Origin: Caldifarciminota bacterium | Lineage (GTDB): Bacteria > Hydrothermota > Tepidihabitantia > Tepidihabitantales > Tepidihabitantaceae | DNA length: 64,000 nucleotides | NCBI GenBank assembly: GCA_026418295.1 | Contig: JAOABP010000001.1 | Location: forward strand, 1-64,000 | Reading direction: 5' to 3' | Shown here: positions 1-64,000 of the stretch, one piece after another | How positions within the stretch are numbered: position 1 is the stretch's first letter | How the letters are laid out: each line of letters opens with the position of its first letter | Notes under the pieces: generated by a model | The model's database searches: none | The model's input: only the letters and a program-made list of their open reading frames with translations | What the model was told of the DNA's origin: nothing | Translations under genes and position numbers: made by a program

Positions 1-31
1 TCATCGTCCAGTAAGCGACTGCGAACGGATT

Positions 32-64
32 GCGGGGGGCGATATCGCCCCCCGCTTTATTTTT
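32..64 (+). terminator. Rho-independent terminator of an upstream gene
   Basis: A perfect 24-base palindrome (32-55, arms rich in G/C around GATATC) is followed by TTTATTTTT. It must end a plus-strand transcript that enters from before the window. A frame ending in TAA at 12-14 could be the tail of that gene, but only four codons are visible, so no gene is called. Confidence 0.8.
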
Positions 65-66
65 GA

Positions 67-230
67 GGGATTTCTCCGCTCCGCCCTTCGGGCTTCGGTC
101 GAAATGACGGCAGAGGTGGGTGTCCGGCTCGGCTCCGGTCCTCGTTTCTGGTCATTCCGAGCGGAGTGAAACGGAGTCGAGGAATCGCTTAAACAATGCA
201 AAGTGCAAAATGAAAAATGTAAAATTCACA
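67..230 (+). repeat. Interspersed inverted repeat, copy 1
   Basis: The left arm (67-108) ends in CGAAATGAC. The right arm (150-186) begins GGTCATTCCGAG and contains GGAGTGAAACGGAGTCGAGGAAT. The arms are imperfect reverse complements of each other, and a unique 41-base centre separates them. An A-rich tail (about 190-230, with AATGCAAAGTGCAAAATG) is shared with copies 2 and 4. The short ORFs this element creates (containing FHSARNDQ or ISTEARRAERR) are by-products, not genes. Confidence 0.9.
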
Positions 231-393
231 GCGAAAATTTGCTGAAAACGGGTTCTGCCTGATAAATTTAAAACTTTCAATGTGTTAGCGAGTTGAACGC
301 CCGACTGTGCCTGCTGAGGGGGCAGTTCCCACTATCGCAGGGTTAAAAGCAGGAGAGGGCGGGTTTGCGGAACAGGGGTGCTGTGGCAGGTGT

Positions 394-421
394 TTGACAT
401 TTTGCCGGCTGAGGCTAAAAT
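394..421 (+). promoter_or_regulatory. Promoter of deoC
   Basis: TTGACA (394-399), 16 bases, TAAAAT (416-421). The deoC ATG lies 11 bases after the -10 box, leaving a leader of only about 4-5 bases and no ribosome binding site. Confidence 0.75.
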
Positions 422-432
422 TACAGTTCCGG

Positions 433-1098
433 ATGAGTGAAATTGCCCGTTTCATTGACCACACCCGGCTGAAACCGGAGACAACACCGGCTGAAATCCG
501 GCAGTTGTGCCGGGAGGCGAGGCGTTACCGGTTTGCGACTGTATGTGTCAACTCCTGCTATGTCCCGCTGGCGGTCCGGCTGCTTGAAGACAGCGGGGTC
601 GGGGTGTGTTCGGTGGTCGGGTTTCCGCTCGGTGCAATGCTGACTGAAGCCAAGGTGGCGGAGACAAGGGCGGCAGTCCGGGCGGGCGCAAATGAGATTG
701 ACATGGTGATGAATATCGGACTGCTGCGGGCGCGGCGCTATGCGGAGGTGCTGAGAGATATTCAGGCGGTGAAGCGGGCGGCAGGCAGAAGAATTGTCAA
801 GGTAATAATTGAGACCGGGCTTTTGACCGATGAGGAGAAGGTGCGGGCGGCAAGGCTGGTGCTTGAGTCCGGTGCCGATTTTGTCAAGACCTCAACCGGT
901 TTCGGTCCGGGCGGGGCGACGGTTGAAGATGTGGCACTGCTTGCCGGCGTGGTCAGGGGCAGAATCGGGATTAAGGCTGCCGGCGGAATCAGGACCCTGG
1001 AGCAGGCAGGGGCACTGCTGGCAGCAGGTGCAACCCGGCTGGGCACCTCTGCCGGGGTGGCAATTGTGCTTGAGGAATTGAAGAGTCCGAAATCATAA
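433..1098 (+). CDS. deoC: Deoxyribose-phosphate aldolase DeoC
   Basis: Class I aldolase that reversibly splits 2-deoxyribose-5-phosphate into glyceraldehyde-3-phosphate and acetaldehyde in deoxynucleoside catabolism. The 221-residue length is typical. The expected TIM-barrel residues are visible: Asp90 in NEIDMVMN, the Schiff-base Lys152 in DFVKTSTGF, and the second active-site Lys181 in GIKAAGGIRT. The ATG at 433 is chosen over the upstream GTG at 307 because homology starts at MSEIARFIDHT and the promoter at 394-421 would leave the longer form untranscribed. It has no Shine-Dalgarno and sits 12 bases before kbl, so the two are probably cotranscribed. Confidence 0.95.
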   Translation: MSEIARFIDHTRLKPETTPAEIRQLCREARRYRFATVCVNSCYVPLAVRLLEDSGVGVCSVVGFPLGAMLTEAKVAETRAAVRAGANEIDMVMNIGLLRARRYAEVLRDIQAVKRAAGRRIVKVIIETGLLTDEEKVRAARLVLESGADFVKTSTGFGPGGATVEDVALLAGVVRGRIGIKAAGGIRTLEQAGALLAAGATRLGTSAGVAIVLEELKSPKS

Positions 1099-1110
1099 GG
1101 AGGTATTTTT

Positions 1111-2370
1111 ATGGCATATGGTAAAATCCGGGAGTTCCTGCAGAACGAACTGAAGACAGTTCGGGAGCAGGGGCTCTATAAGGAAGAGCGCTATATTCAC
1201 GGTCCGCAGGGGGCGCAGATTAAGGTGGAGTATCCGGAAGGGGCACCGCAGAAGGAGGTGCTCAACTTCTGCGCCAATAACTATCTCGGGCTTTCCAGCC
1301 ATCCGGAGGTGATCAAGGCGGCGCATGAGGCGCTGGAGAAATGGGGCTACGGGCTGTCCTCGGTCCGGTTCATCTGCGGAACCCAGAGCCTGCACCGTCA
1401 GCTGGAGCGCAAAATCGCCGAGTTTCTCGGAATGGAGGATGCGATTCTCTATTCCTCCTGTTTTGATGCGAACGGCGGGCTGTTTGAGGTGCTGCTGGGA
1501 CCGGAGGATGCAATCGTTACCGACCAGCTGAACCACGCCTCAATCATTGACGGTATCCGGCTGTGCAAGGTGCCGAAGGAGCGGCGGCTGATCTATCAGC
1601 ATGCGGATATGGCGGATCTGGAGGCGAAGCTGAAGCAGGCGCGGGCGGGTGGTGCCCGGTTTGTGATGATCGCCACCGATGGCGCCTTCTCGATGGACGG
1701 CGATGTGGCAAAGCTGGATCAGATTGTGCCGCTGGCGGAGAAGTATGATGCGCTGGTGATGATTGATGACTCCCATGCGACCGGGTTCATGGGCAAGACC
1801 GGACGCGGGACGCACGAGCACTGCGGGGTGATGGGCAAGGTGGATATCATTACGACCACCTTCGGCAAGGCGATGGGCGGTGCCTCAGGCGGAGTGACCG
1901 CAGCCCGGAAGGAGATCGTGGAGATTTTAAGACAGCGGTCCAGGCCCTATCTGTTTTCCAATACGCTGTGTCCGGTGGTCGCCGCCGCAACCCTGCGGGT
2001 GATTGAACTGCTGTCGGAGACGACCGAGCGCCGGGACAAGCTGGAGTGGAATACGAAGTATTTCCGGCAGAAGATGACCGAAGCGGGGTTTGACATCAAG
2101 CCGGGTGAACATCCGATTGTGCCGATCATGCTCTACAATGCGAAGCTGGCGCAGGACTTTGCCCGGGATCTGTATCACGAGGGGATCTATGTGATCGGGT
2201 TCTTCTATCCGGTGGTGCCGAAGGGTCAGGCGCGGATCCGGGTGCAGCTGTCCGCTGCCCACGACAAGGAGCATATTGACCGGGCGATTGAGGCGTTTGT
2301 CAAGGTTGGCAGGAAATACGAAATCCTCGGGAAGAAGCGGGAGGAGATCATCGCCCGCTACGGCGAGTAG
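1111..2370 (+). CDS. kbl: 2-amino-3-ketobutyrate CoA ligase (glycine C-acetyltransferase)
   Basis: PLP enzyme of the alpha-oxoamine synthase family. It converts 2-amino-3-oxobutyrate plus CoA to glycine and acetyl-CoA in threonine breakdown, or runs in reverse. The 419 residues are slightly longer than the usual ~395 because of a C-terminal extension (about the last 20 residues, [20 protein letters not shown]). Seen: [16 protein letters not shown] near the N terminus, the IDDSHATGF motif, and the PLP lysine Lys253 in [14 protein letters not shown] strong ribosome site (AAGGAGG) precedes the ATG. No threonine dehydrogenase gene lies nearby. A strong terminator follows at 2388-2416. Confidence 0.93.
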
Positions 2371-2387
2371 ACCGGCCTGAGAAATAC

Positions 2388-2416
2388 GGGGCGTCCGGAC
2401 CGGACGCCCCTTTTTT
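2388..2416 (+). terminator. Terminator of deoC-kbl
   Basis: Ten-base-pair stem GGGGCGTCCG / CGGACGCCCC with a 3-base loop and six T. Confidence 0.93.
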
Positions 2417-2420
2417 ATTA

Positions 2421-2560
2421 AGGGATTTCTCCACTCCGCCTCGCTGTGCTCGGCTCCGGTCGAAATGACCTTCCTCTTTTCTGTCATTCCGAGCGGAGTG
2501 AAACGGAGTCGAGGAATCCCTTTTACAATGCAAAACGCAAAGTGCAAAATGAAAAATGCA
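2421..2560 (+). repeat. Interspersed inverted repeat, copy 2
   Basis: Same two arms as copy 1 (left 2421-2469 ending GAAATGAC, right 2483-2520 starting GTCATTCC), with a 13-base centre and the A-rich tail. A short partial left end (GGGATTTCTCCCTTTT) recurs near 2569-2584. With copy 1 it brackets the deoC-kbl operon in the same orientation. Confidence 0.9.
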
Positions 2561-2610
2561 ATGGAGAGAGGGATTTCTCCCTTTTACCTCGGAAGGGGCA
2601 GAATGCGGGA

Positions 2611-2644
2611 AATAAAACCGGGGTGCCCTGAAGGACACCCCGGT
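2611..2644 (-). terminator. Terminator of the secreted propeller protein
   Basis: On the minus strand, the stem ACCGGGGTG / CACCCCGGT (2636-2644 pairing with 2617-2625) is followed by a T-rich TTTTATT. It lies 20 bases after the stop of the gene at 2664-5438. Confidence 0.8.
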
Positions 2645-2663
2645 GTCGGTGCGGAAGTTTTCT

Positions 2664-5438
2664 TCAGCGCACGAGCAGTTTGGCAGTGGTTTTCATTCCT
2701 GCCTGCTGTGCCTGCACAAAGTAGATTCCCGGTGGTAGGCGGTGGAGGTCAAGGGTCAGACTGGAGGAGCGGGTAACCGTCTTCTGCCGGATTCTGCCTG
2801 CCGGGTCGGAGATGGTGAGCACGGTATTACCCGTAACCGGGGTATTCAGGCGGATATTGACCCTGCCCGCTGCCGGATTCGGGTAGAGTTCGAGCCGGAA
2901 TGGTGTGCTGACCGGCAGTGCCGATGGCGGTTCAGTAACACCCGGACCCGCTTCCGGACTCTTGTAGCACCAGAATTCGACCGTCTTGTTGCCCTTGAGG
3001 GCAAAGAAGATGCCGTTGCCCATGCCGGTGATCCCGCCACCGCTCTTGACCCGCTTTTTCTTGCCGGTGGTGCCGAGCTGAGGTATGGTGTCCAGTTCGG
3101 TCCAGGGTTCGGGCAGGCTGGGGTTGAAGCGCCAGAATTCACAGGTGTTGCCACCCTTGAGGCAGTACATCGCACCGTTCCACCAGGCGCCGCCCGCACC
3201 ATCCTTGACCTTTTTCTTCTTGCCGAGCATGCCCGCCTCCGGGAAGTTGCGGAAGCTGGTGGCAAGCCACTGCCCGGAGCTGACATCAAATGCGAACACC
3301 TCGCCGTATTTTGCCTTGACCGCATAGATGGTGCCGGTGCCGTCGAAGACGATGAATGAGCCTTCCTTGTAGCTGTTTTTGCCCGATGGTCCGAGCGGTG
3401 CCTCAGGCTGTGCCTCCCAGGAGTCGGCAATCACATTGTAGCGCCAGAATTCGTTTTTGTAGCCCTTGAGCAGGTAGACGAAATCGCCCTGCGGGGTGCG
3501 GACATAGGTCATCTTGGTGCCGCCCTTGAGCGGTTTGCCGGTGGAGCCGGGCGGAACATCCTTCCTTGACTCCCAGGTGTCAAGCCAGGCATCGTAGCGG
3601 AAGAAGCCGAAGGTGGAGTAGCCCTTGGTCGCATAGAGGTAGCGGATGCCGTCGGCGCAGAGGGCACCACCCTTGTAAACCGCCTTGTTGGCGGTGCCGG
3701 GCGGGATGTTGTCCAGAACGGACCAGGAGTCCTGTTCAATGTCATAGGCAAGGAAGTCGTTGGTCTTGTTGCCGCGCAGGACATAGACCTTACTGCCGAG
3801 CAGGGCAATGGCACCGCCATCCTTGACCGGCTTGCCGGCTGTCCCGGTCGGAAGCGGGGTGAGCTCCTGCCAGCCGGGATGAAGCAGGGTGCGGACCCAG
3901 ACCGTCTTGCTGAACCGGTCGTTATAGGGTTCGTTGTCACCGGTGAGCCGGGTGGAGCAGGCAACGGTGTAGGTGCCGCGGCCGGCATTCCAGGTGCGGA
4001 AGGTGAGCAGTGCGGTGTCACCGGGGGCAATGGTGGTAATGACCGCGGAGTCGGTAAAGACCGGTGTCGTGCCCTGCAGGACGGAAAAGAACGCCTTGAA
4101 GTTCGCCTCAGTGAAGGTGCCGAAGTTGACAATCTGAACCTGCGGGGTTAGCGGTCCTGGCGGAACGGTGTCGGCGGGTGACAGGATGGTGGTTACGCCG
4201 ACATCATGGCTCGGGGTGCGGACAATTACCGTGGAGTTGATCCGGTCATTTTCCGGGTTCAGGTCACGGGTGGCACTGACCCAGAGGGTGGTGGTGAAGG
4301 TGCCGGCAGGGGTGGCGAGCCAGGAGGAGAAGCTGACGGTGTCGGTCTGGTTCGGGTTCAGCCGGTGAGTGACCGAGTCGGTGTAGAGCGGGGAGCCGAA
4401 AAATGAGATTTCAAACCAGGCTTTGAGGTTGACCGCCTGGGGTGCAAGGTTGGCGATTACTCCCCGGGGGATGACCGTGGTCGTTTCCATCACTACACCC
4501 GCCGGTGCCAGAATGGCAATGGCGGCGACATCGTTGTAGAAGGGCGGTTTGACGAATACCCGCCGGCTGGCGGTGTCGTTTTCCGGATTCAGGTCATCGG
4601 GCAGGCGGGTCTGGAACCGGACAGTGACGATTCCGGCGGTGTCCGCACGCCAGGAGCGGAAGTTGACCGTTGCTGAATCACCGGCGTTGAGGCTGGTGAC
4701 ATAGAAGCTGTCACGGTAAGCGGTGCCGATCTCGCAGATTGTCCAGAAGGAGGCGGTGCCGTTTGACGGGTTGTAAACCCGGCAGGCAGGGTTGACGGTG
4801 GTGGCGGAGTCAACGGTGTCTGCCGGTGCCAGGATGCGGAGGATGCCGACATCGGTTGCCCGGCGTTCCGCGGTGATGGTGAAGTTGTCAATGACAAACC
4901 ACTGGATTGCGGTTGATTCACCGAGGCAGGCGAAGGCAATCCGGACCCCACGGCGGTTGGTCGCCCAGCTGAGGTCATAGGTCACCAGTCCGGGTTCAAT
5001 CGTTCTGCCGGTAAGGTCGGCAATCTCAATTGTGAACTGGCCCGAGTCCACCGCGCCGTAAATCCGGACATCGGAGATGCCGGTTCCGGGCTGAATCCCG
5101 AGTGAACAGCGGAGGGTGATGTTGTAGCAGCCGGTGAAGTCAAGGTAGGGTGTGATCAGCCAGTCGTCAATCTCCTCCTCACTGCCGGTGCCGAGTGCGG
5201 CATACGGGGTCGGGTTTGCAGACCAGGGGTTGAACCCCAGATCCGGGGCACGGTGCCAGTCATTTCTGGAGGTGTCGCCCCGGAATTCAATCGTCCAGCC
5301 GGCAGGCGGGTTGACCGTTGACCAGGTGCCGTTGAAGTTTTCGGTGATGATGGTCTGCTGGGCAGAAGCGGGCAGGAAAAGTGCGAGCAATGTCAGCACC
5401 GGAATAAATCGGGATAATTGCACTATATTTTTTTTCAT
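2664..5438 (-). CDS. Secreted multidomain protein with C-terminal Por-type sorting domain
   Basis: 924 residues with a signal peptide (MKKNIVQLSRFIPVLTLLAL, cleavage near ASA-QQ). An N-terminal jelly-roll domain of the cleaved-adhesin/choice-of-anchor type (about 30-190) is followed by three or four CARDB-like Ig repeats (about 190-520, each with DVGV.. or NDVAAI.. and GDTA.V.F..W). Next come five or six Kelch-like propeller repeats (about 525-825). The last ~80 residues (LELYPNPAAGRVNI... ending PPGIYFVQAQQAGMKTTAKLLVR) match type A Por/T9SS sorting domains. It is probably exported and surface-attached; the ligand is unknown. Ribosome site AAGGAGG lies 7 bases before the ATG. It is a single-gene unit with its own promoter and terminator. 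Confidence 0.82.
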   Translation of the reverse strand: MKKNIVQLSRFIPVLTLLALFLPASAQQTIITENFNGTWSTVNPPAGWTIEFRGDTSRNDWHRAPDLGFNPWSANPTPYAALGTGSEEEIDDWLITPYLDFTGCYNITLRCSLGIQPGTGISDVRIYGAVDSGQFTIEIADLTGRTIEPGLVTYDLSWATNRRGVRIAFACLGESTAIQWFVIDNFTITAERRATDVGILRILAPADTVDSATTVNPACRVYNPSNGTASFWTICEIGTAYRDSFYVTSLNAGDSATVNFRSWRADTAGIVTVRFQTRLPDDLNPENDTASRRVFVKPPFYNDVAAIAILAPAGVVMETTTVIPRGVIANLAPQAVNLKAWFEISFFGSPLYTDSVTHRLNPNQTDTVSFSSWLATPAGTFTTTLWVSATRDLNPENDRINSTVIVRTPSHDVGVTTILSPADTVPPGPLTPQVQIVNFGTFTEANFKAFFSVLQGTTPVFTDSAVITTIAPGDTALLTFRTWNAGRGTYTVACSTRLTGDNEPYNDRFSKTVWVRTLLHPGWQELTPLPTGTAGKPVKDGGAIALLGSKVYVLRGNKTNDFLAYDIEQDSWSVLDNIPPGTANKAVYKGGALCADGIRYLYATKGYSTFGFFRYDAWLDTWESRKDVPPGSTGKPLKGGTKMTYVRTPQGDFVYLLKGYKNEFWRYNVIADSWEAQPEAPLGPSGKNSYKEGSFIVFDGTGTIYAVKAKYGEVFAFDVSSGQWLATSFRNFPEAGMLGKKKKVKDGAGGAWWNGAMYCLKGGNTCEFWRFNPSLPEPWTELDTIPQLGTTGKKKRVKSGGGITGMGNGIFFALKGNKTVEFWCYKSPEAGPGVTEPPSALPVSTPFRLELYPNPAAGRVNIRLNTPVTGNTVLTISDPAGRIRQKTVTRSSSLTLDLHRLPPGIYFVQAQQAGMKTTAKLLVR

Positions 5439-5540
5439 TTAAAGCCTCCTTTGGTGCCCAGCAACCGGAGCGTAAAATTAATGAAGCCGGGAGCGCCGCT
5501 CCGGGCTGATGAGCAGTTAACTTTTCAGCGCCGCCATAAT

Positions 5541-5568
5541 ATGATAAGCCGGTTTTTTAATTTGTCAA
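5541..5568 (-). promoter_or_regulatory. Promoter of the 2664-5438 gene
   Basis: Reading the minus strand: TTGACA (5568-5563), 16 bases, TATCAT (5546-5541). This gives an untranslated leader of about 95 bases that carries an AAGGAGG ribosome site just before the ATG. Confidence 0.7.
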
Positions 5569-5608
5569 TAAATTGGAATAAAAACCCGGGAAAAGGGGTA
5601 TGCCTGAT

Positions 5609-5637
5609 TTGATTTTCTTCCAATTATCGGTTATGAT
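5609..5637 (+). promoter_or_regulatory. Possible promoter of the pentose phosphate operon
   Basis: TTGATT (5609-5614), 17 bases, TATGAT (5632-5637). It would give a leader of about 110 bases before the transaldolase start. It is weaker than the other promoters listed. The rest of the 5439-5752 intergenic stretch shows nothing else recognisable. Confidence 0.45.
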
Positions 5638-5752
5638 TAGCAGCTTGTGAAGCAAATAAAGATTCAGCTGGTGAAAATTAAGCCGCAATTATTATGAGGT
5701 TGCATGTTTCAGCCGCAGTCAATGATTTCAACCATAACCAGGAGGAATAATA

Positions 5753-6412
5753 ATGAAGATTTTCATTGACTCAGCCGATATTCGTGAGATTCAGGAGGTG
5801 GCAGGCTGGGGAATCCTTGACGGCGTAACCACCAATCCGACGCTGGTCAGGAAAGCCGGTAAACCGTTCCGGGAGTGTGTGGCGGAGATTCTCAGGGTGG
5901 TGGATGGTCCGGTATCGGTAGAGGCAATCTCGCCGGATGCGGACGGTATGGTCCGCGAAGCGGAGGAGTGGGCAAGACTGGATCCGGCAAAGGTAACAAT
6001 CAAGATTCCGATGGGGATCGAGGGGCTGAAGGCGGTGCGGGAGCTGGCACGCCGGCAGATAATGACCAATGTGACCCTCGTCTTCTCTCCGAATCAGGCA
6101 CTCCTTGCCTGCCGTGCCGGTGCGACCTTCATCTCGCCGTTTATCGGCAGACTGGATGACATCTCCCATGACGGCATGGAGCTGGTCCGGGACATCGTCG
6201 GAATGATTGAGTATTATGATTTTGCCACGCAGGTGATCGCCGCCAGTATCCGCCATCCCCTGCATGTGATTGAGGCGATGCGGGCAGGTGCCCATATCGC
6301 CACCATTCCCTATGATGTGCTGAAGAAGATGGTCCAGCATCCGCTGACCGATGCCGGGATCAGGAAGTTCTATGAGGATTACCAGCAGATTCCGAAGGGT
6401 AAGGAGGGTTGA
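5753..6412 (+). CDS. tal: Transaldolase of the small TalC/MipB type
   Basis: 219 residues, the length of the short transaldolase / fructose-6-phosphate aldolase subfamily, which moves a dihydroxyacetone unit between sugar phosphates. Seen: Asp6 in FIDSAD, VTTNPTLV at 25-32, and the Schiff-base Lys84 in VTIKIPMG. Glu57 in VSVEAIS sits where transaldolases have Glu and fructose-6-phosphate aldolases have Gln, so transaldolase activity is favoured. Strong ribosome site AGGAGG before the ATG. The stop TGA overlaps the transketolase start (TGATG), so the two non-oxidative pentose phosphate enzymes are translationally coupled. Confidence 0.93.
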   Translation: MKIFIDSADIREIQEVAGWGILDGVTTNPTLVRKAGKPFRECVAEILRVVDGPVSVEAISPDADGMVREAEEWARLDPAKVTIKIPMGIEGLKAVRELARRQIMTNVTLVFSPNQALLACRAGATFISPFIGRLDDISHDGMELVRDIVGMIEYYDFATQVIAASIRHPLHVIEAMRAGAHIATIPYDVLKKMVQHPLTDAGIRKFYEDYQQIPKGKEG

Positions 6413-8544
6413 TGCCGATTGTTGATTCCAAGACCGGTCAGGTAAGAAAGACCTATACCGCAGCCGAGCTGATTCAGGCGGCAAATCTGATGCGCGGTTA
6501 CAATCTGATTGCGCTGTGTGCTGCCGGTTCCGGCCATGCGGGCGGGACGATGTCAATCATGGATATCACCGCCGCACTCTATCTTCAGGTTGCCCGGCAT
6601 GACCCGCAGAATCCGTTCTGGGAGGACCGGGACCGGATTATCTGGTCAACAGGCCATAAGGCGCCCTCGCTTTACCTCGGGCTGGGGATGGCGGGTTATT
6701 TCCCGGTTGAGGATGTGGTGCGGTTGCGCAAGCTTTATGCTCCGTATCAGGGGCATCCCCACTGGCTGAAACTGCCCGGGGTGGAGATCTCCTCCGGTTC
6801 GCTCGGACAGGGGCTTTCGGTGGCGGTCGGGATTGCCCTTGCCGCCCGGCTCGACCGGAAGGATTACCGGGTTTACTGCATCACCGGTGATGGCGAGCAT
6901 CAGGAGGGGCAGATCTGGGAGGCGGTGATGGAGGCGGGTGCCTTCCATCTTGACAATCTCTGCTGTATTCTGGACAAGAACCGGCTGCAGATTGACGGCT
7001 GGGTCAAGGATGTGATGAACATTGATCCGATTGCGGACAAGTACCGTTCATTCGGCTGGAATGTGATTGAGATTGACGGTCATAATATGCATCAGATTCT
7101 CTCCGCATTTGAAAAGGCAGCCCATCACAAGGGTCAGCCGACGGTGATCATCGCCCATACGACCAAGGGCAAGGGTGTATCCTTCATGGAGAATGTCGCC
7201 GGCTGGCACGGCAAGGCACCGAACAAGGCGGAGATGGTCAAGGGACTGCAGGAGCTCGGACTGCACTACCGGATTGATTATGAGAAGCTGCTGAAGAAGG
7301 CGGATGAGTATCAGGCAGAGGCAAGCGCCAAGCTGATGGCCAAGGTGCCCAAGTTTTCCCGGGACTATTTCTGGAACCGGCAGGAGAAGATGAAGGTGGA
7401 GATGAAGGCAACCCGGTTCGGTTTCGGCGAGGCGCTGGAGGAGCAGGGCGATGACCCGCGGGTCTGCTGTATCGGCGCGGATATCTCCAGTTCAATCACG
7501 ATTTCGCGGTTCTATGAGAAGCATCCGGAGCGGATGGAGCGCTGGATTTCGGTCGGCATTGCGGAACAGTCGGGAACCAATGTTGCCGCCGGGCTGGCAA
7601 AGGAGGGAAAGCTGCCGGTCTTCGGCACCTATGGCGTCTTTGCCGCGGGGAGAAATCTGGATCAGCTGCGGACGACGGTCTGTTACGGCAACTTCAATGT
7701 CCTGATCGCCGGTGCCCATGGCGGGGTTTCGGTCGGACCGGACGGCGCAACTCATCAGGCGCTGGAGGATCTGTTTCAGATCTGCGGACTGCCGAATATG
7801 CATGTGTGCGTGCCGGCGGATGCACTTGAGACCAAACGGGCGACCATCCATCTCCTGTTTGAAATCAGAGGTCCGAAGTACATCCGGTTTGCGCGCGAAG
7901 CGACGCCGGTGGTTACGAGCGAGCGGACGCCATTTGTGTGGGGCATGCCCAATATCTACCGCTACCGGGGTGAAAAGGAGCAGTTTATTGACGCCTTCGA
8001 GGTGACGACCGCAGACCAGTATGAGAACGAGCAGGAGCAGTTGACGATTGTTGCCTGCGGACCGATGGTGCCGGAGGCGCTGCGTGCCGCCTGGATCCTG
8101 AAGGAGGATTTCGGGATCGAGACCCGGGTGATCAATCTTCATACATTGAAGTCCCCCACAACCCATCCGAATGAGACGATTCCCAACCAGAAGTATCTCA
8201 TCCAGGCAGCCGTGGAAACCGGCGTGATTCTGACCGCTGAGGAGCATCAGATCGGCGGGCTGGCAAACCGGGTCTCCTATGTCCTGCATACCGCGCCGGA
8301 ACTTTATGGCAGACCGGTGGCATTCGGAGCGATCGGCGTGCAGGACCGGTTTGGTGAGTCGGGTCAGCCGTGGGAGCTGATGTGGGAGTTTGAGGTTTCA
8401 GCCGAGCATATTGCAGCAAAGGCGCGGGAACTGCTGGCACGGGCACAGCAACCACCGGTTGCGGCGCAGGAGGCTAAAGCCGGGGAGGGCAGAAAGCGGA
8501 CTGCAACCCGGAAGCCCCGGGCGAAAAAGGAAAAGAGCGCATAG
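6412..8544 (+). CDS. tkt: Transketolase
   Basis: Thiamine-diphosphate enzyme moving two-carbon units in the pentose phosphate pathway. It is a full-length single chain of 710 residues. The TPP-binding GDGEHQEGQ...LDKNRLQIDG stretch lies near 160-205, a pyrimidine-domain GIAEQSGTNVAAGLA near 380, and a C-terminal transketolase domain follows. ATG at 6412 is preferred to the TTG three bases upstream because AAGGAGG (6401-6407) is well placed and the ATG overlaps the tal stop. Odd point: the last ~30 residues form an Ala/Lys/Arg-rich tail (TRKPRAKKEKSA) that ordinary transketolases lack. Confidence 0.95.
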   Translation: MPIVDSKTGQVRKTYTAAELIQAANLMRGYNLIALCAAGSGHAGGTMSIMDITAALYLQVARHDPQNPFWEDRDRIIWSTGHKAPSLYLGLGMAGYFPVEDVVRLRKLYAPYQGHPHWLKLPGVEISSGSLGQGLSVAVGIALAARLDRKDYRVYCITGDGEHQEGQIWEAVMEAGAFHLDNLCCILDKNRLQIDGWVKDVMNIDPIADKYRSFGWNVIEIDGHNMHQILSAFEKAAHHKGQPTVIIAHTTKGKGVSFMENVAGWHGKAPNKAEMVKGLQELGLHYRIDYEKLLKKADEYQAEASAKLMAKVPKFSRDYFWNRQEKMKVEMKATRFGFGEALEEQGDDPRVCCIGADISSSITISRFYEKHPERMERWISVGIAEQSGTNVAAGLAKEGKLPVFGTYGVFAAGRNLDQLRTTVCYGNFNVLIAGAHGGVSVGPDGATHQALEDLFQICGLPNMHVCVPADALETKRATIHLLFEIRGPKYIRFAREATPVVTSERTPFVWGMPNIYRYRGEKEQFIDAFEVTTADQYENEQEQLTIVACGPMVPEALRAAWILKEDFGIETRVINLHTLKSPTTHPNETIPNQKYLIQAAVETGVILTAEEHQIGGLANRVSYVLHTAPELYGRPVAFGAIGVQDRFGESGQPWELMWEFEVSAEHIAAKARELLARAQQPPVAAQEAKAGEGRKRTATRKPRAKKEKSA

Positions 8545-8556
8545 GAAGGAGGCGGT

Positions 8557-9720
8557 ATGCGACTGGCAAACCGGATGGAACGGCTGGGCACCGAAACCGC
8601 CTTTGATGTGCTCTGCCGGGCTAAGGCGCTGGAGTGCACACGCACTGTGATTCATCTGGAGATCGGCGAACCCGATTTCGCCACACCAAAGCACATTGTG
8701 GCGGCGGCAAAGCAGGCGCTGGATGAGGGCTGGACCCATTACGGTCCGTCTGCCGGTCTGCCCGAGCTCCGGGAGGCGATTGCTGAGTATGCAGGCCGGC
8801 TGCGGGGCGTGAAGTTCTTTCCCGAGCAGGTGGTGGTGACACCGGGTGCCAAGCCGGTGATGGCGTTTGCAATCATGGCGCTCGTGGACACGGGTGATGA
8901 GGTGATCTATCCCAATCCCGGTTTTCCGATCTATGAATCAATGATTGAATACATGGGTGGCAGGCCGGTGCCGGTGCGGTTGCGGGAGGAGCGCAACTTC
9001 CGTCTGGATGCGGAGGAGCTGGCACAGATGGTCAACAGCCGGACCAAGCTGATTGTGATCAACTCCCCGGCAAATCCGACCGGCGGGGTGCTGACCCGCG
9101 AGGACCTGCGGCTGATTGCCGATACCGCACTCAAGCACAATGTCTGGATTCTGGCGGATGAGATCTATTCCGAGATCGTTTATGATCAGCCGTTTGAATC
9201 GATCGCTCAGTTCACCGATGTCCACCCGCGACTGATCATCCTGGACGGGTTTTCCAAGACCTTTGCCATGACCGGCTGGCGCATCGGCTATGGAATCATG
9301 CCGAAGGACATGGCGGAGAAGATGGCGCGGATTGAGACCAATATCAACTCCTGCACCGCCACCTTTATCCAGCGTGCCTGTCTGGCAGCGCTGCAGGGTC
9401 CAAGGGAGCCGGTGGAGCGGATGGTGGCGGAGTTCAGAAGGCGCCGCGACTTCATTGTTGACGGGCTCAACCGTCTGCCCGGCTTCCGCTGTTCCAAGCC
9501 GCAGGGTGCCTTCTATGTGTTTCCCAATATTGAGGGCACCGGTATGGACTGCAAGGTGCTGGCGGACCGGCTGCTGGAGGAGGAGGGGGTTGCCTGTCTT
9601 GCCGGGACCTGTTTCGGCAAGTTCGGTGACGGCTTTCTCCGGCTCAGCTACGCCAACTCAATTGAAAATATCGGCGCCGCCCTGGAGCGGATCGCAAGTT
9701 TTCTGAAGCGGAACCGGTAG
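8557..9720 (+). CDS. Class I/II PLP-dependent aminotransferase (aspartate aminotransferase-like)
   Basis: 387 residues of fold-type I aminotransferase, subgroup I-gamma. Seen: IGEPDFATPKHI at the N terminus, PNPGFPIYESMI, INSPANPTGGVL, DEIYSEIVYD, and the PLP lysine Lys234 in FSKTFAMTGWRIGYG, followed by the arginine that binds the substrate carboxylate. Aspartate or a broad substrate range is likely; sequence alone does not settle it. Ribosome site GGAAGGAGG, 12 bases after tkt, so it is the last gene of the operon. It ends one base before the convergent DUF4416 gene. Confidence 0.88.
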   Translation: MRLANRMERLGTETAFDVLCRAKALECTRTVIHLEIGEPDFATPKHIVAAAKQALDEGWTHYGPSAGLPELREAIAEYAGRLRGVKFFPEQVVVTPGAKPVMAFAIMALVDTGDEVIYPNPGFPIYESMIEYMGGRPVPVRLREERNFRLDAEELAQMVNSRTKLIVINSPANPTGGVLTREDLRLIADTALKHNVWILADEIYSEIVYDQPFESIAQFTDVHPRLIILDGFSKTFAMTGWRIGYGIMPKDMAEKMARIETNINSCTATFIQRACLAALQGPREPVERMVAEFRRRRDFIVDGLNRLPGFRCSKPQGAFYVFPNIEGTGMDCKVLADRLLEEEGVACLAGTCFGKFGDGFLRLSYANSIENIGAALERIASFLKRNR

Positions 9721-9721
9721 T

Positions 9722-10234
9722 TCAGCTTTCAGCCGGCGCCAGCAGTGTCCGGCGGCAGGCCGAAAGAAAGTTCAGGCAGGTCTCGGTTTTATAATCGGGA
9801 TAGGTCCAGGGCAGGGGCTGATAATTTCCCTGATGGAAGATGAGGGTCACTTCCGCATACAGCTCCGGGGTCAGGGCGATCCGGTGGGAATAGTCCTTGG
9901 TGGTGGCAAGCACCAGGTTGTGAAGAGTCAGAATCCCCGGATCAAGATTGAGCCGGCGATTACCATTTTCATCCCGGAACCGGTCCTCAATTTCCATTGT
10001 TTTGTCCTTAAGCTGGCTTAACTGGTAAGGCAGAACCGGTGGTTGAAACAGCAGCCACTGGCGGACGAGGTCCGGACCCATTTCCGGTTCATAGTAACGG
10101 GAGAAGTTCCAGTTGATGACCGGGCTGCGGAGCAGGATCGGACCAAAGGCAGAGATGAGCTCAGGTTCCGCAGTATTGATCAGTTCCGGCTGGCGGGCAA
10201 GGACCGCAATAAGCAGCCGGGCGGGTTTGATCAT
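9722..10234 (-). CDS. DUF4416 family protein
   Basis: 170 residues matching the DUF4416 pattern: N-terminal KPARLLIAVLARQPELI, FGPI..RSPVINWNFSRYYEPEMG, then RRLNLDPGILTLHNLVLATTKDYSHRIAL and a C-terminal PLPWTYPDYKT. Function unknown; no enzyme motif is evident. It is the last gene of the aminotransferase-lysC-scpB transcription unit, 11 bases after scpB. Soluble, with no signal peptide. Confidence 0.85.
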   Translation of the reverse strand: MIKPARLLIAVLARQPELINTAEPELISAFGPILLRSPVINWNFSRYYEPEMGPDLVRQWLLFQPPVLPYQLSQLKDKTMEIEDRFRDENGNRRLNLDPGILTLHNLVLATTKDYSHRIALTPELYAEVTLIFHQGNYQPLPWTYPDYKTETCLNFLSACRRTLLAPAES

Positions 10235-10245
10235 TACCGCCAGAG

Positions 10246-10833
10246 TTATTCAGATTCCGGTTCCCGGGCGGCGAGAAATTCGCCCAGCTCCTCAAGCCGG
10301 GGCAGATCATCAAGCGATTCCAGGCCGAAGTAGCGCAGGAACTCCCGGGTGGTGCGATAGAGAAACGGATTACCCGGACGATGTGCCCGGCCCGCGGTAA
10401 CAATCAGTCCCCGCTCGAGCAGGGTCAGCAGGGGTGCGGAGCAGTCCACTCCGCGCAGCTGCTCGATTTCCGGCCGGGTGATCGGCTGTTTATAGGCGAT
10501 GATTGCCAGCACCTCCAGTGCGGCTGCGGACAGACGCTGAATCCGGGTATGGGCATAGAGCCGGCGGATCCAGTCCGCATATTCCGGCAGGGTGTAGAGC
10601 TGATACCCCTGGGCGACGCGGGAGATCCGGAAGGCTCTGCCGGTTTCCGCATAGGTCTGATTGAGCCGGTCAATCGCTTCCCGAATAGCGGTATCATCGG
10701 CACCGGTGATTTCTGTCAGCCGGGCAAGGGTAACCGGTGTATCGGCAGCAAAGAGCAGCGCCTCAATTACCGGTTCCAGCGGCTGAGCCGCCGTTTCAAT
10801 CTTTTCTGCCGGTTCCGGATATTCCATAATCAT
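10246..10833 (-). CDS. scpB: Segregation and condensation protein B
   Basis: 195 residues with the two winged-helix domains of ScpB, the partner that bridges SMC and ScpA in chromosome condensation. Characteristic segments: EPVIEALLFAADTPV at the N terminus, GYQLYTLPEYADWI, LSAAALEVLAIIAYKQPITRPEIEQLRGV, and the second helix-turn-helix ending FLYRTTREFLRYFGLESLDDLP. Its start overlaps the lysC stop by four bases (ATGA). No scpA or smc lies in the window. Confidence 0.93.
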   Translation of the reverse strand: MIMEYPEPAEKIETAAQPLEPVIEALLFAADTPVTLARLTEITGADDTAIREAIDRLNQTYAETGRAFRISRVAQGYQLYTLPEYADWIRRLYAHTRIQRLSAAALEVLAIIAYKQPITRPEIEQLRGVDCSAPLLTLLERGLIVTAGRAHRPGNPFLYRTTREFLRYFGLESLDDLPRLEELGEFLAAREPESE

Positions 10834-12053
10834 GACTCCCGGGTGAGGCGGAAACGGGCGAGCAGGGCGGTAATCGCCAGCCGGAGCTGGGAGCGGCGCA
10901 GAAAACAGGTAAGCCGGGTGGCGTTGAGGGCAAACGCCTCAAGGTGAATCTGTGCCTGATGGAGAGTGTCAAGAGTGCCCGAGATGATTTCCGGGTCGTT
11001 GCCGACCCCCGGTCCGACGAGTGAGACCGATGCCAGGTCATCAGCGATATCCAGCTTCGCTGCCCGGACCTCATTCAGCAGTCCGGTCAGGATCTCCTCT
11101 GCCCGTTTCCGGTCCGGTTCCGGGATGATGAAAGAGAGATCAAAGCGGTTGTTGTGGGCGATGCCGTGGCTGAAGAAGAGGACCGGAATCCGGGCGGCAG
11201 CGAGCCGGGTAATGACCTGATGGAGACAGCGCTGTTTTTTCGTCACATCGATCAAAGCGATCCGGGCAAGCTTGTGCTGATGGGCAATTGCCCGGACAAA
11301 CGCCTTTTCCATCTTCACCATTCTTTTTTCCACGACCATGGTACCTCGCTTTTGGTTAAATGATGAGCTGATCTTTAACGGCACGCGGTATTTCTCTGCC
11401 AGCGCGCAGGCACGGGGGTGAATTACCTCGGAGCCGGCCTGGGCGAGCTCTGCCAGTTCGGTAAAGGTGATTTCCTTAACGTGCCGGACCGCAGGGAATT
11501 CGAACGGGTTTTCGGTAAAGATGCCGTCAACATCCTTGTAAAATTCACACCCATCAGCCCGGAGCGCAGCCGCAAGCGCCACTGCGGTCACATCTGAACC
11601 GCCCCGGCCCAGGGTGGTAATTTCCCGTTCCTCGCTCATACCCTGAAAGCCGGCGACGATCGGAATTCTGCCTTCCCGGAGCGCATCGGTAATCCGGAAC
11701 AGGCGGATTTCCTGAATCCGGGCATCGGTGTGAAACCGGTCGGTGATGATGCCCACCTGCGAGCCGGTAAAGGACTGGGCTTCAATCCCGTAGCCCATGA
11801 TTGCCAGTGCCAGCAGCGCCATCGCCTGACGCTCACCCGCGGTCAGGAGCATGTCCAGCTCCCGCGGGTTGGGTTCGGGGTTGACCTTACAGGCAAGCTC
11901 CATCAGCCGGTCGGTGGTTTCACCCATTGCCGAGACAACAACAACGATTCGATCCCCGCGCCGGCGCCGGGCAACAATCCGGCGGGCGACATTCCTGATC
12001 CGCTCGATATCTGCAACTGAGGAGCCACCGTATTTCTGAACTATCAGCGCCAT
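10830..12053 (-). CDS. lysC: Aspartate kinase
   Basis: Phosphorylates aspartate, the first step to lysine, threonine, methionine and diaminopimelate. 407 residues: the N-terminal amino acid kinase domain (VQKYGGSSVADIERI; later FQGMSEEREITTLGRGGSDVTAVALA and the YKDVDGIFTENP stretch), then a C-terminal pair of ACT domains (from about residue 265, LARIALIDVT...), the usual site of lysine or threonine feedback. It lies two bases after an aminotransferase related to LL-diaminopimelate aminotransferase, so lysine/DAP supply is the probable role. Overlaps scpB by 4 bases. Confidence 0.94.
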   Translation of the reverse strand: MALIVQKYGGSSVADIERIRNVARRIVARRRRGDRIVVVVSAMGETTDRLMELACKVNPEPNPRELDMLLTAGERQAMALLALAIMGYGIEAQSFTGSQVGIITDRFHTDARIQEIRLFRITDALREGRIPIVAGFQGMSEEREITTLGRGGSDVTAVALAAALRADGCEFYKDVDGIFTENPFEFPAVRHVKEITFTELAELAQAGSEVIHPRACALAEKYRVPLKISSSFNQKRGTMVVEKRMVKMEKAFVRAIAHQHKLARIALIDVTKKQRCLHQVITRLAAARIPVLFFSHGIAHNNRFDLSFIIPEPDRKRAEEILTGLLNEVRAAKLDIADDLASVSLVGPGVGNDPEIISGTLDTLHQAQIHLEAFALNATRLTCFLRRSQLRLAITALLARFRLTRES

Positions 12054-12055
12054 CT

Positions 12056-13234
12056 TCAGACTGTCTTCAGCCAGCGTCCGATCCGGCGGGCAGCGGTCCT
12101 GAGCCTTTTTTCATCGGCGATCAGGGCAAAACGGATATAACCCTCACCGTACCTGCCAAAGCCGGCACCGGGTGCTGCCACCACCCGGCAGTTCTCAAGC
12201 AGGGCAAGGACAAAGGCAAAGGAGCGGGAGCCGTTTACCTGTTGCTGCCAGCGCTCAGGCAGTCTTGCCCAGAGATAGAAGGTGGCGCGGGGTGGTGTCA
12301 GCTCCCAGCCAACGGACTGGAGCGCCCGGACAAAGACCTTCATCCGCCGGGCGTAGGCACGCCGGACCGGTTCGGCAAGTTTGCGGTAGTTCTGCAGCGC
12401 CCAGGCGGCTGCATCCTGAACCGCACCAAACGGTCCGGAGTCAACATTCTGCTTGATTTTCAACAGAGCCCTCAGGATATCCGGATTGCCGGCCGCCATC
12501 CCGATGCGCCAGCCGGGGATGGAGAAGGTCTTGCTAAGGGAATGGAACTCAATTGCACAGCCCCGGGCATCCGGGACCTGCAGGATACTGGGCGGCGGGG
12601 TGTCAAACCAGAGTTCTGAATAGACATTGTCATTAATGACATAGAAGCCGTGCTTGAGCGCCAGCCGGACCACTTCCTGATAAAATTCCAGTGGTGCGAC
12701 CGCAGCGGTGGGATTGCCGGGGAAGTTCAGACAGAGCAGTTTGAGCCGGGGTCCGAGCCGGTCAATGAGATTGAGATCCGGCAGGAAGCGGTTCTTTTCC
12801 TCCAGCGGAATTGAGACCGGTGTGGCACCGGCAAGCAGGGTGTTGTTAAAGTAGACCGGATAACCGGGATCGGTGACCCCTACCTGGTCACCATCACCAC
12901 AGAGCGCCCAGATGAGATGGGCAGCACCTTCCTTGGAACCGAGGAGCATCAGCACCTCATTTTCCGGATCGAGCCGGACCCCGAACCGCTGGTGATACCA
13001 TCCGGCAAGCCGGGAACGGACAGCAGGTTTTCCCGCATAGGTGGGATAGCGGTGATTTTCCGGCCGTTTCAATGCCTGCTGTAATCGGGCAAGGAGGGCA
13101 CGGGCTGGAGGCAGATCCGGATTGCCCTCGCCCAGGTCAATGAGTCCGCGTCCCAGCTGTGCCTTGAGCCGGTCCAGTTCGGAAAAAAGATAGGGCGGGA
13201 TGCGGTTCAGGCGCGGGGCAAATATGTTATCCAT
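12056..13234 (-). CDS. Aminotransferase related to LL-diaminopimelate aminotransferase
   Basis: 392-residue fold-type I PLP enzyme. Seen: LIDLGEGNPDLPP, LGSKEGAAHLIWALCGDGD, TDPGYPVYFNNTLLAG, LNFPGNPTAAVAP, INDNVYSELWFD, and the PLP lysine in SLSKTFSIPGWRIGM. The spacing and the KEG...HL and GYPVY motifs resemble the DapL/YugH-type group. Being first in an operon with lysC supports a role in diaminopimelate/lysine synthesis by the DapL route, but alanine or other substrates remain possible. A ~75-base leader without a clear ribosome site precedes the ATG. Confidence 0.8.
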   Translation of the reverse strand: MDNIFAPRLNRIPPYLFSELDRLKAQLGRGLIDLGEGNPDLPPARALLARLQQALKRPENHRYPTYAGKPAVRSRLAGWYHQRFGVRLDPENEVLMLLGSKEGAAHLIWALCGDGDQVGVTDPGYPVYFNNTLLAGATPVSIPLEEKNRFLPDLNLIDRLGPRLKLLCLNFPGNPTAAVAPLEFYQEVVRLALKHGFYVINDNVYSELWFDTPPPSILQVPDARGCAIEFHSLSKTFSIPGWRIGMAAGNPDILRALLKIKQNVDSGPFGAVQDAAAWALQNYRKLAEPVRRAYARRMKVFVRALQSVGWELTPPRATFYLWARLPERWQQQVNGSRSFAFVLALLENCRVVAAPGAGFGRYGEGYIRFALIADEKRLRTAARRIGRWLKTV

Positions 13235-13316
13235 TGTTCAGCGGCGAATTCTGCCGGCGTAACTCCTGCCGGCACCGGTTTGGTATACTTTCTCTCCTGC
13301 ATGCTGTGCAGATAGA

Positions 13317-13344
13317 TTTTTACTGTTTGGGGACTGAAAGTCAA
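13317..13344 (-). promoter_or_regulatory. Promoter of the aminotransferase-lysC-scpB operon
   Basis: Minus strand: TTGACT (13344-13339), 16 bases, TAAAAA (13322-13317). The leader of about 75 bases contains a GCCGGC / GCCGGC hairpin (13252-13272) close to the start. Confidence 0.6.
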
Positions 13345-13368
13345 TATGATGCCCGTGATACTCGACAG

Positions 13369-13788
13369 CTACAGCTGGAGGAGCTTCAGTCCGGAATCAG
13401 GTTCAAGCCGGCGCTGAATTTTTTCGCTCCCGGGAATGATTGCGATTTCACAGGTGGCGGCGACCCTGCCCGCAAACAGATGGCCGGAATAGGTGGTCAG
13501 ACGCCGGTTACTGATAACCGCATGGAGATGAAGCACCGGGTCCTTTTCACTCCAGGCGATATTGCCCACCAGACTGCAGATCTCATACTCTCCCGGAAAA
13601 TGACGGCGGTGGTATTTTTTGGTTTTGAGGTCATAGCAGCCCAGTTCCAGTTCACTGCCGGCGCCCAGTCCGATGACAATTCCGGACTTCAGTTTCAGCT
13701 TCCGGACAAACTGCTCCAGCGCGGGTATGATCTCCTCGTCCCGCTCCAGTCGCAGCTGGTAATAACTGCCATTTTTCCGATACTTCAC
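13369..13788 (-). CDS. PPC/DUF296 domain protein
   Basis: 139 residues forming one PPC (plant and prokaryote conserved) domain, a trimeric fold with a bound metal in characterised bacterial members. Seen: YYQLRLERDEEIIPALEQFVRK, GIVIGLGAGSELELGCYD, and the metal-site region LHLHAVISNR followed by GHLFAGRVAATCEIAII. Despite the family name, most bacterial versions have no shown DNA-binding role, so the function is open. Its ATG overlaps the topA stop by four bases (ATGA), so it is coupled to topA. Confidence 0.85.
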   Translation of the reverse strand: MKYRKNGSYYQLRLERDEEIIPALEQFVRKLKLKSGIVIGLGAGSELELGCYDLKTKKYHRRHFPGEYEICSLVGNIAWSEKDPVLHLHAVISNRRLTTYSGHLFAGRVAATCEIAIIPGSEKIQRRLEPDSGLKLLQL

Positions 13789-15899
13789 TTTTCCTCCTGT
13801 TTTTCCTTCGCCTTCCTCCTTTTTTCCTTCTTAATAAACCGGCACTGGGGATAGCCGGAGCAGGCGATGAATTTGCCGAACCGGCCCTGGCGCTCGACGA
13901 GCGGTTTGCCGCACTGCGGACATTTTTCCTCCAGCTGCCGGGGTGGCGGTTTGGGTTCGCGCTTGATGTAGCTGCAGTCGGGATAGCCGGAGCAGGCGAT
14001 GAATTTGCCGAACCGGCCCTGGCGCTCGACGAGCGGTTTGCCGCACTGCGGACATTTTTCCTCCAGCACTTTGGGTTCGGGTTTAAAAACATAGTCACAC
14101 TGCGGATAACCGGCGCAGGCGACAAACTTGCCGTATCTGCCCCAGCGCTCGACGAGCGGTTTGCCGCATTTCGGACATTTTGTCTCCAGTTCACGGGCGA
14201 GGTCCTCCCGGATTTCCGGTGTTTCTGCCAGCGCCTGATCCAGATCCTCCTTGAACGGCTGGTAAAACCGGGCAACTACCTGGCGCCAGTCTTCGAGCCC
14301 TTCCTCAATCAGGTCGAGCTGTTTTTCCATCTCGCGGGTGAAGCCGATTTCAAAGATGTTGGCAAAGCGCGGGATGAGGATGTCATGGACAATCGTGCCC
14401 AGTTCGGTCGGAACCAGTCTGCCCTGCTGGCGCTCAACATATCTGCGCTCCAGCAGGGTGGGGACGATGGTGGCATAGGTTGAAGGCCGGCCGATGCCGT
14501 TGATTTCGAGCCGTTTGATCAGGGTCGCCTCGGTGTAGCGGGACGGCGGCTGGGTCCATTTCTGCTCAGGGATGAGTTCAGTCAGCTGAACCGGGTCACC
14601 CGGTTTCAGTTCGGGCAGGCTTTTCTCCTTTTCCGGTTCGCCATACACCTGTTCGAAGCCGGGAAACAGCCTTTTGATACCTTCAGCCCGGAAGGTGAAT
14701 CTGCCACCACTGACCAGCAGTTCGGTCTGCTGATAGACCGCATCTGCCATCTGGGAGGCGAGAAACCGGCGGTAGATCAGACTGTAGAGCTTGAACTGGT
14801 CCGGTGTCAGAAACTCCCGGACCGATTCCGGTGTCAGTTCCAGCCGGGTGGGCCGGATTGCCTCGTGCGCACCCTGAGTGCCCTTACGGTCCGGATAGTG
14901 CCGCGGGGTTTCGGGCAGAAACTGGGTGCCATACTTTTCCGCAATGAGCCGGCGGGCGGTCTCGATTACCTCCTCGGCGGTCCGGAAGGAGTCGGTCCGC
15001 GGATAGGTGATCAGACCTACCGTCTCCTTCTTCAGATCCACCCCTTCAAACAGCTGCTGGGCAATCTGCATTGTCCGGCGCGAACTCATACCCAGCGTCT
15101 GTCCTGCCTCCTTGAGCAGGGTGGCGGTGACAAAGGGCGGGAGCGGTTTTTTGTGTTTTTCCCGGACATTGACCGTTTCAATCCGGAATGTGGTGTTGAG
15201 ACAGCCGTCACGCACCACATCCACCTCAGCGGCGCTTGTGAGCCGGACATTGGTACCGTCAATCTTCACCAGCAGGGCTTCAAACCTTTCTCCTTCTGCG
15301 GTGGCAAAGATCGCCCGGATGAGCCAGTACTCCTGCGGCACAAATTTCTGGATTTCCCGCTCCCGCTCCACCAGCATCCGCAGTGCCACAGTCTGGACCC
15401 GGCCGGCAGACTTGCCCGCCTTGACCGTCTGCCAGAGCAGGGGTGAGACCAGATAGCCGACGAGCCGGTCCATTACCCTGCGTGCCCGGTGTGAGTCCAC
15501 CTTGCGCAGGTCGATTTCGCCCGGAGCGTTAAATGCGGCGGTGATGCCTTTCGGAGTGATTTCATAAAAAAGCACGCGCCGGATCGGGGCACCGTTTTTA
15601 ATCTCCTGTGCCACCGAATAGGCGATCGCCTCCCCTTCCCGGTCCGGGTCGGTACCGAGATACACCGTCTTTGCCTGACGGGCGGCAGACTTCAGCTCAT
15701 TGATAACCGGTGCCTTGCCCCGGATCCGGATGTATTCCGGTTCAAACCCGTTTTCAATGTCCACCCCGAGCCGGGATTTGGGCAGATCGGCAATATGTCC
15801 CTTAGATGAGAGCACGCGCAGTCTGCCCCTGAGCAGCCGGGTGATGGTGTGCGCCTTGGTTGGCGACTCGACAATCAGCAGGTCCTTTTTTCTTGACAT
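13785..15899 (-). CDS. topA: DNA topoisomerase I
   Basis: Type IA topoisomerase relaxing negative supercoils. 704 residues: N-terminal Toprim domain (DLLIVESPTKAHTITRLL; TDPDREGEAIA), the gate with the active-site tyrosine in GLITYPRTDSFR near residue 300, then three C-terminal four-cysteine zinc ribbons (CPKCGKPLVERWG...C..YPQC, then two copies with CPQCGKPLVERQGRFGKFIACSGYP) and a basic tail. The last two ribbons share 87 identical bases. The start codon follows its own -10 box by 10 bases with no ribosome site; the promoter overlaps the acpS 3' end. Confidence 0.96.
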   Translation of the reverse strand: MSRKKDLLIVESPTKAHTITRLLRGRLRVLSSKGHIADLPKSRLGVDIENGFEPEYIRIRGKAPVINELKSAARQAKTVYLGTDPDREGEAIAYSVAQEIKNGAPIRRVLFYEITPKGITAAFNAPGEIDLRKVDSHRARRVMDRLVGYLVSPLLWQTVKAGKSAGRVQTVALRMLVEREREIQKFVPQEYWLIRAIFATAEGERFEALLVKIDGTNVRLTSAAEVDVVRDGCLNTTFRIETVNVREKHKKPLPPFVTATLLKEAGQTLGMSSRRTMQIAQQLFEGVDLKKETVGLITYPRTDSFRTAEEVIETARRLIAEKYGTQFLPETPRHYPDRKGTQGAHEAIRPTRLELTPESVREFLTPDQFKLYSLIYRRFLASQMADAVYQQTELLVSGGRFTFRAEGIKRLFPGFEQVYGEPEKEKSLPELKPGDPVQLTELIPEQKWTQPPSRYTEATLIKRLEINGIGRPSTYATIVPTLLERRYVERQQGRLVPTELGTIVHDILIPRFANIFEIGFTREMEKQLDLIEEGLEDWRQVVARFYQPFKEDLDQALAETPEIREDLARELETKCPKCGKPLVERWGRYGKFVACAGYPQCDYVFKPEPKVLEEKCPQCGKPLVERQGRFGKFIACSGYPDCSYIKREPKPPPRQLEEKCPQCGKPLVERQGRFGKFIACSGYPQCRFIKKEKRRKAKEKQEEK
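13849..14067. repeat. 87-base exact tandem duplication inside topA
   Basis: 13849-13935 and 13981-14067 are identical over 87 bases and lie 132 bases (44 codons) apart. They encode consecutive zinc ribbons. A third, diverged copy occupies about 14107-14193. Confidence 0.92.
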
Positions 15900-15909
15900 C
15901 CGGGGCTTG

Positions 15910-15937
15910 AGGATAACTGAAAAGGGTTAAAAGTCAA
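15910..15937 (-). promoter_or_regulatory. Promoter of topA
   Basis: Minus strand: TTGACT (15937-15932), 16 bases, TATCCT (15915-15910). The topA ATG follows after 10 bases, so the leader is 3-4 bases at most. Confidence 0.7.
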
Positions 15938-16317
15938 TCTCGTTGCGGTAATTCACAGATTACCACCACCGCGGCGGCATAATCCCTGAGATGGGTCAGG
16001 CTCAGATGGACGGTGCGTCCCGCCAGGATTTCCTTTGCCCGGCCGGTGACGCGGATTGAGGGCCGGCTGCGTTCATTGTCACAGATTTCAATCTCCTGCC
16101 AGGAGATCGCACCCCGGAGTCCGGTGCCGAGCGCCTTGGAGAACGCCTCCTTGGCAGCAAACCTGCCGGCATAGGAGGGGTATTTGTCGGTCAGCCTTTC
16201 ACAGAAGGCGATTTCGGCGGGGGTGAAGACCCGGGTCTGAAACCGGCTGCCGAACCGCTCCAGCGCCTGGCGGATGCGCGCCACCTCAATCAGATCAATG
16301 CCGATACCGGAGATCAC
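15934..16317 (-). CDS. acpS: Holo-[acyl-carrier-protein] synthase
   Basis: Transfers 4'-phosphopantetheine from CoA to acyl carrier protein. 127 residues, normal length. Seen: the N-terminal GIGIDLIEVARI with the metal-binding Asp, RFAAKEAFSKALGTG with the catalytic Glu/Lys, and HLSLTHLRDYAAAVVV near the C terminus. The start is GTG at 16317, just after the HAD gene's stop, so it ends the endoQ-HIT-HAD-acpS run. Confidence 0.95.
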   Translation of the reverse strand: MISGIGIDLIEVARIRQALERFGSRFQTRVFTPAEIAFCERLTDKYPSYAGRFAAKEAFSKALGTGLRGAISWQEIEICDNERSRPSIRVTGRAKEILAGRTVHLSLTHLRDYAAAVVVICELPQRD

Positions 16318-16320
16318 AGG

Positions 16321-17001
16321 TTAACGGTTCAGGTTTTCCACGATCGGCACCAGCTCCAGAATGTCGTTGATCTCATAATCGGCACCGGAGTTGAGGGTGC
16401 CGAATGAATCACCATACCGGGCAAAGACGGTGATCATTCCCAGCTCCTTGGCGCCGACGATGTCCCGCTCTGCCCAGTCGCCGACCATGATCGCCTCCCG
16501 GGGTTGAACCTCCAGAAGCTCAAGCGCTTTTTCAAACGGCTCCCGTGCCGGCTTGCGTTTGCCGGTGTCGTCAAAGGTGACCACAACATCAAAGAACCGG
16601 TCAACATTGAGCGAGACGAGTCGCATCCAGACCTGAAGCCGGGGCGCATCTGAGATTACCGCCAGTTTCAGCCCCATCCGGAAGAGCCGGAGCAGGGCAA
16701 GGTGGACATGGGGATAGGGGACAAGCGCCCCTTCCCGTGCCCGGCGATAGGCGATGATACCGCTGGCAAGAATCCGGTAGTCAATATAGCCGAGCACCTG
16801 ATTGAGAAAGTCGTTGAACACCTCCTGATACTCAATCCCCTTGGCTTCATAGATTTCGTAAATCTTCTTTTTTGCTGCCTCTGGCGTCAGGTCCAGCCCG
16901 GCGTCGATCATCGCCATCACCGCCGCATCAACCGCCGCCTCCTTCCACTTATTGAAGTCCACGAGCGTATTGTCAACATCAAAGACCACCGCCTTCACCA
17001 T
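16321..17001 (-). CDS. HAD-superfamily phosphatase
   Basis: 226-residue haloacid dehalogenase-type hydrolase. Motif I DVDNTLVDF (nucleophile Asp plus acid Asp), motif II ISDAP, motif III Lys in GKRKPAREPF, motif IV VGDWAERDI. The helical cap between motifs I and II is of the class I type, so the substrate is probably a small phosphorylated metabolite; it cannot be named. The ATG at 17001 is chosen because the upstream extension lies inside the HIT gene and has no HAD homology. It starts four bases after the HIT stop. Confidence 0.87.
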   Translation of the reverse strand: MVKAVVFDVDNTLVDFNKWKEAAVDAAVMAMIDAGLDLTPEAAKKKIYEIYEAKGIEYQEVFNDFLNQVLGYIDYRILASGIIAYRRAREGALVPYPHVHLALLRLFRMGLKLAVISDAPRLQVWMRLVSLNVDRFFDVVVTFDDTGKRKPAREPFEKALELLEVQPREAIMVGDWAERDIVGAKELGMITVFARYGDSFGTLNSGADYEINDILELVPIVENLNR

Positions 17002-17005
17002 GATC

Positions 17006-17494
17006 TCACCGCTGGAAACGGGGTTTGAGCCGGTCATAGGTGGTGCGCAGATGCTCGCTGACCACCTTGGTCTCACCGAGCAGGGGCATGAAGTTGGTAT
17101 CACCCTGCCACCGGGGCACGATGTGGAAATGGAGGTGTCCGGGGACACCGGCACCGGCAACCGCACCGAGATTGGCGCCGATGTTGAACCCCTGCGGTTT
17201 GTACTCCCTTTTCAGCGCCCGGACACACCGGCCGATCAGGGTAAGCAGTTCTGCCGCCTCCCCGGGTTTGAGCAGTTCAATGCTGGCGGTGTGGCGCAGT
17301 GGTGCCACCATCAGATGGCCGCTGTTATAGGGGAAACGGTTCATGACGACCAGGGCGGTTCTGCCCCGGAAGAGCACGAGGTTGTCCCGGTCATTTCTGC
17401 TTCTTTTGAGCCGGCAGAACAGACAACCGCCCTTTTCACAGGCAGGATTTTTCATGATGTATTCCGCACGCCAGGGTGCCCAGAGCCGTTCCAT
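17006..17494 (-). CDS. HIT family nucleotide hydrolase/transferase
   Basis: 162 residues. The HIT triad is GHLHFHIVPRW near residue 120, and the N-terminal WAPWRAEYI followed by a CxxC zinc pair (GGCLFCRL) is typical of the AP4A phosphorylase-like HIT branch. It likely acts on dinucleoside polyphosphates or nucleotide conjugates. Its ATG overlaps the endoQ stop (TGATG). Confidence 0.9.
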   Translation of the reverse strand: MERLWAPWRAEYIMKNPACEKGGCLFCRLKRSRNDRDNLVLFRGRTALVVMNRFPYNSGHLMVAPLRHTASIELLKPGEAAELLTLIGRCVRALKREYKPQGFNIGANLGAVAGAGVPGHLHFHIVPRWQGDTNFMPLLGETKVVSEHLRTTYDRLKPRFQR

Positions 17495-18750
17495 CAGCCG
17501 AAAAGCCGGAGCTGCTGACCCTTTTCACCCCGTTCCGGCTCAAAGGTGACCCTGCGGGTGCCGGGCAGGACCTGAACGGTGCCGAAGACCCCGTCAAAAC
17601 CGGGTTCCACCGTGATTTCACCCCGGCGCATCCGGTCAATTCCTTCCGCAATCTTCTCTCCGAAGCGGGCAATCTCCTCAACCGGCACATTCATCAGGAT
17701 TTCAAACTCCGGTCCCAGGGCATTAATCAGCTCCTCATACTTCTTGGCAACGCCGGCGGTGTCCCTTCCCTGCTCCAGCGCCTCAGCGATGATCTCCTCC
17801 AGCGGCACGAGATGCTTGAAGGGAATCATATCCTTGGGCACCTCCTCCGGTTTGCGGTCTGCCAGCTGTTCAACCCGGTGCAGGACACCGATTGTCAGCT
17901 TCCGGCCGCAGACCGGACAGACATCGCCCGAGAGGGTGGACTCGCCCGGTGCGAGCCGGATACCGCAGTTGCGATGGCCATCGTAGTGATACTTGCCCTC
18001 CTCCGGAAAGAACTCAATTGTAAACAGCAGGCGGTTTTTGTCCCTGGTTTTGAGCACCTCCCGGATGGTGTCGTAACTGAGGTCGCAGTCAAACACATTT
18101 GCCTCCCGGCCAAGCCGGCTCGGAGAATGGGCGTCGGAGTTGGAGATCAGGGTTTTTTTATCCAGTTCCGACAGGCGCCAGTTCATCGGCGGGTCGGATG
18201 ACAGGCCGGTCTCGACCGCAAACACCTCATCCGCCAGATCACCGAAGCAGTCGGCAAAGGAGTCAAAGCCGGAGTTGGAGCCGTAAAGGGAAAACCACGG
18301 GGTCCAGATGTGCGCCGGAACAACAAACGCCCTCGGTTCCAGCTCGAGAATCCGTGCCACCATGTCATGACAGGAGATACTGACACTCGGCCGGCCGTCG
18401 GCATCAAGCTTGCCGTAACTGGCAAGCATTTCCGAGACCCGGGCCGCACTCTCCAGACTCGGGACATAGATCAGGTTGTGAACCCGGCGCAGTCTGCCGT
18501 TCCAGGAGTAGATGTTATTGACCTCGGTATTGATGATGAAATGGACGTTATCGTGGAGATAGAGCCCGTTACCGCCATCCCTGAGATGCTGCTTGAGCGA
18601 CTCAAAATATTCCGGATGGGTGAAGTCGCCGGTTGCCACCAGCTGGATGCCCTTCTGCTTTGCTGCCCGGGCGATTGCGGGGATGTCCATATCCGAGCTG
18701 GTTGCCCGGGAGAAACGGGAATGGATATGGAGATCGGCAATGAAGCGCAC
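17494..18750 (-). CDS. Endonuclease Q-like PHP-domain DNA repair nuclease
   Basis: 418 residues of the endonuclease Q family, first characterised in Thermococcales, which nicks 5' of deaminated bases (uracil, hypoxanthine) and AP sites. PHP metal motifs: ADLHIHSRFSRA at the N terminus, ATGDFTHPEY, a His in VPAHIWTPWFS, and ISNSDAHSPS. A zinc site follows: HRNCGI then CPVCGRKL. The C terminus ends QQLRLFG, containing the bacterial sliding-clamp motif QLxLF. The GTG start lies 5 bases after a -10 box. First gene of the endoQ-HIT-HAD-acpS run. Confidence 0.87.
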   Translation of the reverse strand: MRFIADLHIHSRFSRATSSDMDIPAIARAAKQKGIQLVATGDFTHPEYFESLKQHLRDGGNGLYLHDNVHFIINTEVNNIYSWNGRLRRVHNLIYVPSLESAARVSEMLASYGKLDADGRPSVSISCHDMVARILELEPRAFVVPAHIWTPWFSLYGSNSGFDSFADCFGDLADEVFAVETGLSSDPPMNWRLSELDKKTLISNSDAHSPSRLGREANVFDCDLSYDTIREVLKTRDKNRLLFTIEFFPEEGKYHYDGHRNCGIRLAPGESTLSGDVCPVCGRKLTIGVLHRVEQLADRKPEEVPKDMIPFKHLVPLEEIIAEALEQGRDTAGVAKKYEELINALGPEFEILMNVPVEEIARFGEKIAEGIDRMRRGEITVEPGFDGVFGTVQVLPGTRRVTFEPERGEKGQQLRLFG

Positions 18751-18753
18751 GGC

Positions 18754-19551
18754 TTATTTTAATTTCTTTCCGGGGGATTGCAAATCCGGCATCGGGTGCC
18801 GGCGCGGCTTCTCCGCCACCACCATCATCCGCACTGAGAATGGGCTCACCGGCAGAAAGGTGCCGTGATGAAAGAACCGGCAGCGGGAAAAACCCGCCCG
18901 CTCCAGTGCCTGCCGGACCTCGTCAGTCGTATATGCCCGCTCCTGATGAATCTCCTCATACTTTTCACCGGTGGTGCCGTCGGGCAGTTTCTCCCAGAAG
19001 ACGAGCCTGAGGGTGGAGAGCATGGTCTGGCGGTCGAACCGGCACTGCCAGATGGAGATAATTTCCTCATTCTCCCGGGTGATCGTCCGGCTGCCCCACT
19101 GCTTCTCCAGTCCGTAAACGGTGTTCAGGTCAAAGACAAAGAGCCCGCCCGGCACCAGCGCCCGGTGCACGCAAATAAAGCAGCGCTCCAGCTCCTCGGG
19201 GGTCAGCAGATAGTTGATGCTGTCATAGAGGGAGATCGCCGCATCCACCGGCGTGTCAAGGGTAAACTTCCGGATGTCGGCGTTGATCACGGTGATTGGC
19301 AGACTGCCCTTCTTTGCCTCGAGCACCGCCAGCATCTCGGCCGAGCGGTCAATGCCGATCACCTGATAGCCGCGGCGGGCAAAAAGGACGGTCGGGATGC
19401 CGGTGCCGCAGGCGAGGTCAAGCAGTTTCTTCGGCTGGCGCCGGAACCGTCGGAAGATCCGCTCCACATAATCCACCCATTCCGGATAGTCAACATACCT
19501 CTCCATGAACCGGTCGTAATAGCGGGCAAAACGGGCAAATGGCAGGGGCAT
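18754..19551 (-). CDS. Class I SAM-dependent methyltransferase
   Basis: 265 residues. Motif I LLDLACGTGIPTVLFARRGYQVIGIDRSAEML, then INADIRKF and ISLYDSINYLLT identify a Rossmann methyltransferase; the substrate is unknown. The ATG at 19551 (MPLPFARFARYYDRF) is chosen because the longer frame runs through a repeat element (copy 3) and because a promoter ends 8 bases before this ATG. Only three bases separate its stop from the endoQ start, but endoQ has its own promoter inside the 3' end. Confidence 0.88.
   Translation of the reverse strand: MPLPFARFARYYDRFMERYVDYPEWVDYVERIFRRFRRQPKKLLDLACGTGIPTVLFARRGYQVIGIDRSAEMLAVLEAKKGSLPITVINADIRKFTLDTPVDAAISLYDSINYLLTPEELERCFICVHRALVPGGLFVFDLNTVYGLEKQWGSRTITRENEEIISIWQCRFDRQTMLSTLRLVFWEKLPDGTTGEKYEEIHQERAYTTDEVRQALERAGFSRCRFFHHGTFLPVSPFSVRMMVVAEKPRRHPMPDLQSPGKKLK
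18756..18783 (-). promoter_or_regulatory. Promoter of endoQ
   Basis: Minus strand: TTGCAA (18783-18778), 16 bases, TAAAAT (18761-18756), then 5 bases to the GTG start. Leaderless layout. Confidence 0.65.
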
Positions 19552-19559
19552 CCTCTTGA

Positions 19560-19587
19560 TAAATAATTGCGGGATTGCAAAAGTCAA
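19560..19587 (-). promoter_or_regulatory. Promoter of the methyltransferase gene
   Basis: Minus strand: TTGACT (19587-19582), 16 bases, TATTTA (19565-19560), then 8 bases to the ATG. Confidence 0.6.
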
Positions 19588-19645
19588 AGGCGAGTCAGCG
19601 CCGGAATGGGATGCGGTGGCATTGTGATGGCACCAGTCTGCGTAA

Positions 19646-19734
19646 AGGGATTTCTCCACTCCGCCTCGCTGTCGCTCGGCTCCGGTCGAAATGACTGAGA
19701 TGGGGTCATTCCGAACGGAGTGAAACGGTATCCT
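19646..19734 (+). repeat. Interspersed inverted repeat, copy 3
   Basis: Both arms present (left ends GAAATGAC at 19695, right starts GTCATTCC at 19705) with only a 9-base centre. The right end is altered (ACGGTATCCTT) and the A-rich tail is missing, so it is the most compact and most decayed copy. Confidence 0.88.
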
Positions 19735-19784
19735 TAACAGCAGAGTGCCGGGTATAAGCCGGTCCGGCTTATCACCGCAACCGG

Positions 19785-19813
19785 TTGACTTCTGCACGCC
19801 CCTCAGGCATCAT
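19785..19813 (+). promoter_or_regulatory. Possible promoter of the 19819 membrane gene
   Basis: TTGACT (19785-19790), 17 bases, CATCAT (19808-19813), then 5 bases to the ATG. The -10 box is weak. Confidence 0.45.
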
Positions 19814-19818
19814 AGAAT

Positions 19819-20382
19819 ATGAGCTCCAGTCTGCGGGAGAGTCTTTATACCCTCGGCTATATGCTCAGCGGTGCGGTCGCCGGCTGGCTCAACTGGCGGC
19901 TGGTGCCGTTCGGAACCAGGATGCCGGTTCTGCCGTTTCTGGCGGTCGGCATCGCCGGCGGGCTGATCTATGCGGGAATGAGACTGCGGGGGTTCGGCTT
20001 CGGGCTGATGATGGTTCTCCTGCTCTTCTTTGTCCAGCTGGCACTGACACCGCCCCTGCGCCTCGGTTCAATTGTCCGGGCGGCAATGTGGGCGTTTCCG
20101 GTCGGCAGCTCCTTTCTTCTCTCCGCTCTGCTGTTTAAACTCCTGAACCGGTTCAGGCCCGGCAGGTTTCTGCTCATGGCGCTTTTCGTCGGGCTCGGCT
20201 ATGTGCTGGTGGCGGTGCTTTTCCGTCTCCGGCTTCACCAGTCCACCGAACTCGGCGGACTGAAATGGCAGTTTCTTGCCGGTGCCCTGCTCGGTGGTGT
20301 GCTGGGTGCGCTGATCGAAATGCTGGAGTATCTGTTTCCGCCCGAGCGGTATCACCGCCAGCAGTTTATTCTGCCCGGCTGA
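19819..20382 (+). CDS. Hypothetical membrane protein
   Basis: 187 residues with five or six predicted membrane helices (for example LPFLAVGIAGGLIYAGM, LMMVLLLFFVQLAL, FLLSALLFKLL, FLLMALFVGLGYVLVAVLF, LAGALLGGVLGALIEMLEYLF). No recognised family or catalytic motif. Its stop overlaps the next start (TGATG), so it is coupled to the unknown protein at 20382. No ribosome site is seen; a weak leaderless promoter precedes it. Confidence 0.75.
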   Translation: MSSSLRESLYTLGYMLSGAVAGWLNWRLVPFGTRMPVLPFLAVGIAGGLIYAGMRLRGFGFGLMMVLLLFFVQLALTPPLRLGSIVRAAMWAFPVGSSFLLSALLFKLLNRFRPGRFLLMALFVGLGYVLVAVLFRLRLHQSTELGGLKWQFLAGALLGGVLGALIEMLEYLFPPERYHRQQFILPG

Positions 20383-20909
20383 TGGAGCTGGCTTCAATCC
20401 TGGACTGGCACCTGCTCCACTATCCACTGCTCCGGGCAGAGGACATCTACAAACTGATCTATCAGGGGGTCTTCGGGCCCGGACATCCGGGTGCGGACCG
20501 GGAAGGGGTGGCGGAGGGGGTCAGGGCAGAGCTTGCCCGGCTGAGGCGCTGCTTTCCGGTTGAGCCGTTTGAGCCGGTTGATCCCGAAGGTCTGCTCGTC
20601 CGGCTGAATCTGAGGGCGGTTGCCGGGTCGCGGGTAAAGGAGCAGATGCTGGTTGAGGCGGTGCTGACCACGATCCGGGAGTTTGTGCCCGGACCGGACC
20701 GGCTTCTGCCACGGCTGGAGCAGGCGCGGGCGTGGTGTGAGGAGCATCTGCCCGCAGAGGCGGACCGGCTGTCAAGGCTCATTGAGGAAATGCCCGAACC
20801 GCCGGTCCATTCCGGGCTTTACCGCCGGGTCTATCAGCCCGCCTACCGGCTCATCCTTGCCCGGCTCAGCCCCCGCTTCGGACAGAGCGGGTCAAGCGGA
20901 CAGAGCTGA
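20382..20909 (+). CDS. Conserved-looking hypothetical protein
   Basis: 175 residues, soluble, acidic and Arg-rich, mostly helical. The N-terminal LLHYPLLRAEDIYKLIYQGVFGPGHPG looks like a conserved motif of an unnamed family; I cannot assign a function. The ATG overlaps the stop of the membrane protein gene. The last 67 bases overlap the 3' end of nth on the other strand. Confidence 0.7.
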   Translation: MELASILDWHLLHYPLLRAEDIYKLIYQGVFGPGHPGADREGVAEGVRAELARLRRCFPVEPFEPVDPEGLLVRLNLRAVAGSRVKEQMLVEAVLTTIREFVPGPDRLLPRLEQARAWCEEHLPAEADRLSRLIEEMPEPPVHSGLYRRVYQPAYRLILARLSPRFGQSGSSGQS

Positions 20910-21439
20910 CATCTCGGATTGCGGGGCAGACAGATTGTCTGACCGAGAGCAACCAGCAGGGGATTGAGCTCAATCCAGCACTCTTCCGGCACAACCGCCA
21001 TCAGCTTCCTTTCGGTCTCCGCCGGTTTTCGGGTTTTCACCAGGCCGAGCCGGTTGGCAATCCGGTGAACATGGGTGTCAACCGCAATTGCTGGGATGCC
21101 GAGACCGCGGGCAAGGACGATGTTTGCCACCTTGGGTCCGACGCCGGGCAGTGCCAAAAGAGCGGTCCGGGATCGGGGCACCGCACCCTGATGCCGGGTG
21201 ATGATTTCCTCTGCCATCTTCCTGAGCAGTTCTGCCTTGGTGCGGTAAAACCCGACCGGATAGATGAGCCGGCGGATGGTGGCAATGTCAAGCCGGCAAA
21301 GTGCCTGCGGATCGGGTGCCCTTTTCAGGAGCCGGCGGACCGCCTCAACCGTAACCTCGTCCCTTGTCCGGGTGGAGAGGACCGCTCCGACCAGCACCCG
21401 CCACGGGTCCTGATCCGGCATCCGGTGCACCGGTGCCAA
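20843..21439 (-). CDS. nth: Endonuclease III (DNA glycosylase/AP lyase)
   Basis: HhH-GPD base-excision repair enzyme for oxidised pyrimidines. Seen: VLVGAVLSTRTRDEVT, the helix-hairpin-helix LPGVGPKVANIVLARG with the catalytic Lys, IAVDTHVHRIANRLG with the catalytic Asp, and the iron-sulfur cluster cysteines CLPRNPRCQLCPLDPLC. The start at 21439 is TTG. The frame continues upstream with plausible N-terminal sequence (LIRTICQRLKRSALLRLAP) but has no ATG, GTG or TTG there, so the true start may be non-standard. It overlaps a convergent gene by 67 bases. Confidence 0.9.
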   Translation of the reverse strand: MAPVHRMPDQDPWRVLVGAVLSTRTRDEVTVEAVRRLLKRAPDPQALCRLDIATIRRLIYPVGFYRTKAELLRKMAEEIITRHQGAVPRSRTALLALPGVGPKVANIVLARGLGIPAIAVDTHVHRIANRLGLVKTRKPAETERKLMAVVPEECWIELNPLLVALGQTICLPRNPRCQLCPLDPLCPKRGLSRARMSR

Positions 21440-21498
21440 GCGGAGGAGTGCGGACCTTTTCAGGCGCTGACAGATGGTGCGGATCAGGGGTGTTTTTT

Positions 21499-21909
21499 TC
21501 AGATGCCGAAAACCTTGAGCAGGGCGGTAAAGCCCATGGTCATGATTACCGCCAGACTGGCAACGGTAAAGAGCGGGTGCCAGCGCAGGCTCGGCGGCAC
21601 CTCACCGGGCCGGGCTTTGCCATAGGTGACGAGCGCTGCCAGCAGTGCCAGCACCGTGGCGGCAATCGCCAGCGGCAGATGGGCAAGCAGTCTGACCGCC
21701 CTGCCCTGACCGGTAAGCAGGGCGTCAAACAAAAGACCCAGACCGAGATTGGCAAGCGTGAGCAGAAAGTAGATCAGGGTGCGCTGACGGAGCCGGCGCA
21801 GGGGAAAGTCCCATTCGCCGAGCCGGGAAAGGGTGAGCTGGCCAATGGTGACCCCATAGCCGAAGGTCAAAAGGGCAAGAACCGGATGGATGTAGCCATA
21901 CCAGGGCAT
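21499..21909 (-). CDS. Small four-helix membrane protein
   Basis: 136 residues with four predicted membrane helices. His residues sit at helix edges (YIHPVLALL, LLAHLPLAI, RWHPLFTV), which could ligate heme as in some small cytochrome-b-like membrane proteins; this is only a suggestion. No named family recognised. It lies 23 bases after tRNA-Gly on the same strand, so it may be read from the tRNA promoter. Confidence 0.72.
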   Translation of the reverse strand: MPWYGYIHPVLALLTFGYGVTIGQLTLSRLGEWDFPLRRLRQRTLIYFLLTLANLGLGLLFDALLTGQGRAVRLLAHLPLAIAATVLALLAALVTYGKARPGEVPPSLRWHPLFTVASLAVIMTMGFTALLKVFGI

Positions 21910-21932
21910 AAGCCTGCCTTTTAATTAAATAA

Positions 21933-22003
21933 AGCGGCCAACGGGAATCGAACCCGTGTAACCGGCTTGGGAAGCCGGGGCTCTACCCCTGAGCTATGGC
22001 CGC
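21933..22003 (-). tRNA. tRNA-Gly (CCC)
   Basis: A full cloverleaf reads on the minus strand: acceptor GCGGCCA / TGGCCGC, D arm GCTC..GAGC, anticodon arm CCGGC-TTCCCAA-GCCGG with anticodon CCC, T arm ACGGG-TTCGATT-CCCGT, discriminator T. The CCA end is not encoded, consistent with the CCA-adding enzyme at 54244-55620. Confidence 0.96.
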
Positions 22004-22017
22004 AACTTCTTTAATTT

Positions 22018-22046
22018 AATATAATCGCCACTCTGCCGAATGTCAA
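22018..22046 (-). promoter_or_regulatory. Promoter of tRNA-Gly
   Basis: Minus strand: TTGACA (22046-22041), 17 bases, TATATT (22023-22018), 14 bases before the mature tRNA 5' end. Confidence 0.75.
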
Positions 22047-22073
22047 GCAGATGCACACACCGCCGGCGGAATA

Positions 22074-22216
22074 AGGGATTTCTCGACTCCGCCCCGCTAT
22101 CGCTCGGCGTCGCTCGAAATGACGGGAGGGAGAGGTCATTCCGAGTGGAATGAAACGAAGTCGAGGAATCACTTAAACAATGCAAAGTGCAAAATGTAAA
22201 AGGCAAAATTTCACAG
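22074..22216 (+). repeat. Interspersed inverted repeat, copy 4
   Basis: Left arm ends GAAATGAC at 22123, right arm starts GTCATTCC at 22135. An 11-base centre and the A-rich tail with AATGCAAAGTGCAAAATG are present. Same orientation as the other three copies. Confidence 0.9.
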
Positions 22217-22476
22217 ATCGGACACAGACGGGCAGTGATTTGGCATCCTGCTGAAAAACAGTAATTTATGACCGAGGTGAACCCCGGTTGACCCTATTTC
22301 TGCAAGTGATGAATTTTCCATAACTTGCTGAATTGCACCCCTTAAGAGTCTGCCCTCCGGGCAGTTCCGGGGAGGGTGGTGGTATGGGATTTTGAATGGT
22401 GGCTGGACCGGTTCGGCAATGGGAAGCAGGTTGCGGTGCGGTCTGCGGTGCTGTTGTGGTTCAGGCCGGTTCCGGT
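22217..22476. other. Intergenic stretch without recognised features
   Basis: No convincing ORF, RNA or terminator seen between repeat copy 4 and the promoter at 22477. Confidence 0.6.
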
Positions 22477-22504
22477 TTGACAGGAGCGGAAAATACCGGA
22501 TAAT
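22477..22504 (+). promoter_or_regulatory. Promoter of the lipoprotein operon
   Basis: TTGACA (22477-22482), 16 bases, GATAAT (22499-22504), then 6 bases to the ATG at 22511. Leaderless layout. Confidence 0.75.
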
Positions 22505-22510
22505 TTGATT

Positions 22511-23086
22511 ATGAAAAGGTTTTATTCTGTGCTGTTTTTGGCGGCGGTTTGTGCCGCACTGGTTCTGAACTGCACCCCGGCGATGGTGAAGGCGGTTCAG
22601 CCCTATTCCATCTCCCCGGAGTTTGATCTGAGCCGGACCTGGCGGATTGCGGTTCTGCCGCCGGCTGGCGGTTCCTCTGATACCGGTGATGAGGGCGGGC
22701 TAAGGGAGTTTGCCGAGCTGCAGCTTATGAAGATTCCGACGGTGGTGGTGGTTGACCGGTCCAAGGTGGATGCGGTTTTGAAGGAGCAGGAGTTCTCCTG
22801 GTCGGGTGTGGTTGATCCCCAGACCGCTGCCCGGCTGGGCGGACTTCTGGGTGCGAATGCGCTGATGAGTATCAGAATCGGGCAGGTGAAGCATGACCCG
22901 TTCTTTTCCGATTCGCCGAATCAGCGGGATGCGGAGGTTTCTGTCCGGATTGTGAGCGTGGAGAACGGGTCGGTGCTGTATTCGGCGCAGGGTCAGAGTT
23001 CCAGCTTTGAGGGCGCCGAGGAGGCGCTCAAGGGCGCGGTGCTGACCGCGCTGCTCCCGCTCTTGGAAAAGGGAGGTGTGAAATGA
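22511..23086 (+). CDS. CsgG/TolB-like lipoprotein
   Basis: 191 residues. Lipoprotein signal MKRFYSVLFLAAVCAALVLNC with Cys21 (LVLNC is an imperfect lipobox). The body (WRIAVLPPAGG..., LMKIPTVVVVDRSKVDAVLKEQEF, ARLGGLLGANALMSIRIGQV) has the fold seen in CsgG-type and LpoB-type proteins, with a strand-helix start and a GANAL core. It is probably an envelope assembly or regulatory lipoprotein. ATG 22511 is chosen over the TTG at 22505 because it sits exactly 6 bases after the -10 box. First gene of the operon; it overlaps the next by four bases. Confidence 0.75.
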   Translation: MKRFYSVLFLAAVCAALVLNCTPAMVKAVQPYSISPEFDLSRTWRIAVLPPAGGSSDTGDEGGLREFAELQLMKIPTVVVVDRSKVDAVLKEQEFSWSGVVDPQTAARLGGLLGANALMSIRIGQVKHDPFFSDSPNQRDAEVSVRIVSVENGSVLYSAQGQSSSFEGAEEALKGAVLTALLPLLEKGGVK

Positions 23087-24075
23087 GGCGGATTGACATT
23101 TTATTTGTCAGTTTTGTTCTGGTGCTCGTGGTTGCGGGTTGTGTCAGTTCCTCTGCCGGAGTGAAGTCTGCCGGCTCTCCGGTCGGAGCGCCCGCTCAGG
23201 CACCGGTTGCGGGTCCGGTGCAGATGCCGCCGATACCTCAGGATACCGGTTTTACCGTGCCGGTGCCGGTCGGTCCGATCGCTCCGCCGAATGAGATTGT
23301 TGAGCCGGTGCCGGGCGGGGTGATTGACTGGGGCGCGCGGGTGGTGCGGGCGCGCGGCTCCGGAGTGCTGGACCCGGCGGATGAGAATCTGTCAAGGGCA
23401 AGGCTGATGGCGGAGCGGGCAGCGGTGGTGGTGGCACAGCGGAATCTGCTCGAAATCATCAAGGGGGTGCGGGTGGATTCGGACACGAAGGTGGAGAACT
23501 TCGTCACCCGCTATGATGTGATTTACACCCGGGTGGAAGGGGTGATTAAGGGGGCACGGCAGACCGGTCCGGCAAGATACGATTCTGCTGCCGGGATTGT
23601 CGAGGTGGAGCTGGAGGTGGCGCTGGATGGTCCGCAGAGCGTTGCCGATGCGCTTGCGCCTGCGCTCGGTCCGCAGTCCGGAGAGGTGCAGGCGCAGGTT
23701 TCGCCCGCGGTCCGGGAGTTTTTCCGGCAGTATTCCGGGCTGGTGCTGGATGCGGGGAATACCGGGCTCAAGCCCGCGCTGTTTCCCAAAATTTATGATG
23801 AGAGCGGAAATCTGCTGCTGGATACGAGGGAGCTTTACCGTTATACCGGCTCAACCGGTCAGACGGTGCTGAACTATATCACCCGGCTGGATGAGATTCT
23901 TTCCCGGCCTGAGTTTGCCCGCCAGCCCCTGGTGCTCAAGATCAGGGAGGTGCGGGGCAGACTGGGCAGTGATATCGTAATCTCCCGGCAGGATGCGGAA
24001 AAGCTGAAGTGGCTCCGGGACGGGGCGAAGTTTCTGCTTGAGGCGGGCAGGCTGATTGTCCGGCTGATACTTTAA
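23083..24075 (+). CDS. LPP20-domain lipoprotein
   Basis: 330 residues. Lipobox VVAGC with Cys20, then a Pro/Val-rich linker (about 25-75). An LPP20-like domain follows: RARGSGVLDPADENLSRARLMAERAAVVVAQRNLLEIIKGVRVDSDTKVENFV. The C-terminal half contains IYDESGNLLLDTRELYRYTGS. LPP20 domains occur in envelope lipoproteins and in the flagellar FlgP/FlgT group; the precise role is unknown. Start overlaps the previous stop (ATGA). Confidence 0.78.
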   Translation: MRRIDILFVSFVLVLVVAGCVSSSAGVKSAGSPVGAPAQAPVAGPVQMPPIPQDTGFTVPVPVGPIAPPNEIVEPVPGGVIDWGARVVRARGSGVLDPADENLSRARLMAERAAVVVAQRNLLEIIKGVRVDSDTKVENFVTRYDVIYTRVEGVIKGARQTGPARYDSAAGIVEVELEVALDGPQSVADALAPALGPQSGEVQAQVSPAVREFFRQYSGLVLDAGNTGLKPALFPKIYDESGNLLLDTRELYRYTGSTGQTVLNYITRLDEILSRPEFARQPLVLKIREVRGRLGSDIVISRQDAEKLKWLRDGAKFLLEAGRLIVRLIL

Positions 24076-24084
24076 GGGGCGGTT

Positions 24085-25251
24085 ATGAAAGTGCCGGCTT
24101 TTTTTCTGCTGATCCTGCTCTCGGTCTCCTGTTATCAGCCCGCCTACACCGCAAAAACCGGCAGTTCCACACCGGCGCCCGGTTCTGAGGTGGTGGTCAG
24201 CGGTGGTGAGGGTGTGGAGGTGCTGGCTGAAGGGGTGGCGGCGATTACCGGGGAACCGGACATTGCCCGGGACGGAGCACTGCGGGACGCACTGCGCAGG
24301 GCGGTGGAGCAGGCGGTGGGCAGTTTCATCAGTGCCGAGACCCGGGTCCAGAACTTCCAGCTGCTTTCCGACCGGATTTACGCCAACTCCAGCGGTTATG
24401 TTGCCTCCTACCGGGTATTGAGTGAGAGCCGGGAAGAGGGGCTGTACCGGGTGGTGATCAGGGCAAGGGTGAAGACCGACCGGATTGAAAATGACCTGCA
24501 GGCGATCGGCATCCTGCTTGCTGAGCAGGGCAGGCCAAGGGTGCTGGTGGTGGTTCAGGGTGATGAGGAGACAGATGAGGATGCGGGTTCTGTTGAAGCC
24601 AGAATCAGCGGTTATTTTGCAGAGCGGGGTTTTCCGGTTGTTGACCGGCAGACTCTGGAGCAGAATCTGGCACGGGAGCAGCTGCGCCGGCTGATTGCGG
24701 GTGACAGTTCAGCAGCACAGCTTGCCGGACTGCGCACCGGTGCGGAGATTGGAATTATCGGCAGGCTCAACCGGTCGCAGGAACGGCGGCGTTCGCCCTA
24801 TACCCAGACCGAGACCCAGTTTTATCAGGCAGGGCTGGTCCTGCGTGCGGTCAACCTTCCGACCGCCGGGGTGCTGGCAACATCAACGGTGAGCCTGACT
24901 CTGCCCTTTTCCCGGACCGAGGTGCTGAACCGGGTTGCCGACTCCTCAAGCCGGGTGCTGATGAACCGGATCCTTGCGGGCTGGGGGCGCCGGACCAATA
25001 CGACGGAGATTGTGTGCCGGAATGCCAGTTATGAGAAGGTGGAGCGGTTGAAGGCTGAGCTGAGCACCAGACTGCGCGGGGTCGTGACGGTGGTGAGCCG
25101 GGAGCTTGCGGGTGACCAGGCGCTGATTGAGATCGTTTCCGAGACGACCACCCAGGAGATTCTGAGCGGTTTGCGGGAGCGGGGCTTTACTGTCCGGTTT
25201 GAGGTGCTGGGCTGGACAAACAACCGGATTGAGATAAAATTTACTGACTGA
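24085..25251 (+). CDS. FlgT-like lipoprotein
   Basis: 388 residues with lipobox LSVSC (Cys16). N-terminal LPP20/FlgT-like domain (EVLAEGVAAITGEPDIARDGALRDALRRAVEQAVGSFISAETRVQNFQLLSDRIYANSSGYVASYRVL), then a CsgG/TolB-like middle domain (RVLVVVQGDEET..., FPVVDRQTLEQNL) and a C-terminal alpha/beta repeat. The order resembles FlgT of the Vibrio flagellar H-ring, but no flagellar gene is near, so a general envelope role is more likely. It follows the previous gene by 9 bases. Confidence 0.75.
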   Translation: MKVPAFFLLILLSVSCYQPAYTAKTGSSTPAPGSEVVVSGGEGVEVLAEGVAAITGEPDIARDGALRDALRRAVEQAVGSFISAETRVQNFQLLSDRIYANSSGYVASYRVLSESREEGLYRVVIRARVKTDRIENDLQAIGILLAEQGRPRVLVVVQGDEETDEDAGSVEARISGYFAERGFPVVDRQTLEQNLAREQLRRLIAGDSSAAQLAGLRTGAEIGIIGRLNRSQERRRSPYTQTETQFYQAGLVLRAVNLPTAGVLATSTVSLTLPFSRTEVLNRVADSSSRVLMNRILAGWGRRTNTTEIVCRNASYEKVERLKAELSTRLRGVVTVVSRELAGDQALIEIVSETTTQEILSGLRERGFTVRFEVLGWTNNRIEIKFTD

Positions 25252-25264
25252 AGCTGGAGGTGAA

Positions 25265-25825
25265 ATGATAAGAAAACTGACAGTTGCACTTGCGGTCCTG
25301 CTGCTTGCGGGCATAAGTCCGGCTGAGGAGCAGAAACCGGAGCTGAAGCCGGTTGCCAGTTTTGTTCATCCGGATGCGGCCGGCAAACTGCCGATTCTGG
25401 GCACGGTGGCGGTAGTGCTGTCCGGAATTGATCCGCAGGCAAACCGGCTGCTGGAGGATGCGCTGGCGCTCGGGGTGCTGAGCGAAAGTATCCGGGTGAT
25501 TTACCCCGGAGAAAAGGAGCTGGGCAAGAACCGGCAGTCACCGCCGGAGCCGGTGGAGTTCGCCCGGAAGCTGGGTGCTAACAGCCTGATTACCGGCAAT
25601 ATCATCGCCCGCTGCGGCCATTGTGTCCGGAGCGGTGGACGCTGTTCCGCCGAGGAGATGCGGGCGGTTTCGCTGGCGCTCGTGGATGTGCCGCAGGACA
25701 AGGTGCTGGTCTGGGCGCTCTATGAACCGGAATCCGGGACACCGGTGACCGCAATCAGTCAGGCGTTTGTCCGGTTTATGATTGAGAGTCTGAAGGAGCA
25801 GAAAAAAGAGGGGGAGCAGAAATGA
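25265..25825 (+). CDS. Exported hypothetical protein
   Basis: 186 residues with a cleavable signal peptide (MIRKLTVALAVLLLAGISPA-EE). The middle (VAVVLSGIDPQANRLLEDALALGVLSESIRVI, FARKLGANSLITGNIIARCGHC) suggests another CsgG/LpoB-like nucleotide-fold-free domain; GANSLITGNI resembles the GADYFLTGDV of the next gene. Three Cys near 120-130 are unusual. Lys/Glu-rich C terminus. Ribosome site GGAGGTG before the ATG; overlaps the next gene by four bases. Confidence 0.65.
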   Translation: MIRKLTVALAVLLLAGISPAEEQKPELKPVASFVHPDAAGKLPILGTVAVVLSGIDPQANRLLEDALALGVLSESIRVIYPGEKELGKNRQSPPEPVEFARKLGANSLITGNIIARCGHCVRSGGRCSAEEMRAVSLALVDVPQDKVLVWALYEPESGTPVTAISQAFVRFMIESLKEQKKEGEQK

Positions 25826-26400
25826 GGGCAAACTGGCTGCTTGTGCCAATGGCGGTGCTGGGGCTGCTGACCTGTGCCACCTCCCACTATGTCCGGCCCG
25901 ATGAGGTCACCGAATGGGACTACACCTATTCGGACACCGATATGAAGCTTCTGGCGGAGAAGATGGTGCAGTCGCTGGCAGAGTTCAAACTGCCACCCCG
26001 GGCTGATACCGGCAAGCCGGTGCTGGCGTTTCTGACGATCGGCAACCGGACCTCCCAGCACATTGACACCGAGGGGATTGCGGAGAAGATCATGGTGGCG
26101 CTACTGAAGCTGGGCAAGTTCCGGATTGTGGACCGGGAACTGCTGAAACAGCAGGCAAAGGAGATTGCACTGGTGGAGACCCAGCGGATTGATGTTGAGG
26201 GTGCGGTGAAGCTGGGCAGTCTGATCGGTGCGGACTATTTTCTTACCGGTGATGTGATGAGCATTGAGAAGACCAGGGGCGCAACCACCCTTGCCTATTA
26301 CAAGCTGACGATGCGGCTGGTGGATGTCCGGACCTCGGAGATTGTCTGGGCGGATGAGCAGGAGCTGAAGAAAAAGAGCAGCCGCGCCTGGTACGAATAA
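25822..26400 (+). CDS. LpoB-like lipoprotein (penicillin-binding protein activator family)
   Basis: 192 residues, lipobox GLLTC (Cys18). It matches the LpoB family, outer-membrane lipoproteins that activate the peptidoglycan synthase PBP1b in enterobacteria: DTDMKLLAEKMVQSLAEF, KPVLAFLTIGNRTSQHIDTEGIAEKIMVALLKLGKFRIVDRELL, GAVKLGSLIGADYFLTGDVMSIEKT, and a C-terminal LVDVRTSEIVWADEQELKKKSSR. The YcfL-like and COG3014-like genes downstream match the known lpoB neighbourhood. Whether it activates a synthase here is inference. Confidence 0.87.
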   Translation: MRANWLLVPMAVLGLLTCATSHYVRPDEVTEWDYTYSDTDMKLLAEKMVQSLAEFKLPPRADTGKPVLAFLTIGNRTSQHIDTEGIAEKIMVALLKLGKFRIVDRELLKQQAKEIALVETQRIDVEGAVKLGSLIGADYFLTGDVMSIEKTRGATTLAYYKLTMRLVDVRTSEIVWADEQELKKKSSRAWYE

Positions 26401-26420
26401 TCTGAACCGGGCCCAGTCAG

Positions 26421-27599
26421 ATGCACCGGTTCCGGTTCTGGCTGCTGGTTCCGGTCTGCGGACTGCTGGTCTGCGGGCCGCCCCAGGCAACCGTCAAGCC
26501 CGAAGCGCCTGCCCGTTATTTCACCAATCTGGTCTATGCGCCCGCAGTGGAGCGATACCGGAAGACCGTGGAGGAGAAGTTCAAGGCCCAGGACCTCTCC
26601 TACATCCTGTCGCTTCTGAGTTACGGCATTACCAGCTTCTATAATCTGGACCTGGAGCAGGCGCGCAAGGCGTTCTTCGCCGCCTACAAGGTGGATGCGG
26701 GTGACCGGCCTGAGGCGGCAAAGGTTTATGACTGGCTGGTGGTGGACTCCCGGACGGTATACAAGCTGCGGAAGCGGGAGCGGGAGCTGGTCCATTTCTA
26801 TCTCGGGCTGTGCTATCTGATGCAGGACAATCCCGAGGAGGCGCTCGTGGAGTTCAAAAAGCTGCGCCAGTATGACCAGGACGCCTCAAAACTGCCGGTT
26901 GTGAACTTCTATCTCGGTCTGATTTATGAGAAGCTGGGCAAGCCGGATGATGCCCGGATTGAGTATCAGGGGCTGGCACAGATGGCTGATACCGGCACGG
27001 TAATTTTCAACCTGGCGCAGGAGCTGCTTGCCGGGGTTGCCGACCCTGCCGGACCGGACAGCGGAAAGGCGGAGCTGATCGTTCAGATTGATCATCAGAC
27101 CGCCGGTTCAATCGGCAGAACCGAGGTCTGGCTGGAGTCGCTCGGGGTGATCGCTACCCTGCCCGAGCTGATGGACAGCTTTCCGGTCCGGCTGAGTGGT
27201 GCGGAGGCGACCCGCAAGGCGGCACAGGAGGCCGGGGCAAAGGCGGCACGGCTGGCACTGCGGGTTCTGGGCGGACTGCTCCTGGAGAAGGCACTGCCCG
27301 GTTACGGAGAGGAGCTGGCAGAGGACATTGCCGATATTACGCTCGGCAAGGAGGAGGAGAACCGGGACACCCGTGCCTGGGGTTATGCACCGCTGAACTT
27401 CTCCTTTGCCCGGCTCAAAATTCCGGCAAATACCTGCCGGGTCCGGCTCCGGTTTTACGACCGGTCGGGCACGCTGACCGGTTATTGCGATTATCCGCTG
27501 GCAACGGGCGGACGGGCAGGCTTCTGCGACCGGCATGAGGGCCGATACCGGACCTGGTTCATCATTGCCGGTCTGGCTGAGGAGTTTTATGGCTATTAA
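26421..27599 (+). CDS. COG3014-like TPR lipoprotein
   Basis: 392 residues, lipobox GLLVC (Cys18). N-terminal helical repeats: ALLSYGITSFYNLDLEQARKAFFAAYKV, HFYLGLCYLMQDNPEEALVEFKKLRQ, NFYLGLIYEKLGKPDDARIEYQGL (TPR-like, about 50-190). The C-terminal domain contains RTEVWLESLGVIATLPELMDSFPVRLSG and an R/Y-rich beta region. This domain order matches the COG3014 family found beside LpoB and YcfL in several proteobacteria. It lies 20 bases after the LpoB-like gene. Confidence 0.82.
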   Translation: MHRFRFWLLVPVCGLLVCGPPQATVKPEAPARYFTNLVYAPAVERYRKTVEEKFKAQDLSYILSLLSYGITSFYNLDLEQARKAFFAAYKVDAGDRPEAAKVYDWLVVDSRTVYKLRKRERELVHFYLGLCYLMQDNPEEALVEFKKLRQYDQDASKLPVVNFYLGLIYEKLGKPDDARIEYQGLAQMADTGTVIFNLAQELLAGVADPAGPDSGKAELIVQIDHQTAGSIGRTEVWLESLGVIATLPELMDSFPVRLSGAEATRKAAQEAGAKAARLALRVLGGLLLEKALPGYGEELAEDIADITLGKEEENRDTRAWGYAPLNFSFARLKIPANTCRVRLRFYDRSGTLTGYCDYPLATGGRAGFCDRHEGRYRTWFIIAGLAEEFYGY

Positions 27600-27612
27600 C
27601 AGGAGGTTTAAA

Positions 27613-28038
27613 ATGAGACGGATCAATCAGACACTGGTTCTGGGCGCTGCTGTTCTGCTGTTATGCCTGTGTGCCCAGACCATCAACTCGCTCTGGATCA
27701 ACCGCGAAACCCAGACCCGGCGCTGGATGATCAACAATCCGGTGCTGGCAGGTGATATCCGGGTGCTGGATGTCCGGGAGGAGGTGTCCGATGGTGCGCT
27801 GGTGGTGAGCGTGCTTTTGAAGAACGGCTGGCACATGCCGATCGGCGGTAAGGTGAAGATGCTGTTCTATGACGAAAAAGGGGTTCAGCTCGATGACCCG
27901 TGGGGCTGGCATCAGGTGATGCTTGAGTCCAATCAGGAGCAGTGGTTCAAGTTTGTTGCACCGGCACCTGCAGAGCGGATTTCGCGGATGAAGCTGATGA
28001 TCCGGGGGATCAACCGGTATTCTGCTGCCCAGCCGTAA
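27613..28038 (+). CDS. YcfL/DUF1425-like lipoprotein
   Basis: 141 residues, Cys20 in LLLCLC as lipid site. The single beta domain contains VRREVSDGALVVSVLLKNGW-like sequence (VREEVSDGALVVSVLLKNG), KVKMLFYDEKGVQLDDPWGWHQVMLESNQEQWFKFVAPAP, which matches the YcfL family; in E. coli ycfL sits directly beside lpoB. Start 27613 is set by AGGAGG at 27600-27605 and by the lipoprotein signal. Function unknown. Confidence 0.82.
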   Translation: MRRINQTLVLGAAVLLLCLCAQTINSLWINRETQTRRWMINNPVLAGDIRVLDVREEVSDGALVVSVLLKNGWHMPIGGKVKMLFYDEKGVQLDDPWGWHQVMLESNQEQWFKFVAPAPAERISRMKLMIRGINRYSAAQP

Positions 28039-28053
28039 ACTGAGAAGAGTTTA

Positions 28054-28758
28054 ATGCTGAATATGCCGGATAACAATCTGATTGTCGAGACTGTTGAGCT
28101 GGTGAAGCGCTATCCGATGGGCAGGCAGGAGCTGGTGGCACTCAAGGGGGTCAGTCTGCGGTTTTGCCGGGGTGAGTTCAGCGGGGTGATCGGACCTTCG
28201 GGTTCGGGAAAAACGACCCTGCTGAATATCATCGGCACGCTGGATGTGCCCAGTTCCGGTTCGGTCCGGGTGCTGGGTGAGACCGTGGAACGGCTTTCAC
28301 CTGCTGCCGCTGCCCGGCTGCGCAGCCGTCATATCGGTTTTGTGTTCCAGACCTTCAATCTGCTGCCGGTCTACACCGCCTATGAAAATGTGGAGTTTCC
28401 CCTCCTGCTTCTGGGTATGGGGGCGCAGGAACGGCGCCGGCGGGTGATGGCGGCACTGGAGTGGGTCGGGCTGGCGGACCGGGCAAATTCCCGTCCTGCC
28501 CAGCTTTCCGGCGGTGAGTGCCAGCGGGTGGCGATCGCCCGGGCGATGGTCAAGGAGCCGGCGCTGGTCCTGGCGGATGAGCCGACCGCCAATCTGGATG
28601 CCGAGAACTCCCATCATATTCTGGAGACGATGCAGAAACTGAATCAGGAGCTGGGTACAACCTTTATCTTTTCCACCCATGATGACAAGGTGATCGGTTA
28701 TCTGCGCCGGCGGATCCGACTGGTTGACGGCCGGGTGGCAGCTGATGAAACCGGGTAG
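28054..28758 (+). CDS. ABC transporter ATP-binding protein (LolD/MacB type)
   Basis: 234 residues. Walker [14 protein letters not shown]-loop [23 protein letters not shown], signature [14 protein letters not shown], Walker [13 protein letters not shown] and switch His in FSTHD. This subfamily powers FtsX-type permeases that act on lipoproteins or outer-membrane efflux rather than classical import. It sits 15 bases after the lipoprotein genes and just before two such permeases, which favours a LolCDE-like lipoprotein-release role; MacB-like export is the alternative. Confidence 0.92.
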
Positions 28759-28773
28759 GATGAGGTATTTTCA

Positions 28774-29952
28774 ATGCTGACCCTGCTCGGGCTTGCCTGG
28801 CGTAATCTGCGCAGTGCCGCTCTGCGCACCGGACTGAACTCCTTTGCGCTGTCACTGGGATTTGTGATGATCATCTTCGGTCAGGGTCTGCTTGAGGGTG
28901 TGAACCGGCAGGCAGAAAGGATGGCGGTGGATTATGATGTGGGGGGCGGTCAGTTCTGGCAGGAAAATTATGACCCTTATGATTACTCAACCCTCATCCG
29001 TGCCCATGCACCCGTTCCGGCTGGATTTCAGCCGCTGATTGAGCGGGGTGAGGCGGTGCCGATTCTGGTCGTGCCGGGGACGGTCCGGTCTGCAGTAGGG
29101 CTGATGCCGGTGGTGCTGAAGGGTATTGTGCCCGGGCAGCAGGTGGTGAAAATTCCGAGTGCCGGTCTTGACAGTGGCAATGGTCTGCTGCCGGTGGTCG
29201 TCGGTTTGCGGATGGCGCAGATGCTTGGGGTAAGTGCGGGTGATACGGTGCAGATTCAGCTGCAGGGTCCGGAGGCGCAGACGGTTGAAGTCAAGGGGAG
29301 GGTTGCTGCGGTGATGAGGACGCCGGTGACAACAGTTGATGAGGGGCAGCTGTGGCTGCCGCTGGACCGGCTGGCAGAACTTGCCGGCCTGGCGGGACAG
29401 GCAACGCTGCTCACGGTCCGGCCGGGCTATCCGCGGAATAAACTGCCCGCAGCTCCGGGCTGGATTTTTCAGTCACCGGCGGTACTGCTTTCTGATCTCC
29501 GGCAGATGATCGGCACGAAAACTGTCGGGCAGTCGGTTTTCTTTGTTGTGCTGTTTCTGCTGGCACTGCTGGCAATCTTTGATACCCAGGTCTTTTCCAT
29601 CTTCCGCCGGCGCCGGGAGATCGGCACGCTGGTGGCACTGGGGATGACCCGGGGTCAGGTGGTGGTGCTGTTTACGCTTGAGGGTGCACTTTACGGTGTG
29701 CTTGCCGCACTGCTCGGTGCGGTTTACGGTCTGCCGCTGTTTGTCTATCTGAACCGGCACGGGATTTCATTTCCGGGTGGCAGTTCCTGGGGGTTTGCTC
29801 TGGAGGAACGGATGTATCCGGTCTACTCCTCAGGGCTGGTTATCGGCACAACGCTGCTGGTGCTGATTGCGGCAGCATTTGTTGCCTGGCTGCCTGCCCG
29901 GCGGATTGCCAGGTTGAAGCCGACCGATGCCCTGCGCGGCAGGTGGGGATGA
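28774..29952 (+). CDS. FtsX-type ABC permease 1 (LolC/E- or MacB-like)
   Basis: 392 residues. N-terminal membrane helix (LGFVMIIFGQGLLEGV), a large extracytoplasmic domain (about 45-255), then three C-terminal helices (SVFFVVLFLLALLAIFDTQVFSIF; ALYGVLAALLGAVYGLPLFVYL; LVIGTTLLVLIAAAFVAWLPA). The REIGTLVALGMTRGQVVVLFTLEG coupling segment is typical of the family. Length fits LolC/LolE. Overlaps the next permease by four bases. Confidence 0.87.
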   Translation: MLTLLGLAWRNLRSAALRTGLNSFALSLGFVMIIFGQGLLEGVNRQAERMAVDYDVGGGQFWQENYDPYDYSTLIRAHAPVPAGFQPLIERGEAVPILVVPGTVRSAVGLMPVVLKGIVPGQQVVKIPSAGLDSGNGLLPVVVGLRMAQMLGVSAGDTVQIQLQGPEAQTVEVKGRVAAVMRTPVTTVDEGQLWLPLDRLAELAGLAGQATLLTVRPGYPRNKLPAAPGWIFQSPAVLLSDLRQMIGTKTVGQSVFFVVLFLLALLAIFDTQVFSIFRRRREIGTLVALGMTRGQVVVLFTLEGALYGVLAALLGAVYGLPLFVYLNRHGISFPGGSSWGFALEERMYPVYSSGLVIGTTLLVLIAAAFVAWLPARRIARLKPTDALRGRWG

Positions 29953-31208
29953 GCTGGTTTGTCATCAAGGGAATACTGCGGGACCGGAGCCGGAGTCTTT
30001 TTCCGCTGGTGGTTGTGACCGTCGGCGTGGCGCTGGCGGTTTTTCTTGATGCCTATCTGCGCGGGGCACAGGACAGTATCTTTGCTGCGACCGCCCGGCT
30101 GGCAACGGGTCATCTGCGGGTTGTGCCCCGGGCTCAGGCTGAGCTGGGAAACCGGTATGATTTCAGATTCACCCTGAAGGATATTGACAGTCTGGTTTCC
30201 AGTCTGAGTCAGCGCTATCCGGAAATAAGCTGGCATCCCCGGTTCCGGTTTTCCGGTGTCATCCGCAGCAGAAAAACCGGACTGCCGGGCATGCCGTTTA
30301 CCGGTCTGGGGGTGGACCTGAACCCTGAGGGTTCGGAGCGGAAACGGCTCCGGCTGGGACAGGGGCTGATTGCAGGCGGTCTGCCGGAAAGTGGCGGTGC
30401 CGGTCTGGGTTTCCGGCTGGCACAGCAGCTGGGTGTGGTTCCGGGAGATACGGTGGTGATCGTTACCACCCGGGCTGATGGTGAGCTGATGGAGATACCG
30501 CTGGCGGTTGCGGGCATCATCCGCTTCGGCGTGACCGCGCTTGACCGGCAGCTGCTGGTGATGGATATTGGTGAGGTTCAGACGCTGCTCGGTGCCGGGC
30601 ACCGGGCAACCGAACTGCTTGGATTTTTTCAGCACGGTTTTTATGACGACCGCCGGGCGGTTGCGCTCGCCCGCAGTTTCAATCTGCAGCCTGCGGGCGG
30701 TGAGGAGCAGAGTGCGCCCGTGATGCAGGCGCTGCGGGATGCTGCCGGATTCGGTTCACTGATTGAGCTGATCAACTCGGCGACCGGTCTGGTGGTCTTC
30801 ATTTTCGTGCTGGCGATGGCGGTAGTACTGCTGAATGCGGGGCTCCTGAATTCACTGCGCCGGTATCAGGAGATCGGCATCCGGCTGGCGCTGGGTGAAA
30901 CCAAGCTGCAGGTTTACGGTTCGCTCCTGAGTGAGGCATTTTTTATCGGCATAGCCGGGTCGCTGCTGGGCACACTGCTGGGGCTGGGTGTCAGCTGGTA
31001 TCTGCAGACGCACGGTCTGGACATCAGCGGGATGATGCGCAATGCCTCGGTGGTGATGGAGGATGTGCTGCGGGCGCGGATTGCGGGCAGGACCTTTTTT
31101 ATCGGATTTCTGCCCGGTCTGGCTGCCACCTTTGCGGGCAGTGCCCTTGCCGGGCTGAGTATTTTCCGGCGTTCGCCGGCACGGCTGACCCGCGAGCTTG
31201 CTGAATAG
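29949..31208 (+). CDS. FtsX-type ABC permease 2
   Basis: 419 residues with the same plan: N-terminal helix LFPLVVVTVGVALAVFLDAYL, an extracytoplasmic domain, then helices ATGLVVFIFVLAMAVVLLNAGLL, FFIGIAGSLLGTLLGLGVSWYL and TFFIGFLPGLAATFAGSALAGL. Coupling segment YQEIGIRLALGETKLQVYGSLLSEA. ATG 29949 overlaps the previous stop (ATGA); a GTG two codons earlier is possible. Two non-identical permeases with one ATPase matches LolCDE composition. Last gene of the unit. Confidence 0.86.
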   Translation: MSWFVIKGILRDRSRSLFPLVVVTVGVALAVFLDAYLRGAQDSIFAATARLATGHLRVVPRAQAELGNRYDFRFTLKDIDSLVSSLSQRYPEISWHPRFRFSGVIRSRKTGLPGMPFTGLGVDLNPEGSERKRLRLGQGLIAGGLPESGGAGLGFRLAQQLGVVPGDTVVIVTTRADGELMEIPLAVAGIIRFGVTALDRQLLVMDIGEVQTLLGAGHRATELLGFFQHGFYDDRRAVALARSFNLQPAGGEEQSAPVMQALRDAAGFGSLIELINSATGLVVFIFVLAMAVVLLNAGLLNSLRRYQEIGIRLALGETKLQVYGSLLSEAFFIGIAGSLLGTLLGLGVSWYLQTHGLDISGMMRNASVVMEDVLRARIAGRTFFIGFLPGLAATFAGSALAGLSIFRRSPARLTRELAE

Positions 31209-31224
31209 CTGACCCAACGCACAA

Positions 31225-31252
31225 TTGACATATTGAAACAGGTATTTATCAT
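31225..31252 (+). promoter_or_regulatory. Promoter of the GT2 gene
   Basis: TTGACA (31225-31230), 16 bases, TATCAT (31247-31252), then exactly 6 bases to the GTG start. Leaderless layout. Confidence 0.75.
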
Positions 31253-31258
31253 AAAATC

Positions 31259-31975
31259 GTGGCACGCGGACTGGTAATCATGCCCACCTATAATGAGGCG
31301 GACAATATTGAGAAAATCATTCCGGTGGTGCTGGCGCAGTCGCCCGAGCTGGATATCCTGGTAATTGACGATAATTCTCCGGATAAAACGGGTGACATTG
31401 TTGAGGCAATTTCCCGGCAGAACCCGCGGGTAAAGCTGATCCGGCGGGAGAAGAAGCTGGGTCTGGGCACCGCCTATGTGCTCGGGTTCAGGTATGCGCT
31501 CGAGCAGGGTTATGACTACTGCTTTGAGATGGACGCCGACTTCTCCCATCCACCGGAGAAGATTCCGGAGATGATCGCCCTGCTTAAGGATTATGATCTG
31601 GTGATCGGCTCCCGGTATTCGAACGGGATCTCAATTGTCAACTGGCCGATGAAGCGGCTGCTGCTGTCCTATTTTGCCTGCCTGTATGCCCGCAAGGTGA
31701 CCGGCTGTCCGGTCCGGGATCTGACCGCAGGGTTCAAGGCGTACCGGTGCGATATGCTGCGTAAACTGGACCTGAATCAGCTCCGGGAGGACGGCTACGG
31801 GTTTCAGATTGAGATTGACTTTCTCATCTGGCGCAAAGGTGGCCGGATCAAGGAGATTCCGATCATATTTACCGAGCGGCGTGCCGGTGTGTCCAAGATG
31901 TCCAGGCGGATCATCTGGCGTGCCTTTATTTTGGTGCTCAGGTTACGGCTCCAGCGGCTGCTGGGCAAGGTCTGA
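31259..31975 (+). CDS. Glycosyltransferase family 2, polyprenol-phosphate mannosyltransferase type
   Basis: 238 residues of the DPM1/Ppm1 type, which makes polyprenyl-phosphate sugar donors for protein or glycan glycosylation. Seen: MPTYNEADNIEKIIP, LVIDDNSPDKTGDIV, GLGTAYVLGFRYAL, the metal-binding MDADFSHPPE, VIGSRYSNG and FTERRAGVSKM. No C-terminal membrane domain, so it is the short, peripheral form. Start GTG 31259 falls at the predicted transcription start. Confidence 0.88.
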   Translation: MARGLVIMPTYNEADNIEKIIPVVLAQSPELDILVIDDNSPDKTGDIVEAISRQNPRVKLIRREKKLGLGTAYVLGFRYALEQGYDYCFEMDADFSHPPEKIPEMIALLKDYDLVIGSRYSNGISIVNWPMKRLLLSYFACLYARKVTGCPVRDLTAGFKAYRCDMLRKLDLNQLREDGYGFQIEIDFLIWRKGGRIKEIPIIFTERRAGVSKMSRRIIWRAFILVLRLRLQRLLGKV

Positions 31976-32024
31976 ATCCGTCGGTCAGTTCTTTCCCGGA
32001 TTATAAACAGGTTGCAGTATTAAG

Positions 32025-32106
32025 TGCCGAGGGGGGGATTTGAACCCCCATGGGTTGCCCCACTAAGTCCTGAGCCTAGCGCGTCTGCCATTTCCGCCAC
32101 CTCGGC
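32025..32106 (-). tRNA. tRNA-Leu (CAG)
   Basis: Minus-strand cloverleaf: acceptor GCCGAGG / CCTCGGC, anticodon arm CTAGG-CTCAGGA-CTTAG with anticodon CAG, the long variable arm TGGGGCAACCCA typical of class II tRNAs, T arm GGGGG-TTCAAAT-CCCCC, discriminator A. CCA is not encoded. A TTGACT box lies about 50 bases upstream (near 32147), but its -10 is unclear. Confidence 0.96.
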
Positions 32107-32158
32107 AGCATTGAGGTCAAGAATAAGTTAATTAATATCCTCCCCAAGTCAAGCCCGG

Positions 32159-33538
32159 CTAAAAGCTGTCCGCCACATCAGAAATCCGGACCTGATCGCA
32201 GAGGAGCCAGGCCGGGACACTCTGAGCCTCAGGTGCACGGCGTTCATAGGTTGACGATTCGTTCTGGGCAACCGAGCGGGCGGCAACCGCCACCACATTG
32301 TTGAACACATTCGGAATAGAGTCGGTGATCCGGGAGGAAAAAAGCGGTGCAACCGGTCTGCCATCGCGGATCAAAAGGGCGTTGAAACGGGAGGAGCCGG
32401 TGAAGATGCCCCGGGTCGGATCAGGAAGGTGGACATAGTGGAGGTGCGGGATGTAGAGTGCATTGCCGGCAAGCTCCATTGCTGACTTCAGATCTGCCGG
32501 TCCGGTGCCGGTGCCAAACACCAGATCCCAGTTGTTGAGGTCGTGGCCGGTCGGCTGTTTGCCGTACTTGGCGGCGGTCTGCGAGTCGTAGGTGACATTG
32601 GTGAATATACCGTTTTTCACCAGCGGGAAGGGCCGGCGCCGTTTGCCGTTGAAGTCAAACGGCATGCCGAAGACATCGGGATTGGTCGGATCATCAATGA
32701 GCGTGACCATTTCGGAGAAGATTTTGTCGCCAAAGCGGTTTCTGGATGTGAATGCCCGGCCCTCCTCATATGCCCGGCCGAAGAAGCCGCCCCAGACACA
32801 GAGGGAAACGAGCTGGGCGATCGCCTGCGGTCCGAAAAGCACCCGCTGATTGCCGATCTCGGTCTTGTAGCCCGGATTTTTTTCGTAGATGGGCAGCAGG
32901 GCTTCAAACTCCTGAATGATCTCTTCGGCAGTGAACTCGCCCGCCCGCTTCTGGGTTTTCTCCACCGCCAGCTCCCATTTCTTCACCTGATCCTTCAGGA
33001 CCAGCACCAGCCGGCCATCGGTGAGTTTCCGGTAGGCTTCGTGGTCGTTGGCAGTCGTAAGGTAATACATCTCGGTTGCCCCGGTGCTCCAGGAGCCGGA
33101 GAAGTCGTAAGTGCCTCTGGGTTTCAATGCTTTGATCACCCGGGCGCACAGCTCGGACTTGGCAACCGGCGAGATGGTTTCAAGACGGGGATCGAAGCCC
33201 GTGGTGTCGTCAACCGGTTCTTCAACCGCACCGAAAATCGGTTCGTAGTCCTTCTCCAGCGAATTCCGGCAGTTTTCGGCTGCACGGTTGAGCGCTTCCC
33301 TCAGCTGGTCAAAGCTGGTAATGTCGGCGGTCAGGGTCCAGGAGCCGACCCGGCGCCCTTCCTGAACCGAGACATCCAGCCGGGAAAGTTCCTCCGCGGT
33401 GGAAAGGGCGATTGCCGAGTTACCGAGCCGGATGAGACTGGAGCGCTCGCGATGGAATGAAAATTCAGCGTTCAAGCCCTGTTTGCGGGCATAATCCCGT
33501 GCCTCCAAGAGCAAATTACGGATTCTTGTTTCCAGCAT
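32159..33538 (-). CDS. TldE/PmbA-like protein of the TldD/TldE protease complex
   Basis: 459 residues of the PmbA/TldD superfamily. TldE lacks the metal-binding HExxxH and forms a heterodimer with TldD that degrades unfolded peptides and matures some microcins. Seen: the N-terminal FSFHRERSSLIRLGNSAI and VQEGRRVGSWTL, and the C-terminal HYVHLPDPTRGIFTGSSRFNALLIRDGR region; no HExxxH is present, so TldE is the better match. It lies 3 bases after tldD, in the order tldD-pmbA. Confidence 0.85.
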   Translation of the reverse strand: MLETRIRNLLLEARDYARKQGLNAEFSFHRERSSLIRLGNSAIALSTAEELSRLDVSVQEGRRVGSWTLTADITSFDQLREALNRAAENCRNSLEKDYEPIFGAVEEPVDDTTGFDPRLETISPVAKSELCARVIKALKPRGTYDFSGSWSTGATEMYYLTTANDHEAYRKLTDGRLVLVLKDQVKKWELAVEKTQKRAGEFTAEEIIQEFEALLPIYEKNPGYKTEIGNQRVLFGPQAIAQLVSLCVWGGFFGRAYEEGRAFTSRNRFGDKIFSEMVTLIDDPTNPDVFGMPFDFNGKRRRPFPLVKNGIFTNVTYDSQTAAKYGKQPTGHDLNNWDLVFGTGTGPADLKSAMELAGNALYIPHLHYVHLPDPTRGIFTGSSRFNALLIRDGRPVAPLFSSRITDSIPNVFNNVVAVAARSVAQNESSTYERRAPEAQSVPAWLLCDQVRISDVADSF

Positions 33539-33541
33539 CTT

Positions 33542-35023
33542 CTACCTCCCTTCTCCGGTCAGGACATTCCGGAACCGCATCACCGGCACACCGTGACCCA
33601 CCTCCATGATCTGGTTGGGTTCGCCTTTGCCGCAGTTTGCTACCTGAAACAGGCGCCAGGTTGAGCGGTCGCCCACCATGTCAAGCGAGTTGTAGAACTC
33701 CAGGGTGTGCCCCTGATAGGTCGGGTTCTTGAAAACCCGGGTAATCCTGCCGTCCCGGACCTCCCAGGCAATCTCACAGCCGAAATGGAAGTGTTCCCGG
33801 TTGGAACCGATTGACCAGGAGACAGGCATGTCCAGAATTACTCCGTTCTCAGTTGCCCGGATAATGTCCTCAAGCGTTCCGTCATTGCCCCATTCGATGC
33901 AGACATTGGTCATGCGGTCGATCGGCGTCTTGTAAAATCCCGCGGCGCGGGCGGATGCACCAGATCGGGCAACAACTACTCTGCCCGCCTTGGTGTTTGC
34001 CTCGCCCAAGTCCAGCCGGCAGCAGAGGACATTAACCAGAATGCCGTTCTTGATCAGGTAATACTCATACTGAGGTGTTCCTTCATCATCATAGCCGAAG
34101 GTGCCGGGTGAGTTTTCAACCACCATTACCTTTGCATTCAGTTTTTCACTCCCATAGCGCAGGGTGCCGATCATCTCCGGTTTGACATGGGAGCCGCCGG
34201 CAAAGGAGAGTTCATAACCAAGAATCCGGTCCAGTTCGAGCGGATGGCCGATGGTCTCATGGACCTGCAGATGGCCCTGACCGGGCAGCAGGATTACATC
34301 CCGGCGTCCGGGCGGGAGAGTTTCAGCCGCGACGATTTCACCGAGCTCACGCTTGATTCTTTCGGTGTGAACCTCAAATGCCTGCGGGTTGGCAAGCCAT
34401 TCAAAACCGCGCGTGCCGGTGCCGTCGGAATCAAGTTCATAGCTCCGGCGCTGTGCCTTGCCGTCCTTGTCTCTTGCCATCACCGTCATGCCGGCAAAGG
34501 TGTTGAGCACCCAGCGCTCAATCTCGGTACCTTCACTGTTATAATAGAAAATCCGGCGCTTCTGAAAATGGGCTGATACCATGCGGTGCTCAACGGTATT
34601 GTCCTTCAGTTTTTCGTCCACTCGCTTGAGCAGGCTGAGCTTTTCGGGCAGAGGTACAGCGAACGGGTCCTGCTGAAACCGGGGCTGGTACTTGCCCCTG
34701 ACCGGCTGGGCACTGCCCATATCCTTTGGGAAACCGAGTAGCTGGGCGGCCGCCTCGGCATTGGCAAGTGCCCGGTCAAAGCATTCCGGAATCGCATTCA
34801 GGTCCGCAGTGGCAGCAAATCCGATCGCACCGTTTTTGAGTACCCGGACCCCGATCCCTTTTTCCCAGCGCTGATAATTGACCTCAAGGTTACCATCATA
34901 AAGCACAAGCCGTTCGGTCCGGTCCTCATCGTAGAAACGGACATCGGCAAAGCTGCACCCGGCTTCGAGCATTCGCTTAAGCTGGGTGCGGACGGTCTTT
35001 TCCACTGTGCTGCAAATGTTCAT
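33542..35023 (-). CDS. tldD: TldD-like metalloprotease
   Basis: 493 residues. The metal site HETIGHPLE (HExxxH) near residue 240 is the TldD signature and is followed by RILGYELSFAGGSHVKPE. N-terminal VRFYDEDRTERLVLYDGNLEVNYQRWEKGIGVRVLKNGAIGFAAT is typical. Ribosome site AGGAG before the ATG and a normal leader of about 35 bases. Forms a pair with the TldE-like gene. Confidence 0.9.
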   Translation of the reverse strand: MNICSTVEKTVRTQLKRMLEAGCSFADVRFYDEDRTERLVLYDGNLEVNYQRWEKGIGVRVLKNGAIGFAATADLNAIPECFDRALANAEAAAQLLGFPKDMGSAQPVRGKYQPRFQQDPFAVPLPEKLSLLKRVDEKLKDNTVEHRMVSAHFQKRRIFYYNSEGTEIERWVLNTFAGMTVMARDKDGKAQRRSYELDSDGTGTRGFEWLANPQAFEVHTERIKRELGEIVAAETLPPGRRDVILLPGQGHLQVHETIGHPLELDRILGYELSFAGGSHVKPEMIGTLRYGSEKLNAKVMVVENSPGTFGYDDEGTPQYEYYLIKNGILVNVLCCRLDLGEANTKAGRVVVARSGASARAAGFYKTPIDRMTNVCIEWGNDGTLEDIIRATENGVILDMPVSWSIGSNREHFHFGCEIAWEVRDGRITRVFKNPTYQGHTLEFYNSLDMVGDRSTWRLFQVANCGKGEPNQIMEVGHGVPVMRFRNVLTGEGR

Positions 35024-35060
35024 ATCTGCTCCTGTTTGAACTCAACCTAATTAATCAATA

Positions 35061-35088
35061 ATGATAATCAAGAAACCGGCCTTGGCAA
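35061..35088 (-). promoter_or_regulatory. Promoter of tldD-pmbA
   Basis: Minus strand: TTGCCA (35088-35083), 16 bases, TATCAT (35066-35061). A ~35-base leader with AGGAG follows. Confidence 0.6.
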
Positions 35089-35246
35089 GAGAAGTTAACA
35101 AGGGTATCAGCAGGTGCAGTTCGGTTTTATGCATTGGAGTCCCGAGTCTGACCGGGTGCAGTGCTGGAAGAGGCGGGGTTGAAGACAGCAAGGTGCCGTG
35201 TTAACGGTAAGGAAGATGTCAAGGAGCTGAATTGGTGACCGTCTGA

Positions 35247-35274
35247 TTGACCTGAGGTGGTTGATGGATATAAT
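35247..35274 (+). promoter_or_regulatory. Promoter of the glmM-like/glmS operon
   Basis: TTGACC (35247-35252), 16 bases, perfect TATAAT (35269-35274), then 6 bases to GTG 35281. Leaderless layout. Confidence 0.8.
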
Positions 35275-35280
35275 AGAGGA

Positions 35281-36645
35281 GTGTCAGAAGCGATTTTCAG
35301 CGTTTCTGGGCTGCGCGGGATTGCGGGCAGAGGGTTGACGGCGGAGCTGGTCAGCCGTGTGACTGAGGTATTCTGCCGGCTTTATGGTCCGGGCGGTTTT
35401 GCCCTGGGGCGGGATCCGAGACCTTCAGGCAGCTGGATTAAAGATGTGGTGCAGAAGGTTTTGTCCGAATTCAGATGCCAAGTCTTTGAGCTGGGTATAT
35501 GTCCGACACCAACCGCCGTACATTTTGTCCGCCAGCGAGGTCTGAAGGGAGGATTGGTGATTACCGCCAGCCACAATCCGATTGAGTGGAACGGACTGAA
35601 ACTGGTGCATCCGGCAGGCCGGTTTCTCTTTGCGGATGAGGTTGCGGCACTTGACCGGCTGATGGCTGAAGGTAGTGCAGATAGTCTGTACTGTTGTGCC
35701 GGTTCGGAGGGAGGAGTGGTTTCAGAAGCTGGGGCAGTTGACGCCCATATTGCGGCAATCCGGCGTCATCCGCTGTTTGCCGGAATCAGTGCTGGGGGAC
35801 TGCGCATCGGCGTGGATGCGGTAAACGGAGCGATGTCGGGTGCGGCAGCAGCACTGCTGCGGGCGTTCGGTGCTGAGCCCGTAACCATAAACTGTGAGCC
35901 CGAGAAATTAAGTCGAGGTTTTCCCCGCGGACCGGAACCGGTACCGGGAAACCTCACTGCGCTCTGTCAGCTGGTGCAGGCGGAGCGACTGGATGCAGGT
36001 TTTGCCTTTGATCCGGACGGCGACCGGTTCAGTTGTGTGGACGAGAACGGTGTACCGCTGGGTGAGGAGGCGACGCTCGGCCTCGCTGCCCTGTTTGTGC
36101 TGGCACAGAGGAAGACGGATGTTGTTGTCAACCTTTCCACGAGCCGAATGGTAGATTCAATTGCGGAAAGGTTCGGGGTTCGAGTTTTACGTACCCCGGT
36201 TGGAGAGGCAAATGTTGTCAGAAAGATGCTTGAGACTGGGGCAGTGCTCGGCGGTGAGGGAAACGGCGGAGTGATTTTTCCGGAAATCAATTCTACCCGG
36301 GACGGGCTGGTGGCAGCAGCAGCGGTCCTCGGGCTGATGAGAAAGAGCGGGAAGAGTCTGGGTGCAATCCGTCAGGAGCTGCCAGAATATCATCAAGTGA
36401 AGTCGGCAGTGCAGGCGCGGGAATTTGATGTGGAACGGCTCATTTCCAACCTGGAGCGGTACAGGGGAAAAGTGCCGATTGTTGACCGGAGTGACGGCAT
36501 CAGAATCGACGGCGGAGACTGGTGGGTGCACATCCGGAAGAGTAATACTGAGCCGGCAGTCCGGATTATTGCTGAAGCCCGGAGCCGTATGCTGGCCGAG
36601 GATCTTGTCGGGCAGGTCCGGCAGCTGCTCGAGAAAGGTGGATAA
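35281..36645 (+). CDS. Phosphohexomutase, probably phosphoglucosamine mutase
   Basis: 454 residues of the alpha-D-phosphohexomutase family. Seen: FSVSGLRGIAGRGLTAE, the phosphoserine loop VITASHNPIEWNGLK (Ser near 98), the metal loop FDPDGDRFSCVDENG, the sugar loop GGEGNGGVIFPEI and the C-terminal phosphate loop RKSNTEPAVRIIAEA. Genome order with glmS (2 bases downstream) supports glucosamine-6-phosphate to glucosamine-1-phosphate. The GTG at 35281 is chosen over an upstream ATG at 35257, which overlaps the promoter. Confidence 0.85.
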   Translation: MSEAIFSVSGLRGIAGRGLTAELVSRVTEVFCRLYGPGGFALGRDPRPSGSWIKDVVQKVLSEFRCQVFELGICPTPTAVHFVRQRGLKGGLVITASHNPIEWNGLKLVHPAGRFLFADEVAALDRLMAEGSADSLYCCAGSEGGVVSEAGAVDAHIAAIRRHPLFAGISAGGLRIGVDAVNGAMSGAAAALLRAFGAEPVTINCEPEKLSRGFPRGPEPVPGNLTALCQLVQAERLDAGFAFDPDGDRFSCVDENGVPLGEEATLGLAALFVLAQRKTDVVVNLSTSRMVDSIAERFGVRVLRTPVGEANVVRKMLETGAVLGGEGNGGVIFPEINSTRDGLVAAAAVLGLMRKSGKSLGAIRQELPEYHQVKSAVQAREFDVERLISNLERYRGKVPIVDRSDGIRIDGGDWWVHIRKSNTEPAVRIIAEARSRMLAEDLVGQVRQLLEKGG

Positions 36646-36647
36646 GG

Positions 36648-38483
36648 ATGTGCGGAATTGTCGGCTATATCGGCGAGCGGAATGTCAGTAATGTGGTGAT
36701 GGTCGGACTGGAGCGGTTGGAATACCGCGGATACGATTCGTGCGGGATTGCGGTGCTGAATGACGGGATCAAGATCCGTAAAACTGCAGGCAGACTGCAA
36801 CGATTGAAGGAGATATTACTGCAGAGTCCGGTTGAGGGAAAGCTGGGTATCGGGCATACGCGCTGGGCAACGCATGGGCAGGTCAGCGATGAGAATGCCC
36901 ATCCGTTTACCGATTGTACCGGCAGGATTGCACTGGTGCATAATGGAATCATTGAAAACTACCGTGAGTTGCGGCGGCAGCTGGAAACAAAGGGACACCG
37001 GTTCCAGTCGGCAACCGATACCGAGGTAATTGTCCATCTGATTGAAGATCTGGCAATACGCACCCAGGAGAAGGGATTTTTCACCGCACTGCGACGCGCA
37101 GTCGGCGAACTCCGAGGTGCATTTGCACTGGTAGTCATCAATGCGGGTGAACCGGATCGGCTGTATGCGGTGAAGATGGGGTCACCGCTCGTAATCGGCC
37201 GGGGGCAGAAGGAGTATATCATTGCCTCCGATGCACCGGCGCTTGTCGGGCTTGCCCGGAGAATGCTGGTGATGCAGGATCGTGAGATTGCGGTTGTCAG
37301 CCGGAGAGGAGTGGAGCTGCGGGATTTTGCGGGAAGGGAGGTCAGCCGGCAGTTTACTCCGATAGAGATCAAACCCCGGCAGATTTCCAAAGGCCGGTAT
37401 CCTCACTTCATGCGCAAGGAGATCTTTGAGCAGCCGTCGGTGCTGTCGGCTAATATCAGTCGGCGCTTCCGGGATGACACCATCATGCTTGATCCCGAAT
37501 TTCTCTTCTATCCTGATCTGATTGAGCGGATTAACCGGATTGTGATCCAGGCATGTGGCACATCATATCATGCCGGACTGGTGGGCAGAGCCTATTTTGA
37601 GAAACTGTGCCGGATTCCTACCTCGGTGGAGATCAGTTCGGAGCTGCGTACATCAGAATACCTCTATGAAAATGAAACGCTGATGATTGCGGTCAGCCAG
37701 TCGGGTGAAACCGCAGATACGCTGGCTGCGCTCCGTGAGGCGCAGGCGCGGGGAATGAAAACACTGGGAATACTCAATGTTTACCGTTCCTCTATCGCCC
37801 GGGAGGCGGATTCCACGGTTTATATCCATGCCGGGCCGGAAATCGGCGTGGCTTCCACAAAGGCCTATACCGCCCAGATATTCACACTGCTGACGCTCGC
37901 ACTGTACTTTGGCCGGGTACGCCGGACGCTCAGCGATCAGCAGTTAAGAAAGATCAGAGATGAGCTGCAGCACCTGCCCGGACTGGTGCAGAAAATCCTT
38001 ACCCTTGACCGCCGGATTAAGGAAGTGGCGACACGGCTGGCAGGGGCACACGATTTCATATTTCTGGGCCGGGGTATCAACTATCCGAGTGCGCTGGAGG
38101 GGGCATTGAAGCTTAAGGAGATTGCCTATGTGCATGCGACCGGTTATCCGGCTGGGGAAATGAAGCACGGTCCGATTTCGCTTATTGATGAAAATGTGCC
38201 GGTGATCGGAATTGCACCCCGGGATTCGGTTTATGAGAAGATGCTTTCCAATCTGGCAGAAGCACGGGCACGGCATGGCAGAATTATTGCCATCGGTACG
38301 GATGGAGATTGGTCGTTGAATGAACTGGCAGAAACAGTGCTTTATATTCCGGAAACTCCCGAGTATCTCTCGCCGATCGCAGTGGCGCCGGTGCTCCAGC
38401 TTTTAGCCTATCACATTGCAGTGCTGCGCGGCTGTGATGTTGATAAACCGCGCAATCTGGCAAAGTCGGTGACGGTTGAATAG
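36648..38483 (+). CDS. glmS: Glucosamine-fructose-6-phosphate aminotransferase
   Basis: Makes glucosamine-6-phosphate from fructose-6-phosphate and glutamine, the entry to UDP-GlcNAc. 611 residues: N-terminal glutaminase (MCGIVGYIG with the Cys nucleophile, RGYDSCGIAV, GHTRWATHG), then two SIS domains (QACGTSYHAGLVGRAYFE, SQSGETADTLAALR, YVHATGYPAGEMKHGPISLI) and the C-terminal LAKSVTVE signature. It follows the mutase by 2 bases. No terminator is clear after it; a weak GACGC-GAG-GCGTC hairpin lies at 38483-38495. Confidence 0.97.
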   Translation: MCGIVGYIGERNVSNVVMVGLERLEYRGYDSCGIAVLNDGIKIRKTAGRLQRLKEILLQSPVEGKLGIGHTRWATHGQVSDENAHPFTDCTGRIALVHNGIIENYRELRRQLETKGHRFQSATDTEVIVHLIEDLAIRTQEKGFFTALRRAVGELRGAFALVVINAGEPDRLYAVKMGSPLVIGRGQKEYIIASDAPALVGLARRMLVMQDREIAVVSRRGVELRDFAGREVSRQFTPIEIKPRQISKGRYPHFMRKEIFEQPSVLSANISRRFRDDTIMLDPEFLFYPDLIERINRIVIQACGTSYHAGLVGRAYFEKLCRIPTSVEISSELRTSEYLYENETLMIAVSQSGETADTLAALREAQARGMKTLGILNVYRSSIAREADSTVYIHAGPEIGVASTKAYTAQIFTLLTLALYFGRVRRTLSDQQLRKIRDELQHLPGLVQKILTLDRRIKEVATRLAGAHDFIFLGRGINYPSALEGALKLKEIAYVHATGYPAGEMKHGPISLIDENVPVIGIAPRDSVYEKMLSNLAEARARHGRIIAIGTDGDWSLNELAETVLYIPETPEYLSPIAVAPVLQLLAYHIAVLRGCDVDKPRNLAKSVTVE

Positions 38484-38507
38484 ACGCGAGGCGTCGCCGC
38501 GGTTCTA

Positions 38508-39257
38508 TTACTCTTCAGGCAGTGTCGTCTGTGGTTCTTGGATAAAGAACTGGCTGAGCACGGTTTCAGTGGAATTTTCCTCATCCCGGATGGCAATCAG
38601 CCGGTGAGGGTCGGCGAGTTCATAGAGCAGACGAACCGTCCGACCCCGGGTTGCAGTTTCGATTTCCCGGCACAGGATTTCGCCCAAGGGTGTGGTGACG
38701 AGTCTGGTGCCCAGTACCTTAACCTGAACCGGCTGGGTGCGCATTTCCAGGGGAATGATACCGCTGAGCGTAAACTTCAGCCCGGGATCGAGCGGTACTG
38801 CACGCAGCAGCATCGGCAGCATCTCCATGCAGTAGCTGTAAGGGAGGGGTTTGAGCGTCAGTTTACTGGTGCCATCAATCGTATTTTTCTGGAGGGTGAT
38901 GGCATCAGAATCAAATGTTACTTCTACTTCAGAGATGGATATTTCACTGGCAACCGTGCGGTAAAGCCAGCAGGGTTTCAAAGTATAGCGGGTGAGGGTG
39001 AAGATGGTGGAATCCAGAAAGAAAAAGGGTGCAGATTCCGATTCCACCACGCTTCTAAAGACGAGCACCGGTTCGCCTGCCTCCTCATCCAGTTCAACAG
39101 TAATAGTGCGCCGGAACACCAGCGAGTCGTTACGCCGGACTGAAAAGACAGAAGTTTCTCCATCAATCCAGCCCGGCGGTGTGAATTCCGGGAGGGACTT
39201 TTGAGGCTGGCTGCAGACCGCAAGAAATAACAGCAGGAAGATGAGCTTGAGTTTCAC
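38508..39257 (-). CDS. Hypothetical lipoprotein
   Basis: 249 residues, lipobox FLAVC (Cys15). Beta-rich body; the C-terminal VLGTRLVTTPLGEILCREIETATRGRTVRLLYELADPHRLIAI resembles the DUF3108-type beta-barrel pattern, but I am not sure of the family. Last gene of smpB-amidase-rluD; it overlaps rluD by four bases, so it is probably an envelope protein made with the amidase. Confidence 0.7.
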   Translation of the reverse strand: MKLKLIFLLLFLAVCSQPQKSLPEFTPPGWIDGETSVFSVRRNDSLVFRRTITVELDEEAGEPVLVFRSVVESESAPFFFLDSTIFTLTRYTLKPCWLYRTVASEISISEVEVTFDSDAITLQKNTIDGTSKLTLKPLPYSYCMEMLPMLLRAVPLDPGLKFTLSGIIPLEMRTQPVQVKVLGTRLVTTPLGEILCREIETATRGRTVRLLYELADPHRLIAIRDEENSTETVLSQFFIQEPQTTLPEE

Positions 39258-40252
39258 AGTCGATGCTCCCGGGCTTTTTCTTCCAGAAACAAAAGCAGCT
39301 GCTCCATATCTGCGGGCAAAGGCGAAGTGAACTCTAAGAATCTGCGGGTGCGGGGATGGGTGAAGCCGAGCCGTGCTGCGTGGAGTGCCTGGCGTTTAAT
39401 CCGGGCAAGAATCTCCTGGTGTAACGGGATATGTTCCCGCTGGGTGAGCACCGCGAGACTTCTGCCGCCGTAATCCGGATCCCCGACTACTGGATGATTG
39501 ATATGCTGGAGATGGACCCGGATCTGGTGCGTTCTGCCGGTTCGCAGACGCAGGCGGAGATAGGTGCAGATATTATACCGGCGCAGAACTTCATAACTGG
39601 TGATTGCGGTCCGGGCTGAGAACGGCGTGACCGCCATTCGCTGACGGTCGATCGTGTGCCGGCCAATTGGGGCATCAATCGTGCCGCTGGACAGCTCGAA
39701 ATCGCCCCAGGCAAAACAGAGATATTCCCGCAGCACGGTCCGGTGTTCGATCTGAGTGGAGAGGCTGCGCAGGGCTTCATCAGTCTTGGCAAACATCAGC
39801 AGTCCGGTTGTATCCTTGTCCAGCCGATGTACGACACCAGGGCGCAGTGGCGAGTCCGGCCGCAACGGCAGGTGCTGGCAGTGAAAGAGCAGTCCTTGGA
39901 CCAGTGTACCCGAACGGTTTCCCCGTGCCGGATGGACTACCACTCCTGCCGGTTTATCAATTACAATTACATCTTCATCCTCATATACGATATTCAGCTC
40001 CATCGGTTCCGGCTCGATGGTCAGTTCCGGTTCGTATTCAAACTCGGCGGTAATCAGATCGCCGGGTTTCACCCGGTAGCTGGGTTTGACCACCTGACCG
40101 TTAACCAGCACCTTGCCGGCGGTAATCAGGGATGCTGCCCGCGTCCGGGAGACGCCAAGTCCGGAAAGGACAAGGTACACATCCAGCCGTTTGCCCCAGA
40201 GCCGCTGCGAGGCGATGCGCTGGAACCGTTTGACGGTTGTGGAGGTTGCCAT
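39254..40252 (-). CDS. rluD: 23S rRNA pseudouridine synthase, RluD type
   Basis: 332 residues: S4 domain (RLDVYLVLSGLGVSRTRAASLITAGKVLVNG, about 20-85), then the catalytic RluA-type domain with VIDKPAGVVVHPA, the active-site Asp in HRLDKDTTGLL, and LRTGRTHQIRVHL. RluD modifies helix 69 of 23S rRNA; RluD versus RluC is not certain. The ATG at 40252 overlaps the amidase stop (TAATG), and the longer frame upstream lies in the amidase gene. Confidence 0.9.
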   Translation of the reverse strand: MATSTTVKRFQRIASQRLWGKRLDVYLVLSGLGVSRTRAASLITAGKVLVNGQVVKPSYRVKPGDLITAEFEYEPELTIEPEPMELNIVYEDEDVIVIDKPAGVVVHPARGNRSGTLVQGLLFHCQHLPLRPDSPLRPGVVHRLDKDTTGLLMFAKTDEALRSLSTQIEHRTVLREYLCFAWGDFELSSGTIDAPIGRHTIDRQRMAVTPFSARTAITSYEVLRRYNICTYLRLRLRTGRTHQIRVHLQHINHPVVGDPDYGGRSLAVLTQREHIPLHQEILARIKRQALHAARLGFTHPRTRRFLEFTSPLPADMEQLLLFLEEKAREHRL

Positions 40253-41652
40253 TAGTGGTTTCCGTTGAGCCGGAGCTCGTATTCCCTGGCAAAACTGACA
40301 ATGCCGGCAGCGATGGCACGGGCGAGTTTTGCCCGGTATTCCGGCTTGCGCAGTGTCTGCTCTTCCCGGCGGTTGCTCAAGAAACCGCACTCCACAAGTA
40401 CCGCGGGCATGAAGATGTTGCGCAGGACATAAAAGTTTGCCTGCCGGACCCCCCGATCCTGGGTGCGCACCAGGTTCAGTCCGGCTTCCTGAATCCGCAG
40501 TGCGAGGATACTGGATTCATAGAGAAATTCATGCTGGGCAAGATCGGCGAGAATCAGTGATACCGGGTCGTTTTTGCTGATGAACGGGTTGGCGATTTCC
40601 CGCTCAAACACTTCATTTTCACGGGTTGCGACTGCACGTTCCCAGTCAGTCTTTGCCTCTGAGAGAAAGTAGGTTTCAAGCCCGGATGCAGAACGGTTTT
40701 CCGACCAGTTGGCGTGGATACTGACGAAGATCTGACTGCCAGTTTTTACCGCCTTTTCCGCCCGTTCGGCAAGTGACACATACTGGTCACAATCACGGGT
40801 GAAATACACTTCAAAGCCCTGATTTTTCAGCTGTTCACCGACACGGTGGGCGATATCAAGTACAATTTCCTTTTCCTGTGTTCCGATTCTACCGACTGCA
40901 CCCGGATCTTTTCCTCCATGCCCCGGGTCAAGGAGAATCCGGTTTACCCGGCGTTTGGGGAGTGGTGTCAGGTGCAGCTCCAGACCGTTAGCCAGTGGTG
41001 CGATTTTTTCCGACACCGGCTGGCGGAAGGTGAAGATCAGGCTGGTGCCGACCGTGCCGGAGTCGGGTTTGATACCGTTAAGCAGGCTGGAGCTGGTAAG
41101 GGATAGGAGTCGCAGCTGCTGGATGAAAACTGAGTCCATCCGGCAGCCAAGAATCAGCCGGTATTCAAGGGTGGAGTTTTTCTGGCTGAAGAAAATCAGC
41201 GGCGAATTTCTGGGCTGGAGCGGGTTTAAAAGCAGCCGCAGAATCAGGGTATCGCCTCTGCGATCAGTTTCAATCGTAGAAAGCACCGGCACATCCAGTT
41301 CCGGAAAAAGTGCGGCAGCAACCACTGCCGGCAGGTAGAGTTCACCGGAGTCAACAATGGCAGGCAGGGGCAGTTTCAGCTTCCGGGAGTTGTGAATTAC
41401 AAAATTGCTGTCCGGGATGAAAGTATATTCCAAGCTCCCCTGATTAAGCCGGCTGCTGGAGTCAGCGGGCGGTGGGAGGATGGTAACAAAACGGGTTGCG
41501 TTTCCGTTTACTGCAATCCGCCAGCACCGGCCATTGAGCTGCGCCGTGATACCGGCAAGAGGCAGGTATTCAATACCATTGAGAATTTTCGTGGGTGCAG
41601 CGGGGAAGATACTGTTCAATAACAGCAATGAAAGGAAGAAGGTTTTTTTCAT
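40252..41652 (-). CDS. N-acetylmuramoyl-L-alanine amidase (Amidase_3)
   Basis: 466 residues with a signal peptide (MKKTFFLSLLLLNSIFPAAP). The N-terminal half (~30-230) is an AMIN-like region of beta repeats, and the C-terminal zinc amidase has LLDPGHGGKDPGAVG, KEIVLDIA (zinc Glu), FVSIHANWSENRSASGLETYFL and VLVECGFLSNRREEQTL with the catalytic Glu. It cleaves the peptide stem from peptidoglycan during cell separation. Overlaps smpB by four bases. Confidence 0.93.
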   Translation of the reverse strand: MKKTFFLSLLLLNSIFPAAPTKILNGIEYLPLAGITAQLNGRCWRIAVNGNATRFVTILPPPADSSSRLNQGSLEYTFIPDSNFVIHNSRKLKLPLPAIVDSGELYLPAVVAAALFPELDVPVLSTIETDRRGDTLILRLLLNPLQPRNSPLIFFSQKNSTLEYRLILGCRMDSVFIQQLRLLSLTSSSLLNGIKPDSGTVGTSLIFTFRQPVSEKIAPLANGLELHLTPLPKRRVNRILLDPGHGGKDPGAVGRIGTQEKEIVLDIAHRVGEQLKNQGFEVYFTRDCDQYVSLAERAEKAVKTGSQIFVSIHANWSENRSASGLETYFLSEAKTDWERAVATRENEVFEREIANPFISKNDPVSLILADLAQHEFLYESSILALRIQEAGLNLVRTQDRGVRQANFYVLRNIFMPAVLVECGFLSNRREEQTLRKPEYRAKLARAIAAGIVSFAREYELRLNGNH

Positions 41653-42089
41653 CGCCAGCGCCGTTCCTCCCGTTCCATTGCCCGTTTCTTCAGTTCCTCC
41701 CGGCGGTCGATTGCCTTTTTGCCCTTGCAGAGCGCCAGTTCCACCTTGGCGATGCCCCGATCATTAAAGTAAAGTCGCAGGGGAATCAGAGTAAATCCGC
41801 GCAGGGTGGTTTTGCCGAAGAGCCGTTTGATTTCATCCTTGTGCAAAAGCAGTTTGCGTCGGCGCCGCGGGTCACGGTTGAAGATGTTACCCTGGCGATA
41901 GGGGGCGATACTGACATCGCAGAGAAATGCCTCCCCGTTTTCAATTATCGCATAACCGCCGTCAAGCGAGGCGCCGCCTTCGCGCAGTGACTTGACCTCG
42001 GTACCGGTCAAGGCGATGCCCGCCTCCATTTTCTCAAAAACGGTATAGTCGCGCAGCGCCTTGCGGTTGGTGGCTACGACCTTCACCAT
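41649..42089 (-). CDS. smpB: SsrA-binding protein
   Basis: Binds tmRNA and loads it on stalled ribosomes. 146 residues: NRKALRDYTVFEKMEAGIALTGTEVKSLREGGASLDGGYA, FLCDVSIAPYRQGN, RKLLLHKDEI and the basic C-terminal tail RREELKKRAMEREERRWR. The ATG at 42087-42089 is only 3 bases after a TATAAT box; the GTG next to it (42086) is exactly 6 bases after it, like other leaderless genes here, so translation may start with that GTG. No tmRNA gene in the window. Confidence 0.94.
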   Translation of the reverse strand: MVKVVATNRKALRDYTVFEKMEAGIALTGTEVKSLREGGASLDGGYAIIENGEAFLCDVSIAPYRQGNIFNRDPRRRRKLLLHKDEIKRLFGKTTLRGFTLIPLRLYFNDRGIAKVELALCKGKKAIDRREELKKRAMEREERRWR

Positions 42090-42092
42090 CTG

Positions 42093-42120
42093 ATTATAGA
42101 AAACGATGCGGATGTGTCAA
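42093..42120 (-). promoter_or_regulatory. Promoter of smpB operon
   Basis: Minus strand: TTGACA (42120-42115), 16 bases, TATAAT (42098-42093). Perfect boxes. Confidence 0.85.
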
Positions 42121-42155
42121 TGGTAATAAATCGGGAAGCAGCAGTTTGTCGGCTG

Positions 42156-42323
42156 CTAACGGTGACGGAGCGGGTAAAGCCGGCGGATTTCCGGTATGAT
42201 CTGTTCACCCCAGAGCAGCCGGTTACCAATTACCAGCACCGGCAGGGGGTGAGTGGTTCCGGGTGTCAATTTTTCTTCCAATTCTCGAAGCTTGACATAG
42301 TTTTCCGGGTTACAGATGGGCAT
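42156..42323 (-). pseudogene. Thioredoxin-fold fragment, probably a gene remnant
   Basis: A 55-codon frame encodes CNPENYVKLRELEEKLTPG... then LPVLVIGNRLLWGEQIIPEIRRLYP. This pattern (ENY..L.ELE, then P-V-x-V-I-G-N-x-L-x-x-G-E) matches the C-terminal half of short thioredoxin/glutaredoxin-like proteins, but the CxxC redox half is missing. A TATAAT lies 4 bases before the ATG without a good -35 box. It is either a truncated relic or a tiny gene; relic is preferred. Confidence 0.5.
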
Positions 42324-42346
42324 GAGTATTATAAGGTATCATAGAA

Positions 42347-42586
42347 TTAGATGCGACGCATGTTCGTTCCCCCAGTTACTGTAATGCTACGGTCCTTTTC
42401 CAGAGTGATGCTCAGGATCAGTGGATCATTAATACATTCTGGTGCCGGGTAGGCCCAGTCACGGCGCAGCGCTGTCGGGTTGGGAATTCGTAATTGCGAA
42501 ACCGGGATACGATATTCAACATAAGGTTCAAGCCGAATAGCAGAGGGAGCGATGATAAATACCAGACGCTGAATGAAGTTAACCAT
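42347..42586 (-). CDS. Small hypothetical ORF, possibly decayed
   Basis: 79 codons from the ATG at 42586 (a TTG at 42637 would add 17). It starts with a hydrophobic VNFIQRLVFIIAPSAI stretch, then a beta-like C terminus ending DPLILSITLEKDRSITVTGG. A resemblance to the ExbD layout is faint and not claimed. No ribosome site. The sequence is more AT-rich than its neighbours and lies beside a thioredoxin remnant. Confidence 0.35.
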   Translation of the reverse strand: MVNFIQRLVFIIAPSAIRLEPYVEYRIPVSQLRIPNPTALRRDWAYPAPECINDPLILSITLEKDRSITVTGGTNMRRI

Positions 42587-42660
42587 GTGGCGCAATAAAG
42601 TTATAATACTTTCTCTCTCGTCAAGCGGTAATGGCAATTCCGGAGGATTGTTGTCAAAAA

Positions 42661-42688
42661 TTGTAAATGCCGGTTCTGAATTTAAAAT
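42661..42688 (+). promoter_or_regulatory. Promoter of the 42738 secreted protein
   Basis: TTGTAA (42661-42666), 16 bases, TAAAAT (42683-42688). A leader of ~40 bases contains GGAGG. A TTGACA for the opposite strand lies at 42657-42652. Confidence 0.55.
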
Positions 42689-42737
42689 AATATTGGTAAT
42701 TTGATGTTAGCAAAATATCAAGGACACGGAGGAATCT

Positions 42738-44174
42738 ATGAAGAAGCTGGTTCTGTCGCTGATAATAGCCGGTGCCGGACTGCTGGCAACCGAGTGGCAG
42801 CCCGAAATCCGGCTGACCAATAATAACTATTCAGACTATTCCTACTGGAGTACTCAGCGCCGGATTGTGGTTGACCCCGCAGGCAGAATTCATGTCGCCT
42901 GGTATGTCATGAACTCCGGGCTGGGAACCTACCGTTTCCAGATTTACTATAAACGCTGGGAGCCGGGCAGCGGCTGGACGCCGGACACGATGATTTCGGC
43001 CGATCTTTACAATCAGAATCTGAACTCCAAGCATGTCTCTCTGGCGTGCGATTCTGCCGGCAGGATTTATGCGGTCTGGACCTCAGGACCGGATGATGTG
43101 ACTGATGATTACATCTATCTCAAAACCTGGTCTCCGGAGTCAGGCTGGGATCAGAACTCCCGTTTACTATCAGTGAGCGCGCCAACAGTAACGAAGGAGT
43201 GCGCTACCGTCACGGTTACGCCGGATCAGCATGTCCATGTGGTCTGGCTGGAAGGAACCGCGATTGTCCATCGGGAGAAGGTTGATACCCTGTGGCGGTT
43301 ACCGGTGGTGATTGAAGGTGGAAGTAACTACAAGGCATATCCGGCAGTAGCGGGCGGACCGGACAACCGGGTACATGTGATCTGGTATGGAAGAGAGGGG
43401 ACCAGCGGCTATTACGATGTCTTCTACAAGGTCCGGACCGATACGGTATGGGGTCCGACTGAGGATGTTTCTCAGGGTGAAAGGCATCAGATGTATCCTT
43501 CAATTGCGGTCAGTCCGGTGACCGGTTGCCCGCATGTGCTCTGGCAGTGTTATGGTGCCCAGGATCTGGTGAGGCGGATTGTGCATCGCTGGCGGAACCA
43601 GTCTGGCTGGCAGCCCGCAGATACCGTTTCCGGTTTTGGCGATACACTGGATCAGGAACCGGGGCAGATCATAGCGACCCTGGATGGCAGGGTGCACGCC
43701 ATCTGGTCGGGCAGGACTGCCGGCTCGCCGGTTATACCCCAGATTCGTTATGCGGAACGTTCAACTAACGGGGTATGGTGTCCCCCGGTTAATGTTACCG
43801 ATACCGTTAACACCCGTGAGCGTCCTTCAATCGCCAGTGGCAATGCTGAAGTACCGGGCAATGTGTATGCGGTCTGGACCGATTACCGTGATGGTAATGC
43901 GGAGATATATTATGCTTGGGCAACGCCGGCACAGGGATGGGAAGAAAGTTCTGTTGATCCCGAATCTGAGAAATGTCGTGCGACATTAGTCCGGAAGGGG
44001 TTTGAGAGCTGTGTTGAAGTTGGGCCGGGTGTGCTGTTTGACATTACCGGCAGCCGGGTTGGAAGGCTCGAGCCGGGCAGAAATGGAGTCCCGCAGCTGA
44101 CACCCGGGGTGTATTTTTTGTTTTCTGATCGGGTGAGTAAACAGGCAGTGCACCGGCTGGTGGTTGTCCGGTAG
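42738..44174 (+). CDS. Secreted BNR-type beta-propeller protein with short sorting-like tail
   Basis: 478 residues with a signal peptide (MKKLVLSLIIAGAGLLA). Propeller of repeated blocks with the pattern D..GRIHVAWY / GRIYAVWTS / QHVHVVWLE / NRVHVIWYG / GRVHAIWSG / GNVYAVWTD about every 50-60 residues, as in sialidase/BNR-like exo-proteins; no sialidase catalytic set can be claimed. The last ~45 residues (VLFDITGSRVGRLEPG...LTPGVYFLFSD...RLVVVR) are a shortened form of the Por sorting tail. Ribosome site GGAGG before the ATG. Confidence 0.8.
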   Translation: MKKLVLSLIIAGAGLLATEWQPEIRLTNNNYSDYSYWSTQRRIVVDPAGRIHVAWYVMNSGLGTYRFQIYYKRWEPGSGWTPDTMISADLYNQNLNSKHVSLACDSAGRIYAVWTSGPDDVTDDYIYLKTWSPESGWDQNSRLLSVSAPTVTKECATVTVTPDQHVHVVWLEGTAIVHREKVDTLWRLPVVIEGGSNYKAYPAVAGGPDNRVHVIWYGREGTSGYYDVFYKVRTDTVWGPTEDVSQGERHQMYPSIAVSPVTGCPHVLWQCYGAQDLVRRIVHRWRNQSGWQPADTVSGFGDTLDQEPGQIIATLDGRVHAIWSGRTAGSPVIPQIRYAERSTNGVWCPPVNVTDTVNTRERPSIASGNAEVPGNVYAVWTDYRDGNAEIYYAWATPAQGWEESSVDPESEKCRATLVRKGFESCVEVGPGVLFDITGSRVGRLEPGRNGVPQLTPGVYFLFSDRVSKQAVHRLVVVR

Positions 44175-44207
44175 TCAGCTGCGGTTAAGTTAACGGGCAA
44201 GTTAGTA

Positions 44208-44235
44208 TTGACTTCTTTCACATAGCGATTATAAT
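44208..44235 (+). promoter_or_regulatory. Promoter of the giant sigma-54 activator
   Basis: TTGACT (44208-44213), 16 bases, TATAAT (44230-44235), then 9 bases to the ATG at 44245. The leader is at most 2-3 bases and has no ribosome site. Confidence 0.8.
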
Positions 44236-44244
44236 CGCACACAG

Positions 44245-47200
44245 ATGACGGGGTTTGATGGGCAGGAGAATATCAATGTTCTGCGGCAGCTCAACGAGCG
44301 CTATGAACCGTTAGAGCTGCTTGGAAAGAGTGAATTTAATGAGGTTTATAAAGTCAAGGACCGGCTGGGACGCCGGATTATTGCGTTAAAGGTTCTGCAG
44401 AAAAATGCGTCTCGAGAATCGGGACTGCGACTAAGTCGGGAATTTTTTTATCTTTCCCAGCTGGCGCATCCCAATATCGTCCGAGTGTTTGATTACGGCC
44501 TGACGATCGACAACTCCCCATTTTTCACCATGGAATTTGTTCCCGGGGTACCGATCACCCGTTTTTTCCGGGGTTACCAGCCGGCGCTGCTTGAGGTTCT
44601 GATTCAGCTGCTCTCTGCACTTGATGCAATTCATCGTGAAGGGCTGGTTCACTGTGATATTAAGCCCAATAATATTCTTGTTTTTGACAATGAAGGCAAA
44701 CCGGTAGTGAAACTGCTGGATCTGGGATTTATTGAAGATGTATCTTTTTCTTCTTCGCCCTCTCCTCGGGGCACGCTGGGCTACATTGCTCCGGAGCTGC
44801 TCAAGGGCGGAGAGGTGGACAGCCGGACCGATCTCTATTCTCTGGGGCTGGTTTTATATGAGGTACTGACCGGGATCGGACCGGCAAGCGGGGGTTCGCT
44901 GGAGGAATGGCTGAGACGGCAGTATTATTCCGGTTTTGAACCGGTTAGCAAATTCAACCCCGCAGTTCCGGCAGCGCTGGATAATCTGGTGCTGCGTCTG
45001 CTCAACCCGGATCCCAGGCGGCGGCCGGCAAATGCGGAGCGGGTGCTGGAAGAGTTTGTATCCGCAGGCCTGATTGTGCCAGAGTCACCCCGAATGCAGA
45101 CTGGTGTTGAGCCTTCAGTAATAAGGCGGGACTTGCTGGTACCGGCCTTTGTTGGCAGAGCTCCGCTGATTGCGCGTCTGAAGGAGCTGCTGGGAGAGGC
45201 TGCTGCCGGTAAACCCAGGGTAGTTTTTATTTCCGGGGAACGGGGTGCGGGCAAAAGCCGAATTTTGGGAGAGTTCAAGTTCCTTGCCCAGCTGGAGCAG
45301 GCAACGGTTATCGCTTTTGAACCGGTGGCACTGGGTGCCCGATCCCAGTCGCTGGTTGAAAGCCTGATTAACCTTCTCTGGCGAGGGGAGGAGGTAGAAA
45401 CAGATATTAGCCTGGAGTTTTTCCAGGAGTCCAAGTTTCAGCTGTTTGAACGGCTGGTCCGGCGATTGAGGGCGCTAGCCGATTCCCATCGGGTGCCCCA
45501 CAGTCTGGTACTGCTGGTAGATGATTTTGAACTCTTTGATCCGCTGAGTCTGGAGTTTGTGCGTTATCTGGCATTGAGCCTGGAACAGGAAAGACTGCTT
45601 CTGGTGATCACCGGACTAAGAGAAAAGCGGCTGCTGGATCTGGTCGGCGAACTGAGCGAAAGACCGTATTGTTATCACCTGGATGTGGATACTCTGGATC
45701 GCGAGGCGGTTCATGAGCTGGTAAGTTCAGTCGTAAGTGACGACGATAAAGTTGATGAGCTGGTTAACTGGGTTTATGAATTCGCTGGCGGTAATCCACT
45801 GGCAACGATCGAAGTGATTTACAGTATGATTGAGCAGGGGGTGATTTTCCGTGAGGGGCTGCACTGGCGGTATTCACCGGAGTCTTTAAGGAATTTTCCG
45901 ATTCCCAAGAATGTAGCGGATCTGGTGCGACACCGGCTTGAGGTGCTGACACCGGAAGAAAGGGAACTGCTGGAGGTTGGGGCAGTAACCGCAGGTCCGT
46001 TTACGATTGAATTTCTCCGGGCGGTGCTCAATTATCCGGACCGGACACTGTTTCAGGCGGTCAATCGGCTGAAGGGGCTCGGATTGCTCAGGACATTTTA
46101 TTCACGGGACAATGAGTCAGAAGAGGTTCGCGGAGCGCTGATTCTTTCCAGCAAAGTGCTTGAGACTGCGGTTACCGAGCGGATTCCACAGGAGCGCCGC
46201 CGGGAACTGCACCGCCGGGTGGCACTGGCACTGGAGCTGGTGCATACAGATAAAAAGGATAAAATTCTTTTTGACCTTGCGCATCAGTGGATTCAGAGCG
46301 GTGATCGCGAGCAGGCATATCGGTACGCCCTCGCAGCCGGTAAGAAGGCGCAGGAGTGGCTGCTGTTTGATGAAGCACGGCTTTTCTATGAAAGTGCGCT
46401 GAATCTTGCTTCCGATTTTGTCACTCCCGCTGAACGGTTTAATCTGATTGAGCGGGTCGGTGAACTCCGCGAGGCAACCGGCAGATATCACGAAGCGATT
46501 GACAGTTACCGGCAGGGAATGAGTCTGGCAGCCCAGTTTGCCGGTGAAAATCGTATGATTCTTGCCCGCTTTCTGCGCCGGCTCGGACTCGTGCATCAGA
46601 AACTGGGGGAACATCAGGAGGCGCTGCTCTTTTTAAATCAGGCGCTGGCACTTCTGGGAGAAAAGTCCGGTTTGGAATCGGCGCGGCTGCTTGCAGATCT
46701 GGGCTGGTCATATTGTGCTGCAGGCAAGGTGGAGCTGGCTGAGGATTATCTCGTCCGGGCGCTGCGGCAGTCAGAGCAGTTAAAACGGGAACATCCCAAG
46801 GAGGCTAATTACCTGAACGGCCTTGTGCTTTACTACTTTGCGGTGCTCGCCGGTGCAAGATCGGATTACATGCTGGCACTGCAGCTGGCAGAGCAGGCGC
46901 TGGATGTTTTCAAATCAGTTGATGAGCAGTTCATGGTTTCGGTCGTGATACAGTTTCTGGCAACGCTCTGTCTGCGCCGTGGTGATGCGCGTCGGGCAGG
47001 GGAATTCTACGAGGAGGCGGCACGGATTCAGCACCGGACCGGTAATGTATATTACCTGCTTAGCTCCAGTCATGGTTTGGGGGTGATCAGTTATGAGCAG
47101 GGAGAATTTGAGGGAGCGGAGCGGCATTTTAGTGAAGCGCTGCAGTACGCTGAACGTGTCAAAGATGCGGGTGCCGCCTTTAATCTCAATCTCCTGCTGG

Positions 47201-49482
47201 CTAATGTTTATTTTGACCAGGGGGAGTGGAGCCGGGCTGAGGTTTGCTGTCAGCGTGCGCTCAAACTCAGTCAGACAGCGGGAGATGGGGTTTCCGAACC
47301 GGGCCGGGCACAGCTGGCGGTCTATTCAGCCCGCCTCAGCTCAATCCGGGGTGACTTCCAGTCTGCTGAGCGGTATCTCGCCACAGCCCAGCGTTTAGCT
47401 GAAAATTCCCAAGACCCGGAACTTGAGTTTTTATTTTCCTATGTTCGCACAGAAATGGAGTTGCGCCGGGAAAGACTGGAGCTGAGCAAGGAATGGCTGA
47501 TCCGGACTATGCGGTCAGCATTGAAAGTGCGGGATTGGAGGCTCCGGTCGCTCGTGTGGCTGCTTGCCGGACAGTTCCGGCTGTCAACAGGTTCCCGGGC
47601 CGATTTTGAATCTCAGCAGGCGATTGCTGCTTTTCGAAGCCGTCCGGTATCACTGGAGTATGCTGGGGCACTCCGCCTGGCGGCACGGTGCGATGCCGCT
47701 GCCGGCAGAAAGGATCGGTCGCGCACGCAGTTTGAGGAAAGTATTAAAATCTTCCGGCAGTTCAATGCCAAGTATGAACTCGGACTTACGCTGCTCGCAA
47801 CTGCGGAACTGCTCTGCACTGATACCCTGTCCCTGCCGAAAAAGTTAAGAGGAATGCCGGCTGAACATTATGAATGGGTCCGAGCGAATCTGGAGGAGGC
47901 AATTTCCCTTTTCCGGCTGCTCGGGGCTCAGATTGAGCTTGAGCGCGCTGAGCAGACTCTGGCTTCGCTCGAGCAGATTTTCGGCGTGATCCAGCTGAAA
48001 GCGCGGCAGCGTAATGAGTATTTGAAGGTTTTCTATCAGTTAAGCGAACTGATGAATTCAGCTCTGGATCGGGATGATTTTCTTGACCTGGTACTGGAAC
48101 TGGTGCTTTCTGTGACCCGGGCAGAGCGGGGGATTATATTTTTCTTCCATCGGGACCGGCTGTCGCCGGTAGCGGTGCGGGATGTAGAAAATTCAACAGT
48201 TCTGGATGCCGAGGCAATTTCCCATTCAGTGCTGCGCAAGGTGCGGCGCCGCCGGGAGCCGCTGATCAGTGTTGACGCGCTGACTGATCCGCGGTTCAAT
48301 TCGGCAAACAGCGTTATTCTGAATAAAATCCGGTCCCTGCTCTGTGTACCGCTGGTAGTAGGCGAGCGGGTAATCGGCACGATTTACCTTGATTCCCGGT
48401 TGACTACACATCTTTTCACTGAGGAGGATCAGAATCTTCTCCAGTCAGTCGGGCATTTGATTGCCGCTACCATTGAACGTTCGCGGGTATATCGGCGATG
48501 GTATCAGGAGACAGTGCTTACCTACGATGACCTGCCGGTGGACCGGGCAACCGGTATTTTTCTTGGCAGATCGCCTGCCATCCGTCCGGTTCTCACTTTG
48601 ATCGATAAGATTGCTCCAACCGATTGCACTGTGCTGATTACTGGCGAAACCGGAACCGGAAAGGGGGCGCTGGCGCGGCTGATTCATTCCCGCAGTGGCA
48701 GAAAGGATAATAAATTTGTTGCGGTTGACTGCGGAACTCTGCCTGAGACACTGTTTGAGTCCGAGCTCTTTGGTCATATCCGGGGTGCATTTACCGGTGC
48801 GGTGCGGGACAAGATCGGCATCTTTGAGTCTGCCAATGGGGGCACAATATTTCTGGACGAAATTACTAATACTACGCCGGCAATTCAGGCAAAACTGCTG
48901 CAGGTGCTGGAGGATAAAATTATCCGCCGGCTCGGTGAAACGCAGACCCGGCTTGTTGACGTCCGGCTGATCTGTGCAACGAACAAAAATCTGATTAATG
49001 AGGTGAATGCCGGAAGATTCCGCCAGGACCTGTTTTACCGGATGAATGTGGTGACGATAAACGTGCCGCCACTCCGGGAAAGGGTTCAGGATATTATTCC
49101 ACTGGCAAATTATTTTCTGCGGATCTGTGCACAGCGGCTTAACAAGGAGATTAACGGATTTGAGCGGGATGTTGTCGAGGCATTTCTGCAATATTCTTGG
49201 CCCGGAAATGTCCGGGAACTTCAGAATACAATTGAGCGTGCAGTAATTATGACTCAGAACCTGCGGATAACGCTTGAAGATGTGGGGGAGACTTTCATCC
49301 ATCTTAAGTCCTCAGAGAACAGTGCACGGAGCGGACCGCTGACCAGGCACCAGCTGCTTCAGGCACTGGAACAGACTGGTGGAAATATCACGCGTGCTGC
49401 CCAGCTGCTTTGTATCACCAGACGGCACGCGCAGCGGTTGATCAAACGTTACCGGATTAAGCCCGAAGAGTTCGGGATCTAG
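44245..49482 (+). CDS. Ser/Thr kinase - AAA ATPase - TPR - GAF - sigma-54 activator - HTH protein
   Basis: 1745 residues, with domains in this order. (1) Protein kinase (~10-275): G-loop LLGKSEFNEVYKV (degenerate), Lys48 in IIALKVL, HCDIKPNNI near 136, DLG and APE near 181, so it is probably active. (2) AAA_16-type ATPase (~300-680): Walker A GERGAGKS near 330, Walker B LVLLVDDFE. (3) TPR superhelix (~700-1230). (4) GAF (~1272-1415). (5) Sigma-54 interaction AAA+ (~1438-1670): GETGTGKG, GAFTGA near 1514, GGTIFLDEI, arginine-finger region. (6) Fis-type helix-turn-helix (~1700-1745). It has everything needed to activate sigma-54 promoters, and one lies just downstream at 49639. Confidence 0.93.
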   Translation: MTGFDGQENINVLRQLNERYEPLELLGKSEFNEVYKVKDRLGRRIIALKVLQKNASRESGLRLSREFFYLSQLAHPNIVRVFDYGLTIDNSPFFTMEFVPGVPITRFFRGYQPALLEVLIQLLSALDAIHREGLVHCDIKPNNILVFDNEGKPVVKLLDLGFIEDVSFSSSPSPRGTLGYIAPELLKGGEVDSRTDLYSLGLVLYEVLTGIGPASGGSLEEWLRRQYYSGFEPVSKFNPAVPAALDNLVLRLLNPDPRRRPANAERVLEEFVSAGLIVPESPRMQTGVEPSVIRRDLLVPAFVGRAPLIARLKELLGEAAAGKPRVVFISGERGAGKSRILGEFKFLAQLEQATVIAFEPVALGARSQSLVESLINLLWRGEEVETDISLEFFQESKFQLFERLVRRLRALADSHRVPHSLVLLVDDFELFDPLSLEFVRYLALSLEQERLLLVITGLREKRLLDLVGELSERPYCYHLDVDTLDREAVHELVSSVVSDDDKVDELVNWVYEFAGGNPLATIEVIYSMIEQGVIFREGLHWRYSPESLRNFPIPKNVADLVRHRLEVLTPEERELLEVGAVTAGPFTIEFLRAVLNYPDRTLFQAVNRLKGLGLLRTFYSRDNESEEVRGALILSSKVLETAVTERIPQERRRELHRRVALALELVHTDKKDKILFDLAHQWIQSGDREQAYRYALAAGKKAQEWLLFDEARLFYESALNLASDFVTPAERFNLIERVGELREATGRYHEAIDSYRQGMSLAAQFAGENRMILARFLRRLGLVHQKLGEHQEALLFLNQALALLGEKSGLESARLLADLGWSYCAAGKVELAEDYLVRALRQSEQLKREHPKEANYLNGLVLYYFAVLAGARSDYMLALQLAEQALDVFKSVDEQFMVSVVIQFLATLCLRRGDARRAGEFYEEAARIQHRTGNVYYLLSSSHGLGVISYEQGEFEGAERHFSEALQYAERVKDAGAAFNLNLLLANVYFDQGEWSRAEVCCQRALKLSQTAGDGVSEPGRAQLAVYSARLSSIRGDFQSAERYLATAQRLAENSQDPELEFLFSYVRTEMELRRERLELSKEWLIRTMRSALKVRDWRLRSLVWLLAGQFRLSTGSRADFESQQAIAAFRSRPVSLEYAGALRLAARCDAAAGRKDRSRTQFEESIKIFRQFNAKYELGLTLLATAELLCTDTLSLPKKLRGMPAEHYEWVRANLEEAISLFRLLGAQIELERAEQTLASLEQIFGVIQLKARQRNEYLKVFYQLSELMNSALDRDDFLDLVLELVLSVTRAERGIIFFFHRDRLSPVAVRDVENSTVLDAEAISHSVLRKVRRRREPLISVDALTDPRFNSANSVILNKIRSLLCVPLVVGERVIGTIYLDSRLTTHLFTEEDQNLLQSVGHLIAATIERSRVYRRWYQETVLTYDDLPVDRATGIFLGRSPAIRPVLTLIDKIAPTDCTVLITGETGTGKGALARLIHSRSGRKDNKFVAVDCGTLPETLFESELFGHIRGAFTGAVRDKIGIFESANGGTIFLDEITNTTPAIQAKLLQVLEDKIIRRLGETQTRLVDVRLICATNKNLINEVNAGRFRQDLFYRMNVVTINVPPLRERVQDIIPLANYFLRICAQRLNKEINGFERDVVEAFLQYSWPGNVRELQNTIERAVIMTQNLRITLEDVGETFIHLKSSENSARSGPLTRHQLLQALEQTGGNITRAAQLLCITRRHAQRLIKRYRIKPEEFGI

Positions 49483-49570
49483 TCGCATTTCCCGAGTTTT
49501 ACAAGTTACAATTTTTTAAATAGTTAGATAAAAAACCAAAGCATAGTGCGACATTTGCATATTTACAGCT

Positions 49571-49602
49571 GTTAATAATATCTTTTTGTTTTTTGTTAAT
49601 AA
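49571..49602 (+). promoter_or_regulatory. Paired GTTAATAA direct repeats upstream of the sigma-54 promoter
   Basis: GTTAATAA at 49571-49578 and 49595-49602, 24 bases apart (about 2.3 helix turns), in AT-rich DNA 37-83 bases before the -24 element. Candidate bent-DNA or factor-binding site. Confidence 0.35.
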
Positions 49603-49610
49603 CCTGATTT

Positions 49611-49629
49611 TAAGTAACTTATGCTAAGT
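49611..49629 (+). promoter_or_regulatory. Three TAAGT/ACTTA half-sites before the sigma-54 promoter
   Basis: TAAGT-A-ACTTA-TGC-TAAGT (49611-49629) forms two overlapping inverted repeats, 10 bases upstream of the -24 box. A candidate operator or activator-binding site; the distance is short for a classic sigma-54 enhancer. Confidence 0.45.
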
Positions 49630-49638
49630 ATCCTGTGC

Positions 49639-49654
49639 TGGCATTATAATTGCT
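49639..49654 (+). promoter_or_regulatory. Sigma-54 (-24/-12) promoter
   Basis: TGGCAT, 5 bases, TTGCT: the GG and GC pairs have exactly the spacing of the consensus TGGCAC-N5-TTGCW, with one change in the conserved hexamer (C to T). Expected transcription start near 49665. It lies 157 bases after a sigma-54 activator gene. Confidence 0.75.
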
Positions 49655-49710
49655 TTTTATTATTATGATGATGGCAGAAATCAGGAAGCTCTAAAAATAA
49701 AGGAGGCAAA

Positions 49711-49770
49711 ATGGACGGTCCGATTATCCCGATTCTTCCACCGCCGAGGCCGGCGCCACCGATGGATTAG
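49711..49770 (+). CDS. Micro-ORF for a 19-residue proline-rich peptide
   Basis: Encodes MDGPIIPILPPPRPAPPMD: eight prolines, no Cys, no signal peptide. A perfect AAGGAGG ribosome site lies just upstream of the ATG, the strongest in this part of the window. A sigma-54 promoter is 72 bases upstream and a terminator begins 21 bases after the stop, so a ~150-base transcript carries only this frame. The unit may act as a peptide, as a translated small RNA, or (given PPP) as a ribosome-stalling sensor. No homologue is known to me. Confidence 0.6.
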   Translation: MDGPIIPILPPPRPAPPMD

Positions 49771-49790
49771 GCACGGCAGAAAAGCAGTGA

Positions 49791-49818
49791 CCCGCCCGAC
49801 TCAGTCGGGCGGGTTTTT
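49791..49818 (+). terminator. Terminator of the micro-ORF transcript
   Basis: Ten-base-pair stem CCCGCCCGAC / GTCGGGCGGG with loop TCA and five T (49814-49818). It also lies between convergent genes and could act in both directions. Confidence 0.92.
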
Positions 49819-49820
49819 AA

Positions 49821-50783
49821 TTATTCCCGGTGTATGGTGAAAAAGGTTTTGCCCTTGAATTTAAATTTTCTGACCGCGCCTTCGGTCGTCAGATGTTCGA
49901 GGGTCTGGGCTACAGTTTCTGCCGGCAGTCCGAGTGCCTGAGCAAGGTCGGTGCCGGTTACCGGTCGGTTGGCAACGACCGCCAGAATCGCCTGTTTCGG
50001 GTTGCCCCGGAATTGTTGCTGGTGTTTTCTCAGTGATGACGGGATGATATCGGTTTGCGGACCAAAGAGCATCTGGAGCTGGAGTAGGTGGTCATAAGGA
50101 ACGGGAAGCGCAGATGGTTCAGCAGGTGGCCGGACAACGGTATTAAGGTGCACCCGGTCAGGCTGGATGTGATGAACGATCCGGCGCAGACGGAAAAGAT
50201 GCTCAGGGTGGTCATTGAAGTCTTTGACGAGCATAACTTCAAGCCAGAGGCTGCCATGATAGCGGTGCCGGAAGGTTTTGAGTCCCCGGATGATGTTTTT
50301 GAGCCGGATCTTCGGGTGGGGACGGTGGACCCGGCGGAAGGTTTTTTCGTCAGCACAGGCAAGGGTGGGGATGACAAGGTCTGCCTGATAGAGCGCCTCC
50401 CGGACAACCGGACTGGAAATGAGAGAGCTGTTGGTAATTACTGCCACCGGGATCTGAAAGCGTTTTTTCAGGATGGAAATGAGTTTGCCAATGTCCCGGT
50501 TCAGTGTGGGTTCACCGCTGCCTGATAGTGTCAGATAGTCAACTTTGCTCTTCATTAACGCCGAATTCACTGCGGTAATAATCTTTTCTACCGGGAAGAA
50601 CGATTTGCGGAAAGCAGTGAGGCAAGTGGTTCTGCCACACTGGCAGTATACGCAGTTGAAGGTGCAGGTTTTGGGTGTGAGAAGGTTGATGCCCAGCGAA
50701 AGTCCAAGTCGACGCGAAGGGACCGGTCCATAGACGAGCGCCGGCTCTGTTTTTCTCGAACGAATTTCCGGTTGGGTAGACAT
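49821..50783 (-). CDS. Radical SAM protein of the COG0731 type
   Basis: 320 residues. YGPVPSRRLGLSLGINLLTPKTCTFNCVYCQCG contains the CxxxCxxC cluster for the iron-sulfur centre that binds SAM; then LTLSGSGEPTLNRDIGKLI. The PSRRLG..SLGIN...TC opening marks the COG0731 group, whose function is unknown. The C-terminal ~70 residues (PKQAILAVVANRPVTGTDLAQALGLPAETVAQTLEHLTTEGAVRKFKFKG) form an added winged-helix domain. No SPASM domain. The ATG at 50783 follows GGAGG; the longer frame has no support. Confidence 0.85.
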   Translation of the reverse strand: MSTQPEIRSRKTEPALVYGPVPSRRLGLSLGINLLTPKTCTFNCVYCQCGRTTCLTAFRKSFFPVEKIITAVNSALMKSKVDYLTLSGSGEPTLNRDIGKLISILKKRFQIPVAVITNSSLISSPVVREALYQADLVIPTLACADEKTFRRVHRPHPKIRLKNIIRGLKTFRHRYHGSLWLEVMLVKDFNDHPEHLFRLRRIVHHIQPDRVHLNTVVRPPAEPSALPVPYDHLLQLQMLFGPQTDIIPSSLRKHQQQFRGNPKQAILAVVANRPVTGTDLAQALGLPAETVAQTLEHLTTEGAVRKFKFKGKTFFTIHRE

Positions 50784-50813
50784 TTCACCTCCGGAGATTA
50801 ACAAGCACCATAA

Positions 50814-53800
50814 TTATAATTTGATAATTTTGAGGTGGGTGTGTGCCGGGGGAATAACCGCGTGATCCGGTTCAGAATTATAATTCATGCGAAGAAAATA
50901 GATGCCTGCAGGCACCGCGCGGTTATTGTCATCGGTGCCATCCCAGCCGACTGAATGCCAGCCTGCAGGAATGTTACCGGAAATCAGCGTACGCACTCTG
51001 CCGCCCGCGGTGTTGAAAATGGCAAGATCGATCCGGGTAGCACGGCTGAGGGTAAGGAAGATGGTTGTACGATTGCGGAAGGGGCAGGGAAAGAGGGTGA
51101 AAAGCCGGGTGCTTTCCGGAATGGTCGAGGGCGGAAAATCAGCAGATGCTACTGAGATGTCATCCAGAAAGAATCCGGCAGCAGATTGGGGGTCCGGATC
51201 CGAAACGAAGGCGAATTTCAGTTGCGCCGTTTCCCCCGGGGCAGAAGCAGAGAGTTCATATGAATAATTGAACCATCGGTTCCCCGGGTCCCAAGTTTGA
51301 GCTTCAGACTGATTCCCAGGGCGGAGCGCACCACCAGCACCAATAAAGTCCAGGGTTTCTTCCTGGCCAGCATGGCGGATGATGCAGTATAGTCCGTCGC
51401 TACCATAAAGAGGAAGCTCATAATAACAGCTGAATTTCAATCTTGGGCAGGGGGGGATTGGAAATTTGGGAGAAAGAAGTTCGCAGGTGCAATTGGGTGG
51501 GTAGGAGTCGGCCGGATAGCCGGCGTGAATTGAATAAGGGGGCGAGAGAGCTTGAGTGCGGGTCAGAAACCAGGAGCCGTTGGCACCAGCAGCAGTCCAG
51601 TTGCCCAAGCCGGAGTCAAAGCTGGCATAAATGCCTGCCGGTGGCAGATGGACTTTAAGGGTATCGCTGAAAATGAATCTGCCGGTGATCAGATTCAGAC
51701 CAATCCTTACAGGTCCGGATTCAGCGTTAAACCGGGCAGGTACCGAGGACCACAGAGTTTCACCTGGCAGGATACTGGGGAAGACGATACCCGGAGTGAG
51801 TAATGTCAACGGTTGAGTTAGGTCCGGATTGAACAGAGTGCCGGTTGGAACGGGCGCTGGTGCTGCGCCGGTGTTGACCACCCTGAAAAATGCTGAATAC
51901 GAGCCTAAAGTATCGGAACAAACATAGTAAGTGACAAATTTTAGGAACGGCTGGCGGAACTGAATGATAACCGGAAACTGCGAGAATCTGCCGTTGAGTT
52001 CAGTAATGGTCAGAGTGCAGAGCGCGTAGTCCCGGTTCTGAGCGTGGTTGGATGTACGAATAAGAAAGAGTCGCGCGCACACCGACGAGTCCGGAGGCAG
52101 AATTGATATATGACCGGCATCCTGTTCAACCGTGAGCAGGGGAGAGTCGGTAGTGAGCCGGCAGAGTACATTATATAGGGGCAGAGGGGAGTTGTTTTTC
52201 AGCCACAGCCGGATGGCGAAGGTTTCTCCGGCTGAGATACAGCCGTTACCGTCACCAGCGGAGTCGATAAAGGTGTAATTAAGGAGCACAATGCTGTGTT
52301 CGGAGGCGACAACGACTGAATCGTACAAAGGGCGGTGATTTTGAGCTGTGACGGTCAGCCGGGCGGTCCCCACCTGTGTGAATGCGGTTTGAATCGCAGC
52401 AGTTCCATCGGTTCCGGTAGTTCCAGTGTAAACTGAAGCGCTGCCTTGATAAATCGCAACGGTGGCATCGGGGACGGGGCCATTACGGTCAAGGACAATG
52501 AAAAGGGCAATGTCACTGCCAGTTCTAATTCTGAGCGGTTTGCTGACCATGAGTTGACTGAGGGTGTCAGTGTGTACCGGCATTGCCGGATCCCCGAGCA
52601 GGTTAAGTGCAAACTGATGCCAGCGGTAGACATTAGGGGAGTAGCTGTAGGGAATGAAATGGGTTTTTGTACGGGCAAAGACTTCCCCGAGCCGGGGAGC
52701 CGGGTCGGAAAACAGCTCCTGAAAGAAGCGAGAATCAAAACGATCAGAGTAGCCGAAGCCGGGGTTGCCGGGTGCACCCCAGCCATATGATGAGTTGCCG
52801 ATGAATGCTACCGCACCGCCGGCAGGGTTGAGAAGAAAATGCTCGGCAACGCAGTCAAAGTCAAAGGCAGTCGTCCAGCAGCCGATTGAATAAACGATGC
52901 CCGTTCGGGTGTTGTTAGTCAAATGGTCAATATCAGGGTTGCGCAGAACGCACTGACGACTGACAGCGATAGCGTTGATCCAGCCGTGACCGCAATGGTT
53001 GAAAATTCCGAATCCGGAGTTGAGCAGTGATGTTACGGTATCAGTGGTTACCGGCATCATTGACTCATACAGGGTCTGTATCTGAAAATCTGATGGAAAG
53101 TGCTCCCGGCGGATGCGTTCCTTGACGAGCATTTCATCGGTCCAGGGGTTTTCCCAGAGAATCGCACCGGCGAGTACGGCGCGCCGCTGATAATCATTCA
53201 GCAGGGTGCGTTCATAGGCGAGGATTTTGTTTACAAAGATACGGGCGGCTGCCGGTGTGCTGACCGGCGCCCTGCCGACATAGATTTCCGGAAAGAGATC
53301 GACCTCGTCATCCGGCTCTCCGAAGATACCATTATTGTTACCATCCCAATTGCCATCCAGTGCTGAGAAGTACAGATCGCAGGGCAGAGAGTCTTCGCGG
53401 GGATGAAGTCCGGCACCACTGACCAGAGCGATGGCTTTACGAAACGGCAGAATGTCTGTGTCGCCGCCCAGCAGTAAGTACTTCAGTCCGGAGTCACGGG
53501 CACACTGCTGAAGGTAGGCACGCAGTTTTTCGGCATCGTCCCGGCCCGGGTATCGGTTTTCTATCCATTCAATATGCCTAATTTGTGCCGGAGTGCCGGT
53601 CAGGGTCCGCCAATAGCACAGGTCCTGAAATACGGAGTCCAGATTTTCCCGAGTAACAATCAGATATTCAAAGCGGCAGCTGTCATGACCAGCAACAGGG
53701 AGGGATGGTTGTAACCCTTCTGATTCTCTCAGTTTAAAAGCAATTTGCAGCCGGCGCAGCCGGCGAATTTTGTGAGTTACCGGCTGATACTGAAGTGGAG

Positions 53801-54224
53801 TAATGACAAGGGAGGCAAGTTTCTGCCCGCAACGGTACCCATATCCGGTGACCATACAGAGTGTTTCCGGGTAGAACGAGGACAAACGGGTAATTTCCGG
53901 TTTGAGGTCCAGTGATGATGGCGGCGATGACAGTGAAAGGGGGACAGGCGGCTGGGTAGTTGCCAGCTGGTAGTTTCCGGGCAGGGTTTCGAATTCGGCC
54001 TTCAGAATCAGCAGTTGGTCAATCACGGTGCCCGATGGCAGGGGAATGATCCGGCTCATTTCCGGCAGCAGGGGGGTTCCCGGGGGTGAGTTGAACTCAC
54101 CATCATTGATGGTAAAAATGGTCGTACTGTGGCTGGAGATTGTCTGAAAGTCGTTGCAGTTAAATTCCAAGTTCAGGGTGCAGAGTGAGGGATACATCAA
54201 GATGATAATGGGTAAAATCAGCAT
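50814..54224 (-). CDS. C25 (gingipain-like) cysteine peptidase with sorting domain
   Basis: 1136 residues. N-terminal signal-like segment (MLILPIIILMYPSLCTL). Propeptide-like region (~30-180), then the C25 peptidase domain (~185-570): YLIVTRENLDSVFQDLCYWRTLTG, KYLLLGGDTDILPFR, and the putative catalytic His413 in NHCGHG and Cys449 in YSIGCWTTAFD. Ig-like and carbohydrate-binding-like domains follow, then a FlgD/Por-type tail (TLFPCPFRNRTTIFLTLSRATRIDLAIFNTAGGRVRTL...GIYFLRMNY). In Bacteroidetes such enzymes are exported by T9SS. It follows cca by 19 bases. Confidence 0.87.
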   Translation of the reverse strand: MLILPIIILMYPSLCTLNLEFNCNDFQTISSHSTTIFTINDGEFNSPPGTPLLPEMSRIIPLPSGTVIDQLLILKAEFETLPGNYQLATTQPPVPLSLSSPPSSLDLKPEITRLSSFYPETLCMVTGYGYRCGQKLASLVITPLQYQPVTHKIRRLRRLQIAFKLRESEGLQPSLPVAGHDSCRFEYLIVTRENLDSVFQDLCYWRTLTGTPAQIRHIEWIENRYPGRDDAEKLRAYLQQCARDSGLKYLLLGGDTDILPFRKAIALVSGAGLHPREDSLPCDLYFSALDGNWDGNNNGIFGEPDDEVDLFPEIYVGRAPVSTPAAARIFVNKILAYERTLLNDYQRRAVLAGAILWENPWTDEMLVKERIRREHFPSDFQIQTLYESMMPVTTDTVTSLLNSGFGIFNHCGHGWINAIAVSRQCVLRNPDIDHLTNNTRTGIVYSIGCWTTAFDFDCVAEHFLLNPAGGAVAFIGNSSYGWGAPGNPGFGYSDRFDSRFFQELFSDPAPRLGEVFARTKTHFIPYSYSPNVYRWHQFALNLLGDPAMPVHTDTLSQLMVSKPLRIRTGSDIALFIVLDRNGPVPDATVAIYQGSASVYTGTTGTDGTAAIQTAFTQVGTARLTVTAQNHRPLYDSVVVASEHSIVLLNYTFIDSAGDGNGCISAGETFAIRLWLKNNSPLPLYNVLCRLTTDSPLLTVEQDAGHISILPPDSSVCARLFLIRTSNHAQNRDYALCTLTITELNGRFSQFPVIIQFRQPFLKFVTYYVCSDTLGSYSAFFRVVNTGAAPAPVPTGTLFNPDLTQPLTLLTPGIVFPSILPGETLWSSVPARFNAESGPVRIGLNLITGRFIFSDTLKVHLPPAGIYASFDSGLGNWTAAGANGSWFLTRTQALSPPYSIHAGYPADSYPPNCTCELLSPKFPIPPCPRLKFSCYYELPLYGSDGLYCIIRHAGQEETLDFIGAGGALRPGNQSEAQTWDPGNRWFNYSYELSASAPGETAQLKFAFVSDPDPQSAAGFFLDDISVASADFPPSTIPESTRLFTLFPCPFRNRTTIFLTLSRATRIDLAIFNTAGGRVRTLISGNIPAGWHSVGWDGTDDNNRAVPAGIYFLRMNYNSEPDHAVIPPAHTHLKIIKL

Positions 54225-54243
54225 ATATCAGGTGAGAAGGGAA

Positions 54244-55620
54244 TCATTGCGGCCGGCTTTTTAAGTAGCTTTTAAGATATTCAATACCCTCTTCCTTGGT
54301 GGTGATTTTTCCTTCAATCTGCAGGTCTTCCAGTTCCTGAAGGATTACCTTGAATACCGGTCCCGGTTTCATTCCCAGAGCGATCAGATCGTGGCCGGTA
54401 ACAAGTCTCTTGATGCGGCGTCTGGCATTTTCCATTCGCTGCTGATTGAGCATCCGAGTGATGGTGTCTTCCAGATGGATAGTTCTGCCTGCAGTTGCCC
54501 AGCCGTCAGCGTAACAGAGAATCATCAGTCCCAGCGCTTCGGAACCCAAGTCCCGGAAAAAACGCCGGATTGCCCGATCCGAGAGTTCAGGTGCAGTGGC
54601 AAGGAGATGGAGACGCATATGTTCCCTCACCAGGGTCCGCAGGATGCGAACCTGCAGGCGTGAGAGGCGCAGGCGTTCATAACCAATTTTTACTGCCAGC
54701 CGGGCACCCAAGCTGTCGTGACCGTAAAAGTGGGTTTCTCCGGATTCGTTGATAAATCTTGTGTGTGGTTTGGCGATGTCGTGAAGCAGGCCGGCAAGTT
54801 TCAATAACGGGGCACGCGGGGGGTCCTGATTCAGGTAACTGTTCCATTCTGGCTGGAATCTGGAGAAGAAGCCGGGTGTGTTAAGCAGTTCCTCAATTTT
54901 AATAAAGGTCCGCAGGGTGTGTTCCCGCAGTTCCGGTTCTTCAAGTAAAGCTGACATTTCGGGCATTATCTCCACTAACCTCCCCAGCACAATCAGTCTT
55001 TTTATGCAGTCTGTGGCACCTGAATTGTTGAGGATTCTCATAAACTCCATGCCGATGCGTTCCGGTGCAGTGCGGGCGAGAGAGACGTTTGCCCCCTGGT
55101 GTTCGATCGCTGAATCAATTGTAAACCCCAGTTCCAGTGCCAGCCGGAATGCACGCAGCAGCCGGAGTGGGTCGCGAGCCAAGGTGTTGTCAGTTACCGG
55201 ACGGATAAGTTTTCTTTTTATGTCCTCCTGTCCACCGTACGGGTCAATAATGTATTCCCCTGCCGGCAGTTTCAGTGCCAAGGCATTGATGGTAAAGTCA
55301 CGGCGCATCAGGTCTGCTTCTATTGACGCTGTGCCCAGGCCGTTGAAATCGAATGTGATTTTTTTGCGGTAAACGACCCGTGCTTCATCATCTTCTTCGG
55401 AAAGAATTACCAGTTTGCCCCTGATTTTCTGGGCAAATTGACGAGCAAATTCAATTGCGGAGCCGGCGACCGCAAAATCAAAGTCCTGAGGGGGACGATA
55501 AAGCAGGATGTCCCTGAGCGCACCGCCCACAAGATAAAGCTGCCGGTCTGCCTGCAGTTCGATCAGCCGGTCATACGTTCGCCCCAGGCTTTGCAGCCGG
55601 GCGTGAATTTCAGATATCAT
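54244..55620 (-). CDS. cca: CCA tRNA nucleotidyltransferase / poly(A) polymerase family with HD domain
   Basis: 458 residues. Nucleotidyltransferase head LVGGALRDILLYRPPQDFDFAVAG with the DxD metal pair; RRDFTINALALKL; the arm LIRPVTDNTLARDPLRLLRAFRLALELGF; and an HD domain (LLHDIAKPHTRF...HFYGHDSLGA). It adds CCA to tRNA 3' ends, which is needed because both tRNAs here lack encoded CCA. The ATG at 55620 is placed 5-6 bases after a -10 box; the upstream MLFSN extension is not needed. Confidence 0.9.
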   Translation of the reverse strand: MISEIHARLQSLGRTYDRLIELQADRQLYLVGGALRDILLYRPPQDFDFAVAGSAIEFARQFAQKIRGKLVILSEEDDEARVVYRKKITFDFNGLGTASIEADLMRRDFTINALALKLPAGEYIIDPYGGQEDIKRKLIRPVTDNTLARDPLRLLRAFRLALELGFTIDSAIEHQGANVSLARTAPERIGMEFMRILNNSGATDCIKRLIVLGRLVEIMPEMSALLEEPELREHTLRTFIKIEELLNTPGFFSRFQPEWNSYLNQDPPRAPLLKLAGLLHDIAKPHTRFINESGETHFYGHDSLGARLAVKIGYERLRLSRLQVRILRTLVREHMRLHLLATAPELSDRAIRRFFRDLGSEALGLMILCYADGWATAGRTIHLEDTITRMLNQQRMENARRRIKRLVTGHDLIALGMKPGPVFKVILQELEDLQIEGKITTKEEGIEYLKSYLKSRPQ

Positions 55621-55625
55621 ATTTG

Positions 55626-55654
55626 AGAATAACAATGGGGGGAATAAGGGTCAA
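55626..55654 (-). promoter_or_regulatory. Promoter of cca
   Basis: Minus strand: TTGACC (55654-55649), 17 bases, TATTCT (55631-55626), then 5 bases to the ATG. Leaderless layout. Confidence 0.6.
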
Positions 55655-55694
55655 GGTTTATATATACTGCCTGTGATAAATAATGGGGTCGGGA

Positions 55695-58637
55695 TTAATG
55701 ACTGGAGCTGCGGGGTCCGATAATGGTTACGGTATTGGAGTTGTAATTGGCGATATACACTTTGCTGTCCCAGGAGTTGATGCAGATGGCGATCGGATTA
55801 CTGCCAACAGTGATTGTCTTCTGAACAGCATTAGTGGCTCCATCAATCAGTGAGACACTGGCACCATCGTAATTGACGGCAAACAGTTTGTCAACCCAGC
55901 CTGCCCACCCGAGAGTGCGGGGGTGAATACCGACTGAGATGTCAGTCATGAGTGAATAGTTGCTAACATTGATGACCGAGACATTATTGCTACCGGAGTT
56001 GGCACAGTAAAGCCGGTTATCAGTGGCATTGAAAGCAAGGGCGTAGGGTTCACTGCCGACATCCAGAGTGGTAATGACTGACTGATTTTCGCCGTTGATA
56101 ATGGTTACCTTTCCGAAATAGCGATTGGCAACTGCTACATTGTTTCTACTGTCGACCACCAGTGCGCAAGGCTGGTAATCCACCGGTACCGTCCCGAGTA
56201 CACTGTTAGTAGTGCCGTCAATTACTGTTACATTATTACGGGCAAAATTGGCGCAGTAAATTTTGTTGTACGCCGGGTTGTAAACCAGTGCGATCGGATT
56301 TGAATCCACCGGTACTGTGGTGATAACTTCGCTGGTATTACCGTCAATTACAGTTACAGTTGCCGAGCGGTAGTTGCTGACATAGAGCCGGTTATCGTGC
56401 GGGTTGAAGCACATTGCCTGCGGATAGCTGCCGACACTGACCGTAGTCTGAACCTGATTGCTGGCACCGTCAATTACCGTCACAGTACCGCTGATCTGAT
56501 TGGCAACATAAACCCGGCCGTTTAATGTGTTAAGACACAGGGTGTAAGGGAATCCGCCGACCCGGATCGTGGTCTGAATCTGATTTGTGCTGCCATCGAT
56601 GACGGTTACACTGGAATCGTTGTAATTGGCAACAAATACCTTGTTGTGCAGGCTGTCCCAGAGCAGTGCTCGGGGTTTTGCACCAACGGTAATTGTCGTA
56701 AGGACTGTATCCGGTGTTCCTCCTGCACCTGTGACCGTGAATATACCGCTCCGACCCTCGGTCATATGGTTTCCACACCAGGCACGGACTGCAATCTGGG
56801 CATTTGCAGTGGGTGGACTGGGAACGGTCCAGGTGTAGCTGCCTGCCTGAGTTGTTACTCCCTGGCGGTTCCAGCTTGTCCCACCATCGGTGGAGTAATA
56901 AATTACAGTCGACTCCATACCGGCAAAGGTGCCGCCGGTCCAGGTAATTTCGTGCGTTGTGCCTACGATCCAGCGTGCGCCGGCGGCTGGGGAGGTAACA
57001 GTGATCGGTGATGGCGGCAGGGAGTCGTAGATAACATAACGGGCGCTGATTGCAACGGTAGATTCGCCGGCAACATGGGCACGGACCGCTACCCGGGCGA
57101 GATCGGTAGCAGGGCCGGGGACATTCCAAGTGTAACTGCCAGGAGTGGTTGCCCGGCCATGTCTCGTCCAGGTACCGCCATCGTTGGTGGAGTAGAATAC
57201 CACAACCGAATCCGGGGTTGACGGTCCACCAGTCCAGAGAATGGACTGGGTTGAACCTTCACGCCAGCGGGTGGCGGAATTTGGCTGAGTGATGGTAATC
57301 GGCGGCAGCCCTTCAACAATCTTGAAAGTAGCGCTGTAGCCGGTAGTGGATGAGTCAAGGCAGAATGCCCGTACCCGGATTTTTGCCTGCTGAGTGGCAG
57401 GTTGTGGTACAGTCCAGCGGTAGCTGCCGGGTCGGGTAGTAGCACCGATCCGCTGCCAGGTTGTTCCATTATTGGTGGAATAGGAAAGGACCGTTGAGTC
57501 CATGCCTAAAAGAGTGCCGCCAGTCCAGATGATGTCATAACTGTTGCCGATGCGCCATTCCGCAGTCGAATCAGGAGAGGTTACGGTAATGGGCGAGGGT
57601 TTGTTCCGGTCGTATACTTCATAGCGGGGTGAATTGCCAAGGGAGGTGTCACCAGAGATAAACATCCGCACTTGAACGCGGGCGTTAGTGCTGGGCGGAC
57701 TGGGTACAGTCCAGGTATAGCTGCCGGCCTGGGTTGCCCGACCATGTCGCAACCAGGTTGTGCCGCCATTGGTGGAGTAGTAGATAATCGTGGAGTCAGC
57801 ACCTGATATGTTTAAATTATTCAGCCGGTGTGCAGTTTTTCCCGATCCCTTGCTGTCCAAAACCGTCGGTCCGCCTGTCCAGCGGATAGTCTGCTGGGAG
57901 GTAACACGCCAACGGGTGGTATCATTAGGCTGAATTACAACAATTGGCGGGAAGGTGCGGAATTGCCAGATCGGACCGCTGACAGTGGCGCCGCGCTGGT
58001 CGCGGGCGACAATTCGCCAGTAATAGGTGGAATCATATTTCAGCCGGGGTGTGGTGTAACTGGTCTGATTGTGATTCTGTACCAGCAGCGGTGGCGGAGT
58101 AGTTGTTCCCAAATAAATGTCATAAAATACCGTATCACCAGGATCCGGGTCGCCGCCGGACCAGGATAATGTGAGACGGACGAACTGCCCGATTGCACCG
58201 GAATCAGGTGTCGGACTTGAGGGAATAAACGGGAAGTTGTTTGCTTTTGCGGTTGAGAAGCGCCAGACCGGACTGGAAGCGGTTTCTCCGAACCGGTCGC
58301 GGGCGACAACACGCCAGTAATAGGTCGCCAGGACATTGAGGTTCAGGGGATGGTAGAAGGTGTCGCTGATACCGGAATCGAAAAGTGGGGGTGGCGGGCT
58401 GATACCCAGATAAAGCAGATATTTCAGGGTGTCCAGGCTGTCCGGATCAGTACAGGTCCAGCGCAGAACCACATTGGTATCAATATCCCGGGCAGCACTG
58501 TCGGGAAACAGCAGTTGAGGCGGAGAGGGGGGGCGGTTGGCAGCTGGGTCATAGGGATTAGTCCACTTTCGGCAGACGAGCAAGGAGAAGGCTAAAAGCA
58601 GGCTGAATTTTAAGAACCAAAAGTATTTTTTTACCAT
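55695..58637 (-). CDS. Surface lipoprotein with Ig-like and YVTN propeller repeats
   Basis: 980 residues, lipobox SLLVC (Cys22) followed by RKWTNPYDPAANRPPSPP. Two fibronectin-like domains (~35-225, YYWRVVARDRFGET / YYWRIVARDQRGAT) are followed by four or five Kre9-like Ser/Thr-rich repeats (~230-640, pattern ITVTSP...W..GT.H.I.WTGG...M.STV..YSTNGGTTW...G....GSYTWTVPSP) and seven ~42-residue YVTN propeller repeats (VFVANYNDSSVTVIDGSTNQIQTTI..G). Probably outer-membrane-anchored and surface-exposed. Start ATG 58637 overlaps the PEGA stop. Confidence 0.85.
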   Translation of the reverse strand: MVKKYFWFLKFSLLLAFSLLVCRKWTNPYDPAANRPPSPPQLLFPDSAARDIDTNVVLRWTCTDPDSLDTLKYLLYLGISPPPPLFDSGISDTFYHPLNLNVLATYYWRVVARDRFGETASSPVWRFSTAKANNFPFIPSSPTPDSGAIGQFVRLTLSWSGGDPDPGDTVFYDIYLGTTTPPPLLVQNHNQTSYTTPRLKYDSTYYWRIVARDQRGATVSGPIWQFRTFPPIVVIQPNDTTRWRVTSQQTIRWTGGPTVLDSKGSGKTAHRLNNLNISGADSTIIYYSTNGGTTWLRHGRATQAGSYTWTVPSPPSTNARVQVRMFISGDTSLGNSPRYEVYDRNKPSPITVTSPDSTAEWRIGNSYDIIWTGGTLLGMDSTVLSYSTNNGTTWQRIGATTRPGSYRWTVPQPATQQAKIRVRAFCLDSSTTGYSATFKIVEGLPPITITQPNSATRWREGSTQSILWTGGPSTPDSVVVFYSTNDGGTWTRHGRATTPGSYTWNVPGPATDLARVAVRAHVAGESTVAISARYVIYDSLPPSPITVTSPAAGARWIVGTTHEITWTGGTFAGMESTVIYYSTDGGTSWNRQGVTTQAGSYTWTVPSPPTANAQIAVRAWCGNHMTEGRSGIFTVTGAGGTPDTVLTTITVGAKPRALLWDSLHNKVFVANYNDSSVTVIDGSTNQIQTTIRVGGFPYTLCLNTLNGRVYVANQISGTVTVIDGASNQVQTTVSVGSYPQAMCFNPHDNRLYVSNYRSATVTVIDGNTSEVITTVPVDSNPIALVYNPAYNKIYCANFARNNVTVIDGTTNSVLGTVPVDYQPCALVVDSRNNVAVANRYFGKVTIINGENQSVITTLDVGSEPYALAFNATDNRLYCANSGSNNVSVINVSNYSLMTDISVGIHPRTLGWAGWVDKLFAVNYDGASVSLIDGATNAVQKTITVGSNPIAICINSWDSKVYIANYNSNTVTIIGPRSSSH

Positions 58638-59650
58638 CGGATTATAAAGTAAAGTCCGATACACCCAGCACCGGCACCAAACCCGATGTTACGGAGCATA
58701 TCCCAGCGTTCGGTTTCCTGACGGAGCCGGATCGCCTCCTGTGTACTTGTTGCCTGCTGATAAGCGGCGTAGCTTTTTTCGCCCATCAGCGCTGATAGGG
58801 CACCGCCGGCACTAAGCACAATCCCGGTTAAAAGTATGGGCAGCTGGCGTTGAGGGAGGCGGGAAAGAGTCTGATTGACCGCTGTTGTTTCACCATAGCC
58901 GATGTTGACATACCCGAGCCAGTCTTCATAGCCGGGTTTGGAGAGAGTGAGTGCATACCGGTCCGGTGCGAGTGCGGTTACAAGCGGTGCAGTGCCCAGT
59001 TTTCTGCCATTGGCAATAACATCAGCTCCTGACGGTCGGGTGGTGACGCTGAGAAATCCCCGGCTGGTGCCAAGTTTGATCAGAATGCCAATGGGTCCGG
59101 ACTCCCGGACTTCCACCAGTTTTGTCGCTTCCTGATAGCCGGTGAGCCGGGCAGAGATGGAGTGGGAGCCAAAGGGGACGCGGGAAATGGTCAAGCCGGT
59201 TTCGGTAGTTTTTCCTTTGTAAACACCGTCGAGGTAAATGTCGGCACCTGTTGGATCCGAGGTGACTACGAGCGTTGCCAGCCGGGCGGTAATATTGAAA
59301 CTGGAATAATAAGTCTGGTAACCGGCAAGCCGCACTTCCATTTCATGCCTGCCGGGCGCGAGTTCAGTTATGGTGAGTGGTGTTTTTCCTCGTTCAATAT
59401 CGTCGATCCGGACCGTGGCGCCAGATGGTTCGGAGGTGATGATTACAGAGTTGCCTTCAACCGAAGCAGTAACCCGGAGCCGGGGAAGGGACGGACGGCT
59501 TTCCGGTTCGGGTAGACGGGCACCGCATTTTTTACAGAAACGGGCATCATCCCGGTTGGCGGTCCCGCAGTTCGGGCAGATCTTCTCTGCCCACGCGACA
59601 GTAATCACCAGCAGGATGCAGAGCAGTACTTTCACTACTTTTCTGTCCAT
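58631..59650 (-). CDS. Exported zinc-ribbon and PEGA-domain protein
   Basis: 339 residues. Signal peptide MDRKVVKVLLCILLVITVAWA, then a zinc ribbon CPNCGTANRDDARFCKKCGARLPE, three PEGA repeats (~65-270, each with SEPSGA-type turn and PG...V.L.GY), a membrane helix near 280 and a short tail. PEGA domains are surface-binding modules often beside kinases. Operon with the upstream kinase-like gene (6-base gap) and the lipoprotein downstream. Overlaps that gene by 7 bases. Confidence 0.83.
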   Translation of the reverse strand: MDRKVVKVLLCILLVITVAWAEKICPNCGTANRDDARFCKKCGARLPEPESRPSLPRLRVTASVEGNSVIITSEPSGATVRIDDIERGKTPLTITELAPGRHEMEVRLAGYQTYYSSFNITARLATLVVTSDPTGADIYLDGVYKGKTTETGLTISRVPFGSHSISARLTGYQEATKLVEVRESGPIGILIKLGTSRGFLSVTTRPSGADVIANGRKLGTAPLVTALAPDRYALTLSKPGYEDWLGYVNIGYGETTAVNQTLSRLPQRQLPILLTGIVLSAGGALSALMGEKSYAAYQQATSTQEAIRLRQETERWDMLRNIGFGAGAGCIGLYFIIRW

Positions 59651-59656
59651 GATCTC

Positions 59657-60925
59657 CTACTCCGGGAAGCGGTAGCCGCAGCGGGTACAGAATTGAGCAC
59701 TTGGTTCCCGGCGCGCACCACACTGCGGACAGGTGGCTCTGCCGGCAGCAATTCTGAGGCGGACAGGTGTTTTTGCCCGGACCTTCGTGCCTGATTTCGG
59801 TTCCACGCCGATAACCCGGCCGATTTCAACTTCATCGCTGTACTCACTTGCGATAATTATACTATCCAGCCCGGAGGTACGCAACAGTTTCTCAGCATCG
59901 GCACGGTTCAGTCCGGTGAGTGAGGGGATTTCAATCATACCGGTACTCAGTCGGATTTGGACCACTGTGCCCTTTCGTACTCTGGAACCGGGCTTCGGGT
60001 TCTGCTCGGCAACAAGACCCATTGGCAGGGGCCCATCCTTGTCCGGTCCCAGTGCGAAGCGTAAGCCGGCTGACTCGAGGTTTTCCCGGGCGTCTGCCTG
60101 GGTCTGACCAATAACCTCTGGAACAGAAATTTTTCCGCCACTACTTAAGATGAAGAAAAGTACTGCACCAGCGGCAATCACGAGGATAAGAGAGATGATG
60201 GGCACAGGAATTTTGCCTTTTTCTTTATGAACAGTATGTACAGGTTGTGTTTGGGCTGCTATCGGTGCTGGACGCGGTGGCGCCATCGGTCTGGGCGATG
60301 CAGTGCGCTCGGGCTGTGAAGCAGACGGACTCTGAGGTGATAATCTGGTTTTCACCGGGCCTGCGGTTTCGGGAGCAGACGCAGGGGGCGGAGGTGCCGG
60401 ACGTTCAGCCTCTCTGGGCGCTAAAGCGTTAAGTGCGTTTCGAAATTCACGGGCTGACTGGAACCGGCGTGCAGGGTCTTTTTCCAGAGCCCGGAGAATG
60501 ATTTTTTCCAAGTCCGGTGGCAGATCCGGTTTAACTGAACTGGGCGGCGGTGGAGTTTGACTGATGTGAGCCTGAATCAGTTCTGCGCCCAGTTCGGCGT
60601 CAAACGGCGGCCTGCCGGTAGCAGCCTCATAAAGCACGACGCCAAGAGAATAGAGATCGGAACGGGCGTCCACCGACTGTTTCTGTGCCTTTTCCGGGGA
60701 AATGTAGCGGGCGGTGCCAATTTTTGATACCCCGTAGTCAATCAACCGCCATACGCGTTCTTCCACCTGGACGATTTTTTTCGGTTTGATATCTCCATGG
60801 AGATGCCCCTGGCTGTGCGCCTTCTCCAGATCTTCCAGTACCGAACTGAACAGAGGAATCAGTTCTCCAAGCGGCAGAACCCGACGCTGAGCAAGCAGAT
60901 CAGCCAGTGTCAGCGCCCGCGCCAT
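59657..60925 (-). CDS. PASTA kinase lacking the N-lobe, probably a pseudokinase
   Basis: 422 residues. The kinase part (1-170) starts at the C-lobe: no glycine loop, no VAIK lysine, no alpha-C Glu. The catalytic loop reads HGDIKPKKI (the metal-binding Asn is Lys), with DYG and SPE later. A Pro/Ala-rich linker (~170-240), a membrane helix (PVPIISLILVIAAGAVLFFIL), two PASTA domains (VPEVIGQTQADARENLESAGL; IPSLTGLNRADAEKLLRTSGL) and a zinc ribbon CPQCGARREPSAQFCTRCGYRF follow. The ATG is 6 bases after a -10 box, so the short form is genuine. Confidence 0.85.
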   Translation of the reverse strand: MARALTLADLLAQRRVLPLGELIPLFSSVLEDLEKAHSQGHLHGDIKPKKIVQVEERVWRLIDYGVSKIGTARYISPEKAQKQSVDARSDLYSLGVVLYEAATGRPPFDAELGAELIQAHISQTPPPPSSVKPDLPPDLEKIILRALEKDPARRFQSAREFRNALNALAPREAERPAPPPPASAPETAGPVKTRLSPQSPSASQPERTASPRPMAPPRPAPIAAQTQPVHTVHKEKGKIPVPIISLILVIAAGAVLFFILSSGGKISVPEVIGQTQADARENLESAGLRFALGPDKDGPLPMGLVAEQNPKPGSRVRKGTVVQIRLSTGMIEIPSLTGLNRADAEKLLRTSGLDSIIIASEYSDEVEIGRVIGVEPKSGTKVRAKTPVRLRIAAGRATCPQCGARREPSAQFCTRCGYRFPE

Positions 60926-60931
60926 GGTTTA

Positions 60932-60959
60932 ATCATATCATAACATCAGGCGGCGTCAA
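60932..60959 (-). promoter_or_regulatory. Promoter of the kinase-PEGA-lipoprotein operon
   Basis: Minus strand: TTGACG (60959-60954), 16 bases, TATGAT (60937-60932), then 6 bases to the ATG at 60925. Leaderless layout. Confidence 0.78.
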
Positions 60960-60970
60960 CAGTTAGCGTT

Positions 60971-62638
60971 TCAGTGCAGTGTTCCGGATGGAGTGGAGGA
61001 TTCACGAATGATCCGCTGGCGGGCAAGCGGGGCATATAATGAAGTCGGGTATTCCTGAATCAGCTGTTCGGCGATACGCTGCGCCCGAGCAGTATCATTA
61101 AGCCCAGTCTGAAAAATCTCCAGCTGCCGGAACAGGGCTGCCGGTGCCAATTCACCTTTGGGGAAAATTTTTATCAGCGTATCAAGTACTGCAATTGCAG
61201 ATTGATACTGGTGCTGGCGGGAAAAAATTTCGCTGGTGATGATCAGCGTCTGCTGGACTGTAAGTTCATCTCCTGACCGGAGCCGGGCTGCCTGCCGGTA
61301 TGCCTCCTGGTAGTTCCCGGTCTCAAGTGTGAACATAATCGCTGCCAGCTCCTTTTTGGAACTGCTCAGGGTCAGGATGTTCAGTTCCAGCAAATCGTTA
61401 AAGAGTGGGCTGTCGCCATACCGCCGGCTGAACTCTTCAATTGCGAGTGCGAGTGAATCGAACTTCTCCTGATAGAGCAGAATTTTAGTTCGGAGAAAAA
61501 GGACGCGATCATCAGGCGGATCAAGCTGTTCGAGAAAATTACGGGCGCTGTCCAGCTGACCGCTGCCGATGAATGCAGCCACCAGACCGAGCCGGGCGTT
61601 CCGGTCATTCGGACGTAGGCGGAGCAGGCGACGGTAAACTGCGGCGGCGGTCCTGAAGTCGTTTTTCTCCTGACGCAACAGTTCGGCATATTCAAACAGC
61701 CCGTCCGGGGTGGTGTCCGACTGGAGCAGTTTGAGTGCAATTTCAGTTTTGCCCTGAAACCGGAGCGTACGGGCGGCATCTGCCCGCCAGCCAAGCTGCT
61801 GGTAGATAATGAGTGCCGTCTGATCCCGGCCAGCCTGTTCCCATTCGCGGGCCAGCTGATGCAGATCGGTTCTGTTTAGAATCCCGGCCTGATGTGCGTT
61901 CAGCAGTTCTCGGGCGGCATCGTTTTCTCGGTCGGCACCCAGAAGTAGCTGTGTCCGGGCACGAACGCGCAGCACCGGGCTGCGGATTTTGTCCAGTTCT
62001 GCCAGCAGATTCTGACGACCGGCTTTTCTGCCCCAGGTGCGCAGTCGATCAATGTTCTGGAGAAGATAACGGGCGATATCCGACTGCAGGCTGGTGTCGG
62101 TGTTGGCAAGCTGAACGATCAGATTGGCTGCAGCATTGAACCTGCCCATTTGTTCGTAGAGGGTGAGCAACCGGTCGATAAGCTGGGGATTGAACCGGGT
62201 TGTCACCTGTGGCTCAAGATAACGGGTGGCAAGTGCGTATTCGTGAACGCGAGTTAAGAGATCAGCTGCAGCCATCACCCGGTCGGGTGCCGAACGCAGA
62301 AGCCGTTCGAGCCGGCTGATGGCTTCAGAGCGGCGCCGGAGTCCGAACAGGGCTTCGATGATCCCCAGTTCAATATCCGGTTGATTGCGGGCAACCGGTT
62401 TTAATCTTTCGAGCACAACCAGCAGGGTATCAAATTTCTTCAGGCTGACGCCGGTGCGGACCAGCCCGGCAATTGCCGGTCCTTGTTCCGGGTTTTTCTC
62501 CAGTGCCTGCAGATAGAGCTTAAATGCGGTTTCAATCTGGCCTGCCTGTTCCAGCTGCTGGGCTTGAAAAAGCTCCTGTCCTGCAACTGTGCTTAATGAT
62601 ATTGGCAAAAGTAACAGGATCCGGATAAGTGTATTCAT
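60971..62638 (-). CDS. Exported TPR protein
   Basis: 555 residues with a signal peptide (MNTLIRILLLLPISLSTVAG-QE). Tandem TPR-like helical repeats fill the protein (for example QAGQIETAFKLYLQALEKNPEQGPAIAGLVR near 30-60, and KNDFRTAAAVYRRLLRLRPNDRNARLGLVAAFIGSG near 345). The C-terminal NDTARAQRIAEQLIQEYPTSLYAPLARQRI is BamD/YbgF-like. A periplasmic scaffold role is likely, partner unknown. Its ATG overlaps the upstream gene by four bases. Confidence 0.83.
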   Translation of the reverse strand: MNTLIRILLLLPISLSTVAGQELFQAQQLEQAGQIETAFKLYLQALEKNPEQGPAIAGLVRTGVSLKKFDTLLVVLERLKPVARNQPDIELGIIEALFGLRRRSEAISRLERLLRSAPDRVMAAADLLTRVHEYALATRYLEPQVTTRFNPQLIDRLLTLYEQMGRFNAAANLIVQLANTDTSLQSDIARYLLQNIDRLRTWGRKAGRQNLLAELDKIRSPVLRVRARTQLLLGADRENDAARELLNAHQAGILNRTDLHQLAREWEQAGRDQTALIIYQQLGWRADAARTLRFQGKTEIALKLLQSDTTPDGLFEYAELLRQEKNDFRTAAAVYRRLLRLRPNDRNARLGLVAAFIGSGQLDSARNFLEQLDPPDDRVLFLRTKILLYQEKFDSLALAIEEFSRRYGDSPLFNDLLELNILTLSSSKKELAAIMFTLETGNYQEAYRQAARLRSGDELTVQQTLIITSEIFSRQHQYQSAIAVLDTLIKIFPKGELAPAALFRQLEIFQTGLNDTARAQRIAEQLIQEYPTSLYAPLARQRIIRESSTPSGTLH

Positions 62639-64000
62639 GGGGTCTCCAGAAGCAGCATTTCAAAATAGGAGCGGATCAGCGGCTCATATTCTGCCGGACA
62701 GCCCTGCTTCAGTGCCCGGAGGAGTTCTTCCCGCAGGCGCCGGTTCCGTTCGCCCAGGTCTTCAGGCAGGCGGACAGGAGGTGCCGGCTCATAAGGCTGA
62801 GCACGTTGTGCCTCCCGTTCCTCCCTGAACCCCTGCTGGCGCAGGCTGCGCTGGACGTCAAGCAGTTTAGTGACTGCGCCCTGCTGGCGCTCAATCAGTC
62901 TGCGGTCCACCTGCAGCTCAGCCAGCGAACGTTCGATTCCCTTCATCTCTTCAACCAGACCTTCCAGCATTCCGGTCAGCCCGGGTTTTTCTCCGCCCAG
63001 AGACCCGAGCAGATCCTCGAGCTGCTGGCGCAGCGTCTGCTGCCGGGCGAGGAGTTGCATCAGCTGTTCCTGTTGCTGAGGGGTGAGTCCGGCAGCCGGG
63101 ATCGGTATCGGCAGTCCTGACATTCCCGCATTGATTGCCAACTGTTCGGCGGTCATCCGGGAAAGCTGTTCCAGTAGATTCTGCAGTCCGCCTGCCAAGC
63201 CTCCTTCCTGCCGGGCGGCGCTTCCTGCCTGAAGCAGCTGGGCGATTGCCCGGTTCAGGCTCAGTCGTGCCTGCCTCATCGAGGCTGTCAGGCCGTAAAT
63301 CGTGCCGCCCGCTGCCTGTTCGCCCGCGGTGCGCAGGCTGTTGAGTGCCCGTGCCAGTTCCTGGCTGACCGTGGGGGGGACACTCAGAGTTTGGCCCGTC
63401 AGGCCGGCGATGCTCTCCGCAGCTATTTTTGCTGCTTCAAGCAGTGCCTGTTCTGCCGGCGCAATTTCGTTCGGTGATATGCCGTGCTGAAGTGCCTGTT
63501 CCAGCCGTTCCTGTTCCGCGGAGATGCTCAGAAGGCCGGTGGTGTAGGTGAAAATTTGGCGGGCAATCGCCTCGGACCTTGATTTTTTCAAACTGGAGCT
63601 CAGCCGGTTCAATTCCTCTGCCAGTTCCTTCAGAGTCCGGTTCAGCTGTTCGCTCTTTTTTGCCGCGTCCGCTTTTGCGCCGGCATTCAGCTGGCGGGCA
63701 AGACTGCGGGCAAGTCCAGAAAGATTTTTCTGTGTCAGCTGTTCATTCAGCCGCTGAAGCGATTCGGCAACCGCCGGCTCGGAGAAATTACGGCTCAGTT
63801 CCTCAAGGTCGTTAATCATGCTGTCAATGCCGGCACTGATCTGCTCCTGATCCCGGCCCAGCGATTCCGCGGGCTGAGCCGGTAAATTACGGGTGAGTTG
63901 ATCCTGCCGGCGGGCAAGCTCTTCGGACTGGCGTGCCAGTGCCTCCAGTTTAATTTCCTCCATCATCCGCCTGAGCAGTTCAAGTGCCCGTTCAATTCCG
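62635..64000 (-). CDS. Coiled-coil protein, C-terminal part (5' end outside window)
   Basis: The frame is open to the window edge (upstream residues GIERALELLRR continue without a stop), so the internal ATG at 63966 is not the start. The visible 455 residues are Gln/Glu/Leu/Arg-rich heptad sequence (ARRQDQLTRNLPAQPAESLGRDQEQI; LNEQLTQKNLSGLARSLARQLN; LPEDLGERNRRLREELLRALKQG), like the C-terminal half of DUF4175-type large membrane proteins, but that family is only a suggestion. Overlaps the TPR gene by four bases. Confidence 0.7.
   Translation of the reverse strand, partial: GIERALELLRRMMEEIKLEALARQSEELARRQDQLTRNLPAQPAESLGRDQEQISAGIDSMINDLEELSRNFSEPAVAESLQRLNEQLTQKNLSGLARSLARQLNAGAKADAAKKSEQLNRTLKELAEELNRLSSSLKKSRSEAIARQIFTYTTGLLSISAEQERLEQALQHGISPNEIAPAEQALLEAAKIAAESIAGLTGQTLSVPPTVSQELARALNSLRTAGEQAAGGTIYGLTASMRQARLSLNRAIAQLLQAGSAARQEGGLAGGLQNLLEQLSRMTAEQLAINAGMSGLPIPIPAAGLTPQQQEQLMQLLARQQTLRQQLEDLLGSLGGEKPGLTGMLEGLVEEMKGIERSLAELQVDRRLIERQQGAVTKLLDVQRSLRQQGFREEREAQRAQPYEPAPPVRLPEDLGERNRRLREELLRALKQGCPAEYEPLIRSYFEMLLLETP

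Follow-up and report, generated by a model that had tools for sequence, protein, structure and literature searches.

A proline-rich micropeptide gene paired with a giant sigma-54 activator in candidate division WOR-3: a possible self-encoded signal

In a candidate division WOR-3 bacterium, a gene for a 19-residue proline-rich peptide, provided with its own promoter and translation signals and under coding constraint, lies directly behind the gene of a giant sigma-54 activator. The recurrence of this regulator-peptide pair across WOR-3, in some relatives with the peptide core in tandem copies, suggests an undescribed peptide-signal circuit. It is quite possible, if short of probable, that the peptide is a self-made signal or ligand for the TPR superhelix of the activator, through which it would tune its own expression. 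If so, the pair offers a testable communication or feedback system for uncultured bacteria, in which one kind of peptide core exists without a leader, within a precursor or as tandem repeats. Should the peptide be an output instead of a ligand, it would still constitute an undescribed small-protein family with a defined regulator and promoter, which lend themselves to transfer into a laboratory host. Within the open-access literature, to which our searches were confined, no account of such a circuit turned up.

Locus, promoter and activator

The window, i.e. the whole stretch of DNA analyzed, comprises 64,000 nucleotides of a genome which encodes RpoN. Direct reading showed that every detail given by the initial annotation for 49639-49818 is correct: the promoter, the 46-base leader (if the transcript starts near 49665), the AAGGAGG, the 19-codon frame and the terminator (Table 1). 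A gap of 157 bases separates the activator stop codon from TGGCAT, and terminator hairpins occupy the equivalent position in relatives. It was also rightly stated that the plus strand carries no other gene before the convergent radical-SAM gene, as nothing plausible besides the micro-ORF was found between this gene and the activator. The transcription unit indeed contains a single gene. The “one-gene regulon” put forward on this basis applies at most to this activator, as further convincing sigma-54 promoters are present in the genome and paralogous activators elsewhere drive HD-GYP, radical-SAM or secreted-protein genes.

Hydropathy reveals no signal peptide in MDGPIIPILPPPRPAPPMD. A longer micro-ORF with a hidden leader was rejected, the upstream in-frame sequence meeting a stop without any start. 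Modification of the peptide by the convergent radical-SAM enzyme was likewise discarded, its gene being on the opposite strand and similar downstream sequence being seen by eye in the nearest genera only.

Table 1. Features of the locus, with their positions in the window
Feature	Position	Strand	Remarks
Activator gene	44245..49482	+	1745 aa; TAG stop 49480-49482
GTCGCA, putative activator half-site	49482..49487	.	overlaps activator stop codon; binding predicted from sequence
GTGCGACA, putative activator binding site (UAS)	49546..49553	.	near-invariant in family alignment; binding predicted from sequence
Sigma-54 -24/-12 promoter	49639..49654	+	TGGCAT 49639-49644, N5, TTGCT 49650-49654; conserved in orthologues; rpoN in genome
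Shine-Dalgarno AAGGAGG	49700..49706	+	read directly
Micro-ORF MDGPIIPILPPPRPAPPMD	49711..49770	+	19 aa; ATG at 49711, last base of stop codon 49770; synonymous bias in orthologue pairs
Intrinsic terminator	49790..49818	+	GC-rich hairpin 49790-49814, then T tract
Radical-SAM gene, convergent	49821-50804	-	
C25 (gingipain-like) peptidase gene, large	50814-54224	-	FlgD-Ig tail; adjoins radical-SAM gene

According to Pfam, the activator combines a Ser/Thr kinase domain (residues 20-267), an AAA_16/STAND-like ATPase (302-454), a TPR region (about 548-1262), a GAF domain (1275-1410), a sigma-54 AAA+ domain (1440-1605) and a Fis-type HTH_8 at the C-terminus. AlphaFold2 modeling of residues 548-1262 from an alignment of 35 sequences gave, with good confidence (pLDDT 88.4), a TPR superhelix made up almost entirely of helices. 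Its neighbors in the PDB include LGN in complex with NuMA, Inscuteable and Frmpd4, APPBP2 with a degron, and the STAND-TPR structure 6mfv; such matches of the model are generic, and would permit peptide binding without demonstrating it. Homologues of the activator are present across the phylum, and a single contig scan returned WOR-3 sequences and distant matches only. One homologue from outside the phylum, in Gemmatimonadetes (L079), has no proline-rich ORF downstream.

Two putative activator sites, GTCGCA and GTGCGACA, had escaped the initial annotation. The GTCGCA half-site is found at the equivalent position in L006, L014-L016 and L052, and is not kept as such in L002. More generally, TGCGACA/TGTCGCA sites recur between regulator and promoter in the order of the window, with 24 sites of the TGCGACA type in 16 order-level loci versus 0.8 expected, a ratio which is descriptive since the motif was chosen from the same loci. 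Within the window, the sites do not form perfect palindromes, being single or partial. Other clades display different and often perfect palindromes in that position, such as GTGTAAAG-TTT-CTTTACAC, ATGTGTCA-TTT-TGACACAT, AGTGTGCA-GATTT-TGCACACT and GTGTAACA-TTT-TGTTACAC. The recognition helix of the activator is THRRQLQRLIKRY in the family of the window and ITRRHAQRLIKRY in its genus, and becomes SRPTLYKKLKKY, GRTSIYRYMEMY or PRRTLYSFLKKY in other clades. As judged by sequence reading, the DNA sites change between clades together with the helix, from which we strongly infer binding of the regulator to these sites and activation of the promoter next to it. The adjacent activator is therefore likely to be the regulator of the peptide gene. 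A correctly spaced and conserved -24/-12 element, rpoN, an activator with a sigma-54 AAA+ domain and, at the sequence level, activator-specific upstream sites are all found together.

The peptide family across WOR-3

Homologous regulators were collected in 100 relatives at first and later in 147 genomes of the phylum, and the DNA downstream of them was read. A short proline-rich ORF lies downstream of activator orthologues or paralogues in 43 of 60 usable loci (our own tally from the listings, with fragments, masked stretches and contig ends left out), versus 0 of 19 controls, which were sigma-54 activators belonging to other types; one further control, L118, has a peptide and was not counted, its short contig cutting off the N-terminus of the activator. 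Some paralogous activators have no adjacent peptide, which is thus not required for this activator type in general.

Such frames are hardly expected by chance. Among 9400 dinucleotide shuffles of the 700-bp downstream stretches, none yielded a Shine-Dalgarno-preceded frame with at least 8 prolines in its last 20 residues, the number found in the window, and 0.05% reached 6. In a six-genome alignment, the conserved columns correspond to the promoter, the Shine-Dalgarno, the start codon and the CCN codons, in which CC is invariant at codon positions 1-2 and third positions are free. Amino-acid conservation stood out from a random-placement null for L001-L022 (p 0.009), L001-L005 (p 0.003), L004-L005 (p 0.003) and L014-L016 (p 0.002); some sequences enter into more than one of these pairs, which are thus not independent, and most of the sufficiently diverged pairs were positive. 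No codon bias was detected between L001 and L002 (p 0.69), which differ by four changes only, nor between L010 and L011 (p 0.55), in which six residues changed. The checks in related genomes suggested with the initial annotation (short frames downstream of orthologues, third-position bias, a conserved -24/-12 element) were positive, and the proposal that a micro-ORF is translated from behind a sigma-54 promoter, most probably controlled by the activator next to it, is supported. As read from these data, the product of the locus is a peptide and not a small RNA or a stalling leader.

The peptide occurs in three forms. Leaderless 16-21-mers characterize the family and order of the window (e.g. 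MDGPIIPILPPPLPAPPMN, MDAPIVPILPPPRPAPPVK, MDGPFAPIYPPPIPAPPTA, MDGYPIPPKPGPLPDPPSQG and MFGVFVPPPPLPCPPK). Precursors of about 45-80 aa have a hydrophobic N-terminus and a proline-rich C-terminus (e.g. ...AVAYADSDTVRSPFPPPPPPPPID). Tandem-repeat precursors contain a unit similar to the window peptide in 2-4 copies: four VDGIPHPPKPVPPTQ-like units in L012, four EDGGTFPPTPGPNGDGM-like units in L008, two GIPIDMPGSPRPPW units without leader in L085 and two GGIPQPPPSGR units in L139, the repeat forms reaching lengths of 105 and 127 aa. In size, one such unit roughly equals the entire window peptide, and a DG...P...PP layout is common to this peptide and the units of L012 and L085. In L052, two separate micro-ORFs each have their own Shine-Dalgarno. 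N-terminal hydrophobic segments are present in precursors and in none of the leaderless forms; they were called from hydropathy alone, and are referred to here as signal-peptide-like. The longer forms have no match in Pfam, apart from a sub-threshold one, or in NCBIfam, the 19-mer being too short for such searches.

In a tree of 46 regulators, peptide-bearing loci occur to either side of the midpoint root, indicating that the peptide pairing is either old or recurrent. Leaderless forms group in the order of the window and in one distant row, and the repeat precursors L008 and L012 fall inside this order, showing that leader status shifted on more than one occasion; other outputs are scattered over the tree.

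Several neighborhoods in relatives and elsewhere in the genome are also worth recording. In classes f6 and f9, a 64-aa Sm/Hfq-like ORF (HLYEVKMLDGTRYKGEI...), whose match to Hfq_1 is weak and sub-threshold, follows or flanks the peptide gene, sometimes in several copies (L026, L027, L039, L041, L048, L050, L054, L135, L136, L139, L141 and L142), and is adjoined by GAF/HD-GYP or kinase genes. In family f8 (L031, L032, L057 and the L034 region), the peptide gene precedes a different conserved ORF, some 97 aa long (SNVIIEFGSNMLVLNHPDVRGLHVK...) and without Pfam match. The peptide of L054 (G057), ending in PTPPPPID, has an LSFDDLLGGG leader which resembles a double-glycine leader and takes the place of the signal peptide. 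By eye, a paralogous regulator in L045 precedes a SPASM-type radical-SAM-like gene behind TGTTTCA-AAA-TGAAACA palindromes and a sigma-54-like site, and an HD-GYP-like gene replaces the peptide behind palindromes and a sigma-54-like site in L028, L042 and L046. Outside the window, L090 (G000:C8:388115) combines a sigma-54-like promoter, GAGACA/TGTCTC repeats and a 67-aa ORF, and L098 (G000:C8:345185) a sigma-54-like promoter and a 52-aa ORF running into a terminator-like hairpin; both are candidates for further small-protein units.

Possible roles of the peptide

The giant upstream activator most likely switches on the micropeptide gene through its own DNA sites and the sigma-54 promoter. If the peptide is a self-encoded ligand, it or its mature core would be sensed by this activator, the long TPR superhelix being the most plausible place, and would tune its own expression, with the kinase and GAF domains contributing other inputs. 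Where relatives make precursors, the core would exert its effect extracellularly or once exported. In the leaderless clade of the window, it would be an intracellular feedback ligand in the producer or would use an unknown transporter. No match to SBP_bac_5 (OppA-type) was detected in the genome of the window (G000, assembly 96.7% complete) or in any listed genome of its family, which makes classical re-import unlikely there and leads us to favor intracellular feedback or a non-Opp route. Such matches were found in 72 of the 147 WOR-3 genomes, among which are the f6/f9 genomes and none of families f1-f5 and f8; some precursor-bearing clades likewise lack them.

We count in favor of the ligand the pairing with the activator relative to the controls, the coding constraint, the tandem cores, the N-terminal hydrophobic segments, the clade-matched sites and recognition helices, the confident TPR model and its peptide-binding TPR fold matches, as well as the Firmicutes precedents for tandem pheromone precursors (PMC11343458) and leaderless peptides (PMC10518010). 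A signal peptide was one of the options offered by the initial annotation, and the comparative tests it called for turned out positive. Counting against the ligand, TPR domains have a wide range of binding partners. We looked for co-diversification between TPR and peptide and rejected it, domain-wise identities of closely related activators showing no consistent excess divergence of the TPR region. A broader proposal, which we advance with some doubt, is that of a phylum-wide, undescribed peptide signaling outside Firmicutes, evolved independently of RRNPP, in which giant kinase-STAND-TPR-GAF-sigma54 receptors would each have their own proline-rich pheromone gene in leaderless, precursor or tandem-repeat form.

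The main and real rival is that the activator senses something else via its kinase, STAND/TPR or GAF domains, the peptide being an output: an effector with a short linear motif whose partner is another protein, in some clades perhaps the 64-aa Sm/Hfq-like one encoded next to it, or an envelope protein. We regard this as quite possible, though somewhat less so than the ligand. Polyproline is a typical protein-binding motif, paralogous activators drive clear outputs (HD-GYP, SPASM radical SAM, secreted proteins), and in classes f6/f9 the Sm/Hfq-like ORF and GAF or HD-GYP genes come after the peptide; against this, the peptide is the sole gene of a unit ending at a terminator in the order of the window, is closely paired with one activator type, and its tandem core repeats are typical of signal precursors.

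Other explanations account less well for the data. A secreted antimicrobial or toxin-like peptide appears improbable: proline-rich antimicrobial peptides, which ours superficially resembles in being short, proline-rich and often endowed with a signal-peptide-like N-terminus, are strongly cationic, whereas the net charge of the short forms is -1 to +1, the window's clade is leaderless and the unit lacks an immunity gene. The stalling element dependent on EF-P, suggested by the initial annotation, would report EF-P or proline supply, ribosomes stalling on PPP when EF-P is short; despite the PPP of the peptide and the EF-P encoded by the genome, we consider it very unlikely, given that several orthologues have no PPP (MDGYPIPPKPGPLPDPPSQG, MNDSFPILPQPGPIAPPLGI) and that the transcript contains no downstream gene to control. 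A small RNA was likewise among the options raised at the outset; as a regulatory RNA with an incidental frame it is the least credible reading, in spite of the short transcript and strong terminator, because conservation follows codons, orthologues keep the Shine-Dalgarno, precursor forms exist elsewhere and Rfam gives sub-threshold matches only, no family reaching its cut-off.

Comparison with known systems

With NtrC/NifA/NorR-type regulators the activator shares the GAF, AAA+ and Fis HTH core, the -24/-12 promoter and the upstream sites, but it has an additional kinase-AAA-TPR part of about 1250 residues and a micropeptide as target. It also resembles STAND/MalT-like TPR ATPases in its ATPase plus TPR sensor architecture, with 6mfv among the fold matches. 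Known members of this group sense small molecules or proteins, and we know of none that is accompanied by a peptide gene of its own or has a sigma-54 activator as its terminal part.

TPR-regulator peptide-receptor pairs have been described in Firmicutes and their phages; these RRNPP pairs comprise Rap-Phr, PlcR-PapR, NprR-NprX, Rgg-SHP and AimR-AimP, and the family imports its peptides by the oligopeptide permease. As in RRNPP, a short peptide gene directly adjoins a TPR regulator, and the precursors of relatives have a signal-peptide-like N-terminus and a C-terminal core; tandem copies of the pheromone core are known in RRNPP precursors of Firmicutes (PMC11343458). The criteria listed for RRNPP include an adjacent propeptide of 10-100 aa, a receptor of 250-500 aa with TPR, an HTH_3/Xre-type domain where present and a peptide secretion signal (PMC10075063). 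The adjacent propeptide falls within this range and the regulator has a TPR domain, whereas the activator is 1745 aa long, its HTH is of the Fis-type HTH_8, the window peptide is leaderless, hydropathy indicating a signal-like N-terminus in relatives, and the SBP_bac_5 search gave no importer match in the window's genome. The locus was not filed as RRNPP because receptor size, HTH type, leader and importer all depart from that family. It further differs by the kinase, STAND-like ATPase, GAF, sigma-54 AAA+ and Fis HTH domains, by the sigma-54 promoter and by its occurrence in WOR-3 rather than Firmicutes, peptide sensing being here a prediction.

Leaderless communication peptides of the SIP/RopB class, mostly of 8-10 aa, provide a precedent in Firmicutes for a very short ORF without signal sequence, with a good Shine-Dalgarno and adjoining a putative receptor gene (PMC10518010). 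Theirs are aromatic/aliphatic, whereas ours are proline-rich, of 16-21 aa (19 aa in the window), and belong to another receptor class, the domain make-up of the regulator not being that of RopB. By analogy, the WOR-3 system may work like RRNPP without being a member of it and, if this is true, its pairing of sigma-54 activator and peptide would add a second lineage of TPR peptide circuits.

Follow-up and report, generated by a model that had tools for sequence, protein, structure and literature searches.

An N-lobe-less PASTA pseudokinase, probably a membrane scaffold, encoded beside a PEGA protein in WOR-3 bacteria

Pseudokinases normally adopt bilobal folds with a decayed ATP site, and eukaryotic PAN3 has both kinase lobes. 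For bacteria, the accessible part of one source describes seven pseudokinase families, ActPs1-3, GLW, CP1, DYD and DLHK (PMC12599244). The membrane pseudokinase YukC/EssB is presented, in the accessible parts of the papers on it, as an interaction hub without ATP binding (PMC9600267; PMC13037476) that binds the FHA domain of its partner YukB (PMC9600267). Pan3_PK of Pfam is called a pseudokinase family without the kinase N-lobe in one line of the accessible text of a further paper, a remark that concerns the coverage of the fold by the Pfam model (PMC10870513). A search of largely open-access literature for N-lobe-less or truncated (pseudo)kinases and for PASTA pseudokinases retrieved, at the level of the titles and abstract openings listed, no bacterial family without an N-lobe.

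Here we describe such a protein, encoded in the first 64,000 nucleotides (the window) of contig JAOABP010000001.1 from a Caldifarciminota bacterium (GCA_026418295.1; genome G000). The features of the locus are as follows.

59657..60925 (-): N-lobe-less PASTA pseudokinase ORF, 422 aa, ATG start
60422..60925 (-): kinase C-lobe alone, residues 1-168 (Pfam, phmmer, AlphaFold model and residue counts)
60206..60421 (-): Pro/Ala-rich linker, residues 169-240, low confidence (pLDDT mostly <50)
60143..60205 (-): single transmembrane helix, residues 241-261
59942..60127 (-): PASTA domain 1
59750..59935 (-): PASTA domain 2
59675..59731 (-): zinc ribbon at the C-terminus; its four Cys are invariant in 14/14 orthologues
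60932..60959 (-): promoter-like element TTGACG-16-TATGAT, ending 6 nt upstream of the ATG
58631..59650 (-): partner gene; signal peptide (by eye), zinc ribbon, three PEGA domains and a C-terminal helical hairpin
55695..58664 (-): downstream gene for a probable lipoprotein with a YNCE-like beta-propeller
60971..62638 (-): upstream TPR protein, often syntenic, present also where the pseudokinase is absent
44245..49482 (+): complete kinase, a kinase-AAA-TPR-GAF-sigma54 activator of 1745 aa, the only complete kinase detected in the genome

The domain order of the pseudokinase, from N- to C-terminus, is C-lobe, disordered Pro-rich linker, one transmembrane helix, two PASTA domains (both matched by Pfam) and zinc ribbon, and Lys and Arg are commoner before the helix than after it, a topology signal that places the N-terminus inside. 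A preliminary description of this DNA held that the protein begins at the C-lobe, and every comparison agreed. The Pfam Pkinase match covers only model positions 84-253 of 263, beginning at protein residue 6; the phmmer alignment begins at PknB residue 101; and residue 1 of the AlphaFold model corresponds to PknB residue 94, about the hinge, with structural alignment up to PknB 278. The same description was right that the start is not misannotated. The in-frame codons upstream of the ATG are ACC, TAA, GAT, TAT and TGA, so that stops at codons -2 and -5 leave no longer start possible, and the position of the promoter-like element predicts a transcript start that is near leaderless. The truncation is thus firm. 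The shortened activation loop, single transmembrane helix, C-terminal zinc ribbon and PEGA partner gene had gone unmentioned.

Residues 1-168 contain the start of alphaD, the catalytic loop HGDIKPKKI, in which Lys replaces the catalytic Asn as previously claimed, and DYG, with the APE motif and later C-lobe helices retained. The activation loop is reduced to four residues (VSKI) between DYG and GTARYISPE, and 15 activation-segment residues of PknB are absent by phmmer. In the AlphaFold model the C-lobe is predicted to be self-standing, with pLDDT >90 in 15 of 17 ten-residue blocks, and it superposes on Mycobacterium tuberculosis PknB with a Z score of 28.4 and an rmsd of 1.2 Å over 164 residues (37% identity). 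The kinase part also dominated the matches of a fold search with the whole model.

To place these changes, residues were compared between 14 family members, 65 kinases from a named collection and 37 other kinases. The catalytic Asn occurred in 1/14 family members versus 65/65 and 32/37 kinases, and the DFG Asp in 8/14 versus 65/65 and 37/37. Tyr replaces the DFG Phe in 13 of the 14, the HRD Arg is kept in three, and all 14 have lost the activation loop. In the G005 orthologue (L078:6119-7351) the activation segment has grown again by six residues (GAVKYVSTVRY), in what resembles a small tandem duplication. The HRD Asp, DFG Gly, GT..Y, APE Glu, and the Asp and Arg of what we take to be helices alphaF and alphaI were kept in 14/14, and the DxK Lys in 11/14. 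Judged by these residues, the family retains the fold and has lost most of the catalytic chemistry, and the pseudokinase is very probably unable to phosphorylate anything alone.

We further investigated the occurrence of the pseudokinase in 100 related genomes, 18 of which belong to the same family (f1, WOR-3). Full-length orthologues with the identical truncation were found in 14 of the 18, the other 13 sharing 38-92% identity with the 422-aa protein, and in all 14 the first residues belong to alphaD or to a short leader of unrelated sequence. The truncation is shared by all 14, but Lys is not constant: the catalytic Asn site is K in eight, R in four, H in one and N in one, and we rejected the idea that Lys itself is a meaningful change. 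A fifteenth genome (G010) has the 3' end only, in frame at a contig edge and adjoining its PEGA gene. In G014 and G017 no full-length copy of either gene was detected, and the TPR gene is followed by unrelated genes; absence from G002 is not proven, as its TPR gene runs off the contig. The pseudokinases were monophyletic with a support of 1.0 in a tree of 116 C-lobes. In a wider profile search of 65 class genomes and 147 phylum genomes (in the phylum search, up to 11 candidates scored per genome, cut-off E 1e-30), full-length matches came from family f1 only, among the matches listed. Of 172 relatives in the named collection, 80 were kept; eight of these loci were N-lobe-less (by title, seven from candidate division WOR-3 and one from an uncultured bacterium), 71 had an open frame of at least 91 aa before the point of alignment (to judge by their titles, most are PASTA kinases of Coriobacteriia) and one (L108) was cut by a contig end. 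A 248-aa frame in another family (L028:1501-2106; G040:C54:2859-3464) matches the transmembrane, PASTA and zinc-ribbon part (query 212-418) and has no kinase lobe.

Conservation was also apparent in the promoter-like element and in rates of evolution. The motif TTGACN-16..18-TAnnnT occurred within 90 nt upstream of 11/14 orthologues versus 225/28,000 background stretches, the three without it (G005, G015 and G016) all belonging to one genus, g4. The C-lobe is under purifying selection, with dN/dS values (NG86) in three genome pairs of 0.092 (G000/G001), 0.042 (G003/G009) and 0.028 (G003/G013, dS saturated); for the linker, computable in two pairs, they were 0.287 (G000/G001) and 0.244 (G003/G009).

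The neighbours of the pseudokinase are DUF4175-like, TPR, PEGA and beta-propeller genes. Most consistently, the PEGA gene lies directly downstream in 13/13 testable genomes; in G011 the contig ends after the pseudokinase and a PEGA fragment is on another contig. Linkage to the TPR gene is not universal, since the two are on different contigs in G012, G006 and G011, with other genes after TPR in G012 and G011. The DUF4175-like and TPR pair (62635 onward and 60971-62638) is present without the pseudokinase/PEGA pair in G014, G017 and G018 (other family). Both zinc ribbons, that of the pseudokinase and that of the PEGA protein, were visible in 13 genomes, six of which were used for a shuffle comparison; in 6/6 the two ribbons scored 56-93 against each other versus maxima of 38-51 from 500 shuffles. 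Zinc ribbons are more usually cytoplasmic, and those of the 58631-59650 and 59657-60925 products appear to be extracytoplasmic, an unusual location that counts against the scaffold reading given below. Among 47 other genomes of the class, 21 had kinase and PEGA matches common to one contig and frame length (by eye), and four such proteins checked with Pfam each contained a complete Pkinase and PEGA. Such fusion in relatives suggests, indirectly, that the kinase and PEGA parts work together. Complete kinases and PEGA repeats on one chain were seen in other WOR-3 families at L184:277-2379, L188:307-2400, L182:469-2406 and L186:802-2688.

From these data we infer the function of the pseudokinase, which probably acts as a relay or scaffold. 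It seems rather probable that this conserved single-lobe PASTA pseudokinase spans the membrane as a scaffold without catalytic activity and acts together with its PEGA partner. The C-lobe would serve alone in the cytoplasm as a docking domain for a cytoplasmic partner, linked by the one transmembrane helix to the PASTA domains outside, which presumably bind cell-wall material, while the terminal zinc ribbon would dock on that of the co-encoded secreted PEGA protein. The state of the envelope or wall could then be relayed across the membrane through conformation or oligomerisation, without phosphorylation. The preliminary description had likewise proposed a sensor scaffold rather than a kinase, and this is supported by the truncation in 14/18 genomes, purifying selection, a fold kept while catalysis was lost, the linked PEGA gene, the similar ribbons and the lack of matches to FHA (0/5 genomes, controls positive 6/14) and PP2C_2 (0/5, controls positive 7/14). 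YukC/EssB offers a precedent that counts for a membrane scaffold. Transpeptidases were detected in 5/5 genomes, so that these bacteria probably make peptidoglycan, to which PASTA domains usually bind. More tentatively, and with confidence that stops a little short of even, the protein may be a half-kinase receptor in WOR-3 bacteria, sensing the wall through PASTA, signalling free of phosphorylation, with no FHA or PP2C detected, and joined to the PEGA protein by zinc ribbons; as part of that same reading, the complex would be the counterpart of the single-chain kinase-PEGA proteins of related families.

A decoy or regulator of complete kinases, whose C-lobe binds substrates or the giant 1745-aa kinase and competes with it, is unlikely. 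C-lobes bear the usual substrate and docking surfaces, and the giant kinase lies 10 kb away here and about 15 kb away on the same contig in G001, but the two are on different contigs in G003 and G009, and neither PASTA nor PEGA is among its Pfam matches. The genome search for a possible partner kinase, as previously suggested, gave this protein, the only other Pkinase match in the genome. Long kinase frames like it also occur in relatives.

We consider it improbable that the C-lobe sits passively in the cytoplasm as an anchor or stub, with the PASTA domains and zinc ribbon alone mattering. A kinase-free PASTA protein does occur in the same genome, but dN was lower in the C-lobe than in either PASTA domain in 3/3 pairs, which is evolution unlike that of a stub. 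The kinase-free protein (G000:C9:301661-302404; L001) is a 252-aa frame with three PASTA domains, found also in relatives.

It is very unlikely that this is a split kinase, activity being restored by an N-lobe supplied in trans by a separately encoded protein. Retention of the HRD Asp in all 14 members and of the DxK Lys in 11 speaks for it, and, being more than a pure scaffold needs, counts against a pure-scaffold reading. Against it stand the loss of Asn in 13/14 and of the DFG Asp in 6/14, the deleted activation loop, and the genomes themselves. An N-lobe profile built from 117 kinases (125 full kinases collected, eight without a VAxK-like motif dropped) recovered the window's complete 1745-aa kinase at 9.8e-26, and gave no match below E 4 in 15 pseudokinase neighbourhoods, in keeping with no orthologue having its N-lobe encoded just upstream. 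A second profile yielded 13 matches in nine whole genomes, each inside a complete kinase, and no orphan N-lobe, such a profile detecting homologous N-lobes only; the partial matches G010:C193 and G015:C109 were left out of the kinase survey. The frame is open for 151 codons upstream in G011 and 30 in G007, with no N-lobe in either by profile. A longer start or a split gene was rejected, given the in-frame stops and the 15 empty neighbourhoods.

Finally, although a domain is missing, a decaying pseudogene or an assembly or joining error is refuted by the same truncation in 14 separately assembled genomes, the conserved promoter-like element and purifying selection.

A conserved C-lobe-only family indicates that selection can act on this lobe alone, and provides a clean test of its role without catalysis or nucleotide-driven lobe motion. 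PASTA sensing architecture here is apparently uncoupled from phosphorylation. If the more tentative half-kinase reading is true, a free-standing kinase C-lobe would be a conserved functional module in its own right.

PknB-type PASTA kinases are recognised by an N-lobe with a Gly-rich loop and the VAxK Lys, by HRDxKxxN, DFG and an activation loop, and by a single transmembrane helix followed by PASTA repeats; of these, the protein has the last, lacks the first and carries HGDIKPKKI, DYG and a four-residue loop. It fits the residue-based definition of a pseudokinase, namely kinase homology with loss of the beta3 Lys, HRD Asp or DFG Asp, the beta3 Lys being missing along with the entire N-lobe. 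The bilobal fold, with only the C-lobe modelled here, is the usual description and lies outside that definition. As none of the seven families is described as N-lobe-less in the accessible part of the source and the Pan3_PK remark concerns a model, we class it as a variant pseudokinase and not as a PASTA kinase.

With the PASTA Ser/Thr kinases (PknB, PrkC, StkP and Stk1) it shares the C-lobe, single transmembrane helix and PASTA repeats, but it lacks the N-lobe, activation loop and catalytic Asn, has an additional C-terminal zinc ribbon, and comes from a family with no FHA or PP2C_2 match in five genomes. YukC/EssB of T7SSb resembles it, as described in the accessible text, in a cytoplasmic dead kinase domain, one transmembrane helix, an extracellular domain and a reduced activation loop; however, the YukC pseudokinase domain (residues 3-206) spans the ATP-pocket region and is described there without PASTA or zinc ribbon (PMC9600267; PMC12599244), so the likeness is one of architecture and description, not shown kinship. 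The seven families likewise comprise dead Hanks-type domains in bacteria, none described in the accessible part of the source as N-lobe-less or as a PASTA pseudokinase, a comparison made by description (PMC12599244). A likeness in partnership is to the kinase-PEGA proteins of other WOR-3 families, in which kinase and PEGA domains also belong together; there a complete kinase and PEGA form one chain, whereas here half a kinase and PEGA are carried on two.
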